This document shows, one piece after another, positions 1 to 64,000 of a DNA stretch of 64,000 bases (position 1 is its first letter; every line of letters begins with the position of its first letter). The position numbers and the translations under genes were made by a program. The notes below the pieces were generated by a model, which saw only the letters and a program-made list of their open reading frames with translations, was not told the DNA's origin and did no database searches. Source of the stretch: Gammaproteobacteria bacterium LSUCC0096 (lineage in GTDB: Bacteria > Pseudomonadota > Gammaproteobacteria > Pseudomonadales > Litorivicinaceae). Where the stretch lies: the NCBI GenBank assembly GCA_008087055.1, contig VIEA01000002.1, forward strand, positions 210,764-274,763. Reading direction: 5' to 3'.

Positions 1-314
<314 letters not shown>

Positions 315-364
315 GCGCACAACAACACAACTCGATCAAAGACACACTTCGCAGGAGAGTCATT

Positions 365-1633
365 GTGAACGATTTAGCTACTGTGAGTGGCGATCTGGCC
401 CAGTTGGCCTACGCCCTCGATACATTTTATTTTCTACTGTCCGGTGCTTTAGTCATGTGGATGGCGGCAGGTTTTGCCATGCTGGAAGCGGGCCTTGTCC
501 GTGCTAAAAACACCACTGAAATTTTGACCAAAAACGTCCTTTTGTACGCGATCGCTTGCGTGATGTATTTGGCTGTTGGTTACAACCTCATGTACATCAA
601 TGATGCTTGGGGCGGAGTCATTCCAGACCTCGGCTTCTTAATCGGCGATGAGAATACAGCTGATGCAGTTATTGCTGGCGGCGACGATGCACCATATTAC
701 TCAGCGCGCTCTGACTTCTTCTTCCAGGTTGTCTTTGTCGCAACCGGTATGTCGATCATCTCAGGTGCTGTTGCTGAACGTATGAAGCTGATTGCTTTCT
801 TGCTGTTCGCAGTGGTCTTTACTGGATTTATCTACCCAATCCAAGGCTCTTGGAGCTGGGGTGGTGGCTTCTTGTCAGAAGCTGGATTCAGCGATTTCGC
901 GGGCTCAGGTATTGTCCACATGTGTGGTGCGGCAGCCGCATTGGCTGGTGTTCTCGTGCTTGGTGCGCGTAAGGGTAAATATGGCCCGAACGGTGAAATC
1001 AATGCGATTCCTGGCGCAAACATGCCATTAGCGACTCTTGGTACATTCATTTTGTGGTTGGGTTGGTTTGGATTCAACGGCGGATCTGAGTTGATGGTAT
1101 CGAACGTTGATGAAGCGAACGCGGTTGCTCAGGTCTTCTTGAATACGAATATGGCTGCCGCTGGCGGTGCGATTGCAGCTGCAATCCTCGCGAAACTACT
1201 GTTTGGCAAAATGGATCTTTCAATGTCATTGAATGGTGCGTTGGCTGGTCTGGTTTCAATCACGGCGGAGCCTCTTGCTCCATCAGCTGAATTGGCAACA
1301 TTGATTGGTGCGCTGGGTGGCGTATTGGTGGTGTTCTCAATCCTGGCGCTTGATCGCATGAAGATCGACGATCCTGTCGGTGCGATCTCTGTTCACGGTG
1401 TTGTAGGCATCTGGGGTCTATTTGCAGTGCTTCTCTCGAACGGTGATGCAACCTTCGGTGGACAGATCTTGGGTATCGTTTCCATCTTTGCATTCACATT
1501 TGTGGCTTCATTGATCGTATGGACCATTCTGAAAGTGATCATGGGTATTCGTGTCACTGAAGAAGAAGAGTACTTGGGTCTTGATGTCGTCGATTGCGGT
1601 ATTGAAGCCTATCCAGAGTTTAAACGCTCTTAA
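365..1633 (+). CDS. amtB: Ammonium transporter Amt family
   Basis: A 422-residue polytopic membrane protein of the Amt/Mep/Rh family that conducts ammonium/ammonia across the inner membrane. Family motifs are visible: GFAMLEAGLVRAKN early, the IVHMCGAAAALAG segment, the FGFNGGSEL stretch and the pore histidine region SVHGVVGIWG near residues 340-350. GTG start at 365 preceded by AGGAGAG at a good distance. It forms an operon with glnK just upstream, as in most proteobacteria, so nitrogen-limitation control through NtrC is expected, but the promoter lies outside the window. A strong terminator follows directly. Confidence 0.96.
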   Translation: MNDLATVSGDLAQLAYALDTFYFLLSGALVMWMAAGFAMLEAGLVRAKNTTEILTKNVLLYAIACVMYLAVGYNLMYINDAWGGVIPDLGFLIGDENTADAVIAGGDDAPYYSARSDFFFQVVFVATGMSIISGAVAERMKLIAFLLFAVVFTGFIYPIQGSWSWGGGFLSEAGFSDFAGSGIVHMCGAAAALAGVLVLGARKGKYGPNGEINAIPGANMPLATLGTFILWLGWFGFNGGSELMVSNVDEANAVAQVFLNTNMAAAGGAIAAAILAKLLFGKMDLSMSLNGALAGLVSITAEPLAPSAELATLIGALGGVLVVFSILALDRMKIDDPVGAISVHGVVGIWGLFAVLLSNGDATFGGQILGIVSIFAFTFVASLIVWTILKVIMGIRVTEEEEYLGLDVVDCGIEAYPEFKRS

Positions 1634-1657
1634 ACACCTCCCTCAGGGAACAGACTA

Positions 1658-1682
1658 GGGCGGCTTTGCCGCCCTTTTTTTA
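1658..1682 (+). terminator. Rho-independent terminator of glnK-amtB
   Basis: GGGCGGC (1658-1664), a three-base TTT loop and GCCGCCC (1668-1674) form a perfect seven-pair GC-rich stem followed by a run of six T. It lies 24 bases after the amtB stop codon. Confidence 0.95.
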
Positions 1683-1733
1683 TTTGTGAATTTGCGTACA
1701 CTCTCCAATCCCCCAAACATAAGAGAACAAAAC

Positions 1734-2693
1734 GTGCGCGCAGTATTTCTTGATTATCAATCGATGAAGCCTGGTGAGTTGGATTTTGAAAAACTCGCTG
1801 GTGCAACCTCTGATTTCGTGACCCATGATGCAACACCCCCTGACTTGGTGACTGAACGAATTCAGGGTTTCGAAGTAGTCATTTTGAATAAAGTGAAATT
1901 TGAGCGCGCACATTTTGAAGCGGCTCCCGATCTTAAGTTAATTTTGGTTTCAGCCACGGGCACGGATAATGTCGATAAGCAGGCAGCTACCGACCACGGT
2001 GTTGTTGTGTGTAACGTGACCGCTTATGGAACGCCGTCTGTGAGTCAGCACACATTGATGCTGATGTTAATGGTTGCAACTCAGGCAGAACGATATCGCA
2101 ATGATGTGAAAGCTGGACGATGGTCAGAGAGTCCTATGTTCTGTTTGATGGATTACCCAATTATTGATTTGGCGGGCCGTACTCTGGGTTTAATTGGTTA
2201 TGGTGAATTGGGCGAAGCAGTTGGCAAGCTGGCTGAAGCATTTGGTATGCGCGTGCTTGTGATGGGTCGCGATGGCGTTAACTATGACGACGGATCTGAG
2301 CGTGTCAGTTTTGATACGCTCCTTGAGCAATCAGATTTTGTTAGCCTTCATGGTTTGTTGAATGCCGACACTCAGAAAATGATGAACCGTGATGCGTTTC
2401 AAAAAATGAAACCCGGTTCTTTTTTGATCAACACCGCTCGCGGTGGTTTGGTTGATGAGGATGCACTGTGTGATGCACTTGAATCAGGGCATTTAGCGGG
2501 GGCAGGCCTTGATGTGGTGACCACAGAGCCACCGGCGAGAGATTCTCGATTACTTAATTGTCAGCACCCGAATTTAGTCATTACGCCTCATTCGGCGTGG
2601 GCGAGCCGTGAATCACGTCAGCGGATTGTCGACATCATGCAAGCGAATCTTGAAGCCTTTATTGAGGGTGCGCCGATTAATCGGGTTGCTTAA
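1734..2693 (+). CDS. D-2-hydroxyacid dehydrogenase (NAD-dependent), glycerate dehydrogenase-like
   Basis: About 319 residues with the two-domain D-isomer-specific 2-hydroxyacid dehydrogenase layout. Seen: the Rossmann glycine motif GLIGYGELGEAVG near residues 145-157, the substrate-binding NTARGGLVDEDAL segment, the catalytic Glu in VTTEPP and the catalytic His in VITPHSAW. It reduces a 2-keto acid such as hydroxypyruvate or glyoxylate using NAD(P)H in the cytoplasm; the exact substrate is inferred only. I chose the GTG at 1734 (AAGAG upstream; family-like start RAVFLDY) because an in-frame GTG at 1686 lies directly on the preceding terminator tail. Its 3' end overlaps the convergent HAD gene by 17 bases. 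Confidence 0.88.
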   Translation: MRAVFLDYQSMKPGELDFEKLAGATSDFVTHDATPPDLVTERIQGFEVVILNKVKFERAHFEAAPDLKLILVSATGTDNVDKQAATDHGVVVCNVTAYGTPSVSQHTLMLMLMVATQAERYRNDVKAGRWSESPMFCLMDYPIIDLAGRTLGLIGYGELGEAVGKLAEAFGMRVLVMGRDGVNYDDGSERVSFDTLLEQSDFVSLHGLLNADTQKMMNRDAFQKMKPGSFLINTARGGLVDEDALCDALESGHLAGAGLDVVTTEPPARDSRLLNCQHPNLVITPHSAWASRESRQRIVDIMQANLEAFIEGAPINRVA

Positions 2694-3381
2694 GGATTCC
2701 GATCAGTTCCTGTAGCTTCGTGATGGTGTGATCTGCAGGAACATCTTCTTCGGGTATTCGAGCATGGGTATTGAACCATACAGCCCTCATCCCGAGTCGT
2801 TTAGCGCCGATCACATCGTGCTCAATATCATCTCCGATATGCAAGCATTCATGCGGTTTGACATTTAATCGCTTCAGCGCTTCTTCAAACATAGCCGGAT
2901 CAGGCTTTGGTTTTGGGAAGTGTTGAGACTGTAATGAGAATTGGAAGTATTGCCCTAATGGCATAGCCATTAAGTCCGCATTTCCATTCGTAATCGCTCC
3001 GAGAGGGTATTCTTTCGACAGGACGTCCAGTGTTTCAACTGTTCCTGGGTAGGGATTTACTTTTTGGCGCTCTTCATAGAACACGCGGAATCCCTCACCT
3101 GCAAGATCTTCAGCTACCGACCGTGTCGCACCTTGATTCTCAAACCAACGAACCAAAGTTTCTCTGCGAACCACGGTGAGGTTGTGCGCGATGTGAGGTT
3201 GCTCTTCAACGATCTGTTTTCTCACAGCGCGAAACGTTTCAAGGCTGAAGTCTGCCATCCAAGCGGCTGGTGTCAGACTGCGTAAGTGAGCTGCCATGAC
3301 ATCTTCGGCACCTAGAATAGAGAGATCTGTTTCCCACAGGGTGTTATCGAGGTCAAAAGTCAGTGCGCGAATTGATTTCAT
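2677..3381 (-). CDS. yigB: HAD-superfamily hydrolase, YigB-like (FMN phosphatase family)
   Basis: A 234-residue HAD phosphatase: nucleophile motif DLDNTLWE near the N-terminus, motif II in AITNGNAD, the lysine in PKPKPDP and the acidic motif HIGDDIEHD near residue 180. In E. coli the equivalent gene next to xerC is yigB, which dephosphorylates FMN. Its ATG overlaps the xerC stop codon by four bases, so it is the last gene of the lptM-lysA-dapF-DUF484-xerC operon. The symbol rests on position plus family resemblance. Confidence 0.85.
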   Translation of the reverse strand: MKSIRALTFDLDNTLWETDLSILGAEDVMAAHLRSLTPAAWMADFSLETFRAVRKQIVEEQPHIAHNLTVVRRETLVRWFENQGATRSVAEDLAGEGFRVFYEERQKVNPYPGTVETLDVLSKEYPLGAITNGNADLMAMPLGQYFQFSLQSQHFPKPKPDPAMFEEALKRLNVKPHECLHIGDDIEHDVIGAKRLGMRAVWFNTHARIPEEDVPADHTITKLQELIGILKQPD

Positions 3382-4274
3382 GATTTTGTCTTTGCGCGAG
3401 GGTGCGCCTTGTCGTAGACCTCAGCGAGATGCTGAAAATCGAGATGAGTGTAGATCTGCGTGGTTGAAAGACTCTGGTGCCCCAGAAACTCTTGAATTGC
3501 GCGCAGATCTCCTGATGATTCGAGCAAATGGGTTGCTGCAGAATGTCTTAATGCATGCGGATGCACGTGTTGGTCGAGACCAGCTGCTTGAGCACGTAGG
3601 TCGAGACGTCGCTGAATGGTGCGTGGCGATACCCCAAGCCCTTTTTTGGTAATAAATACTCGATCAGTTTGTTCGTTGTCCCACTCTGGCCGTTTATTTA
3701 GCCAGCGGGAGAGGGCCTCTCTGGCTTTCTTTCCCACTGGAACAATTCGCTCTTTGCTTCCTTTACCAAGAACTTTGAGCTCATCCGGTATTCCGTGCAC
3801 ATCGTGGATTGTAAGACCCAGAACTTCTGCTAGTCGTAGACCTGATGAATAGAGTAGTTCGTAGATGGCCTGGTCTCTAATGGCTTCAATGTCGTTCGGA
3901 TCAATGGGAGAGTCGAGTAAACGTTGCATGGCATCTGGGCTCAATGCGTTTGGTAGATGTTTTCCGGTTTTTGGTGCGCGTACATCAGCCGCGGGATTCG
4001 CTTTGATCAATCGTTGATTGATCGCTTCCTGAAATACTCCGCGAAGCGCAGAGAGTTTGCGTCCAATTGAACGTCCGGTAATCCGTTGTGCGCTTAGTGA
4101 CCGAACCCAGCCAATGACGGACAGTGTGTCGAGTGATTGGATGCTTGTCCCTTCACCAAAAAATTGAACCGCCTGCTTGAGGTCACGTTCGTAGGCTTCG
4201 ATCGTTTTGTCACTTCGGCGTTGTGTTTGGCGCATGCCGTCAAGATAGTGCGTGACGAATGCATGGAAAGTCAT
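3378..4274 (-). CDS. xerC: Tyrosine recombinase XerC
   Basis: A 298-residue tyrosine recombinase with the full catalytic set: Arg147 (SSGLRLAEV), Lys171 (GKGSKER), His240/Arg243 (HALRH), His266 (LGHQS) and nucleophile Tyr275 (IYTH). The N-terminal SAM-like core-binding domain covers about residues 1-100. XerC acts with XerD at the dif site to resolve chromosome dimers. The location between DUF484 and the HAD gene matches the conserved chromosomal xerC locus, so this is the housekeeping enzyme and not a mobile-element integrase. Confidence 0.95.
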   Translation of the reverse strand: MTFHAFVTHYLDGMRQTQRRSDKTIEAYERDLKQAVQFFGEGTSIQSLDTLSVIGWVRSLSAQRITGRSIGRKLSALRGVFQEAINQRLIKANPAADVRAPKTGKHLPNALSPDAMQRLLDSPIDPNDIEAIRDQAIYELLYSSGLRLAEVLGLTIHDVHGIPDELKVLGKGSKERIVPVGKKAREALSRWLNKRPEWDNEQTDRVFITKKGLGVSPRTIQRRLDLRAQAAGLDQHVHPHALRHSAATHLLESSGDLRAIQEFLGHQSLSTTQIYTHLDFQHLAEVYDKAHPRAKTKS

Positions 4275-4277
4275 GGA

Positions 4278-4958
4278 CTACTTCGCCTTATCAAGAAGCC
4301 TTGGCAGAATCATCGCGAGCGCTTCACCAATATGATCCAAAAACAGGGTGTCTTGATTGGACTGAAAGTGTGTTGGGTCTGGATGCCCGAGAGCCAATAA
4401 TCCATAAGTGTGACCGCGAACAAGTGCGAGTGTCGCTGAGCTTTCAATCGCGCTCGCATCATCACCAAATAATGCGACTTGGCGGTCTTTCGTTAGTCGG
4501 CCGATCCATGGTTCTTTATCAGAGACTGCTTGAGCGAGCTGCCCGCCCTCTTCAAGTGATTGAGCTTTGACAGACTGGATCAGTGACAGACCATCCGGAA
4601 CATTGAATTGATCAGATAACAAGAGTCTAACCACAGGGATGTCGAACCTATTCGCGAGTTTCTCATCGAGCACAACCGATAGATCATCCAGATCACGGGC
4701 GTCGAGTAGTGATAGGACAAGTGATCGAGTCTTTTCGAACAAGACGCTATTGATGCGTGCTGTTTCGATCATATGATCATTTTCTCTCTCGAGCTGCTGG
4801 ATGTGATCGCGTAATTTCCGCAATTGAAACTCAACCAAAGAGATGGCTGCACCTGAATCTGTCGGGAGTTTGAGCTCTCGAACTAGCTTTGGGTGCTGTT
4901 CAAAAAAATCCAGATGATCCTGTAGATAGTCTGCGATCTGATCAGCAGTGATTGTCAC
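4278..4958 (-). CDS. DUF484 family protein
   Basis: A 226-residue soluble protein that matches the DUF484 family: N-terminal ADQIADYLQDHLDFFEQHPKLV, a coiled-coil region (residues about 35-65, rich in R/L/E) and a GAF-like C-terminal half. The gene between dapF and xerC is DUF484 in many gammaproteobacteria. No enzymatic motif is visible and its role is unknown. It overlaps dapF by four bases and is followed by xerC after three bases, so it is cotranscribed. Confidence 0.88.
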   Translation of the reverse strand: MTITADQIADYLQDHLDFFEQHPKLVRELKLPTDSGAAISLVEFQLRKLRDHIQQLERENDHMIETARINSVLFEKTRSLVLSLLDARDLDDLSVVLDEKLANRFDIPVVRLLLSDQFNVPDGLSLIQSVKAQSLEEGGQLAQAVSDKEPWIGRLTKDRQVALFGDDASAIESSATLALVRGHTYGLLALGHPDPTHFQSNQDTLFLDHIGEALAMILPRLLDKAK

Positions 4959-5794
4959 AGGCGAAACTCTCCTTCAAAAACGGATTCAGCAGGACCGGTC
5001 ATGATTAAGTCATGTCCCACTCCTTGCCATTCAATCTGCAGGTTTCCGCCTCGAGTTGCAACATTGACTTCGCTATCCAATCGTCCGAGCAATCGGCCAT
5101 ATGCAACGGCAGCACAGGCACCCGTGCCACATGCAAGTGTCTCACCCACTCCTCGTTCAAAAACGCGGAGACGAATTTCTGAGGTGGATACGATTTCCAT
5201 GAATCCGACATTGACGGAATCTGGAAACTGCGAGGAGTTTTGAATCGCTTGGCCAATATTTGCGACAGCGGTTGCGTCGACAGAATCGACAACGGTGACA
5301 GCGTGAGGATTCCCCATGCTGATCAATCCAAACGATCGCGCTCCATCGGGTGTATCGAGAACAACTGTTTGGGTTTGATCGGGCGAAGGAGGAGCCTGAT
5401 ACGGAAGTGCCTCTGGATCGAGCACGGGTTGCCCCATATTGACACGAACAAGGCCTTTCTCGGTGATGACGAGTTCAATCAGGCCGCGTGCAGTGTTTAC
5501 GGTGATGGTTGGTTTTGCGGTCAGCTCTCGGTCGGTCACAAACTTGGCGAAACAGCGAGCACCATTACCGCAATGCTGAACTTCACCGCCGTCTGAATTA
5601 AAGATTCGGTAGTCAAAATCTGCATCAGGCCGCGATGGAGGCTCGATCAGTAACAGCTGGTCAAAGCCAATGCCTGTATTCCGGTCGGCTAACTTTTGAA
5701 TTTGGCTCGATCGTAAGCTGACATGCTGGCTGACTGCATCAATGACGACAAAGTCATTGCCGAGGCCATGCATTTTCGTGAACTGAACACGCAT
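4955..5794 (-). CDS. dapF: Diaminopimelate epimerase
   Basis: A 279-residue cofactor-independent epimerase that converts LL- to meso-diaminopimelate for lysine and peptidoglycan synthesis. The two catalytic cysteines are visible: Cys75 in HCGNGARC and Cys222 in ACGTGACA, with the ERGVGET motif just before the second. Length is typical. Its first codon shares a base with the lysA stop codon region, so translation is probably coupled. Confidence 0.97.
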   Translation of the reverse strand: MRVQFTKMHGLGNDFVVIDAVSQHVSLRSSQIQKLADRNTGIGFDQLLLIEPPSRPDADFDYRIFNSDGGEVQHCGNGARCFAKFVTDRELTAKPTITVNTARGLIELVITEKGLVRVNMGQPVLDPEALPYQAPPSPDQTQTVVLDTPDGARSFGLISMGNPHAVTVVDSVDATAVANIGQAIQNSSQFPDSVNVGFMEIVSTSEIRLRVFERGVGETLACGTGACAAVAYGRLLGRLDSEVNVATRGGNLQIEWQGVGHDLIMTGPAESVFEGEFRL

Positions 5795-7050
5795 TACTTG
5801 GCCACCATGTGTTCAAGGCTCCATAGGCTTTCGATAGTTTCACGTTCACGGATAAGGTGAACTTCGTCTCCGTCGACCAAAATTTCAGGTGCGCGGCCGC
5901 GTGTGTTGTAGTTGGAGCCCATCACGAATCCATATGCGCCGGCAGATCTTACGGCGAGCAAATCACCCTCTTGGATCCTCAAATTACGCGCTTTACCTAG
6001 GAAGTCACCTGATTCACACACCGGCCCAACGATGTCAAAGCTGGCCTCAATCTGCCCCGGCTTCTTGGTGGTATCAACGGGTATGATTTTCTGCCAAGCA
6101 CCGTAAAGGCTTGGTCTAATGAGATCGTTCATCGCGCCATCGACAATCGCAAAATGTTGGTCTTGGTTAGTCTTCGTCAAAATCGTTTGTGTTACGAAGA
6201 TGCCGGCATTGGCAGCAATCGAACGCCCGGGTTCGAGAACGAGGGTAAGATGACGGCCAGCCAACCGTTCTTTCACTAATGCCAGATATTCAGATGGATG
6301 CGGTGGTTGTTCTTGGTCATATGTCACGCCAAGTCCACCGCCGAGATCGATATGTTTTAAATGAATACCGGTATCAGCCAGTTGATCAATCAGGCTCAAT
6401 AATTTGTCGAGCGACTCAAGCAATGGAGATACGTCAGTGAGTTGACTGCCGATGTGGCAATCGATTCCCACTGGATCTAATCCGGGTAGTTCGCTGGCAC
6501 GACGGTATGCTGCAATTGCATCTTCGTGTGCGATACCAAATTTATTGGCTTTCAATCCTGTTGAGATGTAGGGGTGCGTTTTTGGGTCGACATCGGGGTT
6601 GATGCGCAATGAAACAGGTGCAACTTTTCCCAGTTCCATCGCGACTCGGTTGAGATGCTCGAGTTCTGCGAGTGACTCGACGTTAAAGCAGTGAATTCCA
6701 ACTTCAAGGGCTCGTCGCATTTCGAAGTCTTGCTTTCCAACGCCCGAAAAAACTACTTTGGAGGGGTCTCCCCCGGCCTTGATAACGCGTTCAAGTTCGC
6801 CGATGGATACGATGTCAAAACCTGCGCCTTCTTGTGCCAATATTTGCAAGACCGCAAGGTTGGAATTTGCTTTCATGCCATAACAAACTAGATGCGGGAT
6901 GTCAGTCAGTGAATCCGCATAAGCATGGAAGTGTCTGATCAGCGTTGCTTTTGAATAAATGAAACAGGGTGTGCCAAATTGAGAAGCAATATCTGAAACA
7001 GAAACACCTTCGGCAAACAAAGTGCCATCACGGTACTGAAAATGATCCAT
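5794..7050 (-). CDS. lysA: Diaminopimelate decarboxylase
   Basis: A 418-residue fold-III PLP enzyme that makes L-lysine from meso-diaminopimelate. The PLP lysine is Lys60 (YGMKANSN); further motifs are HIGSQ, the glycine loop IDLGGGLG, EPGRS and the active-site cysteine in GPVCESGDFLG. It sits two bases downstream of the small lipoprotein gene and directly upstream of dapF, placing successive lysine-pathway steps in one operon. Confidence 0.96.
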   Translation of the reverse strand: MDHFQYRDGTLFAEGVSVSDIASQFGTPCFIYSKATLIRHFHAYADSLTDIPHLVCYGMKANSNLAVLQILAQEGAGFDIVSIGELERVIKAGGDPSKVVFSGVGKQDFEMRRALEVGIHCFNVESLAELEHLNRVAMELGKVAPVSLRINPDVDPKTHPYISTGLKANKFGIAHEDAIAAYRRASELPGLDPVGIDCHIGSQLTDVSPLLESLDKLLSLIDQLADTGIHLKHIDLGGGLGVTYDQEQPPHPSEYLALVKERLAGRHLTLVLEPGRSIAANAGIFVTQTILTKTNQDQHFAIVDGAMNDLIRPSLYGAWQKIIPVDTTKKPGQIEASFDIVGPVCESGDFLGKARNLRIQEGDLLAVRSAGAYGFVMGSNYNTRGRAPEILVDGDEVHLIRERETIESLWSLEHMVAK

Positions 7051-7052
7051 GA

Positions 7053-7169
7053 CTAGCGGCCGTCAACTGTTTTATCGGGTTGGTCGGGCAGGAATAGCGG
7101 CCCGGTTTGCCCGCAAGCTCCAAGGAAAAGGCTTGCACTGATAATGAGAGTGGTCAGTAATTTTTTCAT
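7053..7169 (-). CDS. lptM: Small lipoprotein LptM (YifL-like)
   Basis: A 38-residue lipoprotein: MKKLLTTLIISASLFLGAC with a lipobox (LGAC), followed by GQTGPLFLP, the pattern typical of YifL/LptM. In E. coli LptM binds the LPS translocon LptDE and assists its oxidative maturation. The upstream in-frame extension to 7256 is rejected because the signal peptide clearly starts at 7169. It is the first gene of the lysA-dapF-xerC operon, as in E. coli (there followed directly by dapF). Confidence 0.88.
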   Translation of the reverse strand: MKKLLTTLIISASLFLGACGQTGPLFLPDQPDKTVDGR

Positions 7170-7233
7170 GAGCTGAAGTATACCCGGATTTGCCCCGAAA
7201 CCGGCTACACTGTTTTGAAACTTAGGACGGAAA

Positions 7234-8040
7234 ATGTACGCAAATATCTTAACCATTGCTGGCTCGGACTCAGGTGGCGGAGCTGGTATTCAAGCCGATT
7301 TGAAAGCAATTTCGGCAACCGGCGCATATGGTCTCAGTGTGATCACGGCGCTCACAGCTCAGAATACCGTCGGTGTCGATGCGATCTATCCTATTGCCAT
7401 TGATTTTTTGCAGCAGCAAATGCAAACCGTTTCGCGGGACATTCGGATTGATGCAGTGAAAGTGGGGATGCTTGGAACTCCCGAGGTGACAGAGGCTGTT
7501 GCTGAATTTCTTGAAACCCTTTCATGTCCCATAGTTATTGATCCAGTGATGGTGGCAAAAAGTGGCGATCGGTTATTACACGCAGATGCCATTGTGGCAT
7601 TGCGTGAAGTTCTTATTCCCAAGGCGACTGTGATTACACCGAATTTGCCCGAGGCCGCTGATCTTCTCGGAGCCTCCGAAGCAACTAGTCGCGATAGTAT
7701 GCAGCGTCAAGCGAAGGCTCTTCTCGCACTTGGTCCAAGGGCTGTGTTGTTAAAAGGTGGCCATCTGTTAGAGGAAGGCTCTCCGGATCTCTTGATGTCT
7801 GTAGACAAAACTGAGTGGTTTGAGACCTTGAGAGTCGTGACAACAAACACCCATGGAACGGGGTGTACCTTATCGAGCGCGTTAGCGTCTTATCTGGGGC
7901 AGGGATATCCAATTGAGTCCGCCGTTGCCAAGGCGAAGGAATACATAAGCGGTGCGATCGCGACTGCTGATCAATTAACCGTGGGTGAAGGGCATGGGCC
8001 TGTGAATCATTTTTGGGCGCTCTGGGGGAATAATGGCTGA
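7234..8040 (+). CDS. thiD: Bifunctional hydroxymethylpyrimidine / phosphomethylpyrimidine kinase
   Basis: A 268-residue ribokinase-fold enzyme of thiamine synthesis that phosphorylates HMP and HMP-P. Seen: N-terminal TIAGSDSGGGAGIQADLK, VKVGMLG, IDPVMVAKSG, the VLLKGGHL segment and the anion-hole motif THGTGCTLSSA. ATG at 7234 follows AGGACG. It is divergent from lptM with 64 bases between them, and its end overlaps the nudF start by eight bases. No TPP riboswitch fits in the short leader. Confidence 0.95.
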   Translation: MYANILTIAGSDSGGGAGIQADLKAISATGAYGLSVITALTAQNTVGVDAIYPIAIDFLQQQMQTVSRDIRIDAVKVGMLGTPEVTEAVAEFLETLSCPIVIDPVMVAKSGDRLLHADAIVALREVLIPKATVITPNLPEAADLLGASEATSRDSMQRQAKALLALGPRAVLLKGGHLLEEGSPDLLMSVDKTEWFETLRVVTTNTHGTGCTLSSALASYLGQGYPIESAVAKAKEYISGAIATADQLTVGEGHGPVNHFWALWGNNG

Positions 8041-8662
8041 TTGGCCAAAACCTCAATTTGGTGCAAACGATTGGGACCTTGAATCGACCACTCGATTAGC
8101 GGATGGTTTTTTTCAACTCGATCAACTGACGCTGACGCATCGCGGATACCAAACCCAATCGATTGGACCGATGCACCGAGAGCTTTTTATTCGAACGCCA
8201 GCTGTTGTCGTGATTTTGTGTGATTTAGAGCGTAAAGAGCTCGTGATGGTAGAGCAGTTTCGGATAGGCGCTGCGATGTCAGATTTAGATGATAGCCCTT
8301 GGATGCTTGAATGGGTGGCGGGCATTTGCGATGAGAACGAGTCTCCAGTGAAAACCTGCCATCGAGAGGTTTTGGAAGAGACAGGGTTAACACTTGTCGG
8401 TGATCCCGAGCTGTTATTCACCTACTACCCGAGCCCTGGTGGATCTAATGAATTGATTCATTTATTTTTCGCTCCCTGTGACGCGTCTGGGGTCTCACGT
8501 TATCGAGGACAAGCAGGGGAGTATGAGGATCTCAAGGTTCATGTAATTTCCGTTGCGTCAGCCATGGAAGCATTGCAGACTGGAAAGGTAAATAACGCGG
8601 CCACAATCATTGGATTGCAGTGGCTCAAGACGAACCAAGCGCAGTTATTGGAAGGAGAGTGA
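8033..8662 (+). CDS. nudF: ADP-ribose pyrophosphatase (Nudix hydrolase)
   Basis: A 209-residue Nudix protein. The Nudix box is complete: G-x5-E-x7-REVLEETGL around residues 102-124. In E. coli NudF hydrolyses ADP-ribose to AMP and ribose 5-phosphate. The neighbours support NudF: as in E. coli, it is followed by the DUF1249 gene and parE. The reading frame overlaps thiD by eight bases. Confidence 0.9.
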   Translation: MADWPKPQFGANDWDLESTTRLADGFFQLDQLTLTHRGYQTQSIGPMHRELFIRTPAVVVILCDLERKELVMVEQFRIGAAMSDLDDSPWMLEWVAGICDENESPVKTCHREVLEETGLTLVGDPELLFTYYPSPGGSNELIHLFFAPCDASGVSRYRGQAGEYEDLKVHVISVASAMEALQTGKVNNAATIIGLQWLKTNQAQLLEGE

Positions 8663-8663
8663 C

Positions 8664-9146
8664 TTGCCTCAGAAGGCTCGCCACGTACCAAATTTAAAGC
8701 GACATCACGCGAGCTGCGGATTGAATTACAGTCTGCTTTTGCGACTTGCTCGTCGATTCGGTTCTGATGATAGCCTCCGGTTTGTGCTGCCATTTGGCGG
8801 GCAAGATTGCTTGGTCAGAATGCGTTTTACAGATCTCGGACCCTACACAGGATTATGTGAAAGTCAGTGCAGTTTGTTACGCGGAGGGTGTACTTGGGTT
8901 CCTCTACCTGCATTCACAGTTCGGCTTTATCACGACATGCAATTGGCTGAAGTTACTGATGAAAGCTCATCGGACTTCATAGAAGGTGCATACCCCTATC
9001 CAAACCCATCGATGGTCCAGCCAAATGAGCGAGAGCAGTTGGATCAGTTTTTGAGCGAATGGCTCTCCTATTGTTTACACCACGGTCTTGCCGATTTATC
9101 AGCTTACGGAATCAACACGAATGAGTTATCAGGCACAGGATATTGA
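8664..9146 (+). CDS. yqiB: DUF1249 family protein (YqiB-like)
   Basis: About 160 residues resembling E. coli YqiB over the whole length, for example LPAFTVRLYHDMQLAEV, AYPYPNPSMVQPNEREQL and FLSEWLSYCLHHG. Function unknown. The start is a TTG at 8664 with GGAGAG five bases upstream, directly after the nudF stop codon; earlier in-frame codons lie inside nudF. Its end overlaps parE by 26 bases. In E. coli cpdA and yqiA lie between yqiB and parE; here they are absent. Confidence 0.85.
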   Translation: MPQKARHVPNLKRHHASCGLNYSLLLRLARRFGSDDSLRFVLPFGGQDCLVRMRFTDLGPYTGLCESQCSLLRGGCTWVPLPAFTVRLYHDMQLAEVTDESSSDFIEGAYPYPNPSMVQPNEREQLDQFLSEWLSYCLHHGLADLSAYGINTNELSGTGY

Positions 9147-11013
9147 GGTCCTTTCAGGACTAGATCCCGTCAAACGCCGTCCAGGCATGTACACAGACAC
9201 AACCCGGCCAAATCATCTGGCACAGGAGGTGATCGATAACTCTGTCGATGAGGCGCTCGCTGGTCATGCGGATCGCATCGATGTTGTGCTCTTTGCTGAT
9301 GGGTCTGTATCTGTCAGTGACAACGGCCGTGGGATGCCTGTGGATCTCCACCCTGAAGAGGGTATTCCAGGCGTTGAGCTAATTCTTACGAAATTGCATG
9401 CAGGTGGAAAATTCTCGAACAAGAATTATCAGTTCTCGGGCGGTCTGCATGGTGTTGGTGTGAGTGTCGTGAATGCGCTATCGACAGCAGTTGACATTGA
9501 AGTGCGTCGCAATGGGAAGCGATATGACATTGGCTTTGCGAACGGTGACAAAGTCCGTGAATTGAGCGAGGCAGGCACCTGTCTAAAAAAGGAAACAGGA
9601 ACGACAGTTCGCTTTAAGCCAGATCCACAGTATTTTGATTCAGCTAATATTTCTGTCCTGCGGTTGCGACATTTGCTACGCGCAAAAGCTGTTTTGTGCT
9701 CCGGTTTGACGATTTGTTTGAATGATGAAAAAACGGGTGAATCTGAAAGCTGGTGTTTCGAGAATGGTCTGACTGATTATCTACAGTCTGAGATCGGAGA
9801 GTCTTTGGCTGTGCCAGAAACTCCATACACCGGAACATTTTCTGCCGAACATGAAGCCGTAGAGTGGGCGTTGACTTGGCTGCCCGAAGGCGGTGAATTA
9901 GTCACAGAATCATACGTAAACCTCATTCCGACTGCGCAAGGCGGGACGCACGTGAATGGTTTGAGAACGGGCTTAATGGATGCGCTACGCGAATTCTGTG
10001 AGTTCCGTAATCTGATTCCTCGAGGGCTGAAGTTGTCTCCTGATGATCTATGGGAGCGATGTGCTTACGTGCTCAGTGTCAAACTCGAAGATCCGCAATT
10101 TTCTGGCCAAACCAAAGAGCGCCTGAGTTCGCGTGAATGTGCTGTGTTTGTCAGTGGCGTTGTTCGAGATGCGTTTAGTTTGTATCTCAATTCTAATACT
10201 GCGATTGGCGATCAATTGGCAGAAATTGCAATCGCAGCAGCTCAGCGCCGTCTGAAATCACGGAAGCAAGTCGCCCGTAAAAAGGTGACTCAAGGGCCAG
10301 CGCTCCCAGGCAAACTCGCGGACTGTGCTGGAGGTGATGCACTTGCTGGAGAACTGTTTCTCGTTGAGGGTGATTCTGCTGGCGGTTCTGCGAAACAAGC
10401 GCGGGATCGCGAGTTTCAGGCGGTGATGCCGCTTCGCGGGAAGATTTTAAATACCTGGGAAGTCGAGTCGGATGAGATTCTGGCATCGCAGGAAGTTCAT
10501 GATATTGCTGTCGCGCTTGGTGTGGACCCAAGTTCTTCAGACCTCACGGGCCTTCGTTACGGTAAAGTATGCATTTTGGCTGATGCTGACAGCGATGGTC
10601 TTCATATTGCGACGCTTCTTTGCGCTTTGTTTGTGAAGCACTTTAGGCCGCTCGTTGAACAGGGTCACGTCTTTGTCGCGATGCCTCCGCTTTATCGAAT
10701 TGATGTGGGCAAAGAAGTGTTTTACGCACTCGATGACGCTGAAAAACAAGGTGTTTTGGATCGGTTAACTGCTGAAAAACGTAATGGCAAGATTAGCGTA
10801 ACGCGCTTTAAAGGCTTGGGTGAAATGAACCCGAGTCAATTGCGTGTGACGACAATGGATCCAGATACGAGGCGACTGGTGCAACTAGTTCTTGATGACT
10901 CCGAGGAATCCGCGGGTACCGATGAGGTCATGGATAAATTGCTAGGGAAGAAGCGCGCCTCGGATCGTAAGCAATGGCTCGAAGCAAGTGGCCATATGGC
11001 GGACATTGCTTAA
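9121..11013 (+). CDS. parE: DNA topoisomerase IV subunit B
   Basis: A 630-residue type IIA topoisomerase ATPase subunit, near-collinear with E. coli ParE (EVLSGLDPVKRRPGMYTD at the start, GRGMPVDIHP-like ATP-lid, SGGLHGVGVSVVNAL, TOPRIM motifs ELFLVEGDSAGGSA and LADADSDGLHI, FKGLGEMNP). With ParC it decatenates daughter chromosomes. ATG 9121 matches the family start; the in-frame ATG at 9088 lies within yqiB. parC is not in the window. Confidence 0.97.
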   Translation: MSYQAQDIEVLSGLDPVKRRPGMYTDTTRPNHLAQEVIDNSVDEALAGHADRIDVVLFADGSVSVSDNGRGMPVDLHPEEGIPGVELILTKLHAGGKFSNKNYQFSGGLHGVGVSVVNALSTAVDIEVRRNGKRYDIGFANGDKVRELSEAGTCLKKETGTTVRFKPDPQYFDSANISVLRLRHLLRAKAVLCSGLTICLNDEKTGESESWCFENGLTDYLQSEIGESLAVPETPYTGTFSAEHEAVEWALTWLPEGGELVTESYVNLIPTAQGGTHVNGLRTGLMDALREFCEFRNLIPRGLKLSPDDLWERCAYVLSVKLEDPQFSGQTKERLSSRECAVFVSGVVRDAFSLYLNSNTAIGDQLAEIAIAAAQRRLKSRKQVARKKVTQGPALPGKLADCAGGDALAGELFLVEGDSAGGSAKQARDREFQAVMPLRGKILNTWEVESDEILASQEVHDIAVALGVDPSSSDLTGLRYGKVCILADADSDGLHIATLLCALFVKHFRPLVEQGHVFVAMPPLYRIDVGKEVFYALDDAEKQGVLDRLTAEKRNGKISVTRFKGLGEMNPSQLRVTTMDPDTRRLVQLVLDDSEESAGTDEVMDKLLGKKRASDRKQWLEASGHMADIA

Positions 11014-11079
11014 TCTCCTTGAAATTTCAGTTAATTTCTCTAAGATGCCGCGTCCCTAAACTCTTTTGAGGGCTCGGCA

Positions 11080-12237
11080 TTGATCAACGTATTACCGCGC
11101 GAATCCGCATCAACTTGGCTCGATTTGGTTGAGACCACTCCTTCGTTGGTGTTTGATCCAGAGATCTGTCGTCGACAGTGGCGTGATCTGTCGAGTGCAC
11201 TTCCTGGCGTCACTTTGTATTACGCGGTGAAATCAAACCCCTACCCAGGCCTTTTGCAGACCATTGCTACTGAGGGCGGATGTTTTGATGTGGCGAGTGC
11301 TGCTGAAATCAAAATGTTGGAGCATGAGGGCGTTCATGCATCTCGTATGATCCATACCCATCCGATCAAAACGGACGCAGAGATTGAAAAGGCAGTTGCT
11401 GCCGGCGTTACGACGTTTGTGGTTGATAACGTGGATGAGCTCTGGAAATTGATTCCTTATCGACACTCGATTCGAGTCATGTTGCGGTTGTCTTTCATTG
11501 CGCCAGATGCGCCGATTGATTTAAGCCGTAAATTTGGGGCGCCACAGCAAGATGCGCTTAGTATTTTGGATGTGGCCAATGACTCGGGTATTTGTGTTGA
11601 TGGTTTGTGTTTCCATGTGGGATCTCAGGCTGCAACTGCCAATACGCATGCAGAGGCTCTCGGGGTGTGTTTGGACTTATGTGAGCAGATCAAAAATGAG
11701 GGTCTTCCTGAGATTTGTCGGATTGATATCGGCGGCGGTTTTCCAGCGCATTACACAGGGGAGTCGATCGATCTCGATGCATTTTGCAAGCCGATTCGTG
11801 ACGTTTTAGAGCGAGTTCCCGAGCAGCTTGAGATTCTGGCAGAACCTGGTCGTGTGATTTCGGCACCATCGATGGCCTTGGTTTGCAAGGTTGTTGGTCG
11901 TGCAAAGCGTCGTGATGGTTGGTGGTTCTATTTAGATGACGGCGTCTATGGCGCGCAGTCTGGACGTCTATTTGATGGAATGCAGTATCGAATGTCGGTT
12001 TTTACAGCGAGTGATGAACTGTCTCCGTGCGTATTTGCTGGACCAACGTGCGATTCAATTGATGAACTGGGTCGTTATCCCGAATTTCCGATTCTCAACA
12101 TGAACGATGTCATCGTTTTCCATGAGATGGGTGCATACACCCTAGCGAGTGCAACACAGTTTAACGGAATCGCACCACCGGCAGTCGTTACGCGAGCTCT
12201 GCCCGAACTGCTCAAAGGATATGGGCATTCAGTATGA
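11080..12237 (+). CDS. Fold-III PLP-dependent ornithine/lysine decarboxylase
   Basis: A 385-residue alanine-racemase-fold decarboxylase of the eukaryotic-ODC-like group. Visible: PLP lysine Lys51 (YYAVKSNPYP), the FDVASAAEI segment, HVGSQ, glycine loop IDIGGGFP, EPGR and the catalytic Cys in AGPTCDSIDEL. It would decarboxylate ornithine or lysine to putrescine or cadaverine; specificity cannot be read from the sequence. The start is TTG at 11080. It overlaps the following sugar kinase by four bases, an unusual operon partner. Confidence 0.88.
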   Translation: MINVLPRESASTWLDLVETTPSLVFDPEICRRQWRDLSSALPGVTLYYAVKSNPYPGLLQTIATEGGCFDVASAAEIKMLEHEGVHASRMIHTHPIKTDAEIEKAVAAGVTTFVVDNVDELWKLIPYRHSIRVMLRLSFIAPDAPIDLSRKFGAPQQDALSILDVANDSGICVDGLCFHVGSQAATANTHAEALGVCLDLCEQIKNEGLPEICRIDIGGGFPAHYTGESIDLDAFCKPIRDVLERVPEQLEILAEPGRVISAPSMALVCKVVGRAKRRDGWWFYLDDGVYGAQSGRLFDGMQYRMSVFTASDELSPCVFAGPTCDSIDELGRYPEFPILNMNDVIVFHEMGAYTLASATQFNGIAPPAVVTRALPELLKGYGHSV

Positions 12238-13094
12238 GTTTGATTGCACTGGTTGATGGAGGCGGCACCAAAACGCGGGTTCGGTTTCTCAATCAGGCAG
12301 ATCAAGTAGTGATAGCTGAGGTTGTCACGGGCCCTTCTAATCTTGGCCTTGGAGCCGATACGTGTTGGAATCAAATTAGAGAGGCTGCTGATCTGGCTGG
12401 CCTATCGATTCCGGTGAAATGTGTTGCTGGTATGGCTGGCTGTGAGTACCTCGAAGAGCGTTCTGAATTTTTATCAAATGCGCCCTGTGAAACGCTTCTC
12501 GTTTCTGACCGTGATTCTGGTCTTTTCGGAGCGCACCTCGGAGGACCCGGTGGATGCTTAACGGTTGGCACGGGTGTCGCGTTTGCGTGGTTAGCTGAGT
12601 CAGGTCAGCTCTCACGGCGTGGTGGCTTTGGGTTTGTGCTCGGAGATCAAGGTGGCGGTGCTTGGATCGGTTGGCGGGCATTGCAGGAGCTTGTGCGCCT
12701 TGAGGATAGGGATGGCCTCGATCAATCGCATCGTCGTTTGATTGCTCAACTCGGTATCGGTGAATCGGTGAGTCACTGGATGCAATTTGCAAACGCTGCG
12801 GGACCTCGCGCATTTGCATCGCTAGCAAAAGCGGTTGTGGATTCTGAAGAGCAGGTGCCTTTGAGTCGTCAAATACTTGCTGAGGGCTTATTGGAGTTGG
12901 CCCATGTGATTCAAGATTTCCCAAAACATCTGCCAATCGCGCTCGTTGGTGGTTTGTCAGCTGTGTATGCGCCTCGAATCCTCAATCTAGGCTATCGAGT
13001 GATTGAACCTCAGGGTGATGCGCTTGATGGTCTGGCATATATCGATCAACATCTTCCTGAACTAGCAGTTGAGCATTGGACATCGTATGCCTGA
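12234..13094 (+). CDS. N-acetylglucosamine/glucosamine kinase, BadF/BadG/BcrA/BcrD ATPase family
   Basis: A 286-residue ASKHA-fold kinase: phosphate 1 motif LVDGGGTKTRVRF at the N-terminus, GGCLTVGTGVAFAW (phosphate 2) around residue 105 and the GDQGGGAWIG stretch typical of the GlcNAc kinase-like BadF group. It overlaps nagA, which deacetylates GlcNAc-6-phosphate, so the inferred job is cytoplasmic phosphorylation of GlcNAc (or GlcN) from chitin or peptidoglycan turnover. ATG overlaps the decarboxylase stop. Confidence 0.85.
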   Translation: MSLIALVDGGGTKTRVRFLNQADQVVIAEVVTGPSNLGLGADTCWNQIREAADLAGLSIPVKCVAGMAGCEYLEERSEFLSNAPCETLLVSDRDSGLFGAHLGGPGGCLTVGTGVAFAWLAESGQLSRRGGFGFVLGDQGGGAWIGWRALQELVRLEDRDGLDQSHRRLIAQLGIGESVSHWMQFANAAGPRAFASLAKAVVDSEEQVPLSRQILAEGLLELAHVIQDFPKHLPIALVGGLSAVYAPRILNLGYRVIEPQGDALDGLAYIDQHLPELAVEHWTSYA

Positions 13095-14172
13095 ATTATC
13101 CGGCCATATTGCGACCCCCGAAGGTCTGATTGAGGGAACGGTTCAATTTGGAACAACGATTGAATTAGTGTCTGAATTGGCCCAAGTGGACGATAGGATC
13201 ATTCTCCCAGGGATTATCGATTGCCATATTCACGGTGGTGGTGGTGGTGATGTGATGGATGGGGTCACTGGAATTCGGACGCTCGCGCGAACACATGCTG
13301 AATTTGGTTTAACGGGCTTTTTAGCAACGACTGTGACAGCAGATGATGCATCCATTGAGCGCGTGTTAGAAGCTGCACAGGTTGTGATGCAGTCGCGTGA
13401 ACGCTGTGAAGCTCGGTGTCTTGGCGTCCATTTAGAAGGCCCCTTTTTGAGTGAAGGAAAGCTCGGCGCTCAACCGCCGCTGACACGGCCAGTCGATGCG
13501 AACAAAGTTCGGTTATGGTTTAAGTCTGGTGTTGTCCGCGTGATGACTTATGCGCCAGAACAAGATCCAGAGGACATCCTGCCTTCACTCGCTGAAGAAT
13601 TTAATGTGAGGCTTCAGGTAGGGCATTCGGGGTGCGACTATCAGCGTATCTGCAGGCTTCTTGAGCATGGTGTGGGTGTGACACATCTCTATAACGCCAT
13701 GACTGGTGTCCACCATCGCAGTCCCGGGGTTGCGCAAGCTGCTCTGTTAACCGCTGAATATTCAGAAATCATTTGCGATGGAGTTCATGTGACAGAACCA
13801 TCGTTTCAGCTGGCAAGAGAACATATTCCCCAGCTTTACTCGGTAACTGATTCCACCTCGGCCGCAGGGATGCCTGATGGTGAGTATCAACTTGGTACGC
13901 ATCGCGTATTTAAACAAGATGATGTTGTGTGTTTAGATGATGGAACACTCGCGGGAAGTGCTGCAACTGCTTCCGTCACTGTGAAAACTTTAAGACAGTT
14001 CGGATTGGACTGGCTTGAAATAGCGGCTATGACGAGCATGCGCCCCGCATTGTGGCTAGGATTAACAAATCAGGGAGCTATCGCCACCGGATCGGTCGCG
14101 GATTTTGTGACCTTTCGAGATGAAGCGTTGGAGTCTGTCTGGCTCGACGGACAGTTGATATTTAAGGTTTGA
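13087..14172 (+). CDS. nagA: N-acetylglucosamine-6-phosphate deacetylase
   Basis: About 361 residues, amidohydrolase superfamily. Seen: HIHG metal site (IDCHIHGGGGGD), LEGPFLS, VGHSGCDY, THLYNAMTG, ICDGVHV and the catalytic Asp in VTDSTSAAGMPDG. It produces GlcN-6-phosphate from GlcNAc-6-phosphate in the cytoplasm. I chose ATG 13087; a TTG at 13069 is also in frame. It overlaps the kinase end by eight bases, forming a two-step amino-sugar module. No nagB is in the window. Confidence 0.93.
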   Translation: MPELSGHIATPEGLIEGTVQFGTTIELVSELAQVDDRIILPGIIDCHIHGGGGGDVMDGVTGIRTLARTHAEFGLTGFLATTVTADDASIERVLEAAQVVMQSRERCEARCLGVHLEGPFLSEGKLGAQPPLTRPVDANKVRLWFKSGVVRVMTYAPEQDPEDILPSLAEEFNVRLQVGHSGCDYQRICRLLEHGVGVTHLYNAMTGVHHRSPGVAQAALLTAEYSEIICDGVHVTEPSFQLAREHIPQLYSVTDSTSAAGMPDGEYQLGTHRVFKQDDVVCLDDGTLAGSAATASVTVKTLRQFGLDWLEIAAMTSMRPALWLGLTNQGAIATGSVADFVTFRDEALESVWLDGQLIFKV

Positions 14173-14238
14173 CAACTGGGGGCGACAATAGCGCTTGGTT
14201 GATGTTCAATAATAGTATTCAAAAAGAAAGGGTTTAAC

Positions 14239-14640
14239 ATGCGACTACTCATCATTCTCCTCGCGTCTTTCAGTCTGACGGCTTGCTCAATGATTCCCGA
14301 ATCATGGAAATTTGAGACGGATTTTTGGACTTCAGAAGAAGAATCTGTGGCGACTGAGCCTGCTGAAAAAGTAGAACCAGCTAAGGAAATCGTTCTTGAA
14401 CTTGATGCCAATCAACTCGCGAAAGTTGAAGTCGGTCAAACCAAGAGTGAGGTACTTGAGATCCTTGGGCCATCAGCTAATGTTGATGATGGAGAGACTT
14501 TGGCAGATCACTATGTCAAAGGCGGCGAGGTGTATGACGTGCTGTACTTCCGGGCGAAGGTGGACGGTGTTGAAGATATTCGCGCCCTGCTATTCAAAGC
14601 TGATCAATTGATTGGTATTGGCTGGTCGGAAGTCAATTAA
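14239..14640 (+). CDS. Outer-membrane-type lipoprotein with SmpA/DUF3192-like domain
   Basis: A 133-residue lipoprotein: MRLLIILLASFSLTACSM has a clear lipobox (LTAC). After an acidic linker (residues 35-53), the part from ELDANQLAKVEVGQTKSEVLEILG to the end resembles the small beta-rich SmpA/OmlA or DUF3192 fold (the VGQTKSEVLEILG segment is the BamE-like signature). AAGGG lies upstream of the ATG. The domain assignment is by pattern only and the function is unknown. Confidence 0.75.
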   Translation: MRLLIILLASFSLTACSMIPESWKFETDFWTSEEESVATEPAEKVEPAKEIVLELDANQLAKVEVGQTKSEVLEILGPSANVDDGETLADHYVKGGEVYDVLYFRAKVDGVEDIRALLFKADQLIGIGWSEVN

Positions 14641-14654
14641 TTACCTCTAAATCT

Positions 14655-14675
14655 AAATGCGAATGTATTGCATTT
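14655..14675 (+). promoter_or_regulatory. Predicted Fur box upstream of fbpA
   Basis: A 21-base element AAATGC...GCATTT (six-base perfect arms, nine-base centre) matches about 15 of 21 positions of the palindromic Fur consensus. It lies 49 bases before the fbpA start. A possible sigma70 pair (TTGCAT 14668-14673, 17 bases, TAATCT 14691-14696) overlaps it. Iron-dependent repression of fbpABC is the expected consequence; this is inference. Confidence 0.6.
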
Positions 14676-14689
14676 AAGTTTGCATAGTA

Positions 14690-14724
14690 TTAATCTCTCC
14701 CTATCGAATATCAGGAGAGATTAA
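14690..14724 (+). promoter_or_regulatory. Perfect inverted repeat covering the fbpA Shine-Dalgarno
   Basis: Arms TTAATCTCTCC (14690-14700) and GGAGAGATTAA (14714-14724) are perfectly complementary over 11 bases with a 13-base loop. The right arm contains the entire ribosome binding site (GGAGAG) and the A of the fbpA ATG. If the transcript starts upstream of 14690, the mRNA could hide the start site in a stem; otherwise it could be a protein operator. Confidence 0.6.
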
Positions 14725-15737
14725 TGCGTACCCCACAGATCCTAACGACTATTATTGCCGCCGCTTTCGCTGGGCACGTTTTCGCTGCAGAAGTAAACGT
14801 GTACTCAGCGCGTCAAGACTCACTAATTGTTCCTCTTCTTGACCGCTTTAGTGAGCAGACCGGCATAGAAGTCAATCTAATCACTGGAAAGGCCAATGCG
14901 TTGTTGTCACGGATTCAAGCCGAGGGGGCCGCAACACCTGCCGATGTATTAGTCACTGTTGATGCTGGAAATTTGCATCGAGCGAAAGAGGCAGGGGTGC
15001 TTGCAGCAATCGACAGTGCGACGTTGTCAGATAAAATCCCAACAAACCTTCGAGACACTGACAATGAATGGTTTGGTTTGACGGTCCGATCGCGTCCCAT
15101 TTTTTATGCGAAAGATCGCGTCAATCCATCAGAGCTATCTACATATGAGGCATTAACTGATTCGCAGTGGAAGAGCCGTATTTGCATTCGTTCCTCGAGC
15201 AACATCTACAACCAGTCATTGGTCGCTTCAATGATTCAAGCCAACGGCTCAGACAAAACGCTTCAGTGGGCAGAGGGTCTAGTATCTAACCTGGCGCGTA
15301 AGCCAACAGGTGGGGATACTGATCAGCTGCGTGCGGTCGCTGCTGGACAGTGCGATCTCGCGATTGCAAACACATATTATTTTGGCCGGTTGATTGATTC
15401 CAAGAAGCCGGAAGATCGGAAAGTTGTTGAAAAATTGGGTGTATTTTGGCCTAACCAAACTGGCCGAGGTGCACACATTAACGTCTCTGGTATGGGTGTG
15501 ACTAAGCATGCCAAAAATCGCGCTGAAGCTATACAACTCTTAGAATTTATGGTGTCTGACGATGCACAAGCCTACTATGCGGAAATCAACCATGAATACC
15601 CAGTTGTGAAGGGTGTGTCCTCGTCGCCGACTATTGCCTCATTGGGTGAATTCAAATCGGACGCCTTGAATTTGAGCACCTTGGGTGTCAATAACAAAGA
15701 TGCCGTTAAACTAATGGATCGCGCCGGTTGGCAATAA
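14724..15737 (+). CDS. fbpA: Ferric iron ABC transporter, periplasmic binding protein
   Basis: A 337-residue exported binding protein (signal peptide to about residue 22, ...HVFAAEVNVYS). It resembles FbpA/IdiA/FutA: EVNVYSARQDSLIVPLLDRF, ADVLVTVDAGNLHRA, and the tyrosine pair region IANTYYFGRL that coordinates Fe(III) in the family. It delivers ferric ions to the FbpBC transporter. A strong GGAGAG precedes the ATG, inside an inverted repeat. The Fur-like box upstream fits iron control. Confidence 0.93.
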   Translation: MRTPQILTTIIAAAFAGHVFAAEVNVYSARQDSLIVPLLDRFSEQTGIEVNLITGKANALLSRIQAEGAATPADVLVTVDAGNLHRAKEAGVLAAIDSATLSDKIPTNLRDTDNEWFGLTVRSRPIFYAKDRVNPSELSTYEALTDSQWKSRICIRSSSNIYNQSLVASMIQANGSDKTLQWAEGLVSNLARKPTGGDTDQLRAVAAGQCDLAIANTYYFGRLIDSKKPEDRKVVEKLGVFWPNQTGRGAHINVSGMGVTKHAKNRAEAIQLLEFMVSDDAQAYYAEINHEYPVVKGVSSSPTIASLGEFKSDALNLSTLGVNNKDAVKLMDRAGWQ

Positions 15738-17374
15738 CCTCAAGTCTTCAACCAGTTCGTTGGGTGTTCAGTCGACTCAACGGACTGCTTTTAACCACTT
15801 CCATAGCCGCACTTTGTGTGGCTTTACCCGTTTTGGTGGTTGTCAGTTTTGTACTGACAGGTGTCTCCGATGCATGGGCTCACCTACTCGATACCCTACT
15901 TGCGCGATATGCAATGAACTCCCTGTTGCTTTCGGTGTTGGTTGCCATCGGTGTCGTCAGTCTTGGTGTGCCTGCCGCTTGGATCATTTCTTTTTATCGC
16001 TTTAAGGGCCGAGGTGTTATGTCATGGCTTTTATTGCTGCCGATGGCATACCCCGCTTATATCCTTGCTTATACCTACACTGGGCTGTTCGATTTTAGTG
16101 GGCCAGTGCTCACATTGTTACGAGATGTGAATGCGCCGCAGTGGGTTATGGATCCGATGCTGAATATTCGTTCGTTACCGGGCGCAGCCATGATGTTGAG
16201 TCTTGTCCTATATCCCTATGTTTACTTGCTTGCACGAGCTGCTTTTATAGAGCAGTCAGCCAATTTGATGGAGGCTGCCTACACGCTTGGGCAAAGCCGC
16301 TGGCGAGTGTTTACTCGGATTGTCATCCCAATGGCACGTCCAGCGATCGCTGCAGGCACACTGTTAGCGATTATGGAAACCTTGGCCGACTTTGGGACGG
16401 TTCAGTTCTTCGGTGTCCAAACGTTCACCACTGGGATCGTTCGTACCTACTACGGATTCGGTGATACGGTTGGTGCCGCTCAATTGAGCACATTGCTTTT
16501 GGGCTGTGTCTTTTTTCTCGTGATATTCGAAAAGGCGTCTCGCAGTAAAGTTCGCTATTACTCGGATAGGCTCCGGAAGCTCAATCAAACCAGTGTGACG
16601 TTAACAGGATGGAGACAGTTGGTCGCTCAAATATTATGTCTATTGCCTGTCGTCTTTGGTTTCTTATTGCCGACAGCAATTCTCAGTTACTGGGCGCTGC
16701 TCTTTGCTGAGTTGCAGTCAATGTGGAGTCTGATCGCAAATAGTTTCTTTTTGGCGGGGTTCGCATCTCTCTTCATCGTGATGGTGGCGTTGGTTATTTG
16801 TTACGCAAATCGTTTATATCCCTCGCGGTGGCTCAATCACACAACGACCTTTGTTGGACTCGGTTATGCGCTTCCTGGCGTTGTCGTTGCAATTGGGGTG
16901 TTGATTCCATTTGGTGCGCTTGACCGTTTGATTTCGGGGGCGCTTGCGCCCTTTGGCGTCAACCCGTCACTCTGGTTATCAGGTACTTTGTTTGCCCTGG
17001 TATTTGCATACCTTGTGCGATTTTTAACTGTGGCAACCGGAAACCTCACCAGCGGCCTTTCGCGCGTTCGCCCTAGTATTGATCAAAGTGGTCGTCTGTT
17101 GGGGCTCAATCAATTTGGCGTTATTTCAAAACTGCACGTACCTTTAATTCGTGGGTCTGTGTTCACTGCACTATTGGTGTGTTTTGTTGATATCTTAAAA
17201 GAGCTTCCAGCCACTCTTATTTTGCGTCCGTTTGATTTTAATACGCTGGCTGTGAAGGCATATGAGCTCGCTGGGGACGAACGCTTGATTGATGCATCAG
17301 TGCCCTCAATCTTAATCGTGCTCGTTGGGCTCGTCCCCGTGATTTGGCTTAACCGTTCAGTAACTCAGGAATAA
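15728..17374 (+). CDS. fbpB: Ferric iron ABC transporter, fused permease
   Basis: A 548-residue inner-membrane protein consisting of two homologous permease halves with about 12 membrane segments; each half has an EAA-type loop (EAAYTLGQSRWRVFTRIVIPMARP in the first, split here as a long motif around residues 180-205). Two-domain permeases are typical for FbpB. The start is a TTG at 15728 inside the end of fbpA (10-base overlap), so it is probably translated by coupling. Confidence 0.92.
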   Translation: MAITSSLQPVRWVFSRLNGLLLTTSIAALCVALPVLVVVSFVLTGVSDAWAHLLDTLLARYAMNSLLLSVLVAIGVVSLGVPAAWIISFYRFKGRGVMSWLLLLPMAYPAYILAYTYTGLFDFSGPVLTLLRDVNAPQWVMDPMLNIRSLPGAAMMLSLVLYPYVYLLARAAFIEQSANLMEAAYTLGQSRWRVFTRIVIPMARPAIAAGTLLAIMETLADFGTVQFFGVQTFTTGIVRTYYGFGDTVGAAQLSTLLLGCVFFLVIFEKASRSKVRYYSDRLRKLNQTSVTLTGWRQLVAQILCLLPVVFGFLLPTAILSYWALLFAELQSMWSLIANSFFLAGFASLFIVMVALVICYANRLYPSRWLNHTTTFVGLGYALPGVVVAIGVLIPFGALDRLISGALAPFGVNPSLWLSGTLFALVFAYLVRFLTVATGNLTSGLSRVRPSIDQSGRLLGLNQFGVISKLHVPLIRGSVFTALLVCFVDILKELPATLILRPFDFNTLAVKAYELAGDERLIDASVPSILIVLVGLVPVIWLNRSVTQE

Positions 17375-17376
17375 TT

Positions 17377-18423
17377 GTGGAAACAGCGGCTTTAATGATT
17401 CGAAACATTCGGCTGTCCTATCAGGATGGCATGATTGTCGACGACTTTTCTTTAAGCCTAAAGCCCCAAGAACTTGGCTGTTTGTTAGGACCGAGTGGGT
17501 GTGGAAAATCGACATTATTACGTGCGATTGCAGGATTTCAGGAATTGAATTCGGGTGAAATTTGGTTGGACAACGCGTTGCTGTCGACCGCGCGTCATCG
17601 GGTAGTACCTGAACTTCGTGGTGTTGGCATGGTCTTTCAAGACATCGCGCTATTCCCGCATCTAACCGTTGCACAGAATATTGCCTTCGGTTTAACGGAT
17701 TGGACCGAAGAAAGCCAGGCTAAACGAATTGCTGAGTTGCTTGAATTGATCGATCTCGCCGGACTCAATCAGCGCTATCCACATGAGCTCTCAGGTGGAC
17801 AACAGCAGCGCGTCGCATTGGCGCGAGCGATGGCGCCGAAGCCAAAGTTATTACTACTGGACGAACCGTTCTCGGGCCTTGATACAGAGCTCAGAGGCCG
17901 TCTTGCCAGTGAAGTACGAACGATTCTCAAGAGTGATGGGATTTGCTCGTTGTTGGTTACTCATGATCAGCGAGAAGCTTTTGATTTTGCTGATCGAATT
18001 GCTGTTATGCATGACGGGCATATTTGCCAATTCGATACACCATTTAATCTGTACCATGAGCCAATGAGCCCATTTGTGGCTCATTTTGTCGGGCCTGGTG
18101 AAATGATTGATGCACGAGTTGAAGGCCCTCGCTCAGTTTCGAGTCCACTTGGGGTTCTGACAAACGATGCGACTCTTGATTTTCCCGTTGGTTCAGATGT
18201 GCAAATCTTCTTACGACCTGACGATTTAATCCATGACGATGATTCAAGCTATCAGGCTACGCTGGTCGGAAAGCACTTTCGAGGTGCGCACCATTTATAC
18301 GAAGTGAAGCTTGATAACGGCGTTGTACTCGGGTGTTTTGCGCCGTCACACCACAATCATGCGATTGGTGAGCGTATAGGTGTCAGTCTTGATATTGAAC
18401 ATTTGGTGGTCTTTCCAAAATGA
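17377..18423 (+). CDS. fbpC: Ferric iron ABC transporter, ATP-binding protein
   Basis: A 348-residue ABC ATPase: Walker A GPSGCGKST, Q-loop VFQDIALFPHL, signature LSGGQQQR, Walker B LLLLDEPF and switch His in VTHDQ. A C-terminal regulatory (TOBE-like) part of about 110 residues is present, as in FbpC/PotA-type ATPases. GTG start three bases after fbpB; ATG 17395 is an alternative. It powers iron uptake with FbpAB. Confidence 0.94.
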   Translation: METAALMIRNIRLSYQDGMIVDDFSLSLKPQELGCLLGPSGCGKSTLLRAIAGFQELNSGEIWLDNALLSTARHRVVPELRGVGMVFQDIALFPHLTVAQNIAFGLTDWTEESQAKRIAELLELIDLAGLNQRYPHELSGGQQQRVALARAMAPKPKLLLLDEPFSGLDTELRGRLASEVRTILKSDGICSLLVTHDQREAFDFADRIAVMHDGHICQFDTPFNLYHEPMSPFVAHFVGPGEMIDARVEGPRSVSSPLGVLTNDATLDFPVGSDVQIFLRPDDLIHDDDSSYQATLVGKHFRGAHHLYEVKLDNGVVLGCFAPSHHNHAIGERIGVSLDIEHLVVFPK

Positions 18424-19163
18424 CGGTTGCTGAAGACCCGACACCTGATTATGGAATTGCACTAAGGGACTTGCACCAGCGCTTACGGCTTGCCCAAATT
18501 GCAATTTATCGTCAAAACCGCAAGGCCATTATCGTCCTAGAGGGCTACGATGCTGCTGGCAAAGGTGGTGTGATTCGGGAGCTTTCATATGCTTGGGATC
18601 CACGCGGATTCGAGGTCTACCCAATCGGCCCTCCAAGTGTTGAAGAAGCGAATCATCCTTTTATGTGGCGATTTTGGAATCGTCTTCCGGGCCCCGGTCA
18701 GATCGCTGTATTCGACCGATCTTGGTACGGCCGCCTGCTTGTTGAACGAGTTGAGCACGGATTGTCTGATTCTGAATATGAGTCGAGCGTCAACGAGATT
18801 AAAGGGTTTGAACAGATGCTTCGAGACAATCAGATTACTCTCATAAAATTGTGCTTAGAAACAACTCGTGAGACGCACCGAGCTCGTTTATTGCGTCGGG
18901 CAGAACATCCTGAAAAACGATGGAAGCTGACGGTTAGCGATATCGAAAGCTTTAATCATCGAGCGAGCTATGAAGTTGCATTTGATGCTATGTGTTCGCG
19001 TTGTAACCTGAGTCCTTGGCATCGCATCGATACGAATCATAAAAAGCATGGCCGCATATCGGCATTACGAGCAGTTCTTGATTCTTTGGAAATCGAGATC
19101 AAGCCAAGAACCTTTGCTTACAACCCTGGTGTGATCGAGCGATTGGATGAGTTATCGAAATAA
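18420..19163 (+). CDS. Polyphosphate kinase 2 family protein
   Basis: A 247-residue PPK2-domain protein: Walker A EGYDAAGKGG (residues 41-50), the DPRGFEVYPIGPPS segment, the lid region HPFMWRFWNRLPGPGQ and Walker B AVFDRSWYGR (96-105). PPK2 enzymes transfer phosphate between polyphosphate and nucleotides; subclass (nucleoside mono- versus diphosphate) is not resolved. The ATG overlaps the fbpC stop by four bases (ATGA), so it is cotranscribed with the iron transporter. Confidence 0.9.
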   Translation: MTVAEDPTPDYGIALRDLHQRLRLAQIAIYRQNRKAIIVLEGYDAAGKGGVIRELSYAWDPRGFEVYPIGPPSVEEANHPFMWRFWNRLPGPGQIAVFDRSWYGRLLVERVEHGLSDSEYESSVNEIKGFEQMLRDNQITLIKLCLETTRETHRARLLRRAEHPEKRWKLTVSDIESFNHRASYEVAFDAMCSRCNLSPWHRIDTNHKKHGRISALRAVLDSLEIEIKPRTFAYNPGVIERLDELSK

Positions 19164-19201
19164 TGATGTCAAATTGTTTAAAGCTCGGTAGAGTCGGACT
19201 C

Positions 19202-19993
19202 ATGAACATACGAAGATTTTGTTACGCAATCGGTGCACTTCTGGCTGTATCAGCGAACGCCGACACATTGTATCGCTCTGATGTGATGTTTATTTCAGAT
19301 GCAGATAGGCAAGCTGAGATTGAAAAACTTGTTTCGATTGAATCACCATCAGAACAGCAATACTTGACGCAAATAGCACTAGAAAAACCCGAGGTGTTTG
19401 CCCGGCAATTGAATCGTGCTCGCGATATTTTGCTTGCTGGGGGTGAGCCATCTCAGGTCAGTTCCAGACTCAAAACAGAGGGGTTTTATTCCCCAGATAC
19501 GCAGTCTGCACTGCAAGCGTTTGTGCTCGGTCTACATCCAGAAGATTCGATTAATGCATCGCGCGTGATGGATTTTGTGATACGGATGAATAACCCGTCA
19601 GGTGCTTGGAATTATTTGTTGGAGCCCTCTATTGAACTGGATGATTACGCTGGGCTTGAATGCGCGCCGGGTAAGGCTCCGACTGAGCTTTTGGGTCCTG
19701 CTGAACATCAATATGTGATCCAAGTCGCTCATCCCAATATGGAGCTGTCGCTGTGGCGTTTTGATGCAAGGCAGGCAACGAGTTATCCAGTGGCAACTGT
19801 TGTTGAAACTACGGTTGAGGCTTACAGACTGGTCGATCGGTTTGGGTCCGATGTAGCGATTTTGAACCGAGATGATTTGTCAATGCAGGTGCCAACAGGT
19901 GATGCTTTGCAATGCCAAAAGGTTGAGCCGTCAGTCATGCGGGCGTATCAGGATCATCGACGCGAAATGATCCTGTCGGAGAAACAGCTTTAG
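19202..19993 (+). CDS. Exported protein of unknown function
   Basis: About 263 residues starting with a signal peptide (MNIRRFCYAIGALLAVSANA, cleavage after ANA). I do not recognise a family. Two cysteines, in LECAPGK and LQCQKVE, could form a disulfide in the periplasm. The middle part is helical in composition, the C-terminal part mixed. An ATG at 19163 that overlaps the PPK2 stop is also possible but gives 13 extra residues before the signal peptide. Its stop codon interlocks with that of the convergent gene. Confidence 0.6.
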   Translation: MNIRRFCYAIGALLAVSANADTLYRSDVMFISDADRQAEIEKLVSIESPSEQQYLTQIALEKPEVFARQLNRARDILLAGGEPSQVSSRLKTEGFYSPDTQSALQAFVLGLHPEDSINASRVMDFVIRMNNPSGAWNYLLEPSIELDDYAGLECAPGKAPTELLGPAEHQYVIQVAHPNMELSLWRFDARQATSYPVATVVETTVEAYRLVDRFGSDVAILNRDDLSMQVPTGDALQCQKVEPSVMRAYQDHRREMILSEKQL

Positions 19994-20343
19994 TTTGCTT
20001 CCCGGCAAGGGAAACGTCCCATCATCGCAACACGAATAACGCCTTGGGCAGGTGCTTTGAGATCTGGACTACGGTCACTAATGTAGTCCTTGACGACCCC
20101 CATTAGATTTCTGATTTGCATTTGATCTGCGGGTGCATTGAAGCAAAGTTTCGGGAAGTTTTGTTCGCGGCGATTGTTCCAACTATGTACGACACCCGCC
20201 AGGAATCCATGCGCAAGCATGCTCGCTGGTGTTCCAAATTCTTGATTTGCTTGCGATAGCCAGAGCTCACCGGAATAAGCGGATGCGTGAGTACCGTAAG
20301 CGGTTGTTATTACGAGAACGAGCGCGCGAATCGTTTGCTTCAT
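19990..20343 (-). CDS. Exported Rap1a/Tai-like small protein
   Basis: A 117-residue protein with signal peptide (MKQTIRALVLVITTAYGTHASA). The mature part has the pattern of the Rap1a/Tai immunity-like family: AHGFLAGVVHSW, CFNAPADQMQIRNLMGVVKDYI and a C-terminal FPC. The two cysteines would make the conserved disulfide. Known members neutralise type VI amidase effectors, but many are orphan exported proteins; no T6SS or effector gene is nearby. Start ATG 20343 has GAGG at good spacing. Confidence 0.6.
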   Translation of the reverse strand: MKQTIRALVLVITTAYGTHASAYSGELWLSQANQEFGTPASMLAHGFLAGVVHSWNNRREQNFPKLCFNAPADQMQIRNLMGVVKDYISDRSPDLKAPAQGVIRVAMMGRFPCREAN

Positions 20344-20402
20344 TAAGACCTCAAATTTCAAAAACTGATTAAGTTATCGGACGTTAGGTCGATACATTTA
20401 CC

Positions 20403-20813
20403 ATGAAACGGTTTTTGTTGGCATTCCTATTAACGAGCGTTGGATTCCACCATCATGCGATAGCTGCAACCTGTGAGCGACGGTTGGGTTTCTCGCCCGG
20501 TTTGACGCCTCAAGATCAGGTTCGCGTTTTAAGGCAACTGGCTATCGATGGGTGCGAGTTAATCGCTGTTCGGTTTTCAGAGCAGTCCCGTGGCGGCGGT
20601 CTTGTGCATTCTCAAGTCTTACTCGATCTGGATGACGCGTCCTTGGTCCGAGTGATCAAGCAAGGGGGGCAACGTCGGCTATTTTCTTGGCGTGGAGTAG
20701 ATCGGGAGTCCCTTTTGGCGGTTCGAGAATCACAGGGATTCAGAAGTTTTATTTTTCAAGGTGAAGCGTCGCATCGCACTCTGAGTGATGGTGCTCTGCA
20801 ATTATTGCGTTAG
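20403..20813 (+). CDS. Exported protein of unknown function
   Basis: A 136-residue protein with a signal peptide (MKRFLLAFLLTSVGFHHHAIA, cleavage near ATC). I do not recognise the family. The mature domain has two cysteines (TCERR, DGCEL) and alternates short beta-like and polar stretches. It is divergent from the Rap1a-like gene with 59 bases between them, which leaves room for a shared promoter region. Confidence 0.55.
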   Translation: MKRFLLAFLLTSVGFHHHAIAATCERRLGFSPGLTPQDQVRVLRQLAIDGCELIAVRFSEQSRGGGLVHSQVLLDLDDASLVRVIKQGGQRRLFSWRGVDRESLLAVRESQGFRSFIFQGEASHRTLSDGALQLLR

Positions 20814-20928
20814 CCCATATTATGGTTGAAACGAGCTCAAATCTGGCCAACAATGATTGACCAAGTTGGATGCAAAACAGTGAGTGACGAGCCCCCAATT
20901 TGGTAACTAACTGTTACGAGTGAACCCT

Positions 20929-22209
20929 ATGCAGACAACTATCCAGAAGATAATTGCGCGATTCCCAGAGCGGTCATTGGTCATCCGATCGGGTTCTGAC
21001 ACTCGTTATGTCGTTTTGAAAACATGGCATCAGCTCACTGCTGTTTCCATGGTTACTGTGTTCTTTGTCTGGACCGCAGTCGCGTCTGTTGGCTTTTCTT
21101 GGAATCACGGCGCGCGTTTATCTGTCGAGCAGGAGCTTGCTGACACGATAGCGGCCAATCAAGCGTTTATAGCGCAACTACAAAATGATCAAAAAAATGC
21201 ATACGAGCTCCGTCAGGCGTTCAACGAAGAAGTCCGCAAGAACGAGGAGTGGGCTTTCCGATTTGATTCCATCCGGAGTGTGTCTGACTCTGTCTTAGAA
21301 CAGTCATCTCCAGAGACAATCGTTGCATTTATTCCCTGGTTTGAAGGTCAGCTGGATGCGCGAATTCGAGCAGTCGAGCAGTCTAATGCAGACTTGACTG
21401 AATTGGTCATGGATATGTCAGATTCCGTTGCTGAAATTTCAGGTCGAAAGGCTCCTCAGTCATTGGAAGATGTTGGTTCATGGTTAAGCAATGTGTCCGA
21501 TGATCTTGCTGACGCGTATGAGACACAGTCGAAGGCGATGGAAGTGTTACACGATTCCATGACTCTGACTTTAGCTAAAGGGTTTGCCACGATCGATGGT
21601 ACTCCACTTGCAGACCCAGAATTTGCTGGTTTCTCACCGTCTTTTGGGACCGGTGGTCCGAGTCGCGAAATTGGCAGCGGTGAACATGTTTTTGAAAAAT
21701 TTCAGGATCGGTCTAATCGCTTAATGAGGCTGAGTCAGGACTGGCAGGCGTTGCAATCATTGCTCGAGTGCGCACCTCTCGCACCGCCAGTGGATTACTA
21801 TAACTTGACCAGCGAGTACGGTAATCGCAAAGATCCATTTACGAAAAAGCCTGACTGGCACGAAGGCGTCGATTTAGGTGCTTGGCCAGGCACTCGAGTT
21901 CGAGCGACAGCTCCCGGCGTAGTAACGTATGCCGGCCATAAGGGTGGATATGGTCGTTTTGTTCTCGTCGATCATGGATGTGGTATTGAGACTGCTTACG
22001 GACATTTGAAGAAGATTCATGTGAAAAAAGGCGATACTCTCGACTATCGCGACACACTTGGAGAAGTCGGTAGTACCGGCCGTTCTACAGGGCCCCATGT
22101 ACATTACGAAGTACGGATTAAGGGCAAACCAGTCGATCCATATCAATTTATCGAAGCGGGACGTTATGTTTTCAAAGAACAAAAACTCACAATCGCAGAC
22201 GCGAAGTGA
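20929..22209 (+). CDS. M23 family metallopeptidase, membrane-anchored
   Basis: About 426 residues: one N-terminal transmembrane segment (residues about 35-60), a coiled-coil-rich periplasmic stalk (70-260) and a C-terminal LytM/M23 domain with HEGVDLGAWPG (zinc His and Asp) and HVHYEVR (HxH). It is expected to cut peptidoglycan cross-links or to act with divisome/shape proteins. The bactofilin gene follows 16 bases after the stop, a widespread pairing in cell-shape modules. A GTG at 20920 is an alternative start. Confidence 0.9.
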   Translation: MQTTIQKIIARFPERSLVIRSGSDTRYVVLKTWHQLTAVSMVTVFFVWTAVASVGFSWNHGARLSVEQELADTIAANQAFIAQLQNDQKNAYELRQAFNEEVRKNEEWAFRFDSIRSVSDSVLEQSSPETIVAFIPWFEGQLDARIRAVEQSNADLTELVMDMSDSVAEISGRKAPQSLEDVGSWLSNVSDDLADAYETQSKAMEVLHDSMTLTLAKGFATIDGTPLADPEFAGFSPSFGTGGPSREIGSGEHVFEKFQDRSNRLMRLSQDWQALQSLLECAPLAPPVDYYNLTSEYGNRKDPFTKKPDWHEGVDLGAWPGTRVRATAPGVVTYAGHKGGYGRFVLVDHGCGIETAYGHLKKIHVKKGDTLDYRDTLGEVGSTGRSTGPHVHYEVRIKGKPVDPYQFIEAGRYVFKEQKLTIADAK

Positions 22210-22225
22210 TAACAGGAGTCAATCA

Positions 22226-22690
22226 ATGAAGTCACCCAATGAAACCTTTGCGGTTCTTGCACCTAATCTCGTTGTATCGGGTAACCTGGTTTCAGAAGGC
22301 AATATCCATGTGGATGGGACGGTTGAGGGTGATGTGCAAACTGGCCATCTCACAATCGGTGCATCGGGTGTTGTGAAGGGCCGTGTGTTTGGTCGTGAAG
22401 TCAAAATCTCGGGACGAGTCATTGGCTCGATTACAGCTTGTGAACTCGTTCTTGAAGAGTCTGCGGTCATTGAGGGTGATATTCACTATCAATCACTATC
22501 AGTTGCTCGCGGCGCTCGCATGAATGGCAACTGTCAGTTTTCAGAGGCTGAGTTGGATATCACCGCCCTTAGCGGAAAGAAGCCTACCGCGAAGACTGAA
22601 GACGCGCTGGCATTTGGTAGCGTTGCAACAGGAGAGTCGACTCCACAGAAGCCTGCGACGCGAGCGAAATCAGCTGCGGCTGCTGAATAA
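22226..22690 (+). CDS. Bactofilin (DUF583 cytoskeletal protein)
   Basis: A 154-residue protein with the bactofilin core: repeated beta-helical hexad-like units from VVSGNLVSEGNIHVDGTVEG to ARMNGNCQF, and flexible, Ala/Lys-rich C-terminal tail. Bactofilins self-assemble into membrane-associated filaments that position peptidoglycan enzymes. ATG 22226 has AGGAG eight bases upstream. Upstream M23 peptidase and downstream membrane protein probably form one operon. Confidence 0.92.
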   Translation: MKSPNETFAVLAPNLVVSGNLVSEGNIHVDGTVEGDVQTGHLTIGASGVVKGRVFGREVKISGRVIGSITACELVLEESAVIEGDIHYQSLSVARGARMNGNCQFSEAELDITALSGKKPTAKTEDALAFGSVATGESTPQKPATRAKSAAAAE

Positions 22691-22698
22691 TCCGCAGT

Positions 22699-23580
22699 AT
22701 GCGTGATTCAGTCATTAAGAAACTCACCTCGCCGGATGCCTTATTTCATCGGTTTGCGGATTTCTTTCGAGGTTTTTTTCTTGTCTGTTTCGCATTGTTA
22801 GCGACACTAGGATTGACTGGTACAGCTTATTTTTCTGTTCAAGTCGTTACGTCGGATACACCGAATGCTCCAGCTCAAAACGAATTTACAGCATTCAATA
22901 CTCCTCAAATTACTGAATTTGAACAATTCTCAGACCGATTACTACAAGGTCAAATTCTTTGGCCTCAAGTTGCGATCCCCGTTGATGTGGCAAAAGCAGA
23001 TTTGACTGATAAAGAGCGTAAAGCAATCCAAGCAGGATCAGCACTTCTCGAATCATTGTTGGCTTCGCGCGGAGTGGCGAAAGATGAAAATCGTCGTGAG
23101 AGCGTAGCTCGCCTGATTGAATACACGCACCAACGACTGAACTTGCAACCAGGGATTCCCGATATCTCCTTTGCAACATTGTTTTTTGATCACATCATGG
23201 AAGCATCGTTGAAGCCTGTATTTTTTCCAACGAATGCTGCTGTGGCGGGTCAAGCGCGTGAACGTGTTGATCGTTATTTGACCGAGTACCCTCTGCTTCA
23301 CGTGCAATGGTTTGCTGAGCAAGTGTCTGATCGCGCTTTATCGATGGCGCGTGGGTCAGATCAGCAAGCATCAGCGATAGCGGATTATCAACTTGCACTT
23401 GCCGTTTCCGATCAACAGATGCAACGGAATGCAGTACTCGTGCTTGTGTGCCTCGTGATGTTTTCTTTGAGCGCGTTGCTCTTCTTATTGATCCGGATCG
23501 AACGCAATCAAACGTTGCAGACGCAGTACATGGCGAATCGATACGTTATGTATATGCCTACCCCACAGTCAGAGCCCTGA
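22699..23580 (+). CDS. Two-transmembrane protein of unknown function, bactofilin-linked
   Basis: A 293-residue protein with a membrane segment at about residues 25-48 and another at about 245-268, giving a roughly 200-residue, largely helical extracytoplasmic domain between them. I do not recognise a family. It starts eight bases after the bactofilin stop, so it probably belongs to the same envelope module. Its stop codon abuts the stop codon of the convergent modC. Confidence 0.55.
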   Translation: MRDSVIKKLTSPDALFHRFADFFRGFFLVCFALLATLGLTGTAYFSVQVVTSDTPNAPAQNEFTAFNTPQITEFEQFSDRLLQGQILWPQVAIPVDVAKADLTDKERKAIQAGSALLESLLASRGVAKDENRRESVARLIEYTHQRLNLQPGIPDISFATLFFDHIMEASLKPVFFPTNAAVAGQARERVDRYLTEYPLLHVQWFAEQVSDRALSMARGSDQQASAIADYQLALAVSDQQMQRNAVLVLVCLVMFSLSALLFLLIRIERNQTLQTQYMANRYVMYMPTPQSEP

Positions 23581-24237
23581 TTAGGAGTCGCTTGATTGGG
23601 AATGTATTTTTCCGTGTGCTAGCTCGAAGTGTGTGGTCGCTAAACGGGTGACCTCATCTGCATCATGGGATACATAGACGATTGGAATACTCATTTGATC
23701 TCGCAGCATTTCGAAGTAGGGCAGGATTTCTTTTTTTCTATCACTGTCTAAAGACGATAATGGTTCATCTGCCAGAATCACCTCAGGTTCCGACAATAGC
23801 GCCCGTCCGATAGCAACACGCTGCTTTTCGCCCCCAGATAACTGCGAAGGCCGTCGTGAGAGCACATGGTCGATCCCCAACAAGGTCACAATCTCCTCGA
23901 TCGTCGAAGGATTCATGGGGAGCCTTCGAAACCAACGCCCGCATTTTAAGTTCTGTAATACGGTGAGATGGGGAAACAGCCGAGCATCTTGGAAAATGTA
24001 GCCAATATGTCGTTGTTCAGGCTTTAAGTTAACCTTGAGAGCGCTTGAAAATAAGACGCGACCATCAGTTTCAATATGCCCGTAATCAGGCGTTACTAGC
24101 CCTGCTAGCACGTTAATCAGGGTTGTCTTACCTGCCCCTGAATGGCCTGAGAGCGCAGTAATTCCAGTTGGCGCGTCGAAAGCGACTTTGAGATCAAAAT
24201 CAGGAAGTGAAAGTTTGAAGTCAACAGATAAACTCAT
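23581..24237 (-). CDS. modC: Molybdate ABC transporter, ATP-binding protein (short form)
   Basis: A 218-residue ABC ATPase: Walker A GHSGAGKTT, signature LSGGEKQR, Walker B VILADEP, switch His VSHDAD. ATG 24237 has GGAGGG just upstream and overlaps the modB stop (ATGA). At 218 residues it lacks the C-terminal Mop/TOBE domain found in E. coli ModC (about 350 residues); a separate Mop protein is encoded at 54,332. It energises molybdate uptake with ModAB. Confidence 0.9.
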   Translation of the reverse strand: MSLSVDFKLSLPDFDLKVAFDAPTGITALSGHSGAGKTTLINVLAGLVTPDYGHIETDGRVLFSSALKVNLKPEQRHIGYIFQDARLFPHLTVLQNLKCGRWFRRLPMNPSTIEEIVTLLGIDHVLSRRPSQLSGGEKQRVAIGRALLSEPEVILADEPLSSLDSDRKKEILPYFEMLRDQMSIPIVYVSHDADEVTRLATTHFELAHGKIHSQSSDS

Positions 24238-24929
24238 CGGCCCTCCACAACAGTTTTGACCCGTTTGGCTAACCACTCGGATAGAAGTAACGCAGTCATG
24301 GAGACAATCACAGCTAGAATAACCAGCCGATAGGCTGATTCTTCTCCTCCAGGAACCTGCATGAAGGAATAGACCGCAGATGGTAACGTCCGGGTTTCAC
24401 CTGGAATGTTTGAGACAAAGGTAATGGTGGCACCGAATTCACCAATCGCTTTTGCAAAGGCAAGGATGGAGCCAGTGACAACTCCTGGCAAAGCAAGCGG
24501 AAGGCTAATAATGCAAAAGACTTGGAATCGATGCGCTCCAAGGCTTCTAGCTGTTTCTTCCAGACGTACGTCCACTGCTTCGAACGATAATCGAATGGCG
24601 CGGACCATCAGTGGGAATGCCATGATCGCTGCCGCCAGAGCAGCGCCGCTCCACGAGAAGGCGATGACGATACCGAGTTCCTCCAGAGCGCTACCTATTG
24701 GCCCTTGAGTCCCGAATAGTTTGAGCAAAATAAAGCCTGTGACTACTGGCGGAAGGATAAGTGGTAGGTGGACCAGTCCATTTAACAAATGCTTCCCCGG
24801 GAACTCATAGCGAGCAAGGACAAATCCTACGACTATCCCGAAGGGAAGACTGACTATCGTGGCCCAAAAGGCAACCTTGAGCGAGAGAAGAACTGCCTCT
24901 ATTTCAGGTGGTGATAACCAATCAGTCAT
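24234..24929 (-). CDS. modB: Molybdate ABC transporter, permease
   Basis: A 231-residue inner-membrane permease with five to six predicted membrane segments and the EAA loop EETARSLGAHRFQVF followed by PLALPG; the AFAKAIGEFGATITF signature is typical of ModB/CysT-type permeases. It overlaps modA by four bases and modC by four bases. Confidence 0.94.
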   Translation of the reverse strand: MTDWLSPPEIEAVLLSLKVAFWATIVSLPFGIVVGFVLARYEFPGKHLLNGLVHLPLILPPVVTGFILLKLFGTQGPIGSALEELGIVIAFSWSGAALAAAIMAFPLMVRAIRLSFEAVDVRLEETARSLGAHRFQVFCIISLPLALPGVVTGSILAFAKAIGEFGATITFVSNIPGETRTLPSAVYSFMQVPGGEESAYRLVILAVIVSMTALLLSEWLAKRVKTVVEGR

Positions 24930-25684
24930 CCCTGCACCCCATCGATAGCTAGAAATCCATGGCGAGATAGAATCGCTTTTACATCTCGACTCTTCAGATA
25001 GTTGTGAAACATAACGGCTACTTTAGAAGTTACCCCTCTCTCTGTCAGTGCTGCCGGGTAACGAATGGCCGGATGAGATTCTTCTGGGAACGTTGCGGCA
25101 ATATATGCTTTTGGTTCAGAGATCACATCACTTCGATATACGATAGCCAGTGGTGTTTCTCCTAGGGTGAGGAAGCGAAGCGCTGCTCGCACGTTATCAG
25201 CTTGAATGATTGAGGGTTCGAGTGCATCCCACAGGTCCAAATGCTCGAGTGCTTGTTTGCCGTACATTCCCGCAGGCACTGCATCGACTAAAGCCATGGC
25301 GACACGCCCCCCGGATAGAGATTGCTGCAAGCTCTCATAATCTAGTGTGATCGACTGTGCTTTGCTCGATGCAAGAACTAGCTGATTGCTGACTAAATCG
25401 AAACGGCTTTCTGAGGCGATTGAGCTCATTTCATCTGCTTCATCCATCCAAAGAGCGTTTGCCGTTATTAATAAGTCAGCTGGTGCGCCAGCAATGACTT
25501 GACGAGCAATTTGCGAAGATCCGGCAAAATTAAAAACGACGGTGTGCGCGTATTTTTCTTCAAAAGCGAGGCCGATTTCGTCCATCGCATTTTTGAGGCT
25601 AGCGGCTGCAAATACCGTCACGCGGTCCGCTTGAGCGACCGAGCTTGTTATTACGAGATATAAAAAAACCGCAAAAAAGCGCAA
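24926..25684 (-). CDS. modA: Molybdate ABC transporter, periplasmic binding protein
   Basis: A 252-residue exported protein (signal peptide MRFFAVFLYLVITSSVAQA). ModA motifs: VTVFAAASLKNAMDEI, FNFAGSSQIARQVIAGAPADLLITA and VRAALRFLTLGETPLAIVY. It binds molybdate or tungstate in the periplasm. First gene of modABC; a ModE-type operator sits immediately upstream (25695-25718). Confidence 0.95.
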   Translation of the reverse strand: MRFFAVFLYLVITSSVAQADRVTVFAAASLKNAMDEIGLAFEEKYAHTVVFNFAGSSQIARQVIAGAPADLLITANALWMDEADEMSSIASESRFDLVSNQLVLASSKAQSITLDYESLQQSLSGGRVAMALVDAVPAGMYGKQALEHLDLWDALEPSIIQADNVRAALRFLTLGETPLAIVYRSDVISEPKAYIAATFPEESHPAIRYPAALTERGVTSKVAVMFHNYLKSRDVKAILSRHGFLAIDGVQG

Positions 25685-25690
25685 ATACCA

Positions 25691-25722
25691 CCCTCGTTAT
25701 GTTTTGAAAAATATAACGAGGG
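25691..25722. promoter_or_regulatory. ModE-type operator of modABC
   Basis: Perfect dyad CCCTCGTTAT (25691-25700) / ATAACGAGGG (25713-25722). The core CGTTATGT-N8-ATATAACG (25695-25718) has the same half-sites and overall 24-base length as the E. coli modA operator (CGTTATAT-N8-ACATAACG). It lies 11 bases upstream of the modA start. There is no T-run, so a terminator is less likely. No ModE gene is in the window. Confidence 0.7.
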
Positions 25723-25749
25723 GGAGTATTCAGTAGACGGGTTCGTCCG

Positions 25750-26244
25750 TCAATGATGCATTTTTTTGATTGAGACAATTGGTATGGTGAGATTTACCGT
25801 CTTCCCGGATTCAAACTCGAGCTTCAAATCCATAGAGCTCTCTGCTTTGAGTGGCTCAAGGAGTCCGATCAACATAATGTGATACCCGCCAGGCTTCATC
25901 ACCATTGATTCATTGGGATTGAGAGCAAATCCACCTTCAACTTCGCGCATCCGCATCACGCCGTTGTCGTTGATGTGTTCATGCAGCTCCACAACTTGTG
26001 CAACTGAACTGGATGCTTTGATGAGTCGATCATTAATGGTTGATTGAATTTCACCATAGGCGCCTGAGTTTTTCATTTGACCAATACTTGCGCGCGCTCT
26101 GAAGTTAGATAGCGTTAAGCCATCGACTTCCATAGTTTCGAACTGTGAGGATTGGTGTTGATGATTCATGTTGTGCCCATGACTCATCGCAAAGCTTTGA
26201 ATGGATAAAAGGGCAATGCAGAGCCCTGTCAGTAATTTGTTCAT
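25750..26244 (-). CDS. Periplasmic copper chaperone PCuAC family
   Basis: A 164-residue exported protein with a His/Met-rich N-terminus (SHGHNMNHQH) and the PCuAC (DUF461) Cu(I)-site pattern HEH...MRM (VELHEHINDNGVMRMREV) plus a later MVMKPGGYHIML. These proteins pass copper to cytochrome oxidase. ATG 26244 is preceded by AGGAGA. It lies next to a DUF2946-type protein and a rhodanese on the same strand. Confidence 0.88.
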   Translation of the reverse strand: MNKLLTGLCIALLSIQSFAMSHGHNMNHQHQSSQFETMEVDGLTLSNFRARASIGQMKNSGAYGEIQSTINDRLIKASSSVAQVVELHEHINDNGVMRMREVEGGFALNPNESMVMKPGGYHIMLIGLLEPLKAESSMDLKLEFESGKTVNLTIPIVSIKKMHH

Positions 26245-26282
26245 GCCTGTCTCCTGTGACAAAAAAATTAAAACGGATTGTC

Positions 26283-26648
26283 TTAGGAGATTGCTGGTGG
26301 TCCGCGAGGATAAGCTGTCTTATACGTTTTCGATTGAGCGCTCGGGTGCTGGGTAATGGAAAAAGCAACCGGTTGATCAAACTTAACATTGGCGAGTTCG
26401 AGGCCTTTGATGCCCGCAAGGTGGAGAAGCCCGAAAGAACAGGTGTCATTGGCGTCGTCGGCCTCAGAATCAACAGTGAGTGTATTGCCTGTTGCCGAAC
26501 ACAGAACGATTTGAACAGAACCATCGGGTTGGATTGATGGCATATATCCCTTTGGGATTATGGCGCTCGCGAGCAACAATCCAACGATAACCGCCAGAAA
26601 GTAGGGGCTAGTCAGAGTTCTTGTATCGCTTAATGGTTGAGCATTCAT
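26283..26648 (-). CDS. DUF2946-like membrane/exported protein
   Basis: About 121 residues: a hydrophobic N-terminal segment (YFLAVIVGLLLASAIIPKGYMP) followed by IVLCSATG, a later single Cys (DTCSFG) and a C-terminal PRGPPA, the pattern of DUF2946 proteins that commonly neighbour copper genes. A TTG at 26663 is an alternative start. Function unknown; copper-linked role inferred from the adjacent PCuAC gene. Confidence 0.6.
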   Translation of the reverse strand: MNAQPLSDTRTLTSPYFLAVIVGLLLASAIIPKGYMPSIQPDGSVQIVLCSATGNTLTVDSEADDANDTCSFGLLHLAGIKGLELANVKFDQPVAFSITQHPSAQSKTYKTAYPRGPPAIS

Positions 26649-26692
26649 TGGGCTAGTATGCAACGTCTAAGTGGAGACGAGAAGCCAATAAC

Positions 26693-27112
26693 TCAGGGTT
26701 TGTAGGCCGCATTCTCAAGCCATCCCGAGAAACCACTCTGCATGACCACGACATTGTCAAAACCGGCGACTCGTAGCGCAAAAGCAGCTTGTGCCGAGAG
26801 AGAACCTGTATTGCAGAATACGATGACTTTTTGATCGGTTGGAATGTCATCCATTCGTTCCAAAACCTGGCGCCACTCGATATGTATAGCGCCTGGGATT
26901 GTTTGTTTTTCAAATTGCTCGATATCGCGCGTATCAATAAAAGTGACAGCCTCAAAAACGACCTTGTCAATTTGCTGGGGCAGAATGATCCCAGATTCAT
27001 ATTCCTGGAACATCAGATATTCCGCCATCGCCTCGACAGCGGCTTCATTTGCAGAAGTGAACCCTGAGAACAGTATGGCCAGCGACATGATAAAAGATGA
27101 GAAAAGTTTCAT
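26693..27112 (-). CDS. Exported rhodanese-like protein
   Basis: A 139-residue protein with a signal peptide (MKLFSSFIMSLAILFSGFTSA) and a single rhodanese domain: FIDTRDIEQFEKQTIPGAIHI and the active-site loop with Cys100 in VFCNTGSLSAQAA. It could transfer sulfane sulfur in the periplasm, or act as a thiol/redox partner; substrate unknown. It is separated from the MFS gene by 14 bases, suggesting cotranscription. Confidence 0.85.
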   Translation of the reverse strand: MKLFSSFIMSLAILFSGFTSANEAAVEAMAEYLMFQEYESGIILPQQIDKVVFEAVTFIDTRDIEQFEKQTIPGAIHIEWRQVLERMDDIPTDQKVIVFCNTGSLSAQAAFALRVAGFDNVVVMQSGFSGWLENAAYKP

Positions 27113-27126
27113 GAGAGGACCCTCAG

Positions 27127-28323
27127 CTAGTGTGTTACTTCAATGTGGTGTCGTTGATATTCGAACAATAAAGCGACGAGACACATCAGTCCAATTGGAA
27201 AAGCGATCCAGTTCATGGTTTCCCACCCAATGAATTCATAAGCGACGCCTGAACTCAAACTGCCGAATGCAACTGAGCTGAAAAGGATGGTGTCGTTGAG
27301 GCCCTGGGCTGTATGTTTTTCATGCGCTTTGTAGGTTTCGGTCAAAAGAGCGGTTGAGCCAATAAATCCGAAGTTCCAGCCAAGACCCAAAAGTATCAAT
27401 GCGATGTAGAAATGTTCAATTGAGATCCCAGATAAGGCGACTGCAGAGCAAGCCATTAACATTAAAAGTCCTGCTGCGATGATTGGTAGTTTTCCGAAAC
27501 GACTAATGAGCTTTCCCGTAAACAAGCTCGGTACAAACATTGCAAGTACATGCCATTGGATCCCAAGTGCTGCGTCAGATACTTCAAAACCGCAGCCGAC
27601 CATTGCAAGTGGTGCAGCAGTCATAACGAAGGCCATCAAAGCGTAACTACTCGTTCCGCATAAGACGGCAGTGATGAAGGTGGGATCGCGCGCAAACTCT
27701 TTCTTGGTGCGCCCATCTGTTCGCGCAACCTTTTGTTGTTCGGGCACCTGTTTGGGTAGTAGTGTCATGACCAGTAAGCCAATAATAAAGAGCCCTGCCC
27801 CACTCAAAAACGCGCCGGCAAATGGAGTCGGATAGAACAGGTCTTTGTTGTGCAAAACGATTTGCGGTCCAACAACTGCGGCCGCTATCCCCCCGATGAG
27901 AACGCGCGAGATTGCCTGAGACTTGAGAGGTTCATCGACGTAGTCGGATGCTGCAAATCGGTATTGTTGAACAAAACTGTTAGCGCCGCCGGCGAGGATT
28001 AAGCCTACACAAAACCAAATAAAACTATGTTGGAGTATTGCAGCGCCAGCGATCGTAATACCGAAAAATCCTAAAATTGCTCCGACCATGAATCCTCGCT
28101 GCCGACCGATTTTGAACATCAGCAGTGATGCGGGTCCTGCCAATAATGCAACGCCCACGTTGAAACCGCTGACCGGCAGTGTCGCAAGAGATTTGTCTTC
28201 AGTTAGGAGATAGGCGCCGGCGAGTCCACCCAGTGAAATCACGATAGGTGCTACTGAGGCGTTGATCGCGCTTAAGAGTGCATAAAGATTCGCGATTGCT
28301 AGGGTGTTGGTGGGAAATTTCAT
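27127..28323 (-). CDS. MFS transporter
   Basis: A 398-residue membrane protein with about 12 hydrophobic segments and a loop motif FKIGRQRGFMVGA between segments 2 and 3, as in MFS permeases. The second half carries the GKLISRFGKLPIIAAG loop. No substrate can be inferred with confidence; the neighbours (rhodanese, copper genes, fdhD on the other strand) do not decide it. The start region has only a weak ribosome binding site. Confidence 0.85.
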   Translation of the reverse strand: MKFPTNTLAIANLYALLSAINASVAPIVISLGGLAGAYLLTEDKSLATLPVSGFNVGVALLAGPASLLMFKIGRQRGFMVGAILGFFGITIAGAAILQHSFIWFCVGLILAGGANSFVQQYRFAASDYVDEPLKSQAISRVLIGGIAAAVVGPQIVLHNKDLFYPTPFAGAFLSGAGLFIIGLLVMTLLPKQVPEQQKVARTDGRTKKEFARDPTFITAVLCGTSSYALMAFVMTAAPLAMVGCGFEVSDAALGIQWHVLAMFVPSLFTGKLISRFGKLPIIAAGLLMLMACSAVALSGISIEHFYIALILLGLGWNFGFIGSTALLTETYKAHEKHTAQGLNDTILFSSVAFGSLSSGVAYEFIGWETMNWIAFPIGLMCLVALLFEYQRHHIEVTH

Positions 28324-28414
28324 ATGTGACGAGAGGTCTTAGTTTTTCTGCTGAAATGCTTGAAGTGCAGTAGGATAAACCCCAATCACAACGAATAATA
28401 CAACTGAGTTTTCC

Positions 28415-29302
28415 ATGCCGACATTAGATGACATCGGATCATATCGGATCCGGCCTAACCCAAGTGATCCAAAGCTCTCACGAGTTATCGCGGGAGTTGA
28501 CCAATATGGCCAGCCAACCGAAACATCTGTGATTGAGGAGCGTCCTCTCACAATTTATCTCAACTCCCAAGAAATCGTTACAGCCATGACCATTGGCGAT
28601 TACCCTGAATATCTTGCAGTTGGATTTCTTAAAAACCAGGGCATGTTGAAATCCGATGATGTGATCGAAGTGGTCGAATACGACGAAGAATTGGATGTCG
28701 TTGTCGTTCGGACAGAGCGTGAATCGAATTACGAAGACAAGTTGAGTAAGAAAACACGGACATCAGGTTGTGCCGTGGGAACCGTATTTGGCGATATGAT
28801 GGAAGGTGTCGATCAAGTGAAATTGGCGGCAACTCCTGTCCATACATCATGGATCTATCACTTGAGTCATCTCATCAATCGAACACCAAGCTTGTATCTC
28901 GAAACAGGTGCCATCCATGGAACGGTTTTGTGCGAACGGGATGAGCCCTTGGTGTATATGGAAGATGTTGGTCGACATAATGCGGTGGATAAGATTTCAG
29001 GTTGGATGCATCTAGAAGGTGTGTCCCCCGAAAATAAGATGATGTACACCACTGGGCGCTTAACTTCCGAGATGGTAATTAAAACTGCTCTGATGGGTAT
29101 ACCGGTTTTAGTGAGTCGTTCGGGATTTACTGCATGGGGTGTTGATATCGCCAAGCAAGTCGGTCTGACCTTGATCGGACGGATGCGTGGTCGCAAGTTC
29201 ATTTGTTTAAGCGGCGAAGAGCGTTTGGTCTACGACACCGATCCTGATTCGGTTCCAGAAGAAGATAAAAAGCATCGTCGAAAGAGTGCTCTCGATGAGT
29301 GA
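28415..29302 (+). CDS. fdhD: Formate dehydrogenase accessory sulfurtransferase FdhD
   Basis: A 295-residue FdhD. Seen: TIYLNSQEIVTAMTIGDYPEYLAVGFL, GAIHGTVLC, EDVGRHNAVDKI, TGRLTSEMVIK and SRSGFTAWGVDIA. FdhD carries sulfur from IscS to the bis-MGD cofactor of formate dehydrogenase. The usual CxxC loop is changed: the stretch SGCAVGTVFG keeps only one cysteine, as in some non-enterobacterial members. First gene of an fdhD-mobA-mobB-moeA operon on the plus strand. Confidence 0.94.
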   Translation: MPTLDDIGSYRIRPNPSDPKLSRVIAGVDQYGQPTETSVIEERPLTIYLNSQEIVTAMTIGDYPEYLAVGFLKNQGMLKSDDVIEVVEYDEELDVVVVRTERESNYEDKLSKKTRTSGCAVGTVFGDMMEGVDQVKLAATPVHTSWIYHLSHLINRTPSLYLETGAIHGTVLCERDEPLVYMEDVGRHNAVDKISGWMHLEGVSPENKMMYTTGRLTSEMVIKTALMGIPVLVSRSGFTAWGVDIAKQVGLTLIGRMRGRKFICLSGEERLVYDTDPDSVPEEDKKHRRKSALDE

Positions 29303-29918
29303 TCGGATTCTTGGAGTTGTTCTTGCTGGTGGGTTAGCCACCCGCATGGGAGGGTCTGATAAGGGACTCTTGCAGCTCGGACAACAAACGATCCTTGACG
29401 AAGTCCTGGAGCGATTCAAACCGCAGGTTGATGATATTGTCTTAAACGTGAATGGTGATCCGAGCCGATTCGCTGCCTTTGGTTTGCCTTCTATCGCTGA
29501 CTCACTTGGAGGGTATCTCGGCCCGCTAGCAGGGGTACTCTCTGCACTTGAATATGCTCGAGAGCATCGATTTGATTGGGTTGCTTCAGTTGCCGCAGAC
29601 ACTCCATTTTTTCCGATTGATTTCGTGTCTAAATCGCTCGGGAAGGCAGCTGAGTTAAAGGCTCCAGTCATTCTCGCATCAAGCTTTGATTATGAAAAAG
29701 CGAAATGGATGCGTCATCCGACCTTTGGGATTTGGCATGTATCACTGGAGGGTAGCCTGCGCGATGCGTTGCAAAGCGGCATCCGAAAGATTGTCATCTG
29801 GACGGATTCGGTTGGTGGCTCTGAGATTCAATTCGCCCATGAATCTAGCTCTCTTGATCCATTCTTTAATGTGAATACACCGGAAGAGCTCGTGATTGCT
29901 CAACAAGGAGCTCAATGA
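29295..29918 (+). CDS. mobA: Molybdenum cofactor guanylyltransferase
   Basis: About 207 residues, nucleotidyltransferase fold: LAGGLATRMGGSDKGLLQL at the N-terminus, VASVAADTPFFP (metal-binding Asp) and FFNVNTPEEL at the C-terminus. It attaches GMP to molybdopterin to give MGD for formate dehydrogenase. ATG 29295 overlaps the fdhD stop codon by eight bases; a GTG at 29286 is less likely. Confidence 0.94.
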   Translation: MSDRILGVVLAGGLATRMGGSDKGLLQLGQQTILDEVLERFKPQVDDIVLNVNGDPSRFAAFGLPSIADSLGGYLGPLAGVLSALEYAREHRFDWVASVAADTPFFPIDFVSKSLGKAAELKAPVILASSFDYEKAKWMRHPTFGIWHVSLEGSLRDALQSGIRKIVIWTDSVGGSEIQFAHESSSLDPFFNVNTPEELVIAQQGAQ

Positions 29919-30418
29919 TGAATACCCCCGTGTTTGGTGTTGTTGGATGGAAAAACTCTGGAAAAACCACGCTGACAGAGCGGTTGGTGTCGGAGTTTAC
30001 AGCGAGAGGGCTTACCGTCTCCATGGTCAAGCATACGCATCACAATGTCGATGTGGATCGGCCTGGAACAGACAGTTATCGGCATCGGGTCGCTGGAGCA
30101 CAAGAAGTGATGTTGGCTGGCGGCTCTCGGTTTGCGTTAATGCATGAGTATCGCGACCAGCCTGAATTTGAATTGGGTGAACTCTTGAGTCGAATGGCGC
30201 CTTGTGACTTGGTTTTGGTCGAGGGATTTAAAAAGACCCCTATCTCAAAAATTGAAGTGCATCGTAAGGAGCGTCAAACCAGTTTGCTCGCAGAAGATGA
30301 TTCGTCAATTGTCGCTGTTGCCGCTGATTGTGAGATTGCAAGGATTGATATCCCGGTGTTTGATCTCAACGATATAACTTCGATCGCTGACTTTATTTGG
30401 AATCAAATACATGCCTGA
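29915..30418 (+). CDS. mobB: Molybdopterin-guanine dinucleotide biosynthesis protein B
   Basis: A 167-residue P-loop GTPase: Walker A GWKNSGKTT, VKHTHHNVDVDRPGTDSYRH, and LVEGFKKTPISKIEVHR. MobB assists MobA in MGD formation. The start overlaps mobA by four bases (ATGATG; second ATG at 29918 equally possible). Confidence 0.94.
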   Translation: MMNTPVFGVVGWKNSGKTTLTERLVSEFTARGLTVSMVKHTHHNVDVDRPGTDSYRHRVAGAQEVMLAGGSRFALMHEYRDQPEFELGELLSRMAPCDLVLVEGFKKTPISKIEVHRKERQTSLLAEDDSSIVAVAADCEIARIDIPVFDLNDITSIADFIWNQIHA

Positions 30419-31697
30419 AATCCAGCCGCCACCACTTCGAAATGATTGCTTTGCACTGCCACCAGGAGTTGATTGGACACCTGTGGATGAGGCTAAAAAG
30501 CTTCTGAAAGAGGCGCTGTCAACGGTCGTTAGTTCTGGCCATCGTATTCCAGTGGAAGATGCCTGTGACCGTATCTTATCGAGTGATGTCGGGGCAGTAC
30601 GATCAAATCCACCAGGATCGAACTCTGCTGTTGATGGTTATGGGTTTGCGGGCCCCATCCTTGACGGTCCCCAGATCATGGATCTGTGTGAGGGGCGTGC
30701 GGCGGCAGGGGTTCCCTTTTCTGGCCGGGTTGAAAAAGGGCAAGCAGTGAGGATTCTGACCGGGGCGATTTTACCGGAGGGTGTTGATACGGTTGTGCTT
30801 GAGGAAGATTGCACAATCGAGCCTGATCGCATTGCATTCAATGGGCCTCTAAAGCAGTGGTCAAATACCCGTGAAGCGGGCGAGGATGTGATTGTCGGAA
30901 CTCCGATATTCAAAGCAGGCCGGCGATTGACTGCGACAGATCTCTCGCTTCTTGCATCTGCAGGCGTTGCTGAAGTTGAAGTGTTTTCTCGATTGCGTGT
31001 TGGTGTGTTGTCCACTGGCGATGAATTACGGAAGCCTGGTCAGCCAGCAGACGATTGGCAAATTTATGATGCTAACCGCTTAATGCTCCTTTCGATGGTG
31101 CGCGATCTGGGGTTTGAAGCTATAGATCTAGGCCTTGTGGAAGATGTACGTGATACGGTTCGCAATACTCTGAATGAAGGTGCCAATCTGTGTGATCTCA
31201 TTATTACCTCGGGCGGCGCTTCAGCTGGAGATGAGGACCATATTTCTGCGATTTTGAAGTCCGAAGGTCAATTGACCAGTTGGCGTATTGCACTGAAGCC
31301 AGGTCGACCCTTGGCACTTGGTGTCTGGAATGGGACTCCTGTGATCGGCCTTCCCGGCAATCCAGTTGCAGCCTGGGTTTGCACCATGGTTTTTGGGCGG
31401 CCTGCGATGGAAGTGTTAGCGGGTGGCGTCTGGAGAGAGCCGCGTGGCTATGAGGTCATCGCCAATTTCAAAAAAAATAAACGCCGTGGACGCTCCGAGT
31501 ACCTGCGAGCACGCATGAACTCTGAGGGTCGAGTGGACGTCTTTCCATCTGAGGGGTCAGGTCGGATCTCAAGCATCAGTTGGTCTGAAGGGCTTGTCGA
31601 GATTGGCTTTGAGGAAGAAATGATCGAACCGGGCGCAGTGGTTCGATACATTCCGTATGCTGAGTTTTTAAGACCGTCTCAGTCGACTGATCCGTGA
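30411..31697 (+). CDS. moeA: Molybdopterin molybdenumtransferase MoeA
   Basis: A 428-residue MoeA with SNPPGSNSAVDGYGF-like substrate loop (SAVDGY), RILTGAILPEGVDTVV, VLSTGDEL, the TSGGASAGDEDH motif of the catalytic domain and the C-terminal beta-barrel domain IV. It inserts molybdate (or tungstate) into adenylylated molybdopterin. Overlaps mobB by eight bases; its 3' end overlaps the convergent DUF6505-like gene by 19 bases. Confidence 0.95.
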   Translation: MPEIQPPPLRNDCFALPPGVDWTPVDEAKKLLKEALSTVVSSGHRIPVEDACDRILSSDVGAVRSNPPGSNSAVDGYGFAGPILDGPQIMDLCEGRAAAGVPFSGRVEKGQAVRILTGAILPEGVDTVVLEEDCTIEPDRIAFNGPLKQWSNTREAGEDVIVGTPIFKAGRRLTATDLSLLASAGVAEVEVFSRLRVGVLSTGDELRKPGQPADDWQIYDANRLMLLSMVRDLGFEAIDLGLVEDVRDTVRNTLNEGANLCDLIITSGGASAGDEDHISAILKSEGQLTSWRIALKPGRPLALGVWNGTPVIGLPGNPVAAWVCTMVFGRPAMEVLAGGVWREPRGYEVIANFKKNKRRGRSEYLRARMNSEGRVDVFPSEGSGRISSISWSEGLVEIGFEEEMIEPGAVVRYIPYAEFLRPSQSTDP

Positions 31698-32155
31698 ACA
31701 GCAAAGGCTTCTAGTGAAGCGCTTTGAGGGCTATTGAATCGAAATGATTCATGAACTCCTGTTTCATTCAGTGTGCGACTTACCATCAAGAGCGTGTTGT
31801 CATCATGGTCTTCACACATGCTCTGCATGTGATCGAGTTCATCTTTGGCAACGGGTAAGGCGGCATTTAAATCAGGTGCTCCATAATGGTCAATGAAGTG
31901 TTGTGCGAGTTTCTGCGTCAAAGCTTCATATTCACTATCGGTGATTGATGTCACTGCAACGAATGTTGCTCGGCCAAACGATTCGAGCGATAGCCAACCA
32001 TTTGAAAAAGCTTGGCGTGGTTTGCCAGTAAGCTTGCTTTCATCCCAGTTTGAGAACTCAAAGCCTCCACTGATTGCCCATTCGCCCGCATCTGCTGGTC
32101 GCTCGAACACATTGTCATCGGATTCATCAAGTCGGATTGTGCGTGCTAGTTTCAT
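31679..32155 (-). CDS. DUF6505-like protein of formate dehydrogenase cluster
   Basis: A 158-residue soluble acidic protein beginning KLARTIRLDESDDNVFE with AGEWAISGGFEF and GAPDLNAALPVAKDEL. From memory this resembles the DUF6505 family, which neighbours formate dehydrogenase genes in alpha- and gammaproteobacteria; I cannot confirm the family name without a search. Function unknown. It overlaps the upstream ligase-like gene by four bases (ATGA), so the two are translated together. Confidence 0.65.
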   Translation of the reverse strand: MKLARTIRLDESDDNVFERPADAGEWAISGGFEFSNWDESKLTGKPRQAFSNGWLSLESFGRATFVAVTSITDSEYEALTQKLAQHFIDHYGAPDLNAALPVAKDELDHMQSMCEDHDDNTLLMVSRTLNETGVHESFRFNSPQSASLEAFAVHGSVD

Positions 32156-32871
32156 GGTGCCATCTCGTCAATTAAATGATGAATGCTGGTTATTCCGTCT
32201 CGTTTGAGTAAAAGACTTCCGTTTCCATCGGTACCAACAAATGTACCTTCATTCGGATAAACCACATCTGAACCAATTGAGTCACATTTTGCTCTCCAGT
32301 GATCTTGGATCGCTTGATAACCTCTTTCTTCAAATGAGTTGAGCCATACCAGTGAGTGACGAGACCAACTCTCGATGACTTGTGGAACGGTGAGTTCGAC
32401 GCAACCCTCTTCGTGCAACCACGTTTGCGATGGATCTGATCCAGGCTCAATTGATTCTGGTCTTACAAATGGGACCGTTAAGCCCACCACTAACCAATCG
32501 GGAACGGAGTCTGGGTCAGTCGTTGAGGCTTTGAATCGAAGTTCCCCGCACCGCGCTGCGTTCACTTTAAAATGGCATGGCCATACGAAATGGACGGCGA
32601 GCTCAGGCGGTCCAAGTGCACCTATACTATCGGCAAGCGATAACATCAGTGCATGGATAACGGAGATGCTATCTTTTAGGGCCAATTCAGGTGCAAGCGT
32701 GATCGCTGCGCGCAATGTTTCAGAGTCTTCGGCATAAAACACCGTGCCTGGATCACAGCCCATCATGGATGCGCCAACCGCTTTGATGAACGGATCAACG
32801 TCCTTGGATACTTTTTCTCCGGATAACAGGGGAGGAAACGTTGGATCGGTGATCACTTCTCCGAAGATCAC
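32152..32871 (-). CDS. Biotin/lipoate-protein-ligase-like protein
   Basis: A 239-residue protein that resembles a small family of biotin/lipoate A/B ligase-like proteins with a C-terminal beta domain (DUF4444-type): FVWPCHFKVNAARCGELRFK corresponds to the substrate loop area, and EGTFVGTDGNGSLLLKRDG to the C-terminal domain. The canonical biotin-adenylate GRGRxG loop is not seen. GTG start overlaps the Mrp stop. It sits in the formate dehydrogenase accessory block, so a role in its maturation is inferred. Confidence 0.6.
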   Translation of the reverse strand: MIFGEVITDPTFPPLLSGEKVSKDVDPFIKAVGASMMGCDPGTVFYAEDSETLRAAITLAPELALKDSISVIHALMLSLADSIGALGPPELAVHFVWPCHFKVNAARCGELRFKASTTDPDSVPDWLVVGLTVPFVRPESIEPGSDPSQTWLHEEGCVELTVPQVIESWSRHSLVWLNSFEERGYQAIQDHWRAKCDSIGSDVVYPNEGTFVGTDGNGSLLLKRDGITSIHHLIDEMAP

Positions 32872-33719
32872 TTCAGGACCTCACTTGCAATTAACTGATC
32901 AGCAATATCAAGGAATGCCTTTGCTTGCGGGCTCGAAGGCTTCGAGACCACCATCGGTACACCACCATCAGACGCAACTCGAATTGCGAGATCGAGTGGG
33001 ATTTCACCGAGGAATGGCATGCCCTGTTTCTCGGCTTCTGCCTTTGCGCCACCGTGTCCGAATGGGTGGTGTTCTTTACCGCAACCATCACAAACGAATG
33101 ACGCCATATTCTCAACAAATCCAAGCAGTGGCACATTCATCCGTTTGAACATGTCGATCCCTTTTTTGGCGTCGAGTAGTGCGATATCTTGTGGCGTCGA
33201 GACAATGACAGCTCCCGTTACGTTGACTTTTTGACTCAGTGTCATTTGCACATCACCAGTCCCAGGTGGAAGGTCAACAAGAAGGACATCAAGTTGCCCC
33301 CACTGAACCTGCCCTAACATTTGCTGGAGTGCGCCCATCAGCATGGGCCCGCGCCAAATCAGAGCCTCGTCATCAGGCATCATTAGGCCGAGGGACATTA
33401 CGGTTACACCGTGGTTCCTGAGCGGCAGAATTGTTTGGCCATCTGGGCTCGATGGTCGGCCGCTCACACCAAGCATTCTTGGCTGACTTGGGCCATAGAC
33501 ATCAGCATCCAGCAGTCCTACTTTGAGGCCGCGCATTGCAAGCGCCACCGCAAGATTCGCTGAAACGGTCGATTTGCCTACACCACCTTTGCCTGATGCG
33601 ACTGCGACAATATGCTTAACGCCTTTGACCTCAAGCGGTGGTTGCGCTTCTTTTTTTGGGGCCTGTCCGCCGCCATCAGTTGCGATAACACCTGCATCTT
33701 TAAATTGGGGATTGCTCAC
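32868..33719 (-). CDS. Mrp/NBP35-family iron-sulfur cluster carrier ATPase
   Basis: A 283-residue deviant-Walker P-loop ATPase: VASGKGGVGKSTVSANLA, DADVYGPSQPRMLG, LIWRGPMLMGALQQML, DVLLVDLPPGTGDVQMTL and the C-terminal CDGCGKEHHPFG CxxC that binds a bridging 4Fe-4S cluster. These proteins (ApbC/Mrp) load Fe-S clusters onto apoproteins. GTG start with AGGAC. This copy lacks the N-terminal MIP18-like domain and sits in the FDH accessory block, which suggests a dedicated Fe-S maturation role. Confidence 0.92.
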   Translation of the reverse strand: MSNPQFKDAGVIATDGGGQAPKKEAQPPLEVKGVKHIVAVASGKGGVGKSTVSANLAVALAMRGLKVGLLDADVYGPSQPRMLGVSGRPSSPDGQTILPLRNHGVTVMSLGLMMPDDEALIWRGPMLMGALQQMLGQVQWGQLDVLLVDLPPGTGDVQMTLSQKVNVTGAVIVSTPQDIALLDAKKGIDMFKRMNVPLLGFVENMASFVCDGCGKEHHPFGHGGAKAEAEKQGMPFLGEIPLDLAIRVASDGGVPMVVSKPSSPQAKAFLDIADQLIASEVLK

Positions 33720-33739
33720 TTCTATGTCCTGTTGTTTTG

Positions 33740-33937
33740 TTATGGGAGCTCGACTGAGCCTTTCACTTCATGGTGAAGGTCAACCTCATCGCAGCTCAGT
33801 GTGACTGTCAAATTGATACTTGTTAAGTCTGAGCCTGACTCAATTGCGCGCACAGCCTCTTCGATTTTTTGCTGCGAAGTTACACCCACTGATTTTAAAA
33901 ACTTACGCATTGAAAGGTTGAAGTTATCTTCGCTCAT
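33740..33937 (-). CDS. Small DUF6494-like protein
   Basis: A 65-residue acidic protein (MSEDNFNLSMRKFLKSVGVT... ). It resembles small DUF6494-type proteins that I associate with Mrp/FDH neighbourhoods; the name needs a search. The ATG at 33937 is preceded by AGGAGATAGAC, an ideal site, whereas upstream in-frame codons have none. It lies 20 bases before the Mrp-type gene in the same operon. Confidence 0.65.
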   Translation of the reverse strand: MSEDNFNLSMRKFLKSVGVTSQQKIEEAVRAIESGSDLTSINLTVTLSCDEVDLHHEVKGSVELP

Positions 33938-33995
33938 GTCTATCTCCTGTGTCATGATAGTTGTGACGTGTCTCAATCTTACGAGGTGGTGTCAA

Positions 33996-34757
33996 TTGAT
34001 TAGAAAAACAATAAAACTCATTACAGTCGCATGTTTCAGTGCTTTGATGGTCGGACAATCTGGCGCCTTCGCGTTGAGTTTGTCCCACGATAAGGTGATT
34101 CCAGCGGAACTGATCCAATACGTTGTTCCTCGGTTTTCCTTGAAGACTCGTATTCGTTTTGATCGAGTCGATAGCGTTGGTGACATTCAGTTTGTAACGG
34201 AGCGTCCAGAGAGCGGTACCCAAGTGCTCGAATTGATCTCTGGCGAAATGGTTTACATCCGTGCGATGGGGGAGGCGGCTCAGAGCCCCGAATATCGAGC
34301 GTTCGTCGATTGGCTTGTGAGTGATCCGGGTCGAGCAACGATTGCTGACTTTCGGATCGACGGTCGGCAGATTGCAATTCCTGCTGAGGCCCAAGAGGCC
34401 GCACCTGTTGAAATCGTCATTGTTGGTGATCGCGACCATGGGCGAGAGCTTTCGTGGAGTCACTGTCGTCGATGTCATAAAGTCGATCGGGCTGACAAAT
34501 ATGCAGGAATTGGCAATGCGCCTTCGTTTCATGCGATGCGATCGTTTGATGACTGGTACCTGCGTTTTTCGACCTTCTACACAGTTTCTCCGCACAAGGC
34601 GCTGATTTCGGTCAAAGGCTCCGGGATAGAAAAGAATCGCGAGTTGATCACGATTGCACCGATTGACCTTCAAATGAGTGACATCAACGACATCTTGGCG
34701 TTTGTGCATTCGTTGACACCGCTCGACCTGGGCAAACCGATCCAATTCAATCCCTAG
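33996..34757 (+). CDS. Exported mono-heme cytochrome c-like protein
   Basis: About 253 residues with signal peptide (after the TTG at 33996: IRKTIKLITVACFSALMVGQ...FA). One heme c site CRRCH near residue 160 and a later methionine-rich region (HAMRSF, IDLQMSDINDILAFV) that could supply the axial Met. The first 140 residues have no recognised domain. TTG start with GAGGTGG upstream. Divergent from the DUF6494-like gene; its stop codon interlocks with that of the polyferredoxin gene (shared CTAG). Confidence 0.75.
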   Translation: MIRKTIKLITVACFSALMVGQSGAFALSLSHDKVIPAELIQYVVPRFSLKTRIRFDRVDSVGDIQFVTERPESGTQVLELISGEMVYIRAMGEAAQSPEYRAFVDWLVSDPGRATIADFRIDGRQIAIPAEAQEAAPVEIVIVGDRDHGRELSWSHCRRCHKVDRADKYAGIGNAPSFHAMRSFDDWYLRFSTFYTVSPHKALISVKGSGIEKNRELITIAPIDLQMSDINDILAFVHSLTPLDLGKPIQFNP

Positions 34758-36793
34758 CTATCGAGATAGTCATCGGTCGTCCGCACTCGCGGACGATCTG
34801 GGCCGCGAAGCGGAGCATTGTCATCGTGATATTGCGCATTCACGCGGCAGTCATCGCACATCTTCACGAGTCTTGTGTTGTCCGAATTGGTGTACATCCA
34901 ATGATTGCCTTCGAGCTTTTCGATGATGCGCTCGATCGTGGATTTCACACCGAACGGACGTCCGCATTCTATGCATTCGAATGGATCTTCACCATGTAGA
35001 GACACTTGCTCGAGCGTCTGCTTGCCAAAACTCAATTGTGGTTTGAGTGTGATCGCTTGTTCTGGGCAGGTGTTAGCGCATAATCCACACTGCACACATG
35101 CATTTTCAACGATGTTAATTTCAGGTCGGTCTGATCGATCATTCAGTGCCCCAGTTGGGCACTGAGAGACGCAGGCGAGGCATAAGGTGCACTTGTCTGA
35201 ATTGACTTCAATCATGCCGTATGGGTCGCCATGCTCAAGCGCAACGGAAATTGCTGATTCGCCGTCATGATCAAGAAATGCTGCCATAACTCGCTTTGCG
35301 ACCTCTCGGCGGCCGCCAAGCAATGCAACTTCTTCATGCTTGAGAGCCGGCATGCGTGTTCCGAATAATGCAGATTCGAGCGATGCGATATCTGTTACTT
35401 CCACAACCCGTGCGCGTTCAGGGTCAACCCGCGTTGCACTAAGCAACCGATGCGTGAGTGCGGATTGATTTGCGATCGCTGTTTTCGCTGTTTTTGGCGA
35501 TTTTAAGATCAATGCTTCACTTGCACCTGCAGCTAAGGTCGCCAAGAGTTCTGCGTGACCGATTAATTCGACGTTATCCACTTCATAGGGAATTACATCA
35601 GCGGGCAAGCCTTGGCTAAAGCGCGCAGACTCTGCGATGAGGTTGCGCCCGAAACTACGGTCGACAAATAACACTCGAGGTGGGATTTCGGCATGCGTCG
35701 TAAATGTTTCAATTAACGTTTTCAAACGTTCCACCATAAACTCAAACGGTGGATCGTCGTACACAATAGCTCCCGTCGGGCAGACGGATGCGCAGCCGCC
35801 GCAGCCGCCACACATATCTGGATCAACGTAGACCCCATCTCCGTTGGACCGAATTGCTTTGGCGCCGCAGGTATCAACGCAACGTGTACAACCAGTTTTC
35901 TGAGAACGCGAGTGGGCGCAAATTGAGCCCTCGTATTTCACGTATAACGGTTTTTCGAAGGTCCCAACCAAAGCTTTCGCTTGAGCTCCGAGGAGTGTTA
36001 GCCTCAGTGCGTCTGCGTTTGGGGCTCGTAGGTAGCCGTCACGCGTTGCTTCTGCTGCAAGGAGTGATTCCTCAGAAACAAGATCAATAACGATATCGCA
36101 GTTTGAGGATGCGGTGTCCTTTGGAGGTGTAAATTGAGTTGCTCCGCGCCCTGTCGCAATCAAGGTAGCAAATTGCGTGAATGCGACATCAAAAGCGCCC
36201 AAGCCGCCCGAAATGGACTGAATTTTGCCAGTTGCCAAATCATAGTTGGTCGACGGGCTTACGTTATCTGGCGCGTTCTCCAAAACACATGTTACGGCCA
36301 ATTCTTCACCGAGCGTTTCAGCAAACGACAACACGCTCGAATCTTTCGCAATAATTAAACATGTACCTGATGAGGTGACCTCTCGTGCTTTTGTGCCGGG
36401 CCTGTCGAGCGTGGCATCTGCTAGAAGAGCTAATTGCTTGGCTTCGATAATCGATTCTTTTTCACCTTGAGCCGTCCAACCTGCCCGATCTCTCAAGTCA
36501 ATAAGATCTAGAGACGCTTTCAGGGCGTTTTCTGCATGCAGCTCTTCAGTCAGTTGCTCAAAGATTTGGGATTGTTGCTCACATGCAAATACGACTTGGT
36601 CACGCTGTGAGAGAGCGGCGACAGCAACATCAAGATCATTTCCACACAGTTGGTCGGTGAGGATGACATCATCAAATCCCTGGCTTTTGAATGCTTCGGG
36701 GTCGTACTTGAGACTGCTATCGCAGCTGCACAGAATCAGGGTTTTGTTAGCTTTCATAGTTGTGGGGCTATTTTTTTCATTTGTTGTCACCAT
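34754..36793 (-). CDS. Multi-cluster 4Fe-4S polyferredoxin of FDH cluster
   Basis: A 679-residue soluble protein with several Fe-S motifs: CxxCxxxC-type CTRCVDTC, CGGCGGCASVCPTG, CTLCLACVSQCPTG and CVQCGLCANTCPE, then a C-terminal pair of CxxC (CIECGRPFG and CDDCRVNA) that may hold zinc or another cluster. The N-terminal part (LILCSC...) and the central NrfC/HdrA-like stretch have no catalytic motif that I recognise. Likely an electron carrier or assembly factor for formate dehydrogenase. Start 36793 has GAGGG upstream; only 24 bases separate it from the divergent DUF3305 gene. Confidence 0.85.
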   Translation of the reverse strand: MVTTNEKNSPTTMKANKTLILCSCDSSLKYDPEAFKSQGFDDVILTDQLCGNDLDVAVAALSQRDQVVFACEQQSQIFEQLTEELHAENALKASLDLIDLRDRAGWTAQGEKESIIEAKQLALLADATLDRPGTKAREVTSSGTCLIIAKDSSVLSFAETLGEELAVTCVLENAPDNVSPSTNYDLATGKIQSISGGLGAFDVAFTQFATLIATGRGATQFTPPKDTASSNCDIVIDLVSEESLLAAEATRDGYLRAPNADALRLTLLGAQAKALVGTFEKPLYVKYEGSICAHSRSQKTGCTRCVDTCGAKAIRSNGDGVYVDPDMCGGCGGCASVCPTGAIVYDDPPFEFMVERLKTLIETFTTHAEIPPRVLFVDRSFGRNLIAESARFSQGLPADVIPYEVDNVELIGHAELLATLAAGASEALILKSPKTAKTAIANQSALTHRLLSATRVDPERARVVEVTDIASLESALFGTRMPALKHEEVALLGGRREVAKRVMAAFLDHDGESAISVALEHGDPYGMIEVNSDKCTLCLACVSQCPTGALNDRSDRPEINIVENACVQCGLCANTCPEQAITLKPQLSFGKQTLEQVSLHGEDPFECIECGRPFGVKSTIERIIEKLEGNHWMYTNSDNTRLVKMCDDCRVNAQYHDDNAPLRGPDRPRVRTTDDYLDS

Positions 36794-36817
36794 AGACTAC
36801 CCTCAGTAAGGGCGAAA

Positions 36818-37456
36818 ATGACAAAAAGAAGACCTCAAGGTGAAAAATCTGTGAGTGACCCAAAACAACCAATCGATCAATCCGACCTGTTTGCGGCGCG
36901 GATGATCACCATGCCAGTCGGGATCATTGTTAGCAAGCATCCCGGTGTGACGCGCTGGGCATCTGAAATATGGAAGCCTTCGGGTTTAATTCCAGGGGCA
37001 GATATCGCCCATTGGGTTGAGCTTCGTTCGGAAGGTGATGTGACGCAATATCATGCGCGAACGTTGCCTTTGACTCTTCATAGAGCGGAGGTCGAAGCCT
37101 ATCGTGTCGCATTATCGATGGATGTGCCCTCGGCATTTGTGATTCTCGACGAAGATGAGTCTGGCGACACGCCTGGTGGATGGGAAGTGTCTGATGTGAC
37201 GCTCTCGCCATATGATGCCCAGGATCTCCTAGATAGTGGTTTCAGTCTTGTCGAACCTGTTCCGATTCCCCCGGTGATAGTCAGTTGGGCGCAGCAATTT
37301 GTTGACCATCATTTTGTTGAAGAGCCGTTTAAAAAGAGAAAGCGCGATCGTTTGGATGTCGACCAGGTTGATGAAGGTATAGGTGATCCGCGCGTCAGTC
37401 AGGTCAGTGATGTGTATTTGTCTCCAGCATCGTTGCGCAAGAGGAAGAAACATTGA
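36818..37456 (+). CDS. DUF3305 domain protein (FDH accessory)
   Basis: A 212-residue soluble protein with the DUF3305 core MPVGIIVSKHPGVTRWASEIWKP, HWVELRSEGDVTQYHARTLPLTLHRAEVEAYRVAL and a basic C-terminal tail (FKKRKRDR, LRKRKKH). DUF3305/DUF3306 pairs are known next to formate dehydrogenase genes in proteobacteria; function unknown. ATG 36818 has AAGGGC; a GTG at 36851 with AAGGTGA is a serious alternative, and would leave more room for a divergent promoter. Confidence 0.85.
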   Translation: MTKRRPQGEKSVSDPKQPIDQSDLFAARMITMPVGIIVSKHPGVTRWASEIWKPSGLIPGADIAHWVELRSEGDVTQYHARTLPLTLHRAEVEAYRVALSMDVPSAFVILDEDESGDTPGGWEVSDVTLSPYDAQDLLDSGFSLVEPVPIPPVIVSWAQQFVDHHFVEEPFKKRKRDRLDVDQVDEGIGDPRVSQVSDVYLSPASLRKRKKH

Positions 37457-38091
37457 GCGAGGATAAAGGTTTTTTATCGCGTTGGTCTGATCGCAAACTG
37501 AAGGCCGATTCTGAAGAATCTGAAGTAGCGCTTCCCGATTCTCTGCCTGAGAAAACGCCTGAAGACGAGTTTGAAGGTAAATCAGACGAAGATATTCTAT
37601 CGATGTTGGAGTTGCCTGAGCCGGAAACCCTAAAACTTGGTGATACTGTCGAGAAATTCATGGATGGTCGTGTTCCTGAACGTATCAGAGCGCGAGCACT
37701 GCGGGCGTTTTGGAAAACAAATCCAGTGCTTGCAAATATCGATGGCCTTGATGAGTACTGCGAGGATTACACCGACGCTGCGACAGTTGTTGAGAATCTG
37801 CAAACTATTTACCAAGTTGGCAAGGGGTATGCTGTTCAGGCTCTAGATGCACTCGAGTCACTTGCCGAAGATGAAATGGAAGTCGAAGCAATTGAGTCAG
37901 TTGATCAAAGTATCACCAGCCGTGAGACAAAGAGGCTCGAGTCCAACGAAGCGCTGAGCGAAGAGGCTAATAACTCCGCGCGAGATTCCGAAACAATTGA
38001 GACTGATTCATCTGATCACGAGACGCAAGCCGAGCAGATAGCGTCAGCTGAGCCGGTGCCGCCGCGTCCGCGTCGTATGCAGTTCCAGTAA
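37453..38091 (+). CDS. DUF3306 domain protein (FDH accessory)
   Basis: A 212-residue very acidic protein with the DUF3306 opening GFLSRWSDRKLKA, the core LGDTVEKFMDGRVPERIRARALRAFWKTNPVLANIDGL (two adjoining motifs) and DYCEDYTD-like segment (EYCEDYTDA). The C-terminal third is low-complexity, Glu/Ser-rich. TTG start at 37453 overlaps the DUF3305 stop by four bases (TTGA), so the pair is translationally coupled. Confidence 0.87.
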   Translation: MSEDKGFLSRWSDRKLKADSEESEVALPDSLPEKTPEDEFEGKSDEDILSMLELPEPETLKLGDTVEKFMDGRVPERIRARALRAFWKTNPVLANIDGLDEYCEDYTDAATVVENLQTIYQVGKGYAVQALDALESLAEDEMEVEAIESVDQSITSRETKRLESNEALSEEANNSARDSETIETDSSDHETQAEQIASAEPVPPRPRRMQFQ

Positions 38092-38189
38092 ATTTCTTGC
38101 AAAACTAGACAAAAGGGGTACGATTTAGTGTTACGGAATATTAAAACGCTAGGGAATGGCCGCTCGACAACACGTGTGAGTGATTATAA

Positions 38190-38804
38190 ATGACCGTAAA
38201 TGCAACAATCGAGATGAATACACCGCCGATCGCGCCTGAAGATCAGGTGCGGGCGAGCCTGTATGCGTTGCTTGGCAATGTGTTGCTTCAAATACCGGAT
38301 CAAACAACTTTGGATCAGCTCGCCGCTCTCGAAGGAGAAGTTGGTGATGTTGGGTCTGCCATCAATACGCTCTCACATATTGCTAAATCGATGACGCCGG
38401 CATCTATTGAGCGAGAATACAACGTGTTGTTTATAGGCGTAGGTCGTGGGGAAGTCCTTCCATACGCGAGTTATTACCTCACTGGTTTCTTGCATGAAAA
38501 GCCGCTTGCCGACCTTCGCGCGAAGATGCGTGAGTTGGGCATCCAGCGGAAGCAAGGAATCTCAGAGCCTGAAGATCATTTGGGCGCGTTGTGTGAAATG
38601 ATGGCAGGCATGATCACAGGGGCCTTTGGGCAACCGACGCCCCTTCAAACACAAAAAGAATTTTTCAATGCGCACATTGCCCCTTGGGCAGCGCATTGTT
38701 TTAGCGATCTCGAAAAGGCGGAAAGTGCAGTGCTCTATGCACCTGTTGGCTCCCTAGGCCGACTATTGATGGGTATTGAGCAGGAATCTTTCCGTATCGA
38801 GTAG
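38190..38804 (+). CDS. TorD/DmsD-family molybdoenzyme chaperone
   Basis: A 204-residue all-helical protein with the TorD family signature EREYNVLFIGVGRGEVLPYASYYLTG and EPEDHLGALCEMMAGM. Such chaperones bind the Tat leader and core of a molybdoenzyme until the cofactor is inserted. Immediately upstream of the Tat-exported formate dehydrogenase, so FdhA is the probable client. A 98-base gap after DUF3306 may hold a promoter. Confidence 0.92.
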   Translation: MTVNATIEMNTPPIAPEDQVRASLYALLGNVLLQIPDQTTLDQLAALEGEVGDVGSAINTLSHIAKSMTPASIEREYNVLFIGVGRGEVLPYASYYLTGFLHEKPLADLRAKMRELGIQRKQGISEPEDHLGALCEMMAGMITGAFGQPTPLQTQKEFFNAHIAPWAAHCFSDLEKAESAVLYAPVGSLGRLLMGIEQESFRIE

Positions 38805-38849
38805 GCCGAAAGGCAATAGTACGTGTGAAAGCACAACAAGGAGATGTTC

Positions 38850-39044
38850 ATGAGTGAACAGAAAACAACACAGGCAGGGCGCCGTGGCTTCTTGAAACTT
38901 GTGACAACTGGGTTGCCGGTTGCAGCAGTGGCTGCAACAGCGGGAACGCAGGTGTTAGCAAGCCCTGAAGCAGAGATTCGTCAAGATAGTGGTCTTCGTA
39001 AGAATGAGCACTATAAGAAGTATCTCGAAACAGCACGGTTCTAA
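38850..39044 (+). CDS. Small Tat-signal protein of formate dehydrogenase operon
   Basis: A 64-residue protein with a twin-arginine leader (AGRRGFLKLVTTGLPVAAVAATA) and a short mature part ending YLETARF. It corresponds to the small Tat protein often found between the chaperone and FdhA in this FDH type (sometimes called FdhX). ATG 38850 lies six bases after AGGAG; an in-frame ATG at 38844 is inside the ribosome binding region. Role unknown; a fourth subunit or export helper is possible. Confidence 0.8.
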   Translation: MSEQKTTQAGRRGFLKLVTTGLPVAAVAATAGTQVLASPEAEIRQDSGLRKNEHYKKYLETARF

Positions 39045-39051
39045 TAAAAAC

Positions 39052-39090
39052 GAATGACCTCAGGTTGCATTTGGCCCTGATTAGTCATTC
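39052..39090 (+). promoter_or_regulatory. Intergenic stem-loop before fdhA
   Basis: GAATGAC (39052-39058) pairs with GTCATTC (39084-39090), and CAGG (39061-39064) with CCTG (39076-39079), inside the 70-base gap between the small Tat gene and fdhA. No T-run follows, so it is not a classic terminator; it may adjust mRNA stability or the ratio of the two products. Confidence 0.55.
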
Positions 39091-39114
39091 ACAGAAATCC
39101 TGAGGAGGATTTTC

Positions 39115-42003
39115 ATGTTAAGGAAAAAGGCGAATGGGGTTGCAGTTGGCTCCCAAGTGTCATCCTTACTGAAGAACGTGGCCTCTCACAAAATGGACCG
39201 TCGTACGTTCTTGCGTTCGACTGGTTTAGCAGTGGGTGGTTTGGCTGCGTTTTCGATGACGCCACGTTCGGTGGAGGCTGCGGCTTCTGCATCGAGCGAT
39301 GCGAAAACTGAAATTAAGAAGAGCGTTTGTACGCACTGTTCAGTGGGCTGTACGGTCCAAGCTGAAGTGCGTGATGGCGTATGGGTTGGACAGGAGCCTG
39401 GTTGGGACTCTCCGTTTAACCTTGGTTCACATTGTGCAAAAGGTTCTGCGGTCCGCGAACTTGGCCATGGTGAGCGCCGTCTGAAGTATCCAATGAAGTT
39501 GGTCAATGGTACCTACACCCGTATTTCATGGGAGCAGGCGATCAATGAAATTGGCGATCAGATGCTTAAGATTCGCGAAGAAAGCGGTCCAGACAGTGTG
39601 TACTGGTTGGGTTCTGCGAAGACAAACAACGAGCAGTCATACCTGTATCGTAAGTTTGCTGCTTACTGGGGCACGAATAACGTTGACCACCAGGCGCGAA
39701 TCTGTCACTCAACCACTGTAGCTGGTGTTGCGAACACTTGGGGCTATGGTGCGATGACTAACTCGTACAACGACATCCACAACTCAAAAGCAATTTTCCT
39801 GATTGGTGGTAACCCTGCAGAAGCACACCCTGTGTCATTGCAGCACATCATGAAGGCGAAAGAGCAGAACAATGCTCCGGTGATTGTTTGTGATCCACGC
39901 TTCACTCGTACAGCTGCTCATGCTGATGAGTATGTCCGTTTCCGTCCAGGTACAGACGTAGCGCTGGTTTGGGGTATCTTGTGGCACATCTTCGAAAACG
40001 GCTGGGAAGACAAAGAGTTCATCCGGACGCGTGTTTGGGGTATGGACGACATCAAAAAAGAAGTCGCCAAGTGGACTCCAGAAGAAGTTGAGCGCGTAAC
40101 AGGAACTCCTGGCTCACAGCTTGAGCGTGTGGCTCGTACATTGGCTAATAACCGTCCAGGCACTGTGATTTGGTGTATGGGTGGTACTCAGCATCACAAT
40201 GGTAATAACAACACGCGCGCGTACTGTATTCTTCAGTTGGCTCTTGGAAACATGGGCGCTTCTGGCGGCGGTACGAACATCTTCCGCGGCCACGATAACG
40301 TTCAGGGCGCAACGGACTTGGGTGTTCTTGCGAACACATTGCCAGGCTACTATGGTCTAGCTGCAGGTTCTTGGGCGCATTGGGCTCGTGTCTGGAATGA
40401 AGATCTTGACTGGTTGAAGGGCCGCTTCGCGACCATGAAAACCAAAGATGGTAAGACTAAGACCATGATGAACGAGCACGGTATCACGGTGTCTCGTTGG
40501 ATCGATGGTGTCTTAGAAGCGAAAGAAAACCTTGGTCAGCCAGATAACACCCGCGCGATGGTGCTTTGGGGTCACGCTCCAAACTCACAAACTCGTCAGG
40601 TGGACATGAAGGCTGCGATGGAGAAGTTGGATCTTTTGGTTGTGGTTGATCCGCATCCAACAGTATCAGCAGTCCTCCATGATCGGAAAGATGGTGTTTA
40701 CCTACTTCCAACGACCACTCAGTTTGAAACGTATGGCTCTGTCACAGCGTCAAACCGCTCAATCCAGTGGCGCGAAAAGGTGGTTGAACCACTGTTCGAA
40801 TCGAAGCCAGACCACGTGATCATTAAGTTGTTTGCAGATAAGTTCGGATTTACTGATCGTCTATTCCGCAACATCAAGGTCAATGGTGACGAGCCTTTGA
40901 TCGAAGACATCACGCGTGAATTCAACAGCGGTATGTGGACGATTGGTTATACCGGTCAGTCTCCAGAGCGTTTGAAAGCACATATGGCTAACCAACACAC
41001 ATTCGACAAGACGACGCTTCAAGCTGTTGGCGGTCCGTGTGATGGGGATTACTACGGTATGCCATGGCCTGCATGGGGAACACCTGAGATGAAGCATCCA
41101 GGTACACCAAACCTTTATGACATGTCGAAGCCAGTATCGAAAGGTGGTTTGACCTTCCGTGCACGTTTCGGTGTTGAAAGAAATGGTGAAAACCTCTTGG
41201 CTGAAGGTGTCTACTCAGCTGGATCAGAGATCAAAGACGGCTATCCAGAGTTCACAATGCAAATGCTAATGGACTTGGGCTGGGATAAAGATCTTACGGC
41301 TGAAGAGCGTGCGACGATTGAAAAAGTTGCTGGTCCTAAGACGAACTGGAAAACCGACCTTTCTGGCGGCATCCAGCGTGTTGCGATCAAGCATGAGTGT
41401 GCACCATTCGGTAACGCAAAAGCACGTTGTGTTGTCTGGAACTTCCCAGATCCTGTGCCATTGCACCGAGAGCCGTTGTACACGAACCGTCGCGATCTCG
41501 TGAAAGATTATCCAACATACAAGGATCGTCATTTCACGCGTGTCCCAACTTTGTATGAATCAATCCAGAAGCAAGACTTCTCGAAAGATTTCCCAATCAT
41601 CCTGACTTCAGGACGTTTGGTGGAATACGAAGGGGGCGGTGACGAAACGCGTTCAAACCCATGGCTTGCTGAGCTACAGCAGGAAATGTTCGTTGAGGTG
41701 AATCCTCGTGATGCGAACAATCTTGGTGTACGCGATGGCGAAATGGTCTGGTTGGAAGGCCCAGAGGGCGGAAAGGTAAAAGTGAAAGCAATGGTCACAG
41801 AGCGCGTCGGCGTCGGTGTAGCCTTCATGCCATTCCACTTCGGCGGTATGTTCCAAGGCGAAGACCTTCGTGCTAAGTACCCGGATGGAGCTGATCCATA
41901 CGTACTTGGTGAATCAGCAAACACAGCGATGACATATGGCTACGATTCGGTGACCCAAATGCAGGAAACCAAAGCGAGCTTGTGTCGAATCATGCCAGCG
42001 TAA
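39115..42003 (+). CDS. fdhA: Formate dehydrogenase alpha subunit (Mo/W-bis-MGD, Cys type)
   Basis: A 962-residue molybdopterin oxidoreductase. Order: a 27-residue prefix, Tat motif DRRTFLRSTG (28-37), 4Fe-4S site Cys72/75/79/107 (CTHCSVGC... C), Mo/W ligand Cys197 with catalytic His198 (RICHS), MGD domains and the C-terminal cap domain IV (RLVEYEGGGDETRSNPWL). It oxidises formate to CO2 in the periplasm and passes electrons to the beta subunit. The metal ligand is encoded by TGT, not selenocysteine. GAGGAGG precedes the ATG. Confidence 0.95.
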   Translation: MLRKKANGVAVGSQVSSLLKNVASHKMDRRTFLRSTGLAVGGLAAFSMTPRSVEAAASASSDAKTEIKKSVCTHCSVGCTVQAEVRDGVWVGQEPGWDSPFNLGSHCAKGSAVRELGHGERRLKYPMKLVNGTYTRISWEQAINEIGDQMLKIREESGPDSVYWLGSAKTNNEQSYLYRKFAAYWGTNNVDHQARICHSTTVAGVANTWGYGAMTNSYNDIHNSKAIFLIGGNPAEAHPVSLQHIMKAKEQNNAPVIVCDPRFTRTAAHADEYVRFRPGTDVALVWGILWHIFENGWEDKEFIRTRVWGMDDIKKEVAKWTPEEVERVTGTPGSQLERVARTLANNRPGTVIWCMGGTQHHNGNNNTRAYCILQLALGNMGASGGGTNIFRGHDNVQGATDLGVLANTLPGYYGLAAGSWAHWARVWNEDLDWLKGRFATMKTKDGKTKTMMNEHGITVSRWIDGVLEAKENLGQPDNTRAMVLWGHAPNSQTRQVDMKAAMEKLDLLVVVDPHPTVSAVLHDRKDGVYLLPTTTQFETYGSVTASNRSIQWREKVVEPLFESKPDHVIIKLFADKFGFTDRLFRNIKVNGDEPLIEDITREFNSGMWTIGYTGQSPERLKAHMANQHTFDKTTLQAVGGPCDGDYYGMPWPAWGTPEMKHPGTPNLYDMSKPVSKGGLTFRARFGVERNGENLLAEGVYSAGSEIKDGYPEFTMQMLMDLGWDKDLTAEERATIEKVAGPKTNWKTDLSGGIQRVAIKHECAPFGNAKARCVVWNFPDPVPLHREPLYTNRRDLVKDYPTYKDRHFTRVPTLYESIQKQDFSKDFPIILTSGRLVEYEGGGDETRSNPWLAELQQEMFVEVNPRDANNLGVRDGEMVWLEGPEGGKVKVKAMVTERVGVGVAFMPFHFGGMFQGEDLRAKYPDGADPYVLGESANTAMTYGYDSVTQMQETKASLCRIMPA

Positions 42004-42015
42004 GGAGGATAAATT

Positions 42016-42624
42016 ATGTCATTAGGTGGAAAGGCGAGAGCCAAGTTCCTATGCGACTCCGAGCGCTGCATTGAATGTAACGCTTGTGTAACAGCATGTA
42101 AGAACGAAAACGAAGTGCCCTGGGGCATTAACCGTCGTCGCGTGGTAACCATCAATGATGGTAAGCCAGGTGAGCGGTCAATCTCTGTGGCTTGTATGCA
42201 CTGTTCAGACGCGCCTTGTATGGCAGTCTGTCCTGTTGACTGTTTCTACCAAACAGATGACGGGATCGTATTGCACTCGAAAGACCTGTGTATCGGTTGC
42301 GGCTACTGCTTCTACGCGTGTCCGTTCGGTGCACCACAGTTCCCGCAAGCGGGTAACTTCGGTTCACGAGGCAAAATGGATAAGTGCACATTCTGTGCCG
42401 GTGGTCCTGAAGAGGACAACTCGCAGGCTGAATTCCAAAAGTACGGAAGTAACCGTATCGCGGAAGGCAAGTTGCCTGCGTGTGCCGAGCAGTGCGCGAC
42501 CAAAGCACTTTTGGCCGGCGACGGTGACGACGTAGCAGCGATCTATCGCGAACGCGTTGTAACACGTGGCTTCGGTTCAGGTGCTTGGGGCTGGGGAACC
42601 GCCTACGAGAAGAAAGGCGGCTAA
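42016..42624 (+). CDS. fdhB: Formate dehydrogenase beta subunit, 4Fe-4S
   Basis: A 202-residue ferredoxin-like subunit with four cysteine groups: CIECNACVTACKNE, CMHCSDAPCMAVCPVDC, CIGCGYCFYACPFG and CTFC...CAEQCATKA, the four-cluster wire of FDH/DMSO-reductase beta subunits. It lacks a C-terminal membrane helix, unlike FdnH. AAGGAGG lies upstream. It would relay electrons to the cytochrome b subunit. Confidence 0.94.
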   Translation: MSLGGKARAKFLCDSERCIECNACVTACKNENEVPWGINRRRVVTINDGKPGERSISVACMHCSDAPCMAVCPVDCFYQTDDGIVLHSKDLCIGCGYCFYACPFGAPQFPQAGNFGSRGKMDKCTFCAGGPEEDNSQAEFQKYGSNRIAEGKLPACAEQCATKALLAGDGDDVAAIYRERVVTRGFGSGAWGWGTAYEKKGG

Positions 42625-42635
42625 CAGCCAAACGG

Positions 42636-42660
42636 ACGGCGGGGTTCGCCCCGCCTGTCT
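42636..42660 (+). terminator. GC-rich hairpin with UUCG loop between fdhB and fdhC
   Basis: GGCGGGG (42638-42644), TTCG tetraloop and CCCCGCC (42649-42655), extended by flanking GAC/GTC-like pairs, followed by only a short T-run (GTTTTA). It may act as a weak terminator or as an mRNA-stabilising stem that lowers expression of the gamma subunit. Confidence 0.7.
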
Positions 42661-42695
42661 GTTTTATCAACTCAACAACGATTCCTGAGGTCGTC

Positions 42696-43874
42696 ATGAA
42701 TTTAAAGGTAGTAGGTGCGTGTTTAATCGCACTATTGACGTTTGCTGTGACTCCGGCTTATTCCCAAGACGAGGGTCAACGTGCATCGACAGGCGGAGCG
42801 CAGACGCTAGAGGATATTCTTGCGCGGCAGAAAGGACTCAAAGTCGACGAATCATTTCGTCGTGATAATTTAGGAAACCCAGAGAATGCCCAGCCTATTT
42901 CAGGCAATTTGGGATCATTGGGTGGTGTTTCAAACTCTGACATTTATCGCGGAATTCGTTATTCAGAGACGGATGTCAAAGTCTCGAATAATGGTCCGGC
43001 CGCTGAAATTCTCGTTCAAGACGGTGGAATGGATTGGTTGCTCACGCGCGAAGGCAGTATTCGAGCGTACGCGGGATACGGTATCGGGGGCATTATCTTG
43101 GCCCTTGTGATCTTCTATTATGCCCGCGGCCGGATGACCATCGACGGCGGTCCATCTGGGCAAACGATCGAGCGATTCAAAGCATTTGAGCGATTTGGAC
43201 ACTGGTGTCTCGCTGGGTCTTTCATCATGCTCGCATGTACGGGACTGCTCTTGTTATTCGGGCGTTCAGTTATTATCCCGATTTTCGGGCATGAAGCGAA
43301 CTCGGCTATCGCTACGTTTTCCATTTGGGTTCACAACAATATTGCCTGGGTCTTTATGGCAGCGTTGGTTGCGATTTTCGTAATGTGGGTAGCTCATAAC
43401 ATCCCGAACAAACTTGACCTCGTTTGGTTTGCCAAAGGCGGCGGAATTGTCGGTCACGGTCACCCATCTGCGAAAAAGTTCAATGGCGGTCAGAAGCTCA
43501 TCTTCTGGATGACAATTGTACTTGGCGCATCAGTCTCGATGTCAGGGCTTTCGTTACTGTTCCCGTTCGAGCTGCCAATGTTTGCTAAGACATTCGGAAT
43601 CATCAACTCCTTTACGGGTGTGGGATTGCCGACTGAGCTTTTACCTCACGAAGAAATGCAGCTCGCACACTTGTGGCATGCGATTGTGGCAATCACGATG
43701 ATCATCGCGATCATTGCTCACATCTATATTGGCAGCGTCGGTATGGAAGGGGCATTTGATGCAATGGGTAATGGCCAGGTCGACCTCGAGTGGGCGCGCC
43801 AACACCATGACCTATGGGTTGAAGAGGAAGAGGCCAAAGGTGCACCGATTCGCCAAACGGGAGACTTACGATGA
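42696..43874 (+). CDS. fdhC: Formate dehydrogenase gamma subunit, cytochrome b556
   Basis: A 392-residue protein with a signal peptide (MNLKVVGACLIALLTFAVTPAYS), an exported N-terminal domain of about 100 residues, and then five predicted membrane segments containing heme-ligand histidines (FERFGHWCLAG, IWVHNNIAWVFM, HLWHAIVAI, AHIYIG). It takes electrons from FdhB to quinone. Starting at ATG 42696 fits the signal peptide. The long extracytoplasmic N-terminus is common in FdoI-like subunits of this FDH type. Confidence 0.9.
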   Translation: MNLKVVGACLIALLTFAVTPAYSQDEGQRASTGGAQTLEDILARQKGLKVDESFRRDNLGNPENAQPISGNLGSLGGVSNSDIYRGIRYSETDVKVSNNGPAAEILVQDGGMDWLLTREGSIRAYAGYGIGGIILALVIFYYARGRMTIDGGPSGQTIERFKAFERFGHWCLAGSFIMLACTGLLLLFGRSVIIPIFGHEANSAIATFSIWVHNNIAWVFMAALVAIFVMWVAHNIPNKLDLVWFAKGGGIVGHGHPSAKKFNGGQKLIFWMTIVLGASVSMSGLSLLFPFELPMFAKTFGIINSFTGVGLPTELLPHEEMQLAHLWHAIVAITMIIAIIAHIYIGSVGMEGAFDAMGNGQVDLEWARQHHDLWVEEEEAKGAPIRQTGDLR

Positions 43875-43996
43875 AAACGATGTTTGCAGCATTTGCATTC
43901 ACAATCGCAGTTTCTTTTGGTGCTTACTTCGTTCTAAGCGAGATGGGATTCTCATCTGCAGAAGTTCAATCGGCACCATCAGTTCGACTTGATTAA
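43871..43996 (+). CDS. 41-codon single-transmembrane peptide
   Basis: ATG overlaps the fdhC stop codon (ATGA). The 41-residue product starts MKTMFAAFAFTIAVSFGAYF and has a hydrophobic helix at about residues 4-23 followed by a polar tail ending APSVRLD. Its 3' end overlaps the TusA-like start by eight bases, so it is held in a continuous translational chain. Probably a small membrane subunit or assembly peptide of the FDH complex, comparable in size to other respiratory micro-subunits; inference only. Confidence 0.6.
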   Translation: MKTMFAAFAFTIAVSFGAYFVLSEMGFSSAEVQSAPSVRLD

Positions 43997-44240
43997 TCAA
44001 GTGATCGTGGACCTGGAGATCGACGTCGTCGGTCTCCGGTGTCCACTTCCCGTATTAAAGTTAAAAAAGCGTATTGAGCCGTTACAGCCAGGCTCCGTGG
44101 TGAAGTTACTGACAAGCGATCCAACGACTTTGAAAGACGTCCCTGCGTATTGCGAACTTGCTGGGCATCTGATTATTTCGATGGCTCATGACTCTTCACC
44201 CTATGAATTTATAATAAGGAAGGCTGGCCACAAGGGATAA
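43989..44240 (+). CDS. TusA/SirA-like sulfur carrier protein
   Basis: An 83-residue protein with the CPxP motif (GLRCPLPVLKLKK, Cys18) of TusA-like persulfide carriers and a beta-alpha-beta-alpha pattern. TTG start at 43989 overlaps the small peptide gene; a GTG at 44001 is an alternative. In this position it could supply sulfur to FdhD for sulfuration of the FDH cofactor, an inference from context. Confidence 0.85.
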   Translation: MINQVIVDLEIDVVGLRCPLPVLKLKKRIEPLQPGSVVKLLTSDPTTLKDVPAYCELAGHLIISMAHDSSPYEFIIRKAGHKG

Positions 44241-44264
44241 CAGAAGCTGAGCTTGGAGATCAGT

Positions 44265-45587
44265 ATGCGTAGTGTTGTTCTATTTTTAGCGACCATCACC
44301 CTAACACTCAATTCCGTCTTAGCGTTCGACCGCTACACAGCCCACGGTGGGCCGATTAAAGGTCTCGCTTACTCAGCAAATCTTGGTCTCCTTGTCAGTA
44401 CAAGCTTCGATTACACAGCGGTCGTCTGGGATACTGGCGAAATGGTCGAGCTGAAACAGCTCGTGGGACATAACGCCGCGGTGAATACTGCGGCATTCTC
44501 GCCAGATGGCCAGTGGCTCGCAACCGCAGGCGACGATAACCAGATTCTTCTCTGGGCTATAGATGAACTAAAGAAACCCAATACAACACCCGAACCGTTC
44601 GCTCTCAATGGACATACCGCCAAGGTTATTCATCTTAAATTCGATGATACAAGCAGTCGGCTTGCATCATCGAGCTGGGATCGAAGTGTCGGCGTATGGG
44701 ATTTAGCAACCAAATCGAATATTCAATTCCTGCGAGGCCATGAAGGACCAGTCAATGCAGCGCAATTCGGGCCAAACCAAGAACGCCTCTATTCTGCTGG
44801 CACCGATGGACACATTCGATTGTGGAACTTGGAAACTGGGGAATACATCCGAAGCGTCGTGAAAAACGGATTTGGTGTGAACGTCATGGAGATCTCTCCC
44901 GAGCTGAACCTACTTGCGTTTGGTGGATCCAATGGAGTCATGAAAACGATCAGTCTTGATAATACTGGACCCGGGTCAGATCTGTGGGTCGGTGGCCCTC
45001 CGGTTCTCGCCATCTCGATTGATAGTGCATCTCAGAAAATGGCCTTTGGTACAGCGGAGGGGCGGATCGTGATAGCAGATGCGGCTGTTGGTGAAATACA
45101 ACACGACTTCAATGCAGTCAAAGGACCTGTTTGGGCAATGGCTTTGGGCGAAGGATCTGAAACATTGTTTTTCGCTGGCCTTGATGATTGGGTGACAAAA
45201 ATCTCTCTCAATGACTTTATCGTTCCGCATCCCCTCGCTGAGCGTGACCGTCGCTTTCATCCAGATCAGCCAATCGATAACGGGCAAAAACAATTCGCCC
45301 GCAAATGTAGTGTTTGTCACAGTCTGACCCCATCGAGTAAACGTCGCGCAGGTCCTACTCTGTATGGTGTCTTCGGTCGCAAAGTTGGCGCGGTTGACGA
45401 TTATCCATATTCGAAAGAATTGTTGGAGATGGATTTGGTGTGGAATGAAGAAACCATTGATCTGTTGTTCAGAGATGGTCCTGATGTTGTGACACCTGGA
45501 TCAAAAATGCCCGTGCAACGGATCAAAGGAGCGCAAGACCGCGCCGATCTGATTAGCTATTTGAAGCGCGCTACAGCTCCCCAATGA
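44265..45587 (+). CDS. Exported WD40 beta-propeller fused to cytochrome c
   Basis: A 440-residue protein: signal peptide (RSVVLFLATITLTLNSVLA), six to seven WD40 repeats (for example GHNAAVNTAAFSPDGQWLATAG, GHTAKVIHLKF, GHEGPVNAAQFG with VWD/LWN ends) up to about residue 320, then a C-terminal mono-heme cytochrome c domain with CSVCH and the MPVQRI axial-Met region. ATG 44265 has GGAG upstream. It probably docks to a periplasmic partner via the propeller and passes electrons; located in the FDH operon. Confidence 0.85.
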   Translation: MRSVVLFLATITLTLNSVLAFDRYTAHGGPIKGLAYSANLGLLVSTSFDYTAVVWDTGEMVELKQLVGHNAAVNTAAFSPDGQWLATAGDDNQILLWAIDELKKPNTTPEPFALNGHTAKVIHLKFDDTSSRLASSSWDRSVGVWDLATKSNIQFLRGHEGPVNAAQFGPNQERLYSAGTDGHIRLWNLETGEYIRSVVKNGFGVNVMEISPELNLLAFGGSNGVMKTISLDNTGPGSDLWVGGPPVLAISIDSASQKMAFGTAEGRIVIADAAVGEIQHDFNAVKGPVWAMALGEGSETLFFAGLDDWVTKISLNDFIVPHPLAERDRRFHPDQPIDNGQKQFARKCSVCHSLTPSSKRRAGPTLYGVFGRKVGAVDDYPYSKELLEMDLVWNEETIDLLFRDGPDVVTPGSKMPVQRIKGAQDRADLISYLKRATAPQ

Positions 45588-46273
45588 AACGCTTTCTTGG
45601 ACTGGTCCTGTTCGCGTTAACGACAGTCGCTGTTGCAGATCATGGGCCAGATACCTGGATCAAAGCCAATCGGTCAGTCGTTTCCGTATTGCCAACATGG
45701 CCCGGCTACGAAAAGCCAGGTTTTGGAGCTCCGATCGGTTCCGCACCAGAAGGCAGTGGAGTCGTATTTAGTCTGAGCGGTAATACAGCAGAGTCTTCTT
45801 ACATTCTTACTGCCGCGCATGTTGTCGCGGACGCAACTAAGATTGCGGTTCGATCATATGGGGATCAACTGCTGGACGCTCGAGTAGAATGGGTCGATTT
45901 GGATACAGATATTGCGCTACTCGCAATCGATGAAAAGCTACCGGCCATCACCGTGAGTCAATCGTTACCCCCACCAGGGACACATGTGTGCGCACTTGGG
46001 AATCCTTTTGGGTTGGGTGTCAGTATGAGCTGCGGTGTGATCTCGGGCCCCAAACGTCGGAATATTGGCTTTAATCCAATCGAGGATTTCCTCCAGACAG
46101 ATGCTGCGGTCAATCCCGGGTCGTCAGGGGGTGCTCTTGTGAACGCCAAGGGCGAGCTTGTTGGTCTAATATCTGCCATATTTACCAAAGGCGCTGATAT
46201 TGATGCCGGAGTCAATTTTGCTATTACTAATGAGCTAATCTTGGACCGATTGAATCATTTTTTAAAGCGGTAA
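45584..46273 (+). CDS. Exported trypsin-like serine protease (HtrA/S1C type, no PDZ)
   Basis: A 229-residue protein with a signal peptide (MKRFLGLVLFALTTVAVA). The catalytic triad is complete: His in LTAAHVVADA, Asp in VDLDTDIALLAI and Ser in NPGSSGGALV. It ends after the protease domain, without the PDZ domain of DegP-type enzymes. It overlaps the WD40-cytochrome gene by four bases. Natural guess is quality control or processing of the exported FDH proteins. Confidence 0.88.
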   Translation: MKRFLGLVLFALTTVAVADHGPDTWIKANRSVVSVLPTWPGYEKPGFGAPIGSAPEGSGVVFSLSGNTAESSYILTAAHVVADATKIAVRSYGDQLLDARVEWVDLDTDIALLAIDEKLPAITVSQSLPPPGTHVCALGNPFGLGVSMSCGVISGPKRRNIGFNPIEDFLQTDAAVNPGSSGGALVNAKGELVGLISAIFTKGADIDAGVNFAITNELILDRLNHFLKR

Positions 46274-46329
46274 TGTGTCAGCACACTCTGGTGTATCCTT
46301 TGCGTGATTGATTGGAAAAGAGCAAACCA

Positions 46330-47196
46330 TTGTCAGAATTTCTCACCACCAAAGAAGTTGCAGATCTACTTCGTATCAAAGAGCGAAAAGTTTACGATTT
46401 GGCCTCTCGCGGCGAAATTCCGTGCGTTAAAGCGACTGGCAAGTTGCTTTTTCCTCGCAATGAGATCAATCACTGGATGCAACATAAGGGGATGGCTTTC
46501 GACGGCCAACCCTCGCGTCCTCAGATCATACTTGGCTCGCACGATCCTGTCTTTGAGTGGGCAATCGGTGCATCTGGATCAGGGCTCGCTTCAATGCTCA
46601 ACGGGTCAATCGATGGACTGAAGCGGTATCAAGCGCGTGAGGGAATTATCTGCGGGATACATCTCGAGAATACGACGGCCCCCGGTTGGAACACTGAAAT
46701 CTTGGGGGGCTATCTCGAGCAATCTGCTTCTATTTTAATGCATTGGGCCAAGCGTGATCGAGGTCTTATCATTAAGCCAGGATCCGGTATTACAGGATTT
46801 GAGTCGATTCATGGAAAACGCTTTGTCCGTCGCCAAGCGGAGGCTGGTGCGCAACAGGTCTTTGAAACGCATCTACATAAACACCAATTATCGATGGACG
46901 ATTTAGATTGCGTCAGAGAGGCCCGCACCGAAACCGAAGCTGCGTTGGCGATCGTTGAGGATCAAGCCGATGTAACATTTGGCCTGAGATGCTTTGCCAG
47001 TCGATATCATCTGCAGTTCATCCCAGTGTGCGTCGAATACTTCGATTTGATTATCGATCGATATGCGTATTTTGAGCCGAATGTTCAGAAGTTGATACGT
47101 TTCGCTTCAACCGAGCAATTTCTCACCGAGGCTGCCCGCTACGAAGGGTATGATATTTCCGAATTGGGAATGATTCGGATGAATGGCGCACCCTAG
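46330..47196 (+). CDS. Excisionase-type HTH regulator with PBP-like ligand domain
   Basis: About 288 residues: N-terminal MerR/excisionase-type helix-turn-helix (FLTTKEVADLLRIKERKVYDLASRGEIPCVKATGKLLFPR, residues 3-42, given here as one region) followed by a periplasmic-binding-protein-like domain with GSHDPVFEWAI, SGITGFESIHGKRFVRR and GADVTFGLRCFA-like segment (QADVTFGLR). Such PBP-like domains occur in oxyanion-responsive regulators and in MoeA relatives. Start TTG 46330 preferred (GGAAAAGAG upstream); TTG 46312 possible. It faces the Mo/W transport operon and is a candidate regulator of it. Confidence 0.8.
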   Translation: MSEFLTTKEVADLLRIKERKVYDLASRGEIPCVKATGKLLFPRNEINHWMQHKGMAFDGQPSRPQIILGSHDPVFEWAIGASGSGLASMLNGSIDGLKRYQAREGIICGIHLENTTAPGWNTEILGGYLEQSASILMHWAKRDRGLIIKPGSGITGFESIHGKRFVRRQAEAGAQQVFETHLHKHQLSMDDLDCVREARTETEAALAIVEDQADVTFGLRCFASRYHLQFIPVCVEYFDLIIDRYAYFEPNVQKLIRFASTEQFLTEAARYEGYDISELGMIRMNGAP

Positions 47197-47996
47197 GCAC
47201 GGTTTAACTGCGCTGCGATACATGTCTTAGTCTGACCAATAGAAACGACCTCAACGTTCGCTTGATAGAGGTCACTCAAGTGGGCCGACGTTAAAATCTG
47301 GTGAGGAAGGCCGTGATCTTTTACTGTCCCATGACTGACGGTGGTGACTGTATCTGCTAACTGAAGGGCATGGTCTGGGTTATGAGTCGATAAAATGATC
47401 GTCCAGCCTTGGTCTGCTAGGTGCCGAATGCGCTCCAATACCCGAATTTCATTTCCAAAGTCTAGGCTTGCTGTTGGCTCGTCTAACACGAGAATCTGTG
47501 CGTCTTGTGCTAACGCACGCGCTAAGATTGTTAGCTGTCGTTGCCCCCCTGATAGCTTTGTAAATTCCTGATTTTTAAGCCCCAAAATATCAAGTGAAGC
47601 CATTGCTTGATCACAGAGTTCGATATCGCTATGGCTAGGCACTGAAAATGGTTTGATATGGCTCGTCCGTCCCATTAACACCATTTCTCCGACAGTATAC
47701 GGAAACACTTGCTGCTGTGATTGCGGCACGTAGGCAAAAGTCTTGGCTCTCGCTGTTGCTGCTAATCGATGCACATCAAGTTGATTCACGAGAACCTGGC
47801 CGCTCATCGGACGAATTAAACCAATCAGTGTCTTAAACAAGGTCGATTTACCTGACCCATTGGGACCTAAAATCATGTGAAATTGTCCCGCACTTAATTC
47901 GAGGTGCAGGTGGTCACCGAGCGGCTTTTGATACCCGATCTGAAGATTCCGGGCTGAGATCACATCCAGCTCCTTCGTGCGTGGAATAACAGCCAT
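47193..47996 (-). CDS. FecE/BtuD-type ABC transporter ATP-binding protein
   Basis: A 267-residue ATPase: Walker A GPNGSGKST, AYVPQSQQQVFPYTV Q-loop of the FecE group, signature LSGGQRQL, Walker B ILVLDEP and switch His STHNPD. It overlaps the permease gene by 37 bases and is the last gene of the tup-type operon. Substrate not decided from the sequence; molybdate or tungstate inferred from the operon. Confidence 0.9.
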   Translation of the reverse strand: MAVIPRTKELDVISARNLQIGYQKPLGDHLHLELSAGQFHMILGPNGSGKSTLFKTLIGLIRPMSGQVLVNQLDVHRLAATARAKTFAYVPQSQQQVFPYTVGEMVLMGRTSHIKPFSVPSHSDIELCDQAMASLDILGLKNQEFTKLSGGQRQLTILARALAQDAQILVLDEPTASLDFGNEIRVLERIRHLADQGWTIILSTHNPDHALQLADTVTTVSHGTVKDHGLPHQILTSAHLSDLYQANVEVVSIGQTKTCIAAQLNRA

Positions 47997-48997
47997 ACAA
48001 ACACAGGTGCTCCAACGAATGCAGTTAAGATACCAATTGGTGTTTCCGTTTGCGTAAGAGTTCGAGCAATGGTGTCTACTATCAGTAGAAAATTAGCGCC
48101 GATGAGCATTGCAATTGGAAGCAGCCTATTGAAGTTGGGTCCAACCAGTAATCGGGCGATGTGTGGAACCACCAATCCAACCCATCCAATGACACCTGCG
48201 ATTGCAACTCCTGCAGCGGTCATGAGAGTTGCGGCGAAAATCAAAAATAGTCTTATTTTGTCCGGGTTGACGCCAAGCGCTCGTGCTTCTTCATCGCCAA
48301 GACTTAATACATTAATGCGCCAGCGCAGGAGTACCATCGGAATCAGGGCAAGAATACACAGTGGAAGAGCTCCTAAAAGATCGATTTTATCGACAGCAGC
48401 AAACGAGCCGAGTAGCCAAAATGTAATTGCTGGTAGTTGGTCGTAGGGGTCTGCCAAAATTTTCACTAAAGAAAGACAGGCGCCCGCAAGGGATCCGATA
48501 ACAATTCCTGCTAACACTAGAATCAGAGTGGGCTCATGCTGCCGGATGGATGAAGCCACCAAATAGACAGCGCCTACTGTAATTAAACCACCCAAAAACG
48601 CCATTAGTTGGATACTGATAATCGACAACGAAAGGAGAATGCCAGCGGCGGCTCCAAGCCCTGCTCCGGTTGAAACCCCAAGAATATCAGGGGATACCAA
48701 TGGATTTCTAAACATACCTTGGAATACGCAGCCAGCCGCCGCTAAGACCGCTCCGACTAGAACAGATGCAAGTACTCGCGGTAAACGAACTTCGGACAGT
48801 ACGAGACGGATTGTTTGATCGGGTGCCTCTTCCTCAATTCCGAAATAATGAAGTAGTGCATGGATGATGTCCGAGTAATCGATAGGGTACTGTCCGATAC
48901 CTGACGCAATAACGGACAGAAGTATGAGGCAGATCGCAAGTAATCCGCCCGATAGCACTGTTTGAGACTGGTTGGTTTTACCTAGTATCTCGACCAT
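47960..48997 (-). CDS. FecCD-family ABC transporter permease
   Basis: A 345-residue membrane protein with about nine to ten helices. FecCD signatures: LPRVLASVLVGAVLAAAGCVFQGMFRNPLVSPDILG (a single conserved region near residues 75-110), AGACLSLVKI and GVIGWVGLVVPHIARLL. This type moves siderophores, cobalamin or, in MolB, molybdate. Overlaps both neighbours. Confidence 0.92.
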   Translation of the reverse strand: MVEILGKTNQSQTVLSGGLLAICLILLSVIASGIGQYPIDYSDIIHALLHYFGIEEEAPDQTIRLVLSEVRLPRVLASVLVGAVLAAAGCVFQGMFRNPLVSPDILGVSTGAGLGAAAGILLSLSIISIQLMAFLGGLITVGAVYLVASSIRQHEPTLILVLAGIVIGSLAGACLSLVKILADPYDQLPAITFWLLGSFAAVDKIDLLGALPLCILALIPMVLLRWRINVLSLGDEEARALGVNPDKIRLFLIFAATLMTAAGVAIAGVIGWVGLVVPHIARLLVGPNFNRLLPIAMLIGANFLLIVDTIARTLTQTETPIGILTAFVGAPVFVWLLFHARRSWM

Positions 48998-50016
48998 GCA
49001 ATCAACTGCTGAAGGTCTGCGTCGGAGATTTCAACTTGATAAAACAGACGGTAAAAATGTCTTACTTCTTCTTCGAGGTCAAAGCTGAAATGATCCGGAT
49101 AGAGGAGGCCGGTCATCCATTTGAGGCCAATGAGCCGGTTAATCGAAGGTGGTTTATCAATCCACCCGAAAGGGGCTGCTGGAGCAAAATATACCGCGCG
49201 ATTTTTGACCGCACGAACCGGTTGCCACAGTGGATTTTGGTACACCTGATCATAAAATTGGCGATCCCAGGTTACGATGATATCTGGGTCGAGATCTAGG
49301 ACTTCCTCAATGGACATGCTCACGAGATTTCGTTGACGGGCGATTTCGGGTCCGTAATCAGCGACATTTCGTCCGCCTGCTCTCTCGATAATTTCAGTGT
49401 TGATAGATCCTGCTACACCGGTCTCCAGACCTTCTGGGCCTCGAGCTAAATAAACGCGCGGTTTATCGTCTTCTTTTACCGTTGCGATATGTTGGTCGAT
49501 TTCTGAAAACAAATTTTCGGCATACTCAGCAAGCTCTTCGCCTCTTGTTTCAACCCCTAAAATTTTGCCGAGTTGACGCAATGCTGTTGGGGTGTTTTCA
49601 AACCGTCCATCAATCAAAAGATATGGAATACCCGTTTGTTCCTGGGTTTTTTCCGCTAAGGATACGTAGGTTTGTCTAATCGATCCAAAATCGAGAATAA
49701 GATCGGGGTTCAAACCAATGACAACCTCTAGATTCGCTGTACTACCCCTGCCTGTGAGACGACCAGTGACAGGCAGATCCCGATAAGCTTCATTAATAAA
49801 AGGCCGCTCATACGCGTGGTGGGCACGCGGCCATCCTGTCAATTTTTCCGGTGCAAGCATGTATGTGATGATCGATGCCGGTGGACCCGCTGCATAGATG
49901 CGTGTAATCGTGTCGGGAACAGTAACTGTTCGTCCAGCTGAGTCTGTGACTTCAACTGCATAAGCGGTTGCTGTGGCTGCCATCATTAAGAAGGCACATT
50001 GAATAAATCGCCGCAT
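48982..50016 (-). CDS. FecB/BtuF-type periplasmic binding protein
   Basis: A 344-residue class III substrate-binding protein with signal peptide (MRRFIQCAFLMMAATATAYA). Typical: EVTDSAGRTVTVPDTITRI, DLILDFGSI, DIIVTWDRQFYDQ and PFGWIDKPPSINRLIGLKW. The latter phrase is common to metal/oxyanion-linked members. The ATG shares a base with the stop of the ModA-like gene (TAATG), so translation is coupled. Ligand inferred as molybdate/tungstate (MolA-like). Confidence 0.88.
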   Translation of the reverse strand: MRRFIQCAFLMMAATATAYAVEVTDSAGRTVTVPDTITRIYAAGPPASIITYMLAPEKLTGWPRAHHAYERPFINEAYRDLPVTGRLTGRGSTANLEVVIGLNPDLILDFGSIRQTYVSLAEKTQEQTGIPYLLIDGRFENTPTALRQLGKILGVETRGEELAEYAENLFSEIDQHIATVKEDDKPRVYLARGPEGLETGVAGSINTEIIERAGGRNVADYGPEIARQRNLVSMSIEEVLDLDPDIIVTWDRQFYDQVYQNPLWQPVRAVKNRAVYFAPAAPFGWIDKPPSINRLIGLKWMTGLLYPDHFSFDLEEEVRHFYRLFYQVEISDADLQQLIAWSRY

Positions 50017-50765
50017 TATTTCTCTCCAGCTGATTTGGGAATAAAACCGCCATCCTTGAGAATAATTTGCGCGTCCGTGCTGAAAAACCAATGATAAAGA
50101 GCAGATGCTTCACGATATGAAACGTTAGCTCGTCCAATTCCATAGATGCCGGTCACAGCAATCTGTTCTGGTAATTCACAGTAACTGATGTGAGGGTTGT
50201 CTTCCATTGCTGCAAGCGCGTTGGAGTAATAGGTCAGTAGAAGATCGACATCTTGAGTCTCCATGATCCACCCGTACTGATTTCGACCCGGGGGGGCATT
50301 GGGTGTTTCGCGTCCACCAGTAATCACGCGGGTTCTTCGTTCCAATGCTTCGAGAGAAATCGTTGTTGTATCACTCACTTTTTTTAAGATTTCAAAAGCA
50401 TAATCACCTGCAGGATCAAGTCCTGTTGTCGACATCCCAAGGGTCAGTGATTTTTGCGTTATAGCCTGTAGTGCATTGTTCTGGTTGAGCTGGTGTTTCC
50501 GTTGGTGAACCAAAACCATTCGGTTATAGCCGAGGATATCTTCTTCTGCGAGATGATTGGTCGCACTGAGTGCTTTGGTATGTGTTGATGATGCGCTCAG
50601 AAATAAGTGGAATAGCTGTCCACCCTCGATTTTGGCTCGCAGTGATCCTGAGGGTCCAAAAACGCACTGTATTTTGAGTGTTTGCTGTGGATCATATGCC
50701 TTTAATAAGCGAGGTAGGAGGTGGGTCATGCTCCCCGGTGCAAAGATCACCAGATCCTGAGTCAT
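50016..50765 (-). CDS. ModA/WtpA-like oxyanion-binding protein without signal peptide
   Basis: A 249-residue type II binding-protein fold: VIFAPGSMTHLLPRLLKAY, VFGPSGSLRAKIEGGQLFHLFLSAS and YSNALAAMEDNP. It resembles ModA/SBP_bac_11 proteins but starts directly with MTQDLVIFAPG; GGAG lies five bases before this ATG and no upstream signal peptide is in frame. A cytoplasmic oxyanion buffer, chaperone or sensor is therefore possible. It is between tupA and the FecB-type gene. Confidence 0.75.
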   Translation of the reverse strand: MTQDLVIFAPGSMTHLLPRLLKAYDPQQTLKIQCVFGPSGSLRAKIEGGQLFHLFLSASSTHTKALSATNHLAEEDILGYNRMVLVHQRKHQLNQNNALQAITQKSLTLGMSTTGLDPAGDYAFEILKKVSDTTTISLEALERRTRVITGGRETPNAPPGRNQYGWIMETQDVDLLLTYYSNALAAMEDNPHISYCELPEQIAVTGIYGIGRANVSYREASALYHWFFSTDAQIILKDGGFIPKSAGEK

Positions 50766-50781
50766 GACCGCTCCTTAATGA

Positions 50782-51603
50782 TTAGTTAGCGTTCGGGAAG
50801 AACAACTGGTTACCGCTTACTTTATAAGAAGCGATTGTGTTTTGTCCCTTGTCAGATAACAACCAATCGATGAACTTTTGGCCTGCTTCTGATTTTACAG
50901 ATGGGCATTTGTCTTTGTTTACGAGGATAACGCCATACTGGTTGAACAGACGCTTGTCTCCTTCAACTTGGATTTTGAAATCGCCTTTGTTACCAAACTT
51001 GGTCCAAGTTGCTCGATCAGTCATTGCGTATGCACCCATACCAACAGCTGCGTTCAATGTCGCACCCATTCCAGATCCTGTCTCGCGGTACCATGCACCT
51101 GAAGCCGCTTTGGGGTCAGTTCCTGCAGCTTTCCAAAGACGAAGTTCAGCTTTATGTGTGCCTGAGTCATCACCTCGTGATGCGAATAACGCCTGCTTTG
51201 ATGCAATCGTAGTCAGCGACTTTGAAACATCATTAGAGCCACCTACGCCTGCTGGATCAGCCGCAGGACCAACGATAACAAAGTCGTTGTACATGAGATC
51301 ACTGCGCTTGACGCCATAACCTTCATTCACGAACTTTTCCTCAGATGCTTTCGCGTGGACGAGCAAGACATCACCATCGCAACGTTGCGCATTTTTGATG
51401 GCCTGGCCTGTGCCGACTGCAACCACGTTTACTGTCAGACCAGTATCTGCCTTAACTTTTGGCAAAATATAGTCATAAAGACCTGAGTTTTTAGTGGATG
51501 TCGTGGATTGGACCACGATTGATTCAGCGATGGCTAGGCTGGAAGCTAGTGGTAGTACCATAGCTAGACCGATTGATTTCATGGTTTTTGTTAGTTTCAT
51601 CAT
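50782..51603 (-). CDS. tupA: Tungstate ABC transporter, periplasmic binding protein TupA
   Basis: A 273-residue exported protein (signal peptide ending SLAIA). TupA signature residues: VQSTTSTKNSGLYDYILP, VGTGQAIKNAQRCDGDVLLVHA, SRGDDSGTHKAELRLWKAAG and YRETGSGMGATLNAA. The TTTS-type loop binds tungstate with high selectivity. It follows tupC by 24 bases in the same operon. Confidence 0.95.
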   Translation of the reverse strand: MMKLTKTMKSIGLAMVLPLASSLAIAESIVVQSTTSTKNSGLYDYILPKVKADTGLTVNVVAVGTGQAIKNAQRCDGDVLLVHAKASEEKFVNEGYGVKRSDLMYNDFVIVGPAADPAGVGGSNDVSKSLTTIASKQALFASRGDDSGTHKAELRLWKAAGTDPKAASGAWYRETGSGMGATLNAAVGMGAYAMTDRATWTKFGNKGDFKIQVEGDKRLFNQYGVILVNKDKCPSVKSEAGQKFIDWLLSDKGQNTIASYKVSGNQLFFPNAN

Positions 51604-51627
51604 GACTTCCTTTCGTCAGTTGGGGGG

Positions 51628-52371
51628 TTACAGCACAATTTCCCCATTGAGATAAGCTTTAGCTTCTCTCGACTGGGGCGATGTGAAGAAGGTTTCAGCG
51701 TCGGTATGTTCAGCGAGTCGACCCTGATGTAAAAAAATGATGTCCGCTCCGAGGCGCTTTGCTTGGCCGAGATCGTGAGAAATAAAAATACATTTCACAC
51801 CCTGTTCGGTTGCCTCTGAAATCAAACGCTCAATAATTAGGACCGAAGCGGGATCAAGGCTTGCGGTTGGTTCATCTAAAAGTAGCAATCGTGGTTTTGT
51901 CAGAAGCGATCTCGCAAGAGCAAGTCTTTGCTGCTCTCCGCCAGAGAGCAGTCGTGCGGGCTGCAACTCTTTGCCATTGAGATGGACTTTTGCGAGTAGC
52001 TCTGTGATTTCTGTTGGTGGGGTTCCGTTCGGTGCCGCGAACTCGAGATTTTTAATCACATTGCGTCTCAGCAGCACAGCTTTTTGAAATACCATGGATT
52101 GGGATGCTGTTGTTGCTTCGTGAGGTTTGTTGAGCAGTCGGATTGATCCGCTGGTTGGTATAAGCAGTCCATGGAGGCAACGTAGGAACAAACTCTTACC
52201 AGCGCCGTTTGGTCCCATGACCATTGTTACGCCAGGAGTAAAGGACGTAACAGAAATATCATGTAAGAGTTGGTTGCCACCGATAGTCAAATTTAAATTA
52301 TTCACTTCGATGTAGGGTGCGTTTGTCGCGCTCAGTGCACTGGTGTTGCTCATGGGTTCAGACTTAAACAT
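51628..52371 (-). CDS. tupC: Tungstate ABC transporter, ATP-binding protein TupC
   Basis: About 247 residues: Walker A GPNGAGKSL, MVFQKAVLLRRNV Q-loop, signature LSGGEQQR, Walker B LLLLDEPTASLD and switch His ISHDLG. No Mop domain. Start ATG 52371 is chosen (52395 or 52353 are alternatives; none has a strong ribosome site, so coupling to tupB is likely). Confidence 0.92.
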   Translation of the reverse strand: MFKSEPMSNTSALSATNAPYIEVNNLNLTIGGNQLLHDISVTSFTPGVTMVMGPNGAGKSLFLRCLHGLLIPTSGSIRLLNKPHEATTASQSMVFQKAVLLRRNVIKNLEFAAPNGTPPTEITELLAKVHLNGKELQPARLLSGGEQQRLALARSLLTKPRLLLLDEPTASLDPASVLIIERLISEATEQGVKCIFISHDLGQAKRLGADIIFLHQGRLAEHTDAETFFTSPQSREAKAYLNGEIVL

Positions 52372-53065
52372 AGGCGTTTCTGAGCCCGAAGGCACGAACA
52401 GTAGTAACTGCGGCGTTTACGATTAATGCAAGCGTCAGAAGAATGATACCGAGCGCTAGAGCGATCGCGAGTTCGCCCTTGGATGTTTCAAGTGCGATAG
52501 CTGTCGTCATGACACGTGTTAAGTGGTCAATATTGCCACCGACGATGATTACAGCGCCGACTTCTGAAATCGCGCGCCCAAAGCCAGCGAGAACAGATGT
52601 GACGAGCGAATATCGCGCATCCCAGAGATAGGTGGGAACCGCTTTGGTTAAAGGAATCCCGAGGCTTTGAAACAGATCACGGTATTCACGATGCAGGTCA
52701 TCCATTACTTGATACGCGAGCGCTGCAATAATTGGCGTAATCAGTACGACCTGCGCGATGACCATTGCGGTTGGTGTGTACAGTAGGCCGAGAACGCCGA
52801 GCGGACCGGATCTGGAGAGCAAAAGGTACACGAGCAACCCCACGACGACCGGTGGGAGGCCCATTAATGAGTTCAAAATCGTGACACATGCTTTCTTGCC
52901 GGGAAATTCTGTGATTGCGAGGCTGGTGCCAATTGGAAGTCCGAGTGCAATCGAGAAAAACAACGCGGTCAGGCTGACTTGAATTGAAAGCCATAGAATT
53001 TCAAGCAACTCAGGATTGACCGAAACGATCAGTGTGAATGCTTCTGTAAATGCATCGCCAAGCAT
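52364..53065 (-). CDS. tupB: Tungstate ABC transporter, permease TupB
   Basis: A 233-residue permease with five to six helices and the EAA-type loop (LFQSLGIPLTKAVPTYLWDAR) and GFGRAISEVGAVIIVGGNI, typical of TupB. First gene of the seven-gene minus-strand operon tupB-tupC-tupA-modA-like-fecB-fecCD-fecE. No clear ribosome binding site precedes its ATG; the leader is A+T-rich. Confidence 0.93.
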   Translation of the reverse strand: MLGDAFTEAFTLIVSVNPELLEILWLSIQVSLTALFFSIALGLPIGTSLAITEFPGKKACVTILNSLMGLPPVVVGLLVYLLLSRSGPLGVLGLLYTPTAMVIAQVVLITPIIAALAYQVMDDLHREYRDLFQSLGIPLTKAVPTYLWDARYSLVTSVLAGFGRAISEVGAVIIVGGNIDHLTRVMTTAIALETSKGELAIALALGIILLTLALIVNAAVTTVRAFGLRNAYV

Positions 53066-53182
53066 ATATATGTATTTTTTTCATAGTTGGTAAATTAAAC
53101 ATAATTGTGAGGGTTGTAAGGAGAATTGCAACATCCATGAAAAGGAATACCATTGCAGGTAATAAAATAACGTAGGGCAATC

Positions 53183-54301
53183 ATGCTGAATTTGCAGTTT
53201 ATTCGTGAGTTTTCATCAGCATATGCTGACCTTGGAACTTTCTTGCCGTTGGTTCTGGGACTCATTGTTGTCGCAGGAATGGATCCTGTCGGACTGCTTT
53301 TAGGATTTGGTCTTTTTGCGATTGGGACTGGGCTCTACTATAAGCGACCGATCCCAGTACAGCCGATGAAGGCAGTTGCCGCGATGGGGATTGCGGGTAT
53401 TGCAGGGCCTGATGTGTTAATTGCAACCGGGCTGCTACTCGGAATCACGCTACTCATTTTGAGCCAAACTCGGGCGATCGGGTGGTTGAAGGGTTTTATT
53501 CCTAAAACGGTTTTGTTTGGAATGCGAGTCGCTCTGGCTGTTAGCCTAGTGGCGAGTACATTTCAGTTTGCGGAGGTTTCATTGTGGTCCGTGGCGATTT
53601 TGGTCGTCTTGCTTGTGGCGCTTCAATTCAGTCCAGTCCGTGCGATCAGTTGTGTGATTATTCTCGCCGTTGGTTGGATTTGGCTAGGTAGCAGTCCAAC
53701 TGCTATTGAGTTCGATGTGCAGTTAAGAGTCCCGGCTGTTTTGGTTCCGTCGATTGATGCACTAGTTAATTCGCTGAAGACCGCATTTTTCCCTCAGCTT
53801 GCTTTAACGCTGACTAATGCCTTGATCCTGACGTCAGTCATTGCACAGGAGTATTTCCCAGAACGATCGAGCGAGCTTACCGAGCAGCGTTTTGCCCTAA
53901 CATCGGGCCTGGCTAACATTATACTGGCGCCTTTGGGGGCAATGCCGATGTGTCATGGTGCGGGCGGTCTTGCTGCCCATTATGGTCTTGGTTCTCGCAG
54001 TGGATTGTCGATTGTCGTTTTCGGAGCGACTTGCTTGGTGATTGCGTTCATATTTGGATCACAGGCAAGCGAACTGCTTGGATTAATCCCGTACGAAGTA
54101 GTCGCAACCTTGATGCTCTACGCTGCCTGGGTACTCGCCGACCCGATGAGGCTCCTCAAGGTAAAGCCATCGTGCCAGTTCATTATCCTGCTAATGGTTC
54201 CGCTGACATTGTCGGTGGGACTCGTTGCCGCCCTTGTGGTCGGCATCACACTAGAGTGGGGTCGTTCCAAGTGGCTTGAGCCTCAGGGGGCTTCCCTTTA
54301 A
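53183..54301 (+). CDS. MOT1-type molybdate/sulfate transporter
   Basis: A 372-residue membrane protein with about ten helices and the MOT1 family motifs AYADLGTFLPLVLGLIV, RPIPVQPMKAVAAM and PMCHGAGGLAAHYGLGSRSG. Family members in algae and plants transport molybdate with high affinity; bacterial relatives are called putative sulfate/molybdate transporters. It is divergent from tupB (117-base region) and followed by a Mop gene, so molybdate/tungstate is the likely substrate. Confidence 0.88.
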   Translation: MLNLQFIREFSSAYADLGTFLPLVLGLIVVAGMDPVGLLLGFGLFAIGTGLYYKRPIPVQPMKAVAAMGIAGIAGPDVLIATGLLLGITLLILSQTRAIGWLKGFIPKTVLFGMRVALAVSLVASTFQFAEVSLWSVAILVVLLVALQFSPVRAISCVIILAVGWIWLGSSPTAIEFDVQLRVPAVLVPSIDALVNSLKTAFFPQLALTLTNALILTSVIAQEYFPERSSELTEQRFALTSGLANIILAPLGAMPMCHGAGGLAAHYGLGSRSGLSIVVFGATCLVIAFIFGSQASELLGLIPYEVVATLMLYAAWVLADPMRLLKVKPSCQFIILLMVPLTLSVGLVAALVVGITLEWGRSKWLEPQGASL

Positions 54302-54331
54302 TTTCAATGACAATCAAGGGAGTGAAGGCGT

Positions 54332-54541
54332 ATGAAACTCAGTGCGCGGAATATTCTTAAAGGAACTGTGACTTCAATTGACAAAGGGGCGGTAGCCGCA
54401 GAAGTCCAAATTGACTTGGGAAGTGGTAATCAAATTACTTCTACGATTACGGTTGGGTCAGTTGATCGTCTTGCTTTGGCAGTCGGTCAAGAAGTTTCCG
54501 TAATCATCAAAGCCTCGGATGTGATTCTCGGTATCGAGTAA
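54332..54541 (+). CDS. mop: Stand-alone Mop (molbindin) oxyanion-binding protein
   Basis: A 69-residue TOBE-domain protein: KLSARNILKGTVTSIDKGAVAAEV and VIIKASDVILGIE match molbindins. Oligomers bind molybdate or tungstate in the cytoplasm. Located 30 bases after the MOT1 permease gene and ahead of the tungsten oxidoreductase operon; it could replace the Mop domain missing from the short ModC and TupC. Confidence 0.93.
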   Translation: MKLSARNILKGTVTSIDKGAVAAEVQIDLGSGNQITSTITVGSVDRLALAVGQEVSVIIKASDVILGIE

Positions 54542-54558
54542 CGAAGTCACTCACGTAT

Positions 54559-54596
54559 GGGCAAGTTGGATGACGAGCTTTGCATCTGACTTGTCC
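54559..54596 (+). promoter_or_regulatory. Stem-loop downstream of mop
   Basis: AAGT-N2-GATG-N10-CATC-N2-ACTT (54563-54592), extended by GGGC/GTCC pairs on the outside. The perfect symmetry of the paired blocks is notable, but there is no T-run directly after it. It could end the mop transcript weakly or act in the leader of the aldehyde oxidoreductase operon. Confidence 0.5.
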
Positions 54597-54835
54597 AGTC
54601 GCGAGCCTGAAAATCGACTTTTAAACGTTGCTGGAAAGTTGTTTTGTCTTTTTTTCATTTCTGGAAAAAATACAACAGACCAATGTCCTAAGCGCTATTC
54701 ATAGACACCCCCCACGCCCAAGAGTAGTTTTCTAAGGCTATGTTTTCTCTCGCTCGTTTTCGGAACTAGTGCGAGGACTGCTGCCGTCCGTGACGTGTGG
54801 CAAATGGGAACACAACACAATAAAAAGGGAAGTTT
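54597..54835 (+). other. Leader/promoter region of the tungsten oxidoreductase operon
   Basis: No gene here. The 294 bases between mop and the Fe-S subunit gene are richer in A+T around 54,630-54,680 and must contain the operon promoter; I see no ModE-type dyad. The start codon at 54,836 is preceded by AAAAAGGGAAG. Confidence 0.5.
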
Positions 54836-55306
54836 ATGCAGAAGTCTTTGTACATCGATCCGGAAAAATGTACGGGCTGTCTTCAGTGTGAGATGGCATG
54901 TTCATTCGAGCAAACGGGAGTGTTTAACCCATCACAGTCTCGTATCAAAGTATTTAGTTTTGAGGAAGAGGGCCGAAAGGTTCCTTACACATGTACCCAG
55001 TGCGACGAAGCTTGGTGTATGCAGGCGTGCCCTGTCGATTCAATTAAGCTCGATGCAGCAACGGGCGCCAAAGTGGTCCAGGACGACACCTGTGTCGGCT
55101 GCAAGGTGTGCACGATTTCATGTCCGTTTGGAACCATCAATTACGTGGTTGAGACTGGCAAGGTTGCGAAGTGTGACCTGTGCGGCGGTGATCCAGCATG
55201 CGCTAAGGCATGTCCGACGGAAGCGATTACTTTTGTGGACGCCAATTGGACCGGATTAGACAAGATGCGCAAGTGGGCTGCTAAAGCCAACGACGCGAGT
55301 TTGTAA
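54836..55306 (+). CDS. aorA: Aldehyde oxidoreductase 4Fe-4S electron-transfer subunit (AorA-like)
   Basis: A 156-residue ferredoxin-type protein with four cysteine motifs: CTGCLQCEMACS, CTQCDEAWCMQACPVD, CVGCKVCTISCPFG and CDLCGGDPACAKACPTE. In the Aromatoleum-type AOR, AorA forms an Fe-S nanowire between AorB and AorC. Directly followed by the tungsten subunit (12-base gap). Confidence 0.9.
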   Translation: MQKSLYIDPEKCTGCLQCEMACSFEQTGVFNPSQSRIKVFSFEEEGRKVPYTCTQCDEAWCMQACPVDSIKLDAATGAKVVQDDTCVGCKVCTISCPFGTINYVVETGKVAKCDLCGGDPACAKACPTEAITFVDANWTGLDKMRKWAAKANDASL

Positions 55307-55318
55307 GGAGATTTAACG

Positions 55319-57166
55319 ATGGCGTGGACTAGACAAATTCTGCGGGTCAACCTTACAAAAGGAACCTGCACTTCTGAGCCCCTGAATATGGAATGGGCTA
55401 TGGATTACCTCGGATCTCGAGGACTAGCTTCTAAATATCTCGTTGAAGAGATCGACCCTAAGGTTGATCCGTTGTCAGCGGATAACAAGCTCATTATGGC
55501 AACCGGGCCGATGACCGGAACTATCGCTTCAACAGGTGGCCGGTACACAGTTGTAACAAAAGGTCCTTTGACTGGCGCAATAGCATGCTCGAACTCAGGT
55601 GGTTATTTCGGTGCCGAAATGAAGTTTGCCGGCTGGGACATGATTATTTTCGAGGGTAAATCATCGAAGCCTGTTTACCTCATGGTTGAAAACGACAAGG
55701 CAGAGCTTCGCGATGCATCTCACTTGTGGGGTACATCGACATGGCATACCGAAGAGCAGATCAAAAAAGAAAACCAGGATCCTCAGATCCGGATTTCATC
55801 GATCGGTAAAGCAGGTGAAAATCAGGTTCTGTTCTCATGCGTTGTGAATGATCTTCACCGAGCAGCTGGCCGTTCAGGGGTAGGAGCGGTCATGGGATCT
55901 AAGAATCTCAAAGCTGTGGCTATTCGTGGAACCAAGGGGGTCGGTAATGTGGAGAACCCTGCTGAGTTCCAGAAAGTAACCGCCGAAAAGAAACAAATTC
56001 TTGCAGAAAACGCAGTCACTGGTGAGGGTTTACCGACCTATGGCACTCAGGTCCTCATGAATGTGATCAACGAGATGGGCGCACTGCCAACACGTAACCA
56101 TAAAGATGTGGCCTTTGAGAGCGCGAATGATATCTCTGCTGAAGCAATGGCGAAGCCTCGTGAAAGTGATGGCAAAGCGCACCTCGTGACGAATCAGGCA
56201 TGCTTTGGTTGCACCATCGCTTGTGGACGTATCTCGAAGATTGACAAAGATCATTTCTCCGTCGTTCAGAAGCCTCAATATCACGGCGCCTCCGGTGGTC
56301 TCGAATACGAAGCTGCTTGGGCACTTGGGGCTGCAAATGGAGTCAAAGATCTCGAGGCGCTGCAATATGCGAACTTGATCTGTAACGAGCAGGGTATGGA
56401 TCCGATCTCTTTCGGTGCGACAATCGGCGCGGTGATGGAAATGTACGAAAACGGTACGCTCGATGAGAAAAAAATTGGCGTTAAAGCACCGTTCGGTTCA
56501 GCCGAAGCACTCTGTGAATTGGTTGATATGACCGCTAACGGTGAAGGATTCGGTGTTGAAATCGGTCTCGGTTCAAAGCGTTTGTGTGAAAAGTACGGTC
56601 AGCCTGAACTCTCGATGAGCGTGAAGGGTCAGGAATTCCCCGCATACGATTCTCGTGGTATTCAAGGCATGGGTCTGACTTATGCCACGTCAAACCGGGG
56701 TGCATGTCACCTGCGTTCCTACACAGTTGCATCTGAAGTTCTCGGAATTCCGGTGAAGACTGACCCGTTAACAACAGAGGGTAAGCCTGGTCTTGTTATG
56801 GCTTTCCAAGATGCAACAGCTGCATTTGACGCGTCTGGTCTTTGTATCTTCACGAGCTTTGCATGGGGACTTGGTGATATCCAGCCGCAGATCGATGCAG
56901 CCTGTGAAGGTGATTGGTCTGAAGCTAAGCTTCAAGAAGTGGGTGAACGAATCTGGAACATGGAGAAGCTCTTCAACCTGAAGGCTGGCTTTACCAAAGA
57001 AGACGATCAGTTGCCGAAGCGTCTAACAACTGAGCCTGCTAAAGAAGGTCCGGCCAAGGGTCTAGTAGCAGGTGTCCCTGAAATGCTCCCAGAGTATTAC
57101 GAGATCCGTGGCTGGGACAAAGAAGGTGTTCCGACTGCTGAAAAGCTGAAGAGCCTCGGGCTGTAA
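55319..57166 (+). CDS. aorB: Tungsten-containing aldehyde ferredoxin oxidoreductase, large subunit
   Basis: A 615-residue AOR-family enzyme: N-terminal LRVNLTKGTC, SRGLASKYL, MATGPMTGTIASTGGRYTVVTKGPLTGAIACSNSGG region, the 4Fe-4S motif CFGCTIACGR near residue 294 with the fourth Cys around residue 507 (ASGLCIFT), and pterin-binding stretches. It oxidises aldehydes to acids using a tungsten bis-pterin. tupABC and the MOT1/Mop genes next door make tungsten supply plausible. Confidence 0.95.
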   Translation: MAWTRQILRVNLTKGTCTSEPLNMEWAMDYLGSRGLASKYLVEEIDPKVDPLSADNKLIMATGPMTGTIASTGGRYTVVTKGPLTGAIACSNSGGYFGAEMKFAGWDMIIFEGKSSKPVYLMVENDKAELRDASHLWGTSTWHTEEQIKKENQDPQIRISSIGKAGENQVLFSCVVNDLHRAAGRSGVGAVMGSKNLKAVAIRGTKGVGNVENPAEFQKVTAEKKQILAENAVTGEGLPTYGTQVLMNVINEMGALPTRNHKDVAFESANDISAEAMAKPRESDGKAHLVTNQACFGCTIACGRISKIDKDHFSVVQKPQYHGASGGLEYEAAWALGAANGVKDLEALQYANLICNEQGMDPISFGATIGAVMEMYENGTLDEKKIGVKAPFGSAEALCELVDMTANGEGFGVEIGLGSKRLCEKYGQPELSMSVKGQEFPAYDSRGIQGMGLTYATSNRGACHLRSYTVASEVLGIPVKTDPLTTEGKPGLVMAFQDATAAFDASGLCIFTSFAWGLGDIQPQIDAACEGDWSEAKLQEVGERIWNMEKLFNLKAGFTKEDDQLPKRLTTEPAKEGPAKGLVAGVPEMLPEYYEIRGWDKEGVPTAEKLKSLGL

Positions 57167-57216
57167 ACCAGACACTTCCAGGCACTTATTTCTCCTGGGA
57201 GTTGGACGATCGGAAG

Positions 57217-57247
57217 CCCTCCAGACCGCTCGGTCGGAGGGTTTTTT
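57217..57247 (+). terminator. Hairpin with T-run after aorB
   Basis: CCCTCC (57217-57222) pairs with GGAGGG (57236-57241), with an inner GACCG/CGGTC stem, followed by TTTTTT (57242-57247). A classic Rho-independent terminator inside the operon; it probably limits the FAD subunit and maturation genes relative to aorAB. Confidence 0.92.
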
Positions 57248-57282
57248 AACCTTGAATACATGATAATAATTTGAGGCTGATA

Positions 57283-58611
57283 ATGAAGTATCTAATTCTT
57301 GGTAATGGACCTGCAGGAGTCATTGCCGCGGAAACGCTTCGTAAAGCGGATCCTAAGGGTCAAATCACAATGGTTGGTTCAGAAGATGAGCCGCCATATT
57401 CACGTATGGCAATTCCATATTATTTAGAAGGTAATATCGACGAAGCTGGAACCTACCTGCGGAAGGCCAAAACACACTTCAAACAATTAAAAATCACCAA
57501 TAAAGTTGCTAAGGCAACAGGCATCGATTCAAACGCTAAGACAGTCACGTTGGATGACGGGTCATCTGAGAAATACGATAAGTTGTTGATCGCGACTGGC
57601 TCACATCCGATCCGTCCCCCGATTCCGGGAATCGATTTACCGAATGTGCATACATGTTGGACGCTCGATGATGCGCGCGCGATTGCCGACTTGGCTAAAC
57701 AAGGTAAAAAAGTGGTTCAGGTGGGCGCTGGCTTTATCGGTTGCATCATTCTTGAGGCGCTAGCGAAGAATGGTGTCGATCTGACAGTTGTCGAATTGGG
57801 TGATCGTATGGTGCCTCGGATGATGACCCCAAAAGCGGGTGGCATCATCAAAGACTGGGTGCAGAATAAAGGTGTCCGTGTGGTGACTTCCGCGAAGGTG
57901 GAAACTATTGGCGCTCCCGGCCAAGCCGGAGAGTCAGTTTGGGACTCGATCAAGGGTATGTTTGGTGGCGGATCAACGACTTCAGTTGGTGACGACCAAA
58001 TGACAGTCACGTTGTCTACAGGTGAAAAACTTGGTTGCGATCTTGTGATCATGTCAGCTGGGGTGAAGCCAAACATTGATTTTCTTGAAGACTCTGGTAT
58101 TCAAGTTGCGAATGGGATTTTGACAGATCGTAACATGCAGTCATCGGTCACTGATATTTATGCCGCGGGTGATGTTGCTGAAGCGCCAGATCTGTTTAAT
58201 AACTCTCCTATGGTGTCTGCAATTCAGCCAAATGCTGCTGATCAAGCGAGAATCGCTGCTTTAAACATGGCCGGTAAGTCAGCGGAACATGCCGGAGTGC
58301 TCGCGATTAACGTATTGGATACATTGGGCCTTATCTCGAGTTCATTCGGACAATGGGAAGGCGTCGATGGTGGTGACGGAGTTGAATTATCCGAACCGAA
58401 ATACAATCGTTACATCAGCTTGCAATTTAAAGATGACGTGCTGGTTGGTGCGACATCAGTTGGTTTGACCCAACATGTGGGCGTACTGCGAGGATTGATC
58501 CAAGGACAGGTCAATCTTGGTGAATGGAAAGATGTTTTGATGGATGAGCCGCTGCGGGTCATGGACGCTTATCTTGCGTGTGCTCAAAAGCCTATGGTTT
58601 TGAATGGGTAA
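57283..58611 (+). CDS. aorC: FAD-dependent NAD(P)H oxidoreductase subunit (AorC-like)
   Basis: A 442-residue pyridine nucleotide-disulfide-type flavoprotein: FAD motif LGNGPAGVIAAETLRKADP, second Rossmann motif VVQVGAGFIGCIILEALAKNG, and DIYAAGDVAEAPDLF. An extra Gly/Ser-rich insert (MFGGGSTTSVGD, near residue 225) is present. In Aromatoleum AOR, the AorC homologue links the enzyme to NAD+. ATG 57283 has GAGG upstream. It follows aorB across a terminator. Confidence 0.88.
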   Translation: MKYLILGNGPAGVIAAETLRKADPKGQITMVGSEDEPPYSRMAIPYYLEGNIDEAGTYLRKAKTHFKQLKITNKVAKATGIDSNAKTVTLDDGSSEKYDKLLIATGSHPIRPPIPGIDLPNVHTCWTLDDARAIADLAKQGKKVVQVGAGFIGCIILEALAKNGVDLTVVELGDRMVPRMMTPKAGGIIKDWVQNKGVRVVTSAKVETIGAPGQAGESVWDSIKGMFGGGSTTSVGDDQMTVTLSTGEKLGCDLVIMSAGVKPNIDFLEDSGIQVANGILTDRNMQSSVTDIYAAGDVAEAPDLFNNSPMVSAIQPNAADQARIAALNMAGKSAEHAGVLAINVLDTLGLISSSFGQWEGVDGGDGVELSEPKYNRYISLQFKDDVLVGATSVGLTQHVGVLRGLIQGQVNLGEWKDVLMDEPLRVMDAYLACAQKPMVLNG

Positions 58612-58864
58612 TACAACAGCAACATTGAAGCTGTATGCGAGTCTGTCGGAATTCCTTCCTGCTGGTGCCTTAGATAACAAGGCCCAGATCGAGGTCAGCG
58701 AGTCCGACAGCGTCGCTCGCATCATTGAACAATTTAATCTACCTGAGCGTCTTGTTCACTTGGTACTGGTGAATGGCGTGTATATCGAGCCTGAAGATCG
58801 GCCAAATCGGATTTTAGCTCCGGGTGAAGTCTTGGCTATTTGGCCTCCTGTTGCAGGGGGCTAG
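58604..58864 (+). CDS. MoaD/ThiS-like sulfur carrier protein (AorD-like)
   Basis: An 86-residue ubiquitin-like protein ending in PPVAGG, the C-terminal Gly-Gly that is adenylated and thiocarboxylated. It overlaps the aorC-like gene by eight bases. In tungsten AOR operons a dedicated MoaD-like protein is thought to assist cofactor sulfuration; the MoeB-like activator is encoded two genes downstream. Confidence 0.9.
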   Translation: MGNTTATLKLYASLSEFLPAGALDNKAQIEVSESDSVARIIEQFNLPERLVHLVLVNGVYIEPEDRPNRILAPGEVLAIWPPVAGG

Positions 58865-58866
58865 TC

Positions 58867-59166
58867 ATGTTCGGTGCTGAAAACCTCGATGTCCTCGTCA
58901 GAACCGTATCAGCAACTCCAAAGGAATATATCAGCGGCCTAAAACAAGCGGTTCCTGATGGTGTTGTTGTCGATGGTGATGAAATTACCGTCGAGGCTGG
59001 ACCTGTCTCAATTCATATCGCCATTCAAGTCTTGCCAGATTATGTGATTGCGCTGATGCGCTTACCATCACTGCAAGCGACTTGGACTTTTCAATCAGGT
59101 AGTCACGAAGAGCGTGCCGAATGTTTAAAGCGTATCGATTGGTCGATGAAGCGCGGTGGTGGCTAG
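58867..59166 (+). CDS. Small unknown protein ending in Gly-Gly-Gly, AOR operon
   Basis: A 99-residue protein (MFGAENLDVLVRTVSATP...). I do not recognise a family. It is two bases after the MoaD-like stop and overlaps or abuts the MoeB-like start. It ends MKRGGG; a free C-terminal di-glycine in the same operon as an E1-like enzyme is suggestive but could be coincidental. A short alpha/beta pattern is all I can see. Confidence 0.65.
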   Translation: MFGAENLDVLVRTVSATPKEYISGLKQAVPDGVVVDGDEITVEAGPVSIHIAIQVLPDYVIALMRLPSLQATWTFQSGSHEERAECLKRIDWSMKRGGG

Positions 59167-59167
59167 C

Positions 59168-59914
59168 TTGAACGATGAGCAATTACTTCGTTATAGCCGT
59201 CATATCGTATTGGATGGTTTTGATACGGTCGGCCAAGAAAGGTTGCTTAAAGCCCATGTTCTTATCGTTGGGATGGGTGGTCTTGGTTCTCCGATCGCAA
59301 CCTACCTTGCTTCAGCTGGAATAGGGCGATTAACGATCTGTGATTTTGATACGGTTGATCTATCAAATCTGCAACGACAGATTATTCACAGGGAAAGTCG
59401 ACTGGGTTTCAACAAATCGTTGTCTGCACAAGCGGAAATCAGCGCGATTAATGCAGATTGCATCGTTCACGCAATCACTGAACGCGCGGATATAAATCGC
59501 CTTGATTCATTGATTGATGGCGTCGATGTCGTTGTTGACGCTTCAGATAATTTTGAAACACGGCATGCGATTAACCGGGCTTGCGTTCGATTCTCCAAGC
59601 CCCTCGTTAGTGGGTCAGCAATAAACTATATCGGTCAAATCACAGTCTTTGATTTGAGAGATTCAAAATCACCATGTTATGCGTGCTTTGTTCCAGAAGA
59701 TGCGAGTTCAGGTGAGGATAATTGCAATACTTCTGGGGTGCTCGCATCGCTGACAGGAACGATTGGTTCGATGCAGGCAAGTGAGGTTTTGAATTTACTT
59801 GTCCATGGGCGGAGTCGTCTGGTTGGAAGAGCATTGTTATATGACGCGCTTGATTCTGAATGGAGTCATTATCCGATCATCAAGCAGACTCATTGCTCAG
59901 TGTGTGGTGTCTAG
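59168..59914 (+). CDS. MoeB/ThiF-family adenylyltransferase (AorE-like)
   Basis: A 248-residue E1-like enzyme: VLIVGMGGLGSPIATYLASAGIGRLTICD (nucleotide site), DTVDLSNLQRQ, VDASDNFETR, zinc CxxC pairs (CYACF and HCSVCG) and NCNTSGVLASLTG with the catalytic Cys region. It would adenylate the MoaD-like protein next door. TTG 59168 gives the usual family start (NDEQLLRYSRHI); GTG 59156 is an alternative. Last gene of the AOR operon. Confidence 0.9.
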   Translation: MNDEQLLRYSRHIVLDGFDTVGQERLLKAHVLIVGMGGLGSPIATYLASAGIGRLTICDFDTVDLSNLQRQIIHRESRLGFNKSLSAQAEISAINADCIVHAITERADINRLDSLIDGVDVVVDASDNFETRHAINRACVRFSKPLVSGSAINYIGQITVFDLRDSKSPCYACFVPEDASSGEDNCNTSGVLASLTGTIGSMQASEVLNLLVHGRSRLVGRALLYDALDSEWSHYPIIKQTHCSVCGV

Positions 59915-59957
59915 CTTTCAGCAACCTTGATCATTCCTCTGGTCTAGCTAGTAAAAA

Positions 59958-59974
59958 GGGAGCCTAAGGCTCCC
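59958..59974. terminator. Bidirectional-looking terminator between AOR operon and mini-gene
   Basis: GGGAGCC-TAA-GGCTCCC (seven perfect pairs, three-base loop). On the minus strand it is followed by TTTTT (59957-59953), a clear Rho-independent terminator for a leftward transcript; on the plus strand only TT follows, so it is weaker for the AOR operon. Confidence 0.85.
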
Positions 59975-60026
59975 TTCGCGAAATGGTAATCTGAGCGATC
60001 ACATTTCTGTGAGTTGTCATTCGAGC

Positions 60027-60095
60027 TTAGGCGTTACCCTGAACACGATGATGGCAACCAATATCACTCCAGATTGAACACAATTCACTAGACAT
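60027..60095 (-). CDS. 22-codon mini-gene encoding a Cys/His peptide
   Basis: ATG at 60095 and TAA at 60027 define a 22-residue peptide (MSSELCSIWSDI... then GCHHRVQGNA), with two Cys and two adjacent His. The ribosome binding site AAAGGAGGTG (60110-60101, spacing seven) is the most perfect in the window and complementary to 13 or so bases of the 16S tail. A TTGACA-N16-TATGTT promoter lies 31 bases or so upstream of the start region, and a strong terminator lies 52 bases after the stop. I do not recognise the peptide; its length is too short for standard gene callers. Confidence 0.6.
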   Translation of the reverse strand: MSSELCSIWSDIGCHHRVQGNA

Positions 60096-60133
60096 TGGAT
60101 CACCTCCTTTTAATTTCCGCTTTCGATGCGTTA

Positions 60134-60161
60134 AACATACTGCCTTTCTCGGGTGTGTCAA
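60134..60161 (-). promoter_or_regulatory. Sigma70 promoter of the mini-gene
   Basis: Reading leftwards: TTGACA (60161-60156), 16-base spacer, TATGTT (60139-60134). The predicted start point near 60127 gives a leader of about 30 bases to the ATG at 60095 and a transcript of about 175 bases to the terminator. Confidence 0.65.
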
Positions 60162-60196
60162 ACAAAGACGATAATTAGCGATATTTAACGGATCCA

Positions 60197-60868
60197 CTAG
60201 GAATTGAGATGTCCTGTTTTTACGTAAATTAGGGCGCCGTCTTCTTTAGTGTATGGAGTATGGGTGCTCATATGAGGGCTTCGAATCCAACTCCCAGATT
60301 CATAGCTACCGTGCTCATCGTAAAAAGTCCCGCGAATAACAAAAATCTCTTCTCCTCCAATATGTGTGTGTCTCTGGAATTGAGTATTGGGAAGCCAGTT
60401 CACGAGGGCAGTATGTTCTGTGGCGTGTTCATGCAGCGGTAGGACAGTCAAGCCAGGAACAAGACCTTGAGACCAGCTTTGTTCAAAGGTAGAGATACGG
60501 GATGTTTGGATATCAGCCGAACTGAATTGGCCCAACTTAACGAATAAAAGAGCGCCATCTGGCCCTGCTTTTGGTTGATGCTCAGATCCAATTGGGTTCC
60601 GTAAATAGGTTCCTGTAGGGTATTGTCCTGTGCCATCTTCGAACACTCCTTCAAGTACCAAGATCTCCTCGCCACCAAAGTGTTGGTGAGCTGGAAACTC
60701 GCTATTGGGTGTATATCGAACAAGAGATGTTGCACGCGCTATTTCGTCTCCGATGCGATCGAACTTAACACGCAAAACCCCCTGTGTTGGAGAAGATTCC
60801 CATATGTAATCTTTGGGCCGAATGACTACGCGTTGGGAAAAGTCAGCTCGAATTTTTGTTTCACTCAT
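60197..60868 (-). CDS. Double-cupin protein, ChrR-like
   Basis: A 223-residue protein made of two tandem cupin repeats: HQHFGGEEILVLEGVFEDGTGQYP... (residues 55-80 region) and HTHIGGEEIFVIRGTFYDEHGSYESG (165-190 region), each followed by a GALL/GALI FVKLG or YVKTG strand. The His/Glu sets would bind metal. It resembles the ChrR cupin-like domain (anti-ECF sigma family C-terminal) but has no zinc anti-sigma part and no sigma gene nearby. Function unknown. Confidence 0.78.
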   Translation of the reverse strand: MSETKIRADFSQRVVIRPKDYIWESSPTQGVLRVKFDRIGDEIARATSLVRYTPNSEFPAHQHFGGEEILVLEGVFEDGTGQYPTGTYLRNPIGSEHQPKAGPDGALLFVKLGQFSSADIQTSRISTFEQSWSQGLVPGLTVLPLHEHATEHTALVNWLPNTQFQRHTHIGGEEIFVIRGTFYDEHGSYESGSWIRSPHMSTHTPYTKEDGALIYVKTGHLNS

Positions 60869-60904
60869 TTGAGATCTCGTTTAGTTCAGGGGAGTCGTTG
60901 CGAA

Positions 60905-61462
60905 TTAGGTCGATGATGCGTCAAGGACTTGCTTGATAAACTGGTTCGATGAATCATAGTTGGTGTAGCAATTTTTCATATTGCTTAAACGGCTGTCGGT
61001 ACTCACTTTGGGGAATCCAATCTGGGTCATCGCGTCGACTAAGTCTGCGATGACGGCTTCATACGTTTCGTTAGATTCTTCTCGTACTCTTAAAATTGCG
61101 ACGCAATCCGCGATACTCTCGTTCATTAAATGGTCATAGCTGTTTCGCGGAGGGTGCGGTTGGTCAACATGACCGACTTGATGATGCGCGCACTCATGAA
61201 AATCGATAAATCGTTGGAACGCTGGGGTCGCATTTTCATAATTGACGCGGTAGATCACAGGGTTCCCATTTTGATCGCGGTTTGCCATACCGGCTGCAAC
61301 TTGTCCTCGATCAGATGTGCGCGAAGAAAATACAACGGTCTCGCCAAGATTATTCGTGCAAACGGGTGGAGGAATAACCTCGTAGGCATCACTGGAAAAA
61401 GCGGGTTGTAGATATCCTATTACAACAATGCTCATCAGGATCGATAGCTGAAGTACCCGCAC
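60905..61462 (-). CDS. Exported putative zinc metalloprotease (HExxH)
   Basis: About 185 residues with a signal peptide (RVLQLSILMSIVVIGYLQPAFSS). The motif FHECAHHQVGH contains HExxH plus further His, and ESIADC follows about 20 residues later with a candidate third ligand, a gluzincin-like layout. Two or more Cys outside the motif suggest disulfides. I choose GTG 61462 because AGAGGA is at the correct distance; ATG 61468 lies directly on the ribosome site. Family not recognised. Confidence 0.7.
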   Translation of the reverse strand: MRVLQLSILMSIVVIGYLQPAFSSDAYEVIPPPVCTNNLGETVVFSSRTSDRGQVAAGMANRDQNGNPVIYRVNYENATPAFQRFIDFHECAHHQVGHVDQPHPPRNSYDHLMNESIADCVAILRVREESNETYEAVIADLVDAMTQIGFPKVSTDSRLSNMKNCYTNYDSSNQFIKQVLDASST

Positions 61463-61618
61463 GTCCATTCCTCTAAAAAATCACAGTACTTAGATGGATA
61501 TTAGGGTTTAGGTTGAAAAATCCAGTTGTATGCATTGCGATTTCAAAAGATTCAATGGAGGAGACTGATTCCTTTTTTATAGGGCGTGCTTCTGACGGGT
61601 TCCGTTAGGGGGCGTTCG

Positions 61619-61655
61619 ATAGCAAATAACTATTAGTTATATCGAAATAATCAAA
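61619..61655 (+). promoter_or_regulatory. OxyR-like operator upstream of peroxiredoxin
   Basis: ATAG-N7-CTAT-N7-ATCG-N7-CAAA follows the spacing of the OxyR consensus ATAG-N7-CTAT-N7-ATAG-N7-CTAT; the first two blocks are perfect, the third 3 of 4, the fourth weak. A 15-base palindrome with a single central base (61626-61640) overlaps. It lies about 70-107 bases before the peroxiredoxin ATG. Confidence 0.5.
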
Positions 61656-61725
61656 TGTACTAAAAGCGAATATTTTGTGACAGTACTCCTACGAATAGTT
61701 AATTTAAATTTACAAGGAAATCATC

Positions 61726-62379
61726 ATGGCATTACGCATCAACGATACGGTCCCAAACTTAGACTTGGTTACTGATCAGGGTTCGTTCAAATTGCACGAC
61801 TTTATTGGAGATAGTTGGGCGATTCTGTTTTCACACCCAAAAGACTTTACACCCGTATGTACCACTGAGTTCGGGGCAGTTGCTCAACTAGCGGATGAGT
61901 GGACTAAGCGAAACACGAAGGTCATTGGTTTGTCTGTCGACGGTGTCGAAGAGCACAAAGAGTGGAAAGGAGATATCGAAAGCTTTGCAAAGGCAAAAGC
62001 AGACTTCCCAATCATTGCCGATGAGTCTCTCGAGGTGTCAAAGGCGCTAGATATGCTTCCTGCTGAGGCCTATTTGCCAGATGGACGGACAGCTGCCGAT
62101 TCGGCGAGTGTTCGTGTTGTATTTATTTTTAGCCCCGATAAGAAGCTTCAATTGTCGATGACTTACCCAATGTCAGTTGGTCGAAATTTTGCTGAAGTCC
62201 TTCGCGCATTGGATGCACTTCAAGCTTCGTATGGCGTTCCAATTGCAATGCCTGCGAACTGGGTACCTGGCGAGGACGTTATTGTTGCTCTGTCGCTCAA
62301 TGATGACCAAGCCAAAGAGCAGTTTGGCGAAATCGATATCAAACTGCCTTACCTTCGAACAACGCGCCAGCCCTCTTAA
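61726..62379 (+). CDS. 1-Cys peroxiredoxin (Prx6-type)
   Basis: A 217-residue peroxiredoxin with peroxidatic Cys45 in DFTPVCTTEFG, the SVDGVEEHKEW motif and DALQASYGVPIAMPANWVPGEDVIV C-terminal extension typical of the Prx6/1-Cys group. It reduces peroxides; no resolving Cys is seen. AAGGAAA precedes the ATG. Monocistronic; an OxyR-like site upstream fits peroxide induction. Confidence 0.94.
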   Translation: MALRINDTVPNLDLVTDQGSFKLHDFIGDSWAILFSHPKDFTPVCTTEFGAVAQLADEWTKRNTKVIGLSVDGVEEHKEWKGDIESFAKAKADFPIIADESLEVSKALDMLPAEAYLPDGRTAADSASVRVVFIFSPDKKLQLSMTYPMSVGRNFAEVLRALDALQASYGVPIAMPANWVPGEDVIVALSLNDDQAKEQFGEIDIKLPYLRTTRQPS

Positions 62380-62389
62380 GTTGGCTCAA

Positions 62390-62413
62390 AGTGCCGGACC
62401 ATAGTCCGGCACT
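62390..62413 (+). terminator. Hairpin after peroxiredoxin (no T-run)
   Basis: AGTGCCGGAC (62390-62399), CATA loop, GTCCGGCACT (62404-62413): ten perfect pairs 11 bases after the stop codon. Because only a mixed GTATGG follows, it may be a Rho-independent terminator without a U-tract, or an mRNA 3'-end stabiliser. Confidence 0.55.
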
Positions 62414-62459
62414 GTATGGTGGAACCATCCCTAATCAGTTTAAACTTCAAGAATTAGGG

Positions 62460-62780
62460 TTAGTCTTCATCTTCATCGAGATCGTTCATGTCTTCCATCG
62501 TTTGGATCAGCCGTCTGGCTGATCCGTCGTCGAGAACAGGTTTGACAACGGGAAATGTTGCGAGGGAAGACCATCCATACATCCAAGACGCCAAGGCTTC
62601 TTCAGAACTGACATCAGCAATCATGAGTCCCGCGCCATTGGCGATATCATGCCAGCGCCCAATAACGGTCATTCCCTCTGGAAATTCTGTGGCGATTTCT
62701 TCTTCAGACATGTCGGCAAAATACGCTTGTGCCTGCTCTTTTAAATCAGAAAAAAGTTCGTATTCGATATGGAATAGCAT
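62460..62780 (-). CDS. DUF3303-like small protein
   Basis: A 106-residue acidic protein beginning MLFHIEYELFSDLKEQA with VIGRWHDIANGAGLMIADV and WMYGWSSLATFPVVKPVL, matching the DUF3303 pattern (ferredoxin-like alpha/beta small protein). Function unknown. ATG 62780 has GGGAGA at good spacing. Confidence 0.8.
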   Translation of the reverse strand: MLFHIEYELFSDLKEQAQAYFADMSEEEIATEFPEGMTVIGRWHDIANGAGLMIADVSSEEALASWMYGWSSLATFPVVKPVLDDGSARRLIQTMEDMNDLDEDED

Positions 62781-63140
62781 AGGAGTCTCCCTGTGATTGA
62801 GATGCCAGTAAGCACAGGACAATGTTGCATGCTGAGGTCTGTCGCATGAATTTTTGATGACAGCCTGCAGTACATTGTCAGATTGGAATATTCGAGCGGT
62901 TTTGAAGTCTTTAGATTTGTCTTAGAGTGTCACCCGATCGACTAAGACTCGATTCTTCGTGCCGATTGACTCATCAGTCAATATGGCGCTCGGTTTCACT
63001 GAGAGAAATGCGGATAACGTGTGTGGTGTCGTGTGTACTGAGACCAGATTAAATCAGTTGAAGCTCTTATTTTTCGGTTTTTAAAAAATTGACCGAATCA
63101 AAACGCCATACCTCAATGATACAGCGCTTAGTTTGGTCAG
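62781..63140. other. Intergenic region without gene
   Basis: I see no supported gene in these 360 bases. A dyad TTCGGT (63073-63078) / ACCGAA (63092-63097) with an A/T-rich loop lies about 45 bases beyond the cold-shock gene stop and could help end its transcript, but it lacks a clear U-tract in either direction. Confidence 0.5.
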
Positions 63141-63347
63141 TTAGCCTTCGATACTAATGTTTGTGGCCGAAGTCTTACCGCGCTCTTCTTGCAAGTCATA
63201 AGAGATCTTCTGACCATCGCTAAGTGACCGGATGCCCTTAAGAGACAGTGCTGAGATGTGAACGAATACGTCTTGGCCGCCGTTATCTGGAGTGATAAAG
63301 CCAAAACCCTTTTGAGTGTCAAAAAATTTAACAACGCCTGTGTTCAT
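63141..63347 (-). CDS. Cold-shock domain protein (CspA family)
   Basis: A 68-residue OB-fold nucleic-acid chaperone with RNP1 KGFGFI (residues 13-18 area) and RNP2 VFVHIS. Length is typical. The 280-base upstream region can hold a long 5' leader, as usual for cold-shock mRNAs; a stem with AGACCA/TGGTCT arms is visible there around 63,389-63,402. Role in RNA melting at low temperature or in stationary phase. Confidence 0.94.
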   Translation of the reverse strand: MNTGVVKFFDTQKGFGFITPDNGGQDVFVHISALSLKGIRSLSDGQKISYDLQEERGKTSATNISIEG

Positions 63348-63626
63348 AATAGTTTTCTCGTAAATAAGATATATGGCCCCGAGACCACATGGTCTTGAGG
63401 TACTAAGATTTCAAAGAGGAATTCAAAGGAAAGTCAGAAACTGAGCTAGGAAGATCTAATGAAAGCTGAAGTAGTAGAACACACAACTGTTTCGATAGAT
63501 ACTTCTAACTTGCTTTAATTTCAGATGATCGCTATGAAATTGGTGGTCAGACGACTTTGACACGACTGCCAAAGAGAATATTTTCATTGAAAGAGATCGT
63601 GTCATTCCATTTGAAGTTTGGGTGGC

Positions 63627-63676
<50 letters not shown>

Positions 63677-63824
63677 GGTTCTTTGAAAAAATATATCTAA
63701 ATCAACTTTTTAAATTTGTTAAATAAGTAGTGTGTATGTTTTGTGAACTTACACATATTTGTTAAAAAGGTGATTGTAAGCTGAGAAGTTAACGTACTTG
63801 ATTACCTGATCAGTAGTTTTTGAG
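63677..63824. other. A+T-rich segment beyond the tRNA fragment
   Basis: About 150 bases of markedly A+T-rich sequence with no gene that I can support, consistent with the edge of a transferred element. Confidence 0.5.
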
Positions 63825-64000
63825 TTACCACAAGGCCTCATTCATTAAGGCAGGCACGCAACCAAAGCTTACCGGCTCTGTTGGTGCATGAGTCTGACGT
63901 AGTTTCATGCCGATCCAGCCAAAGTCATATTCGAGTGGATAGGGTGGAATAAACTTGGCGGCATCCGTAGTGTTAAAGCCAAATCGACCGTAATAGTCCG
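63825..64000 (-). CDS. GNAT family N-acetyltransferase, C-terminal fragment
   Basis: Open at the right window edge; the 57 visible residues start DYYGRFGFNTTDAAKFIPPY, the GNAT motif (Y-G-x-F-G-F) that packs on acetyl-CoA, and end SFGCVPALMNEALW. It is the C-terminal end of a GNAT acetyltransferase on the minus strand, located on the island side of the tRNA fragment. Substrate unknown. Confidence 0.75.
   Translation of the reverse strand, partial: DYYGRFGFNTTDAAKFIPPYPLEYDFGWIGMKLRQTHAPTEPVSFGCVPALMNEALW

Follow-up and report, generated by a model that had tools for sequence, protein, structure and literature searches.

A probable distant homologue of the Caulobacter small RNA CC2171 with a conserved short reading frame in Gammaproteobacteria bacterium LSUCC0096

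CC2171 of Caulobacter is typed in Rfam as an sRNA (RF01867), and the Rfam passage on it mentions no open reading frame (ORF). The family appears in the table of structure improvements in the Rfam 15 paper (PMC11701678), and an RF01867 sRNA, MH_s33, is tabulated in Mesorhizobium huakuii (PMC5596092). Neither passage assigns a function to it. In the literature searched, supplements aside, no paper was found on a conserved frame in CC2171 or on its spread into Gammaproteobacteria. The CC2171 consensus in Rfam can be read as a frame of 22 codons, GUG and 21 further codons to UAA.

Translation of small RNAs has been reported before. Profiling in Caulobacter gave two earlier ncRNAs as translated (Schrader 2014, PMC4117421), and in S. 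meliloti 33% of 54 new sORFs were located on annotated sRNAs (PMC10117765). The dual-function sRNAs, rnTrpL/peTrpL among them, resemble the locus described here in being small transcripts with a short translated ORF, but the peptide is reported to be functional and the RNA to be derived from an attenuator (PMC10117765), whereas at the present locus constraint on the peptide is weak and there is no operon downstream. Pos19 of Rhodobacter sphaeroides is likewise a stand-alone small RNA with a translated ORF; it differs in its longer ORF (150 or 135 nt), in its RpoE promoter and in being reported only from R. sphaeroides strains (PMC5036791). The DUF1127 uORF of S. meliloti is a short ORF translated for its effect, with a ribosome binding site that can be masked by RNA pairing and a proposed response to low ribosome availability, but it acts in cis on the downstream gene (PMC12218461). 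The CrfA sponge and the alphaR8 (Sis) sRNAs of Caulobacter offer a parallel in the pairing of Shine-Dalgarno-like (SD-like) with anti-SD-like sequences between RNAs, but the section on them describes no ORF (PMC12559287).

The present locus is found in a 64,000-nucleotide stretch of contig VIEA01000002.1 of strain LSUCC0096 (the window), on the minus strand at 60161-59953. An initial annotation had described a promoter-like site, an SD, a 22-codon frame and a terminator in this order, and all four are present (Table 1). The promoter scan of the window gave one such site and shuffles gave a mean of 0.6, thus the promoter alone is not beyond chance; TTGACA is aligned in 13 of 14 same-genus relatives and replaced by TTGATC in the remaining one. 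The distance of seven bases from SD to ATG holds when counted from GGAGG, but AAAGGAGGTG itself stops five bases ahead of ATG, and the hairpin described as having seven pairs exists but can form nine, of which seven are G-C. Under the stricter terminator rule of the scanning tool none was listed at this locus. Upstream there is a ChrR-cupin-like gene on the same strand and downstream a convergent ThiF gene. The AOR operon in the window includes a MoaD/SAMP1-like small protein (58604-58864, weak matches) and a ThiF-family protein (59156-59914), and a 187-residue protein without a Pfam match is encoded beside the cupin gene (60905-61468, minus strand). Literature searches by sequence, to which supplementary tables may be an exception, led from the motif to 16S primer papers and from six peptide strings to no papers.

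Table 1. Features of the locus, in window coordinates
Feature	Position	Strand	Details
Promoter-like site TTGACA-N16-TATGTT	60134..60161	minus	TTGACA 60161-60156, 16-base gap, TATGTT 60139-60134
Extended Shine-Dalgarno AAAGGAGGTGATCCA	60096..60110	minus	ATG starts at 60095
ORF, 22 codons and TAA, peptide MSSELCSIWSDIGCHHRVQGNA	60027..60095	minus	
P1 5' arm (GUGAA), positions +8 to +12, codons 3 and 4	60084..60088	minus	cross-clade covariation
Helix 2 (long), 5' strand within ORF	60063..60075	minus	pairing in 96% of cells, double changes at 8 of 13 pairs
Helix 3, 5' strand within ORF	60055..60059	minus	partner 60012-60016
Helix 2, 3' strand in conserved 3' untranslated region	59988..59999	minus	
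P1 3' arm (UUCGC), one base ahead of terminator stem	59978..59982	minus	cross-clade covariation
Intrinsic terminator hairpin AAGGGAGCC-TTA-GGCTCCCTT, then TTT	59956..59976	minus	sequence; by eye also in 17 relatives

The unit is kept in 14 of 21 same-genus genomes and in all three genomes of the sister genus. With a 254-nt query the former match at 74-94% identity, most matches starting shortly ahead of the SD and reaching the terminator; the latter match over 24-28 nt at the SD and start. All 17 loci keep the SD, the ATG, a frame that stays open for 20-24 codons and, as judged by eye, the terminator, so the conservation of the frame on which the initial annotation had made its gene depend was borne out. 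Seven of the 21 same-genus genomes gave no match, also when three mismatches were allowed or when the model R1 (see below) was used. Three of these seven are at least 95% complete (one 99%) and the others 63-89%. Because the gene is lacking in seven genomes, one of them 99% complete, it is dispensable.

The functional suggestion in the annotation did not survive comparison. From two Cys and a His-His pair, and from the metal-enzyme genes next to the gene, metal or redox binding had been called conceivable. Genes of the AOR operon adjoin it in one of the 17 relatives' loci, where the neighbour is ThiF (G013); ThiF lies 2.7 kb off in a second locus (G009), and three loci have a cupin gene close by. 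The His-His pair is found in 2 of 18 sequences, the window included. Of 15 genus members, 10 have Cys6 and 13 have Cys14, whereas the three sister-genus copies lack both. A metal-binding small protein, judged by conserved Cys/His ligands, was rejected.

In a wider search the pattern AGGAGGTGATCYAATGTCNAG occurred in 20 of the order's 390 genomes and in 5 of 398 of the phylum. In the named genome collection it gave at least 117 stretches from Alpha- and Gammaproteobacteria, a few of them same-genus records, where by our own estimate, assuming even base composition, about one match would be expected by chance in 257 Gb. Among the matches listed are Rhizobiales, Hyphomonadaceae, Ruegeria, Pseudohongiella, other Gammaproteobacteria and one Deltaproteobacteria bin. 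Nearly all exact-pattern loci encode MSS(E/D/G) followed by dissimilar residues, but the pattern forces ATG-TCN-AG, so nothing can be concluded from the conservation of those letters in this set. They are not forced in the R1 set, although the R1 model was trained on the exact-pattern set. This model has 38 rows after exclusions, 35 of them aligned, with the window included and its row by eye two columns off at the closing helix P1. At E≤0.01 it matched 39 of 160 phylum genomes and 26 of 99 genera. Besides the window there are 39 R1 places, of which 29 are given here as loci read, the ten weakest (several <31 nt) being left out. A terminator was reported by our own script in 135 of 142 related loci, with at least seven misplaced or distant.

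Two sets of loci were compared. The stricter one has 26 loci with <65% identity over a fixed stretch and goes with 30 pairs of distinct ORFs; five too-short loci were left out. The loose one has 46 'diverse' loci with unequal stretch lengths, where misplaced terminators let in close relatives (such as L011 of the window's genus), and some genomes were used twice under two ids in its 33 codon pairs.

Clustering of the neighbours across 141 loci showed no generally conserved gene; even the largest cluster of proteins was represented at 16 loci, with offsets that varied, and other small clusters were local only. Nine Pseudohongiella-like loci (such as L044) have a common same-strand downstream gene family starting 99-853 nt past the ATG. 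A phage origin was considered and rejected: phage records gave no match. One IMG/VR contig had the exact motif. This single SD-start motif (L201, 2295-2315, minus strand) is on the viral contig IMGVR_UViG_3300012973_000006 near putatively phage-like ORFs. In another locus (L193) an RNA of CC2171 type is found about 1.2 kb from a tmRNA gene (1504-1680 and 2874-3180).

At gathering thresholds Rfam gave no RNA family in the window and only a tRNA in 18 related loci. With RF01867 relaxed, the window scored 25.0 bits (E 0.23 in 51 kb, E 0.002 in its own genome), which leaves it below the score for family membership, set at 75. The match runs end to end along the model (1-159, by coordinates) and includes the 5' SD motif, the closing helix and the terminator. 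Thirteen of 17 related sources matched at E≤1, the best with 43.6, 42.5, 39.3, 39.0 and 38.9 bits, and one of the four without a match is the same-genus copy L026. When the own-genome search was run at E≤10, matches were also obtained in 10 of 14 control genomes, one of them above the cut-off. Weak matches in two genomes lacking the gene (G001, E 0.026; G006, E 0.06) were rejected, with no SD-start motif and both looking like coding sequence. E-values of this order are thus put down to chance, and with the control genomes matching as well, the weak match of the window is insufficient alone. The homology is instead supported by transitivity, since R1, in whose training the window was included, also picks up loci that pass the RF01867 cut-off. 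When ten R1 loci were scanned with RF01867, six scored 78.8-100.7 bits and three 33.9-68.9, and one was unlisted.

These comparisons support the window RNA as a distant homologue of CC2171, and they do not support formal membership of RF01867. Both RNAs have the 5' motif GAAAGGAGGUGAUCCA, a start codon with the closing helix directly after it, and a terminator, but the arms of P1 differ (GUGAA/UUCGC in the window, CAUUGUC/GACAAUG in CC2171). The initial annotation overlooked the structured nature of this RNA, its relation to CC2171 and the weakness of codon-level selection on the peptide.

The genome's own 16S rRNA ends in UUGGAUCACCUCCUUAA (tail UUGGAUCACCUCCUU), and therefore the SD plus the A of the start codon (AAGGAGGTGATCCAA / AAGGAGGUGAUCCAA) can pair with the 16S 3' tail over 15 nt without interruption. 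The sequence AAGGAGGTGATCC has exactly two copies in the 1.94-Mb genome, at this locus and at the 16S 3' end. In the window AAAGGAGGTGATCC has one exact copy and, with up to two mismatches allowed, three copies compared with 0.39 in shuffles. AGGAGGTGATC was found in all 18 aligned sequences and AAAGGAGGTGATC in 21 of 29 loci from the R1 search. Masking of the SD by internal pairing was rejected: the loose set gave a weak trend (mean z -1.1) and the window none.

In 12 of 26 diverse loci the best match to the 16S tail is found at about +48 to +62 from the ATG, compared with 2 to 5 for three control strings, and in the looser set in 20 of 46 compared with 4 to 8. This match is often UUGGAGCAGCCUC, which is also able to form a small hairpin with a CAGC loop and is absent from the window sequence. 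Copies of the Rhodobacterales type, a label taken from the Ruegeria copy, have exactly 18 codons. A CUAACCGACCCACCUCCU-like stretch between ORF and terminator is seen in L168, L180, L182, L187, L190 and L191 and also in L066; it is weaker in L187 and L191, absent in L179, and might pair with the RNA's own SD. In L066 the best SD partner by energy is elsewhere than the CUAACCGACCCACCUCCU-like stretch that follows its 18-codon ORF.

P1 joins GUGA(N) just after AUGUCNA with (N)UCAC/UCGC just before the terminator. In alignment A1, 93% of its cells are paired and four of its five pairs show double changes. Anchored swaps of the arms reached the observed value in 0 of 2000, both in 42 loci and in the 26 stricter ones; seven loci were named for exclusion, four of which were among the 46 and reduced them to 42, and none of the 26 was excluded. 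At least four of the five pairs form in all 26 stricter loci. A full-length P1 of nine pairs with free offset was not retained, since its observed value of 6.64 is inside the range of the swap control (6.33, maximum 6.67), and the claim is therefore limited to the anchored five-pair P1. By eye the arms are swapped wholesale between groups, with GUGAG/CUCAC, AGAAAG/CUUUC (Rhodobacterales type) and CAUUGUC/GACAAUG (Caulobacter type).

Within the genus and sister genus 28 pairs join the ORF strand to the 3' untranslated region, with 95.1% of cells paired compared with 33-55% in slid controls. Double changes occur in 13 of the 28 pairs (shuffle mean 4.6, 0 of 500) and further pair types number 30 compared with 25.7 (11 of 500), values to be read with the structure having been derived from the very alignment used for its test. 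In one alignment some rows end within the terminator and sister-genus rows are misaligned at P1. The stop codon is in or beside the apical hairpin, a position established for the window's lineage only. As judged from covariation the RNA is structured, with a closing helix from +8 that covaries across clades and, in the window's lineage, a frame that makes up the rising strand of a long hairpin.

The length of the frame is kept to a high degree. All 26 stricter loci reach their first in-frame stop at codon 16-35, and 20 of them at 22-26; the shifted frames have 10 and 5 loci in the wider range and 2 and 1 in the narrower. For comparison, 500 shuffles gave a mean of 9.2 and a maximum of 20 loci with a stop at codon 16-35. 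The stops are TAA (12), TAG (8) and TGA (6). The loose set has its stop at codon 16-35 in 46 of 46 loci (shifted frames 12 and 13). All 29 R1 loci read have a start codon at the same place, where the script sought NTG (16 ATG, 12 GTG, 1 TTG), and 18-27 codons. The kept start codon and frame length make it likely that the frame is translated. These features, together with the extreme SD, would also suit an ordinary small-protein gene whose product is a fast-evolving peptide of 16-35 residues, with the RNA structure tuning its expression. Amino acid patterns give this explanation some further ground: D11-x-G13 is present in 8 of 26 loci (shuffle mean 0.13, maximum 2), positions 5, 11 and 13 exceed shuffles in the loose set and Ser2 is found in 28 of 29 R1 loci. 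However, the codon-level test suggested in the initial annotation gave weak selection on amino acids. The pN/pS ratio is 0.70 over the 30 stricter pairs, hardly under one of the shifted frames (0.96 and 0.72), and in the loose set 0.82 (1.06 and 0.62). Changes at codon positions 1, 2 and 3 number 64, 95 and 92 in the 30 pairs, without an excess at the third position. Over all pairs, which are non-independent, the ratio is 1.24 in the window's genus (shifted 0.77 and 0.57) and 0.83 in the Rhodobacterales type (0.73 and 0.70); in the Pseudohongiella-like group it is 0.53, below the shifted frames (1.12 and 0.72), and the peptide there looks mildly constrained. These ratios are a guide only because RNA pairing limits silent change. 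Pfam and NCBIfam gave no match for the peptide. By these comparisons, amino acid constraint is weak though present and frame length is near-fixed, and being translated may matter more than the peptide product. We therefore regard an ordinary small-protein gene as rather improbable, although it deserves to be kept in mind.

It is also conceivable, but unlikely, that the RNA is a decoy whose SD-like 5' end base-pairs, either sequestering 30S subunits by way of the 16S tail or acting as a sponge for sRNAs that have an anti-SD seed, with the ORF being secondary. The 15-nt complementarity to the 16S tail and the frequency of AAAGGAGGTGATC in R1 loci fit such a role, and the Sis sRNAs, which bear UUUCCUCCCU, are sponged by CrfA through a loop rich in G and A (PMC12559287). 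However, the complementarity extends through UGAUCC, which fits 16S but not UUUCCUCCCU, and a decoy requires neither the start codon nor the fixed ORF length, both of which are kept. A short ORF with RNA structure and a terminator also looks like an attenuator, the DUF1127 uORF acts through being translated (PMC12218461), and the Pseudohongiella-like loci share a downstream gene family. Nevertheless, a leader or attenuator acting in cis on a downstream gene is very improbable: the next ORF is on the same strand in 15 of 23 stricter (diverse) loci and in 58 of 124 among all loci having one, the next gene in the window is convergent, and none of 128 loci had a DUF1127-like ORF within 900 nt when tested by pattern. 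The initial annotation was thus right to describe a stand-alone unit and not a leader peptide. Its fallback, an accidental resemblance to the 16S rRNA 3' end, can be given almost no weight. The SD does match the complement of that end, but SD, start, frame, helix and terminator are conserved across genera.

The reading we prefer, tentatively and at somewhat less than an even chance, is a stand-alone, trans-acting RNA of about 170 nt that is translated mainly for the act of translation and has a ribosome-gated hairpin. Its anatomy and homology, the conserved RNA structure, the kept start codon and frame length and the weak amino acid constraint are backed by the sequence comparisons above; from these we infer the purpose of translation, the gating and the output. 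A translation-gated RNA acting in trans is preferred because P1 begins at +8 and the frame forms the rising strand of the hairpin. The 5' end is short, with an SD able to pair with most of the single-stranded 3' tail of 16S rRNA. It is followed by an ORF of 16-35 codons that P1 closes from +8 and whose strand, in the window's lineage, pairs with the 3' half of the same RNA, and last comes an intrinsic terminator.

A 30S initiation complex must thread the region containing +8. Since P1 starts there, capture by the 16S tail and opening of P1 should compete, and a 30S subunit captured by the extended SD would have to open P1. As the frame is the rising strand of the hairpin in the window's lineage, translation would set the 3' half free: ribosomes on their way to the stop near the apex would strip the 5' strand off the 3' strand, and the exposed 3' half might then pair with targets or be degraded. 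If initiation failed, the hairpin would close. The RNA would thereby act in trans as a translation-gated riboregulator. It is a more doubtful suggestion that the RNA senses free 30S subunits or initiation capacity. The SD, which matches most of the 16S tail, would be the sensing part, and the mini-ORF would exist to have the hairpin kept open by ribosomes. Several clades would also have a mimic of the 16S tail inside the RNA, such as UUGGAGCAGCCUC at about +48 to +62 or, in Rhodobacterales-type copies, ACCUCCU past the ORF; this mimic would compete for the SD and set the threshold.

An orphan Caulobacter sRNA family is now connected with loci spread far more widely across Alpha- and Gammaproteobacteria. 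The comparisons recast the CC2171 family as a structured mini-mRNA with a reading frame that appears to be kept for its length more than for its sequence. If translation itself is the function, the RNA would be a simple device, acting in trans, by which the engagement of ribosomes is linked to the structure of the RNA.
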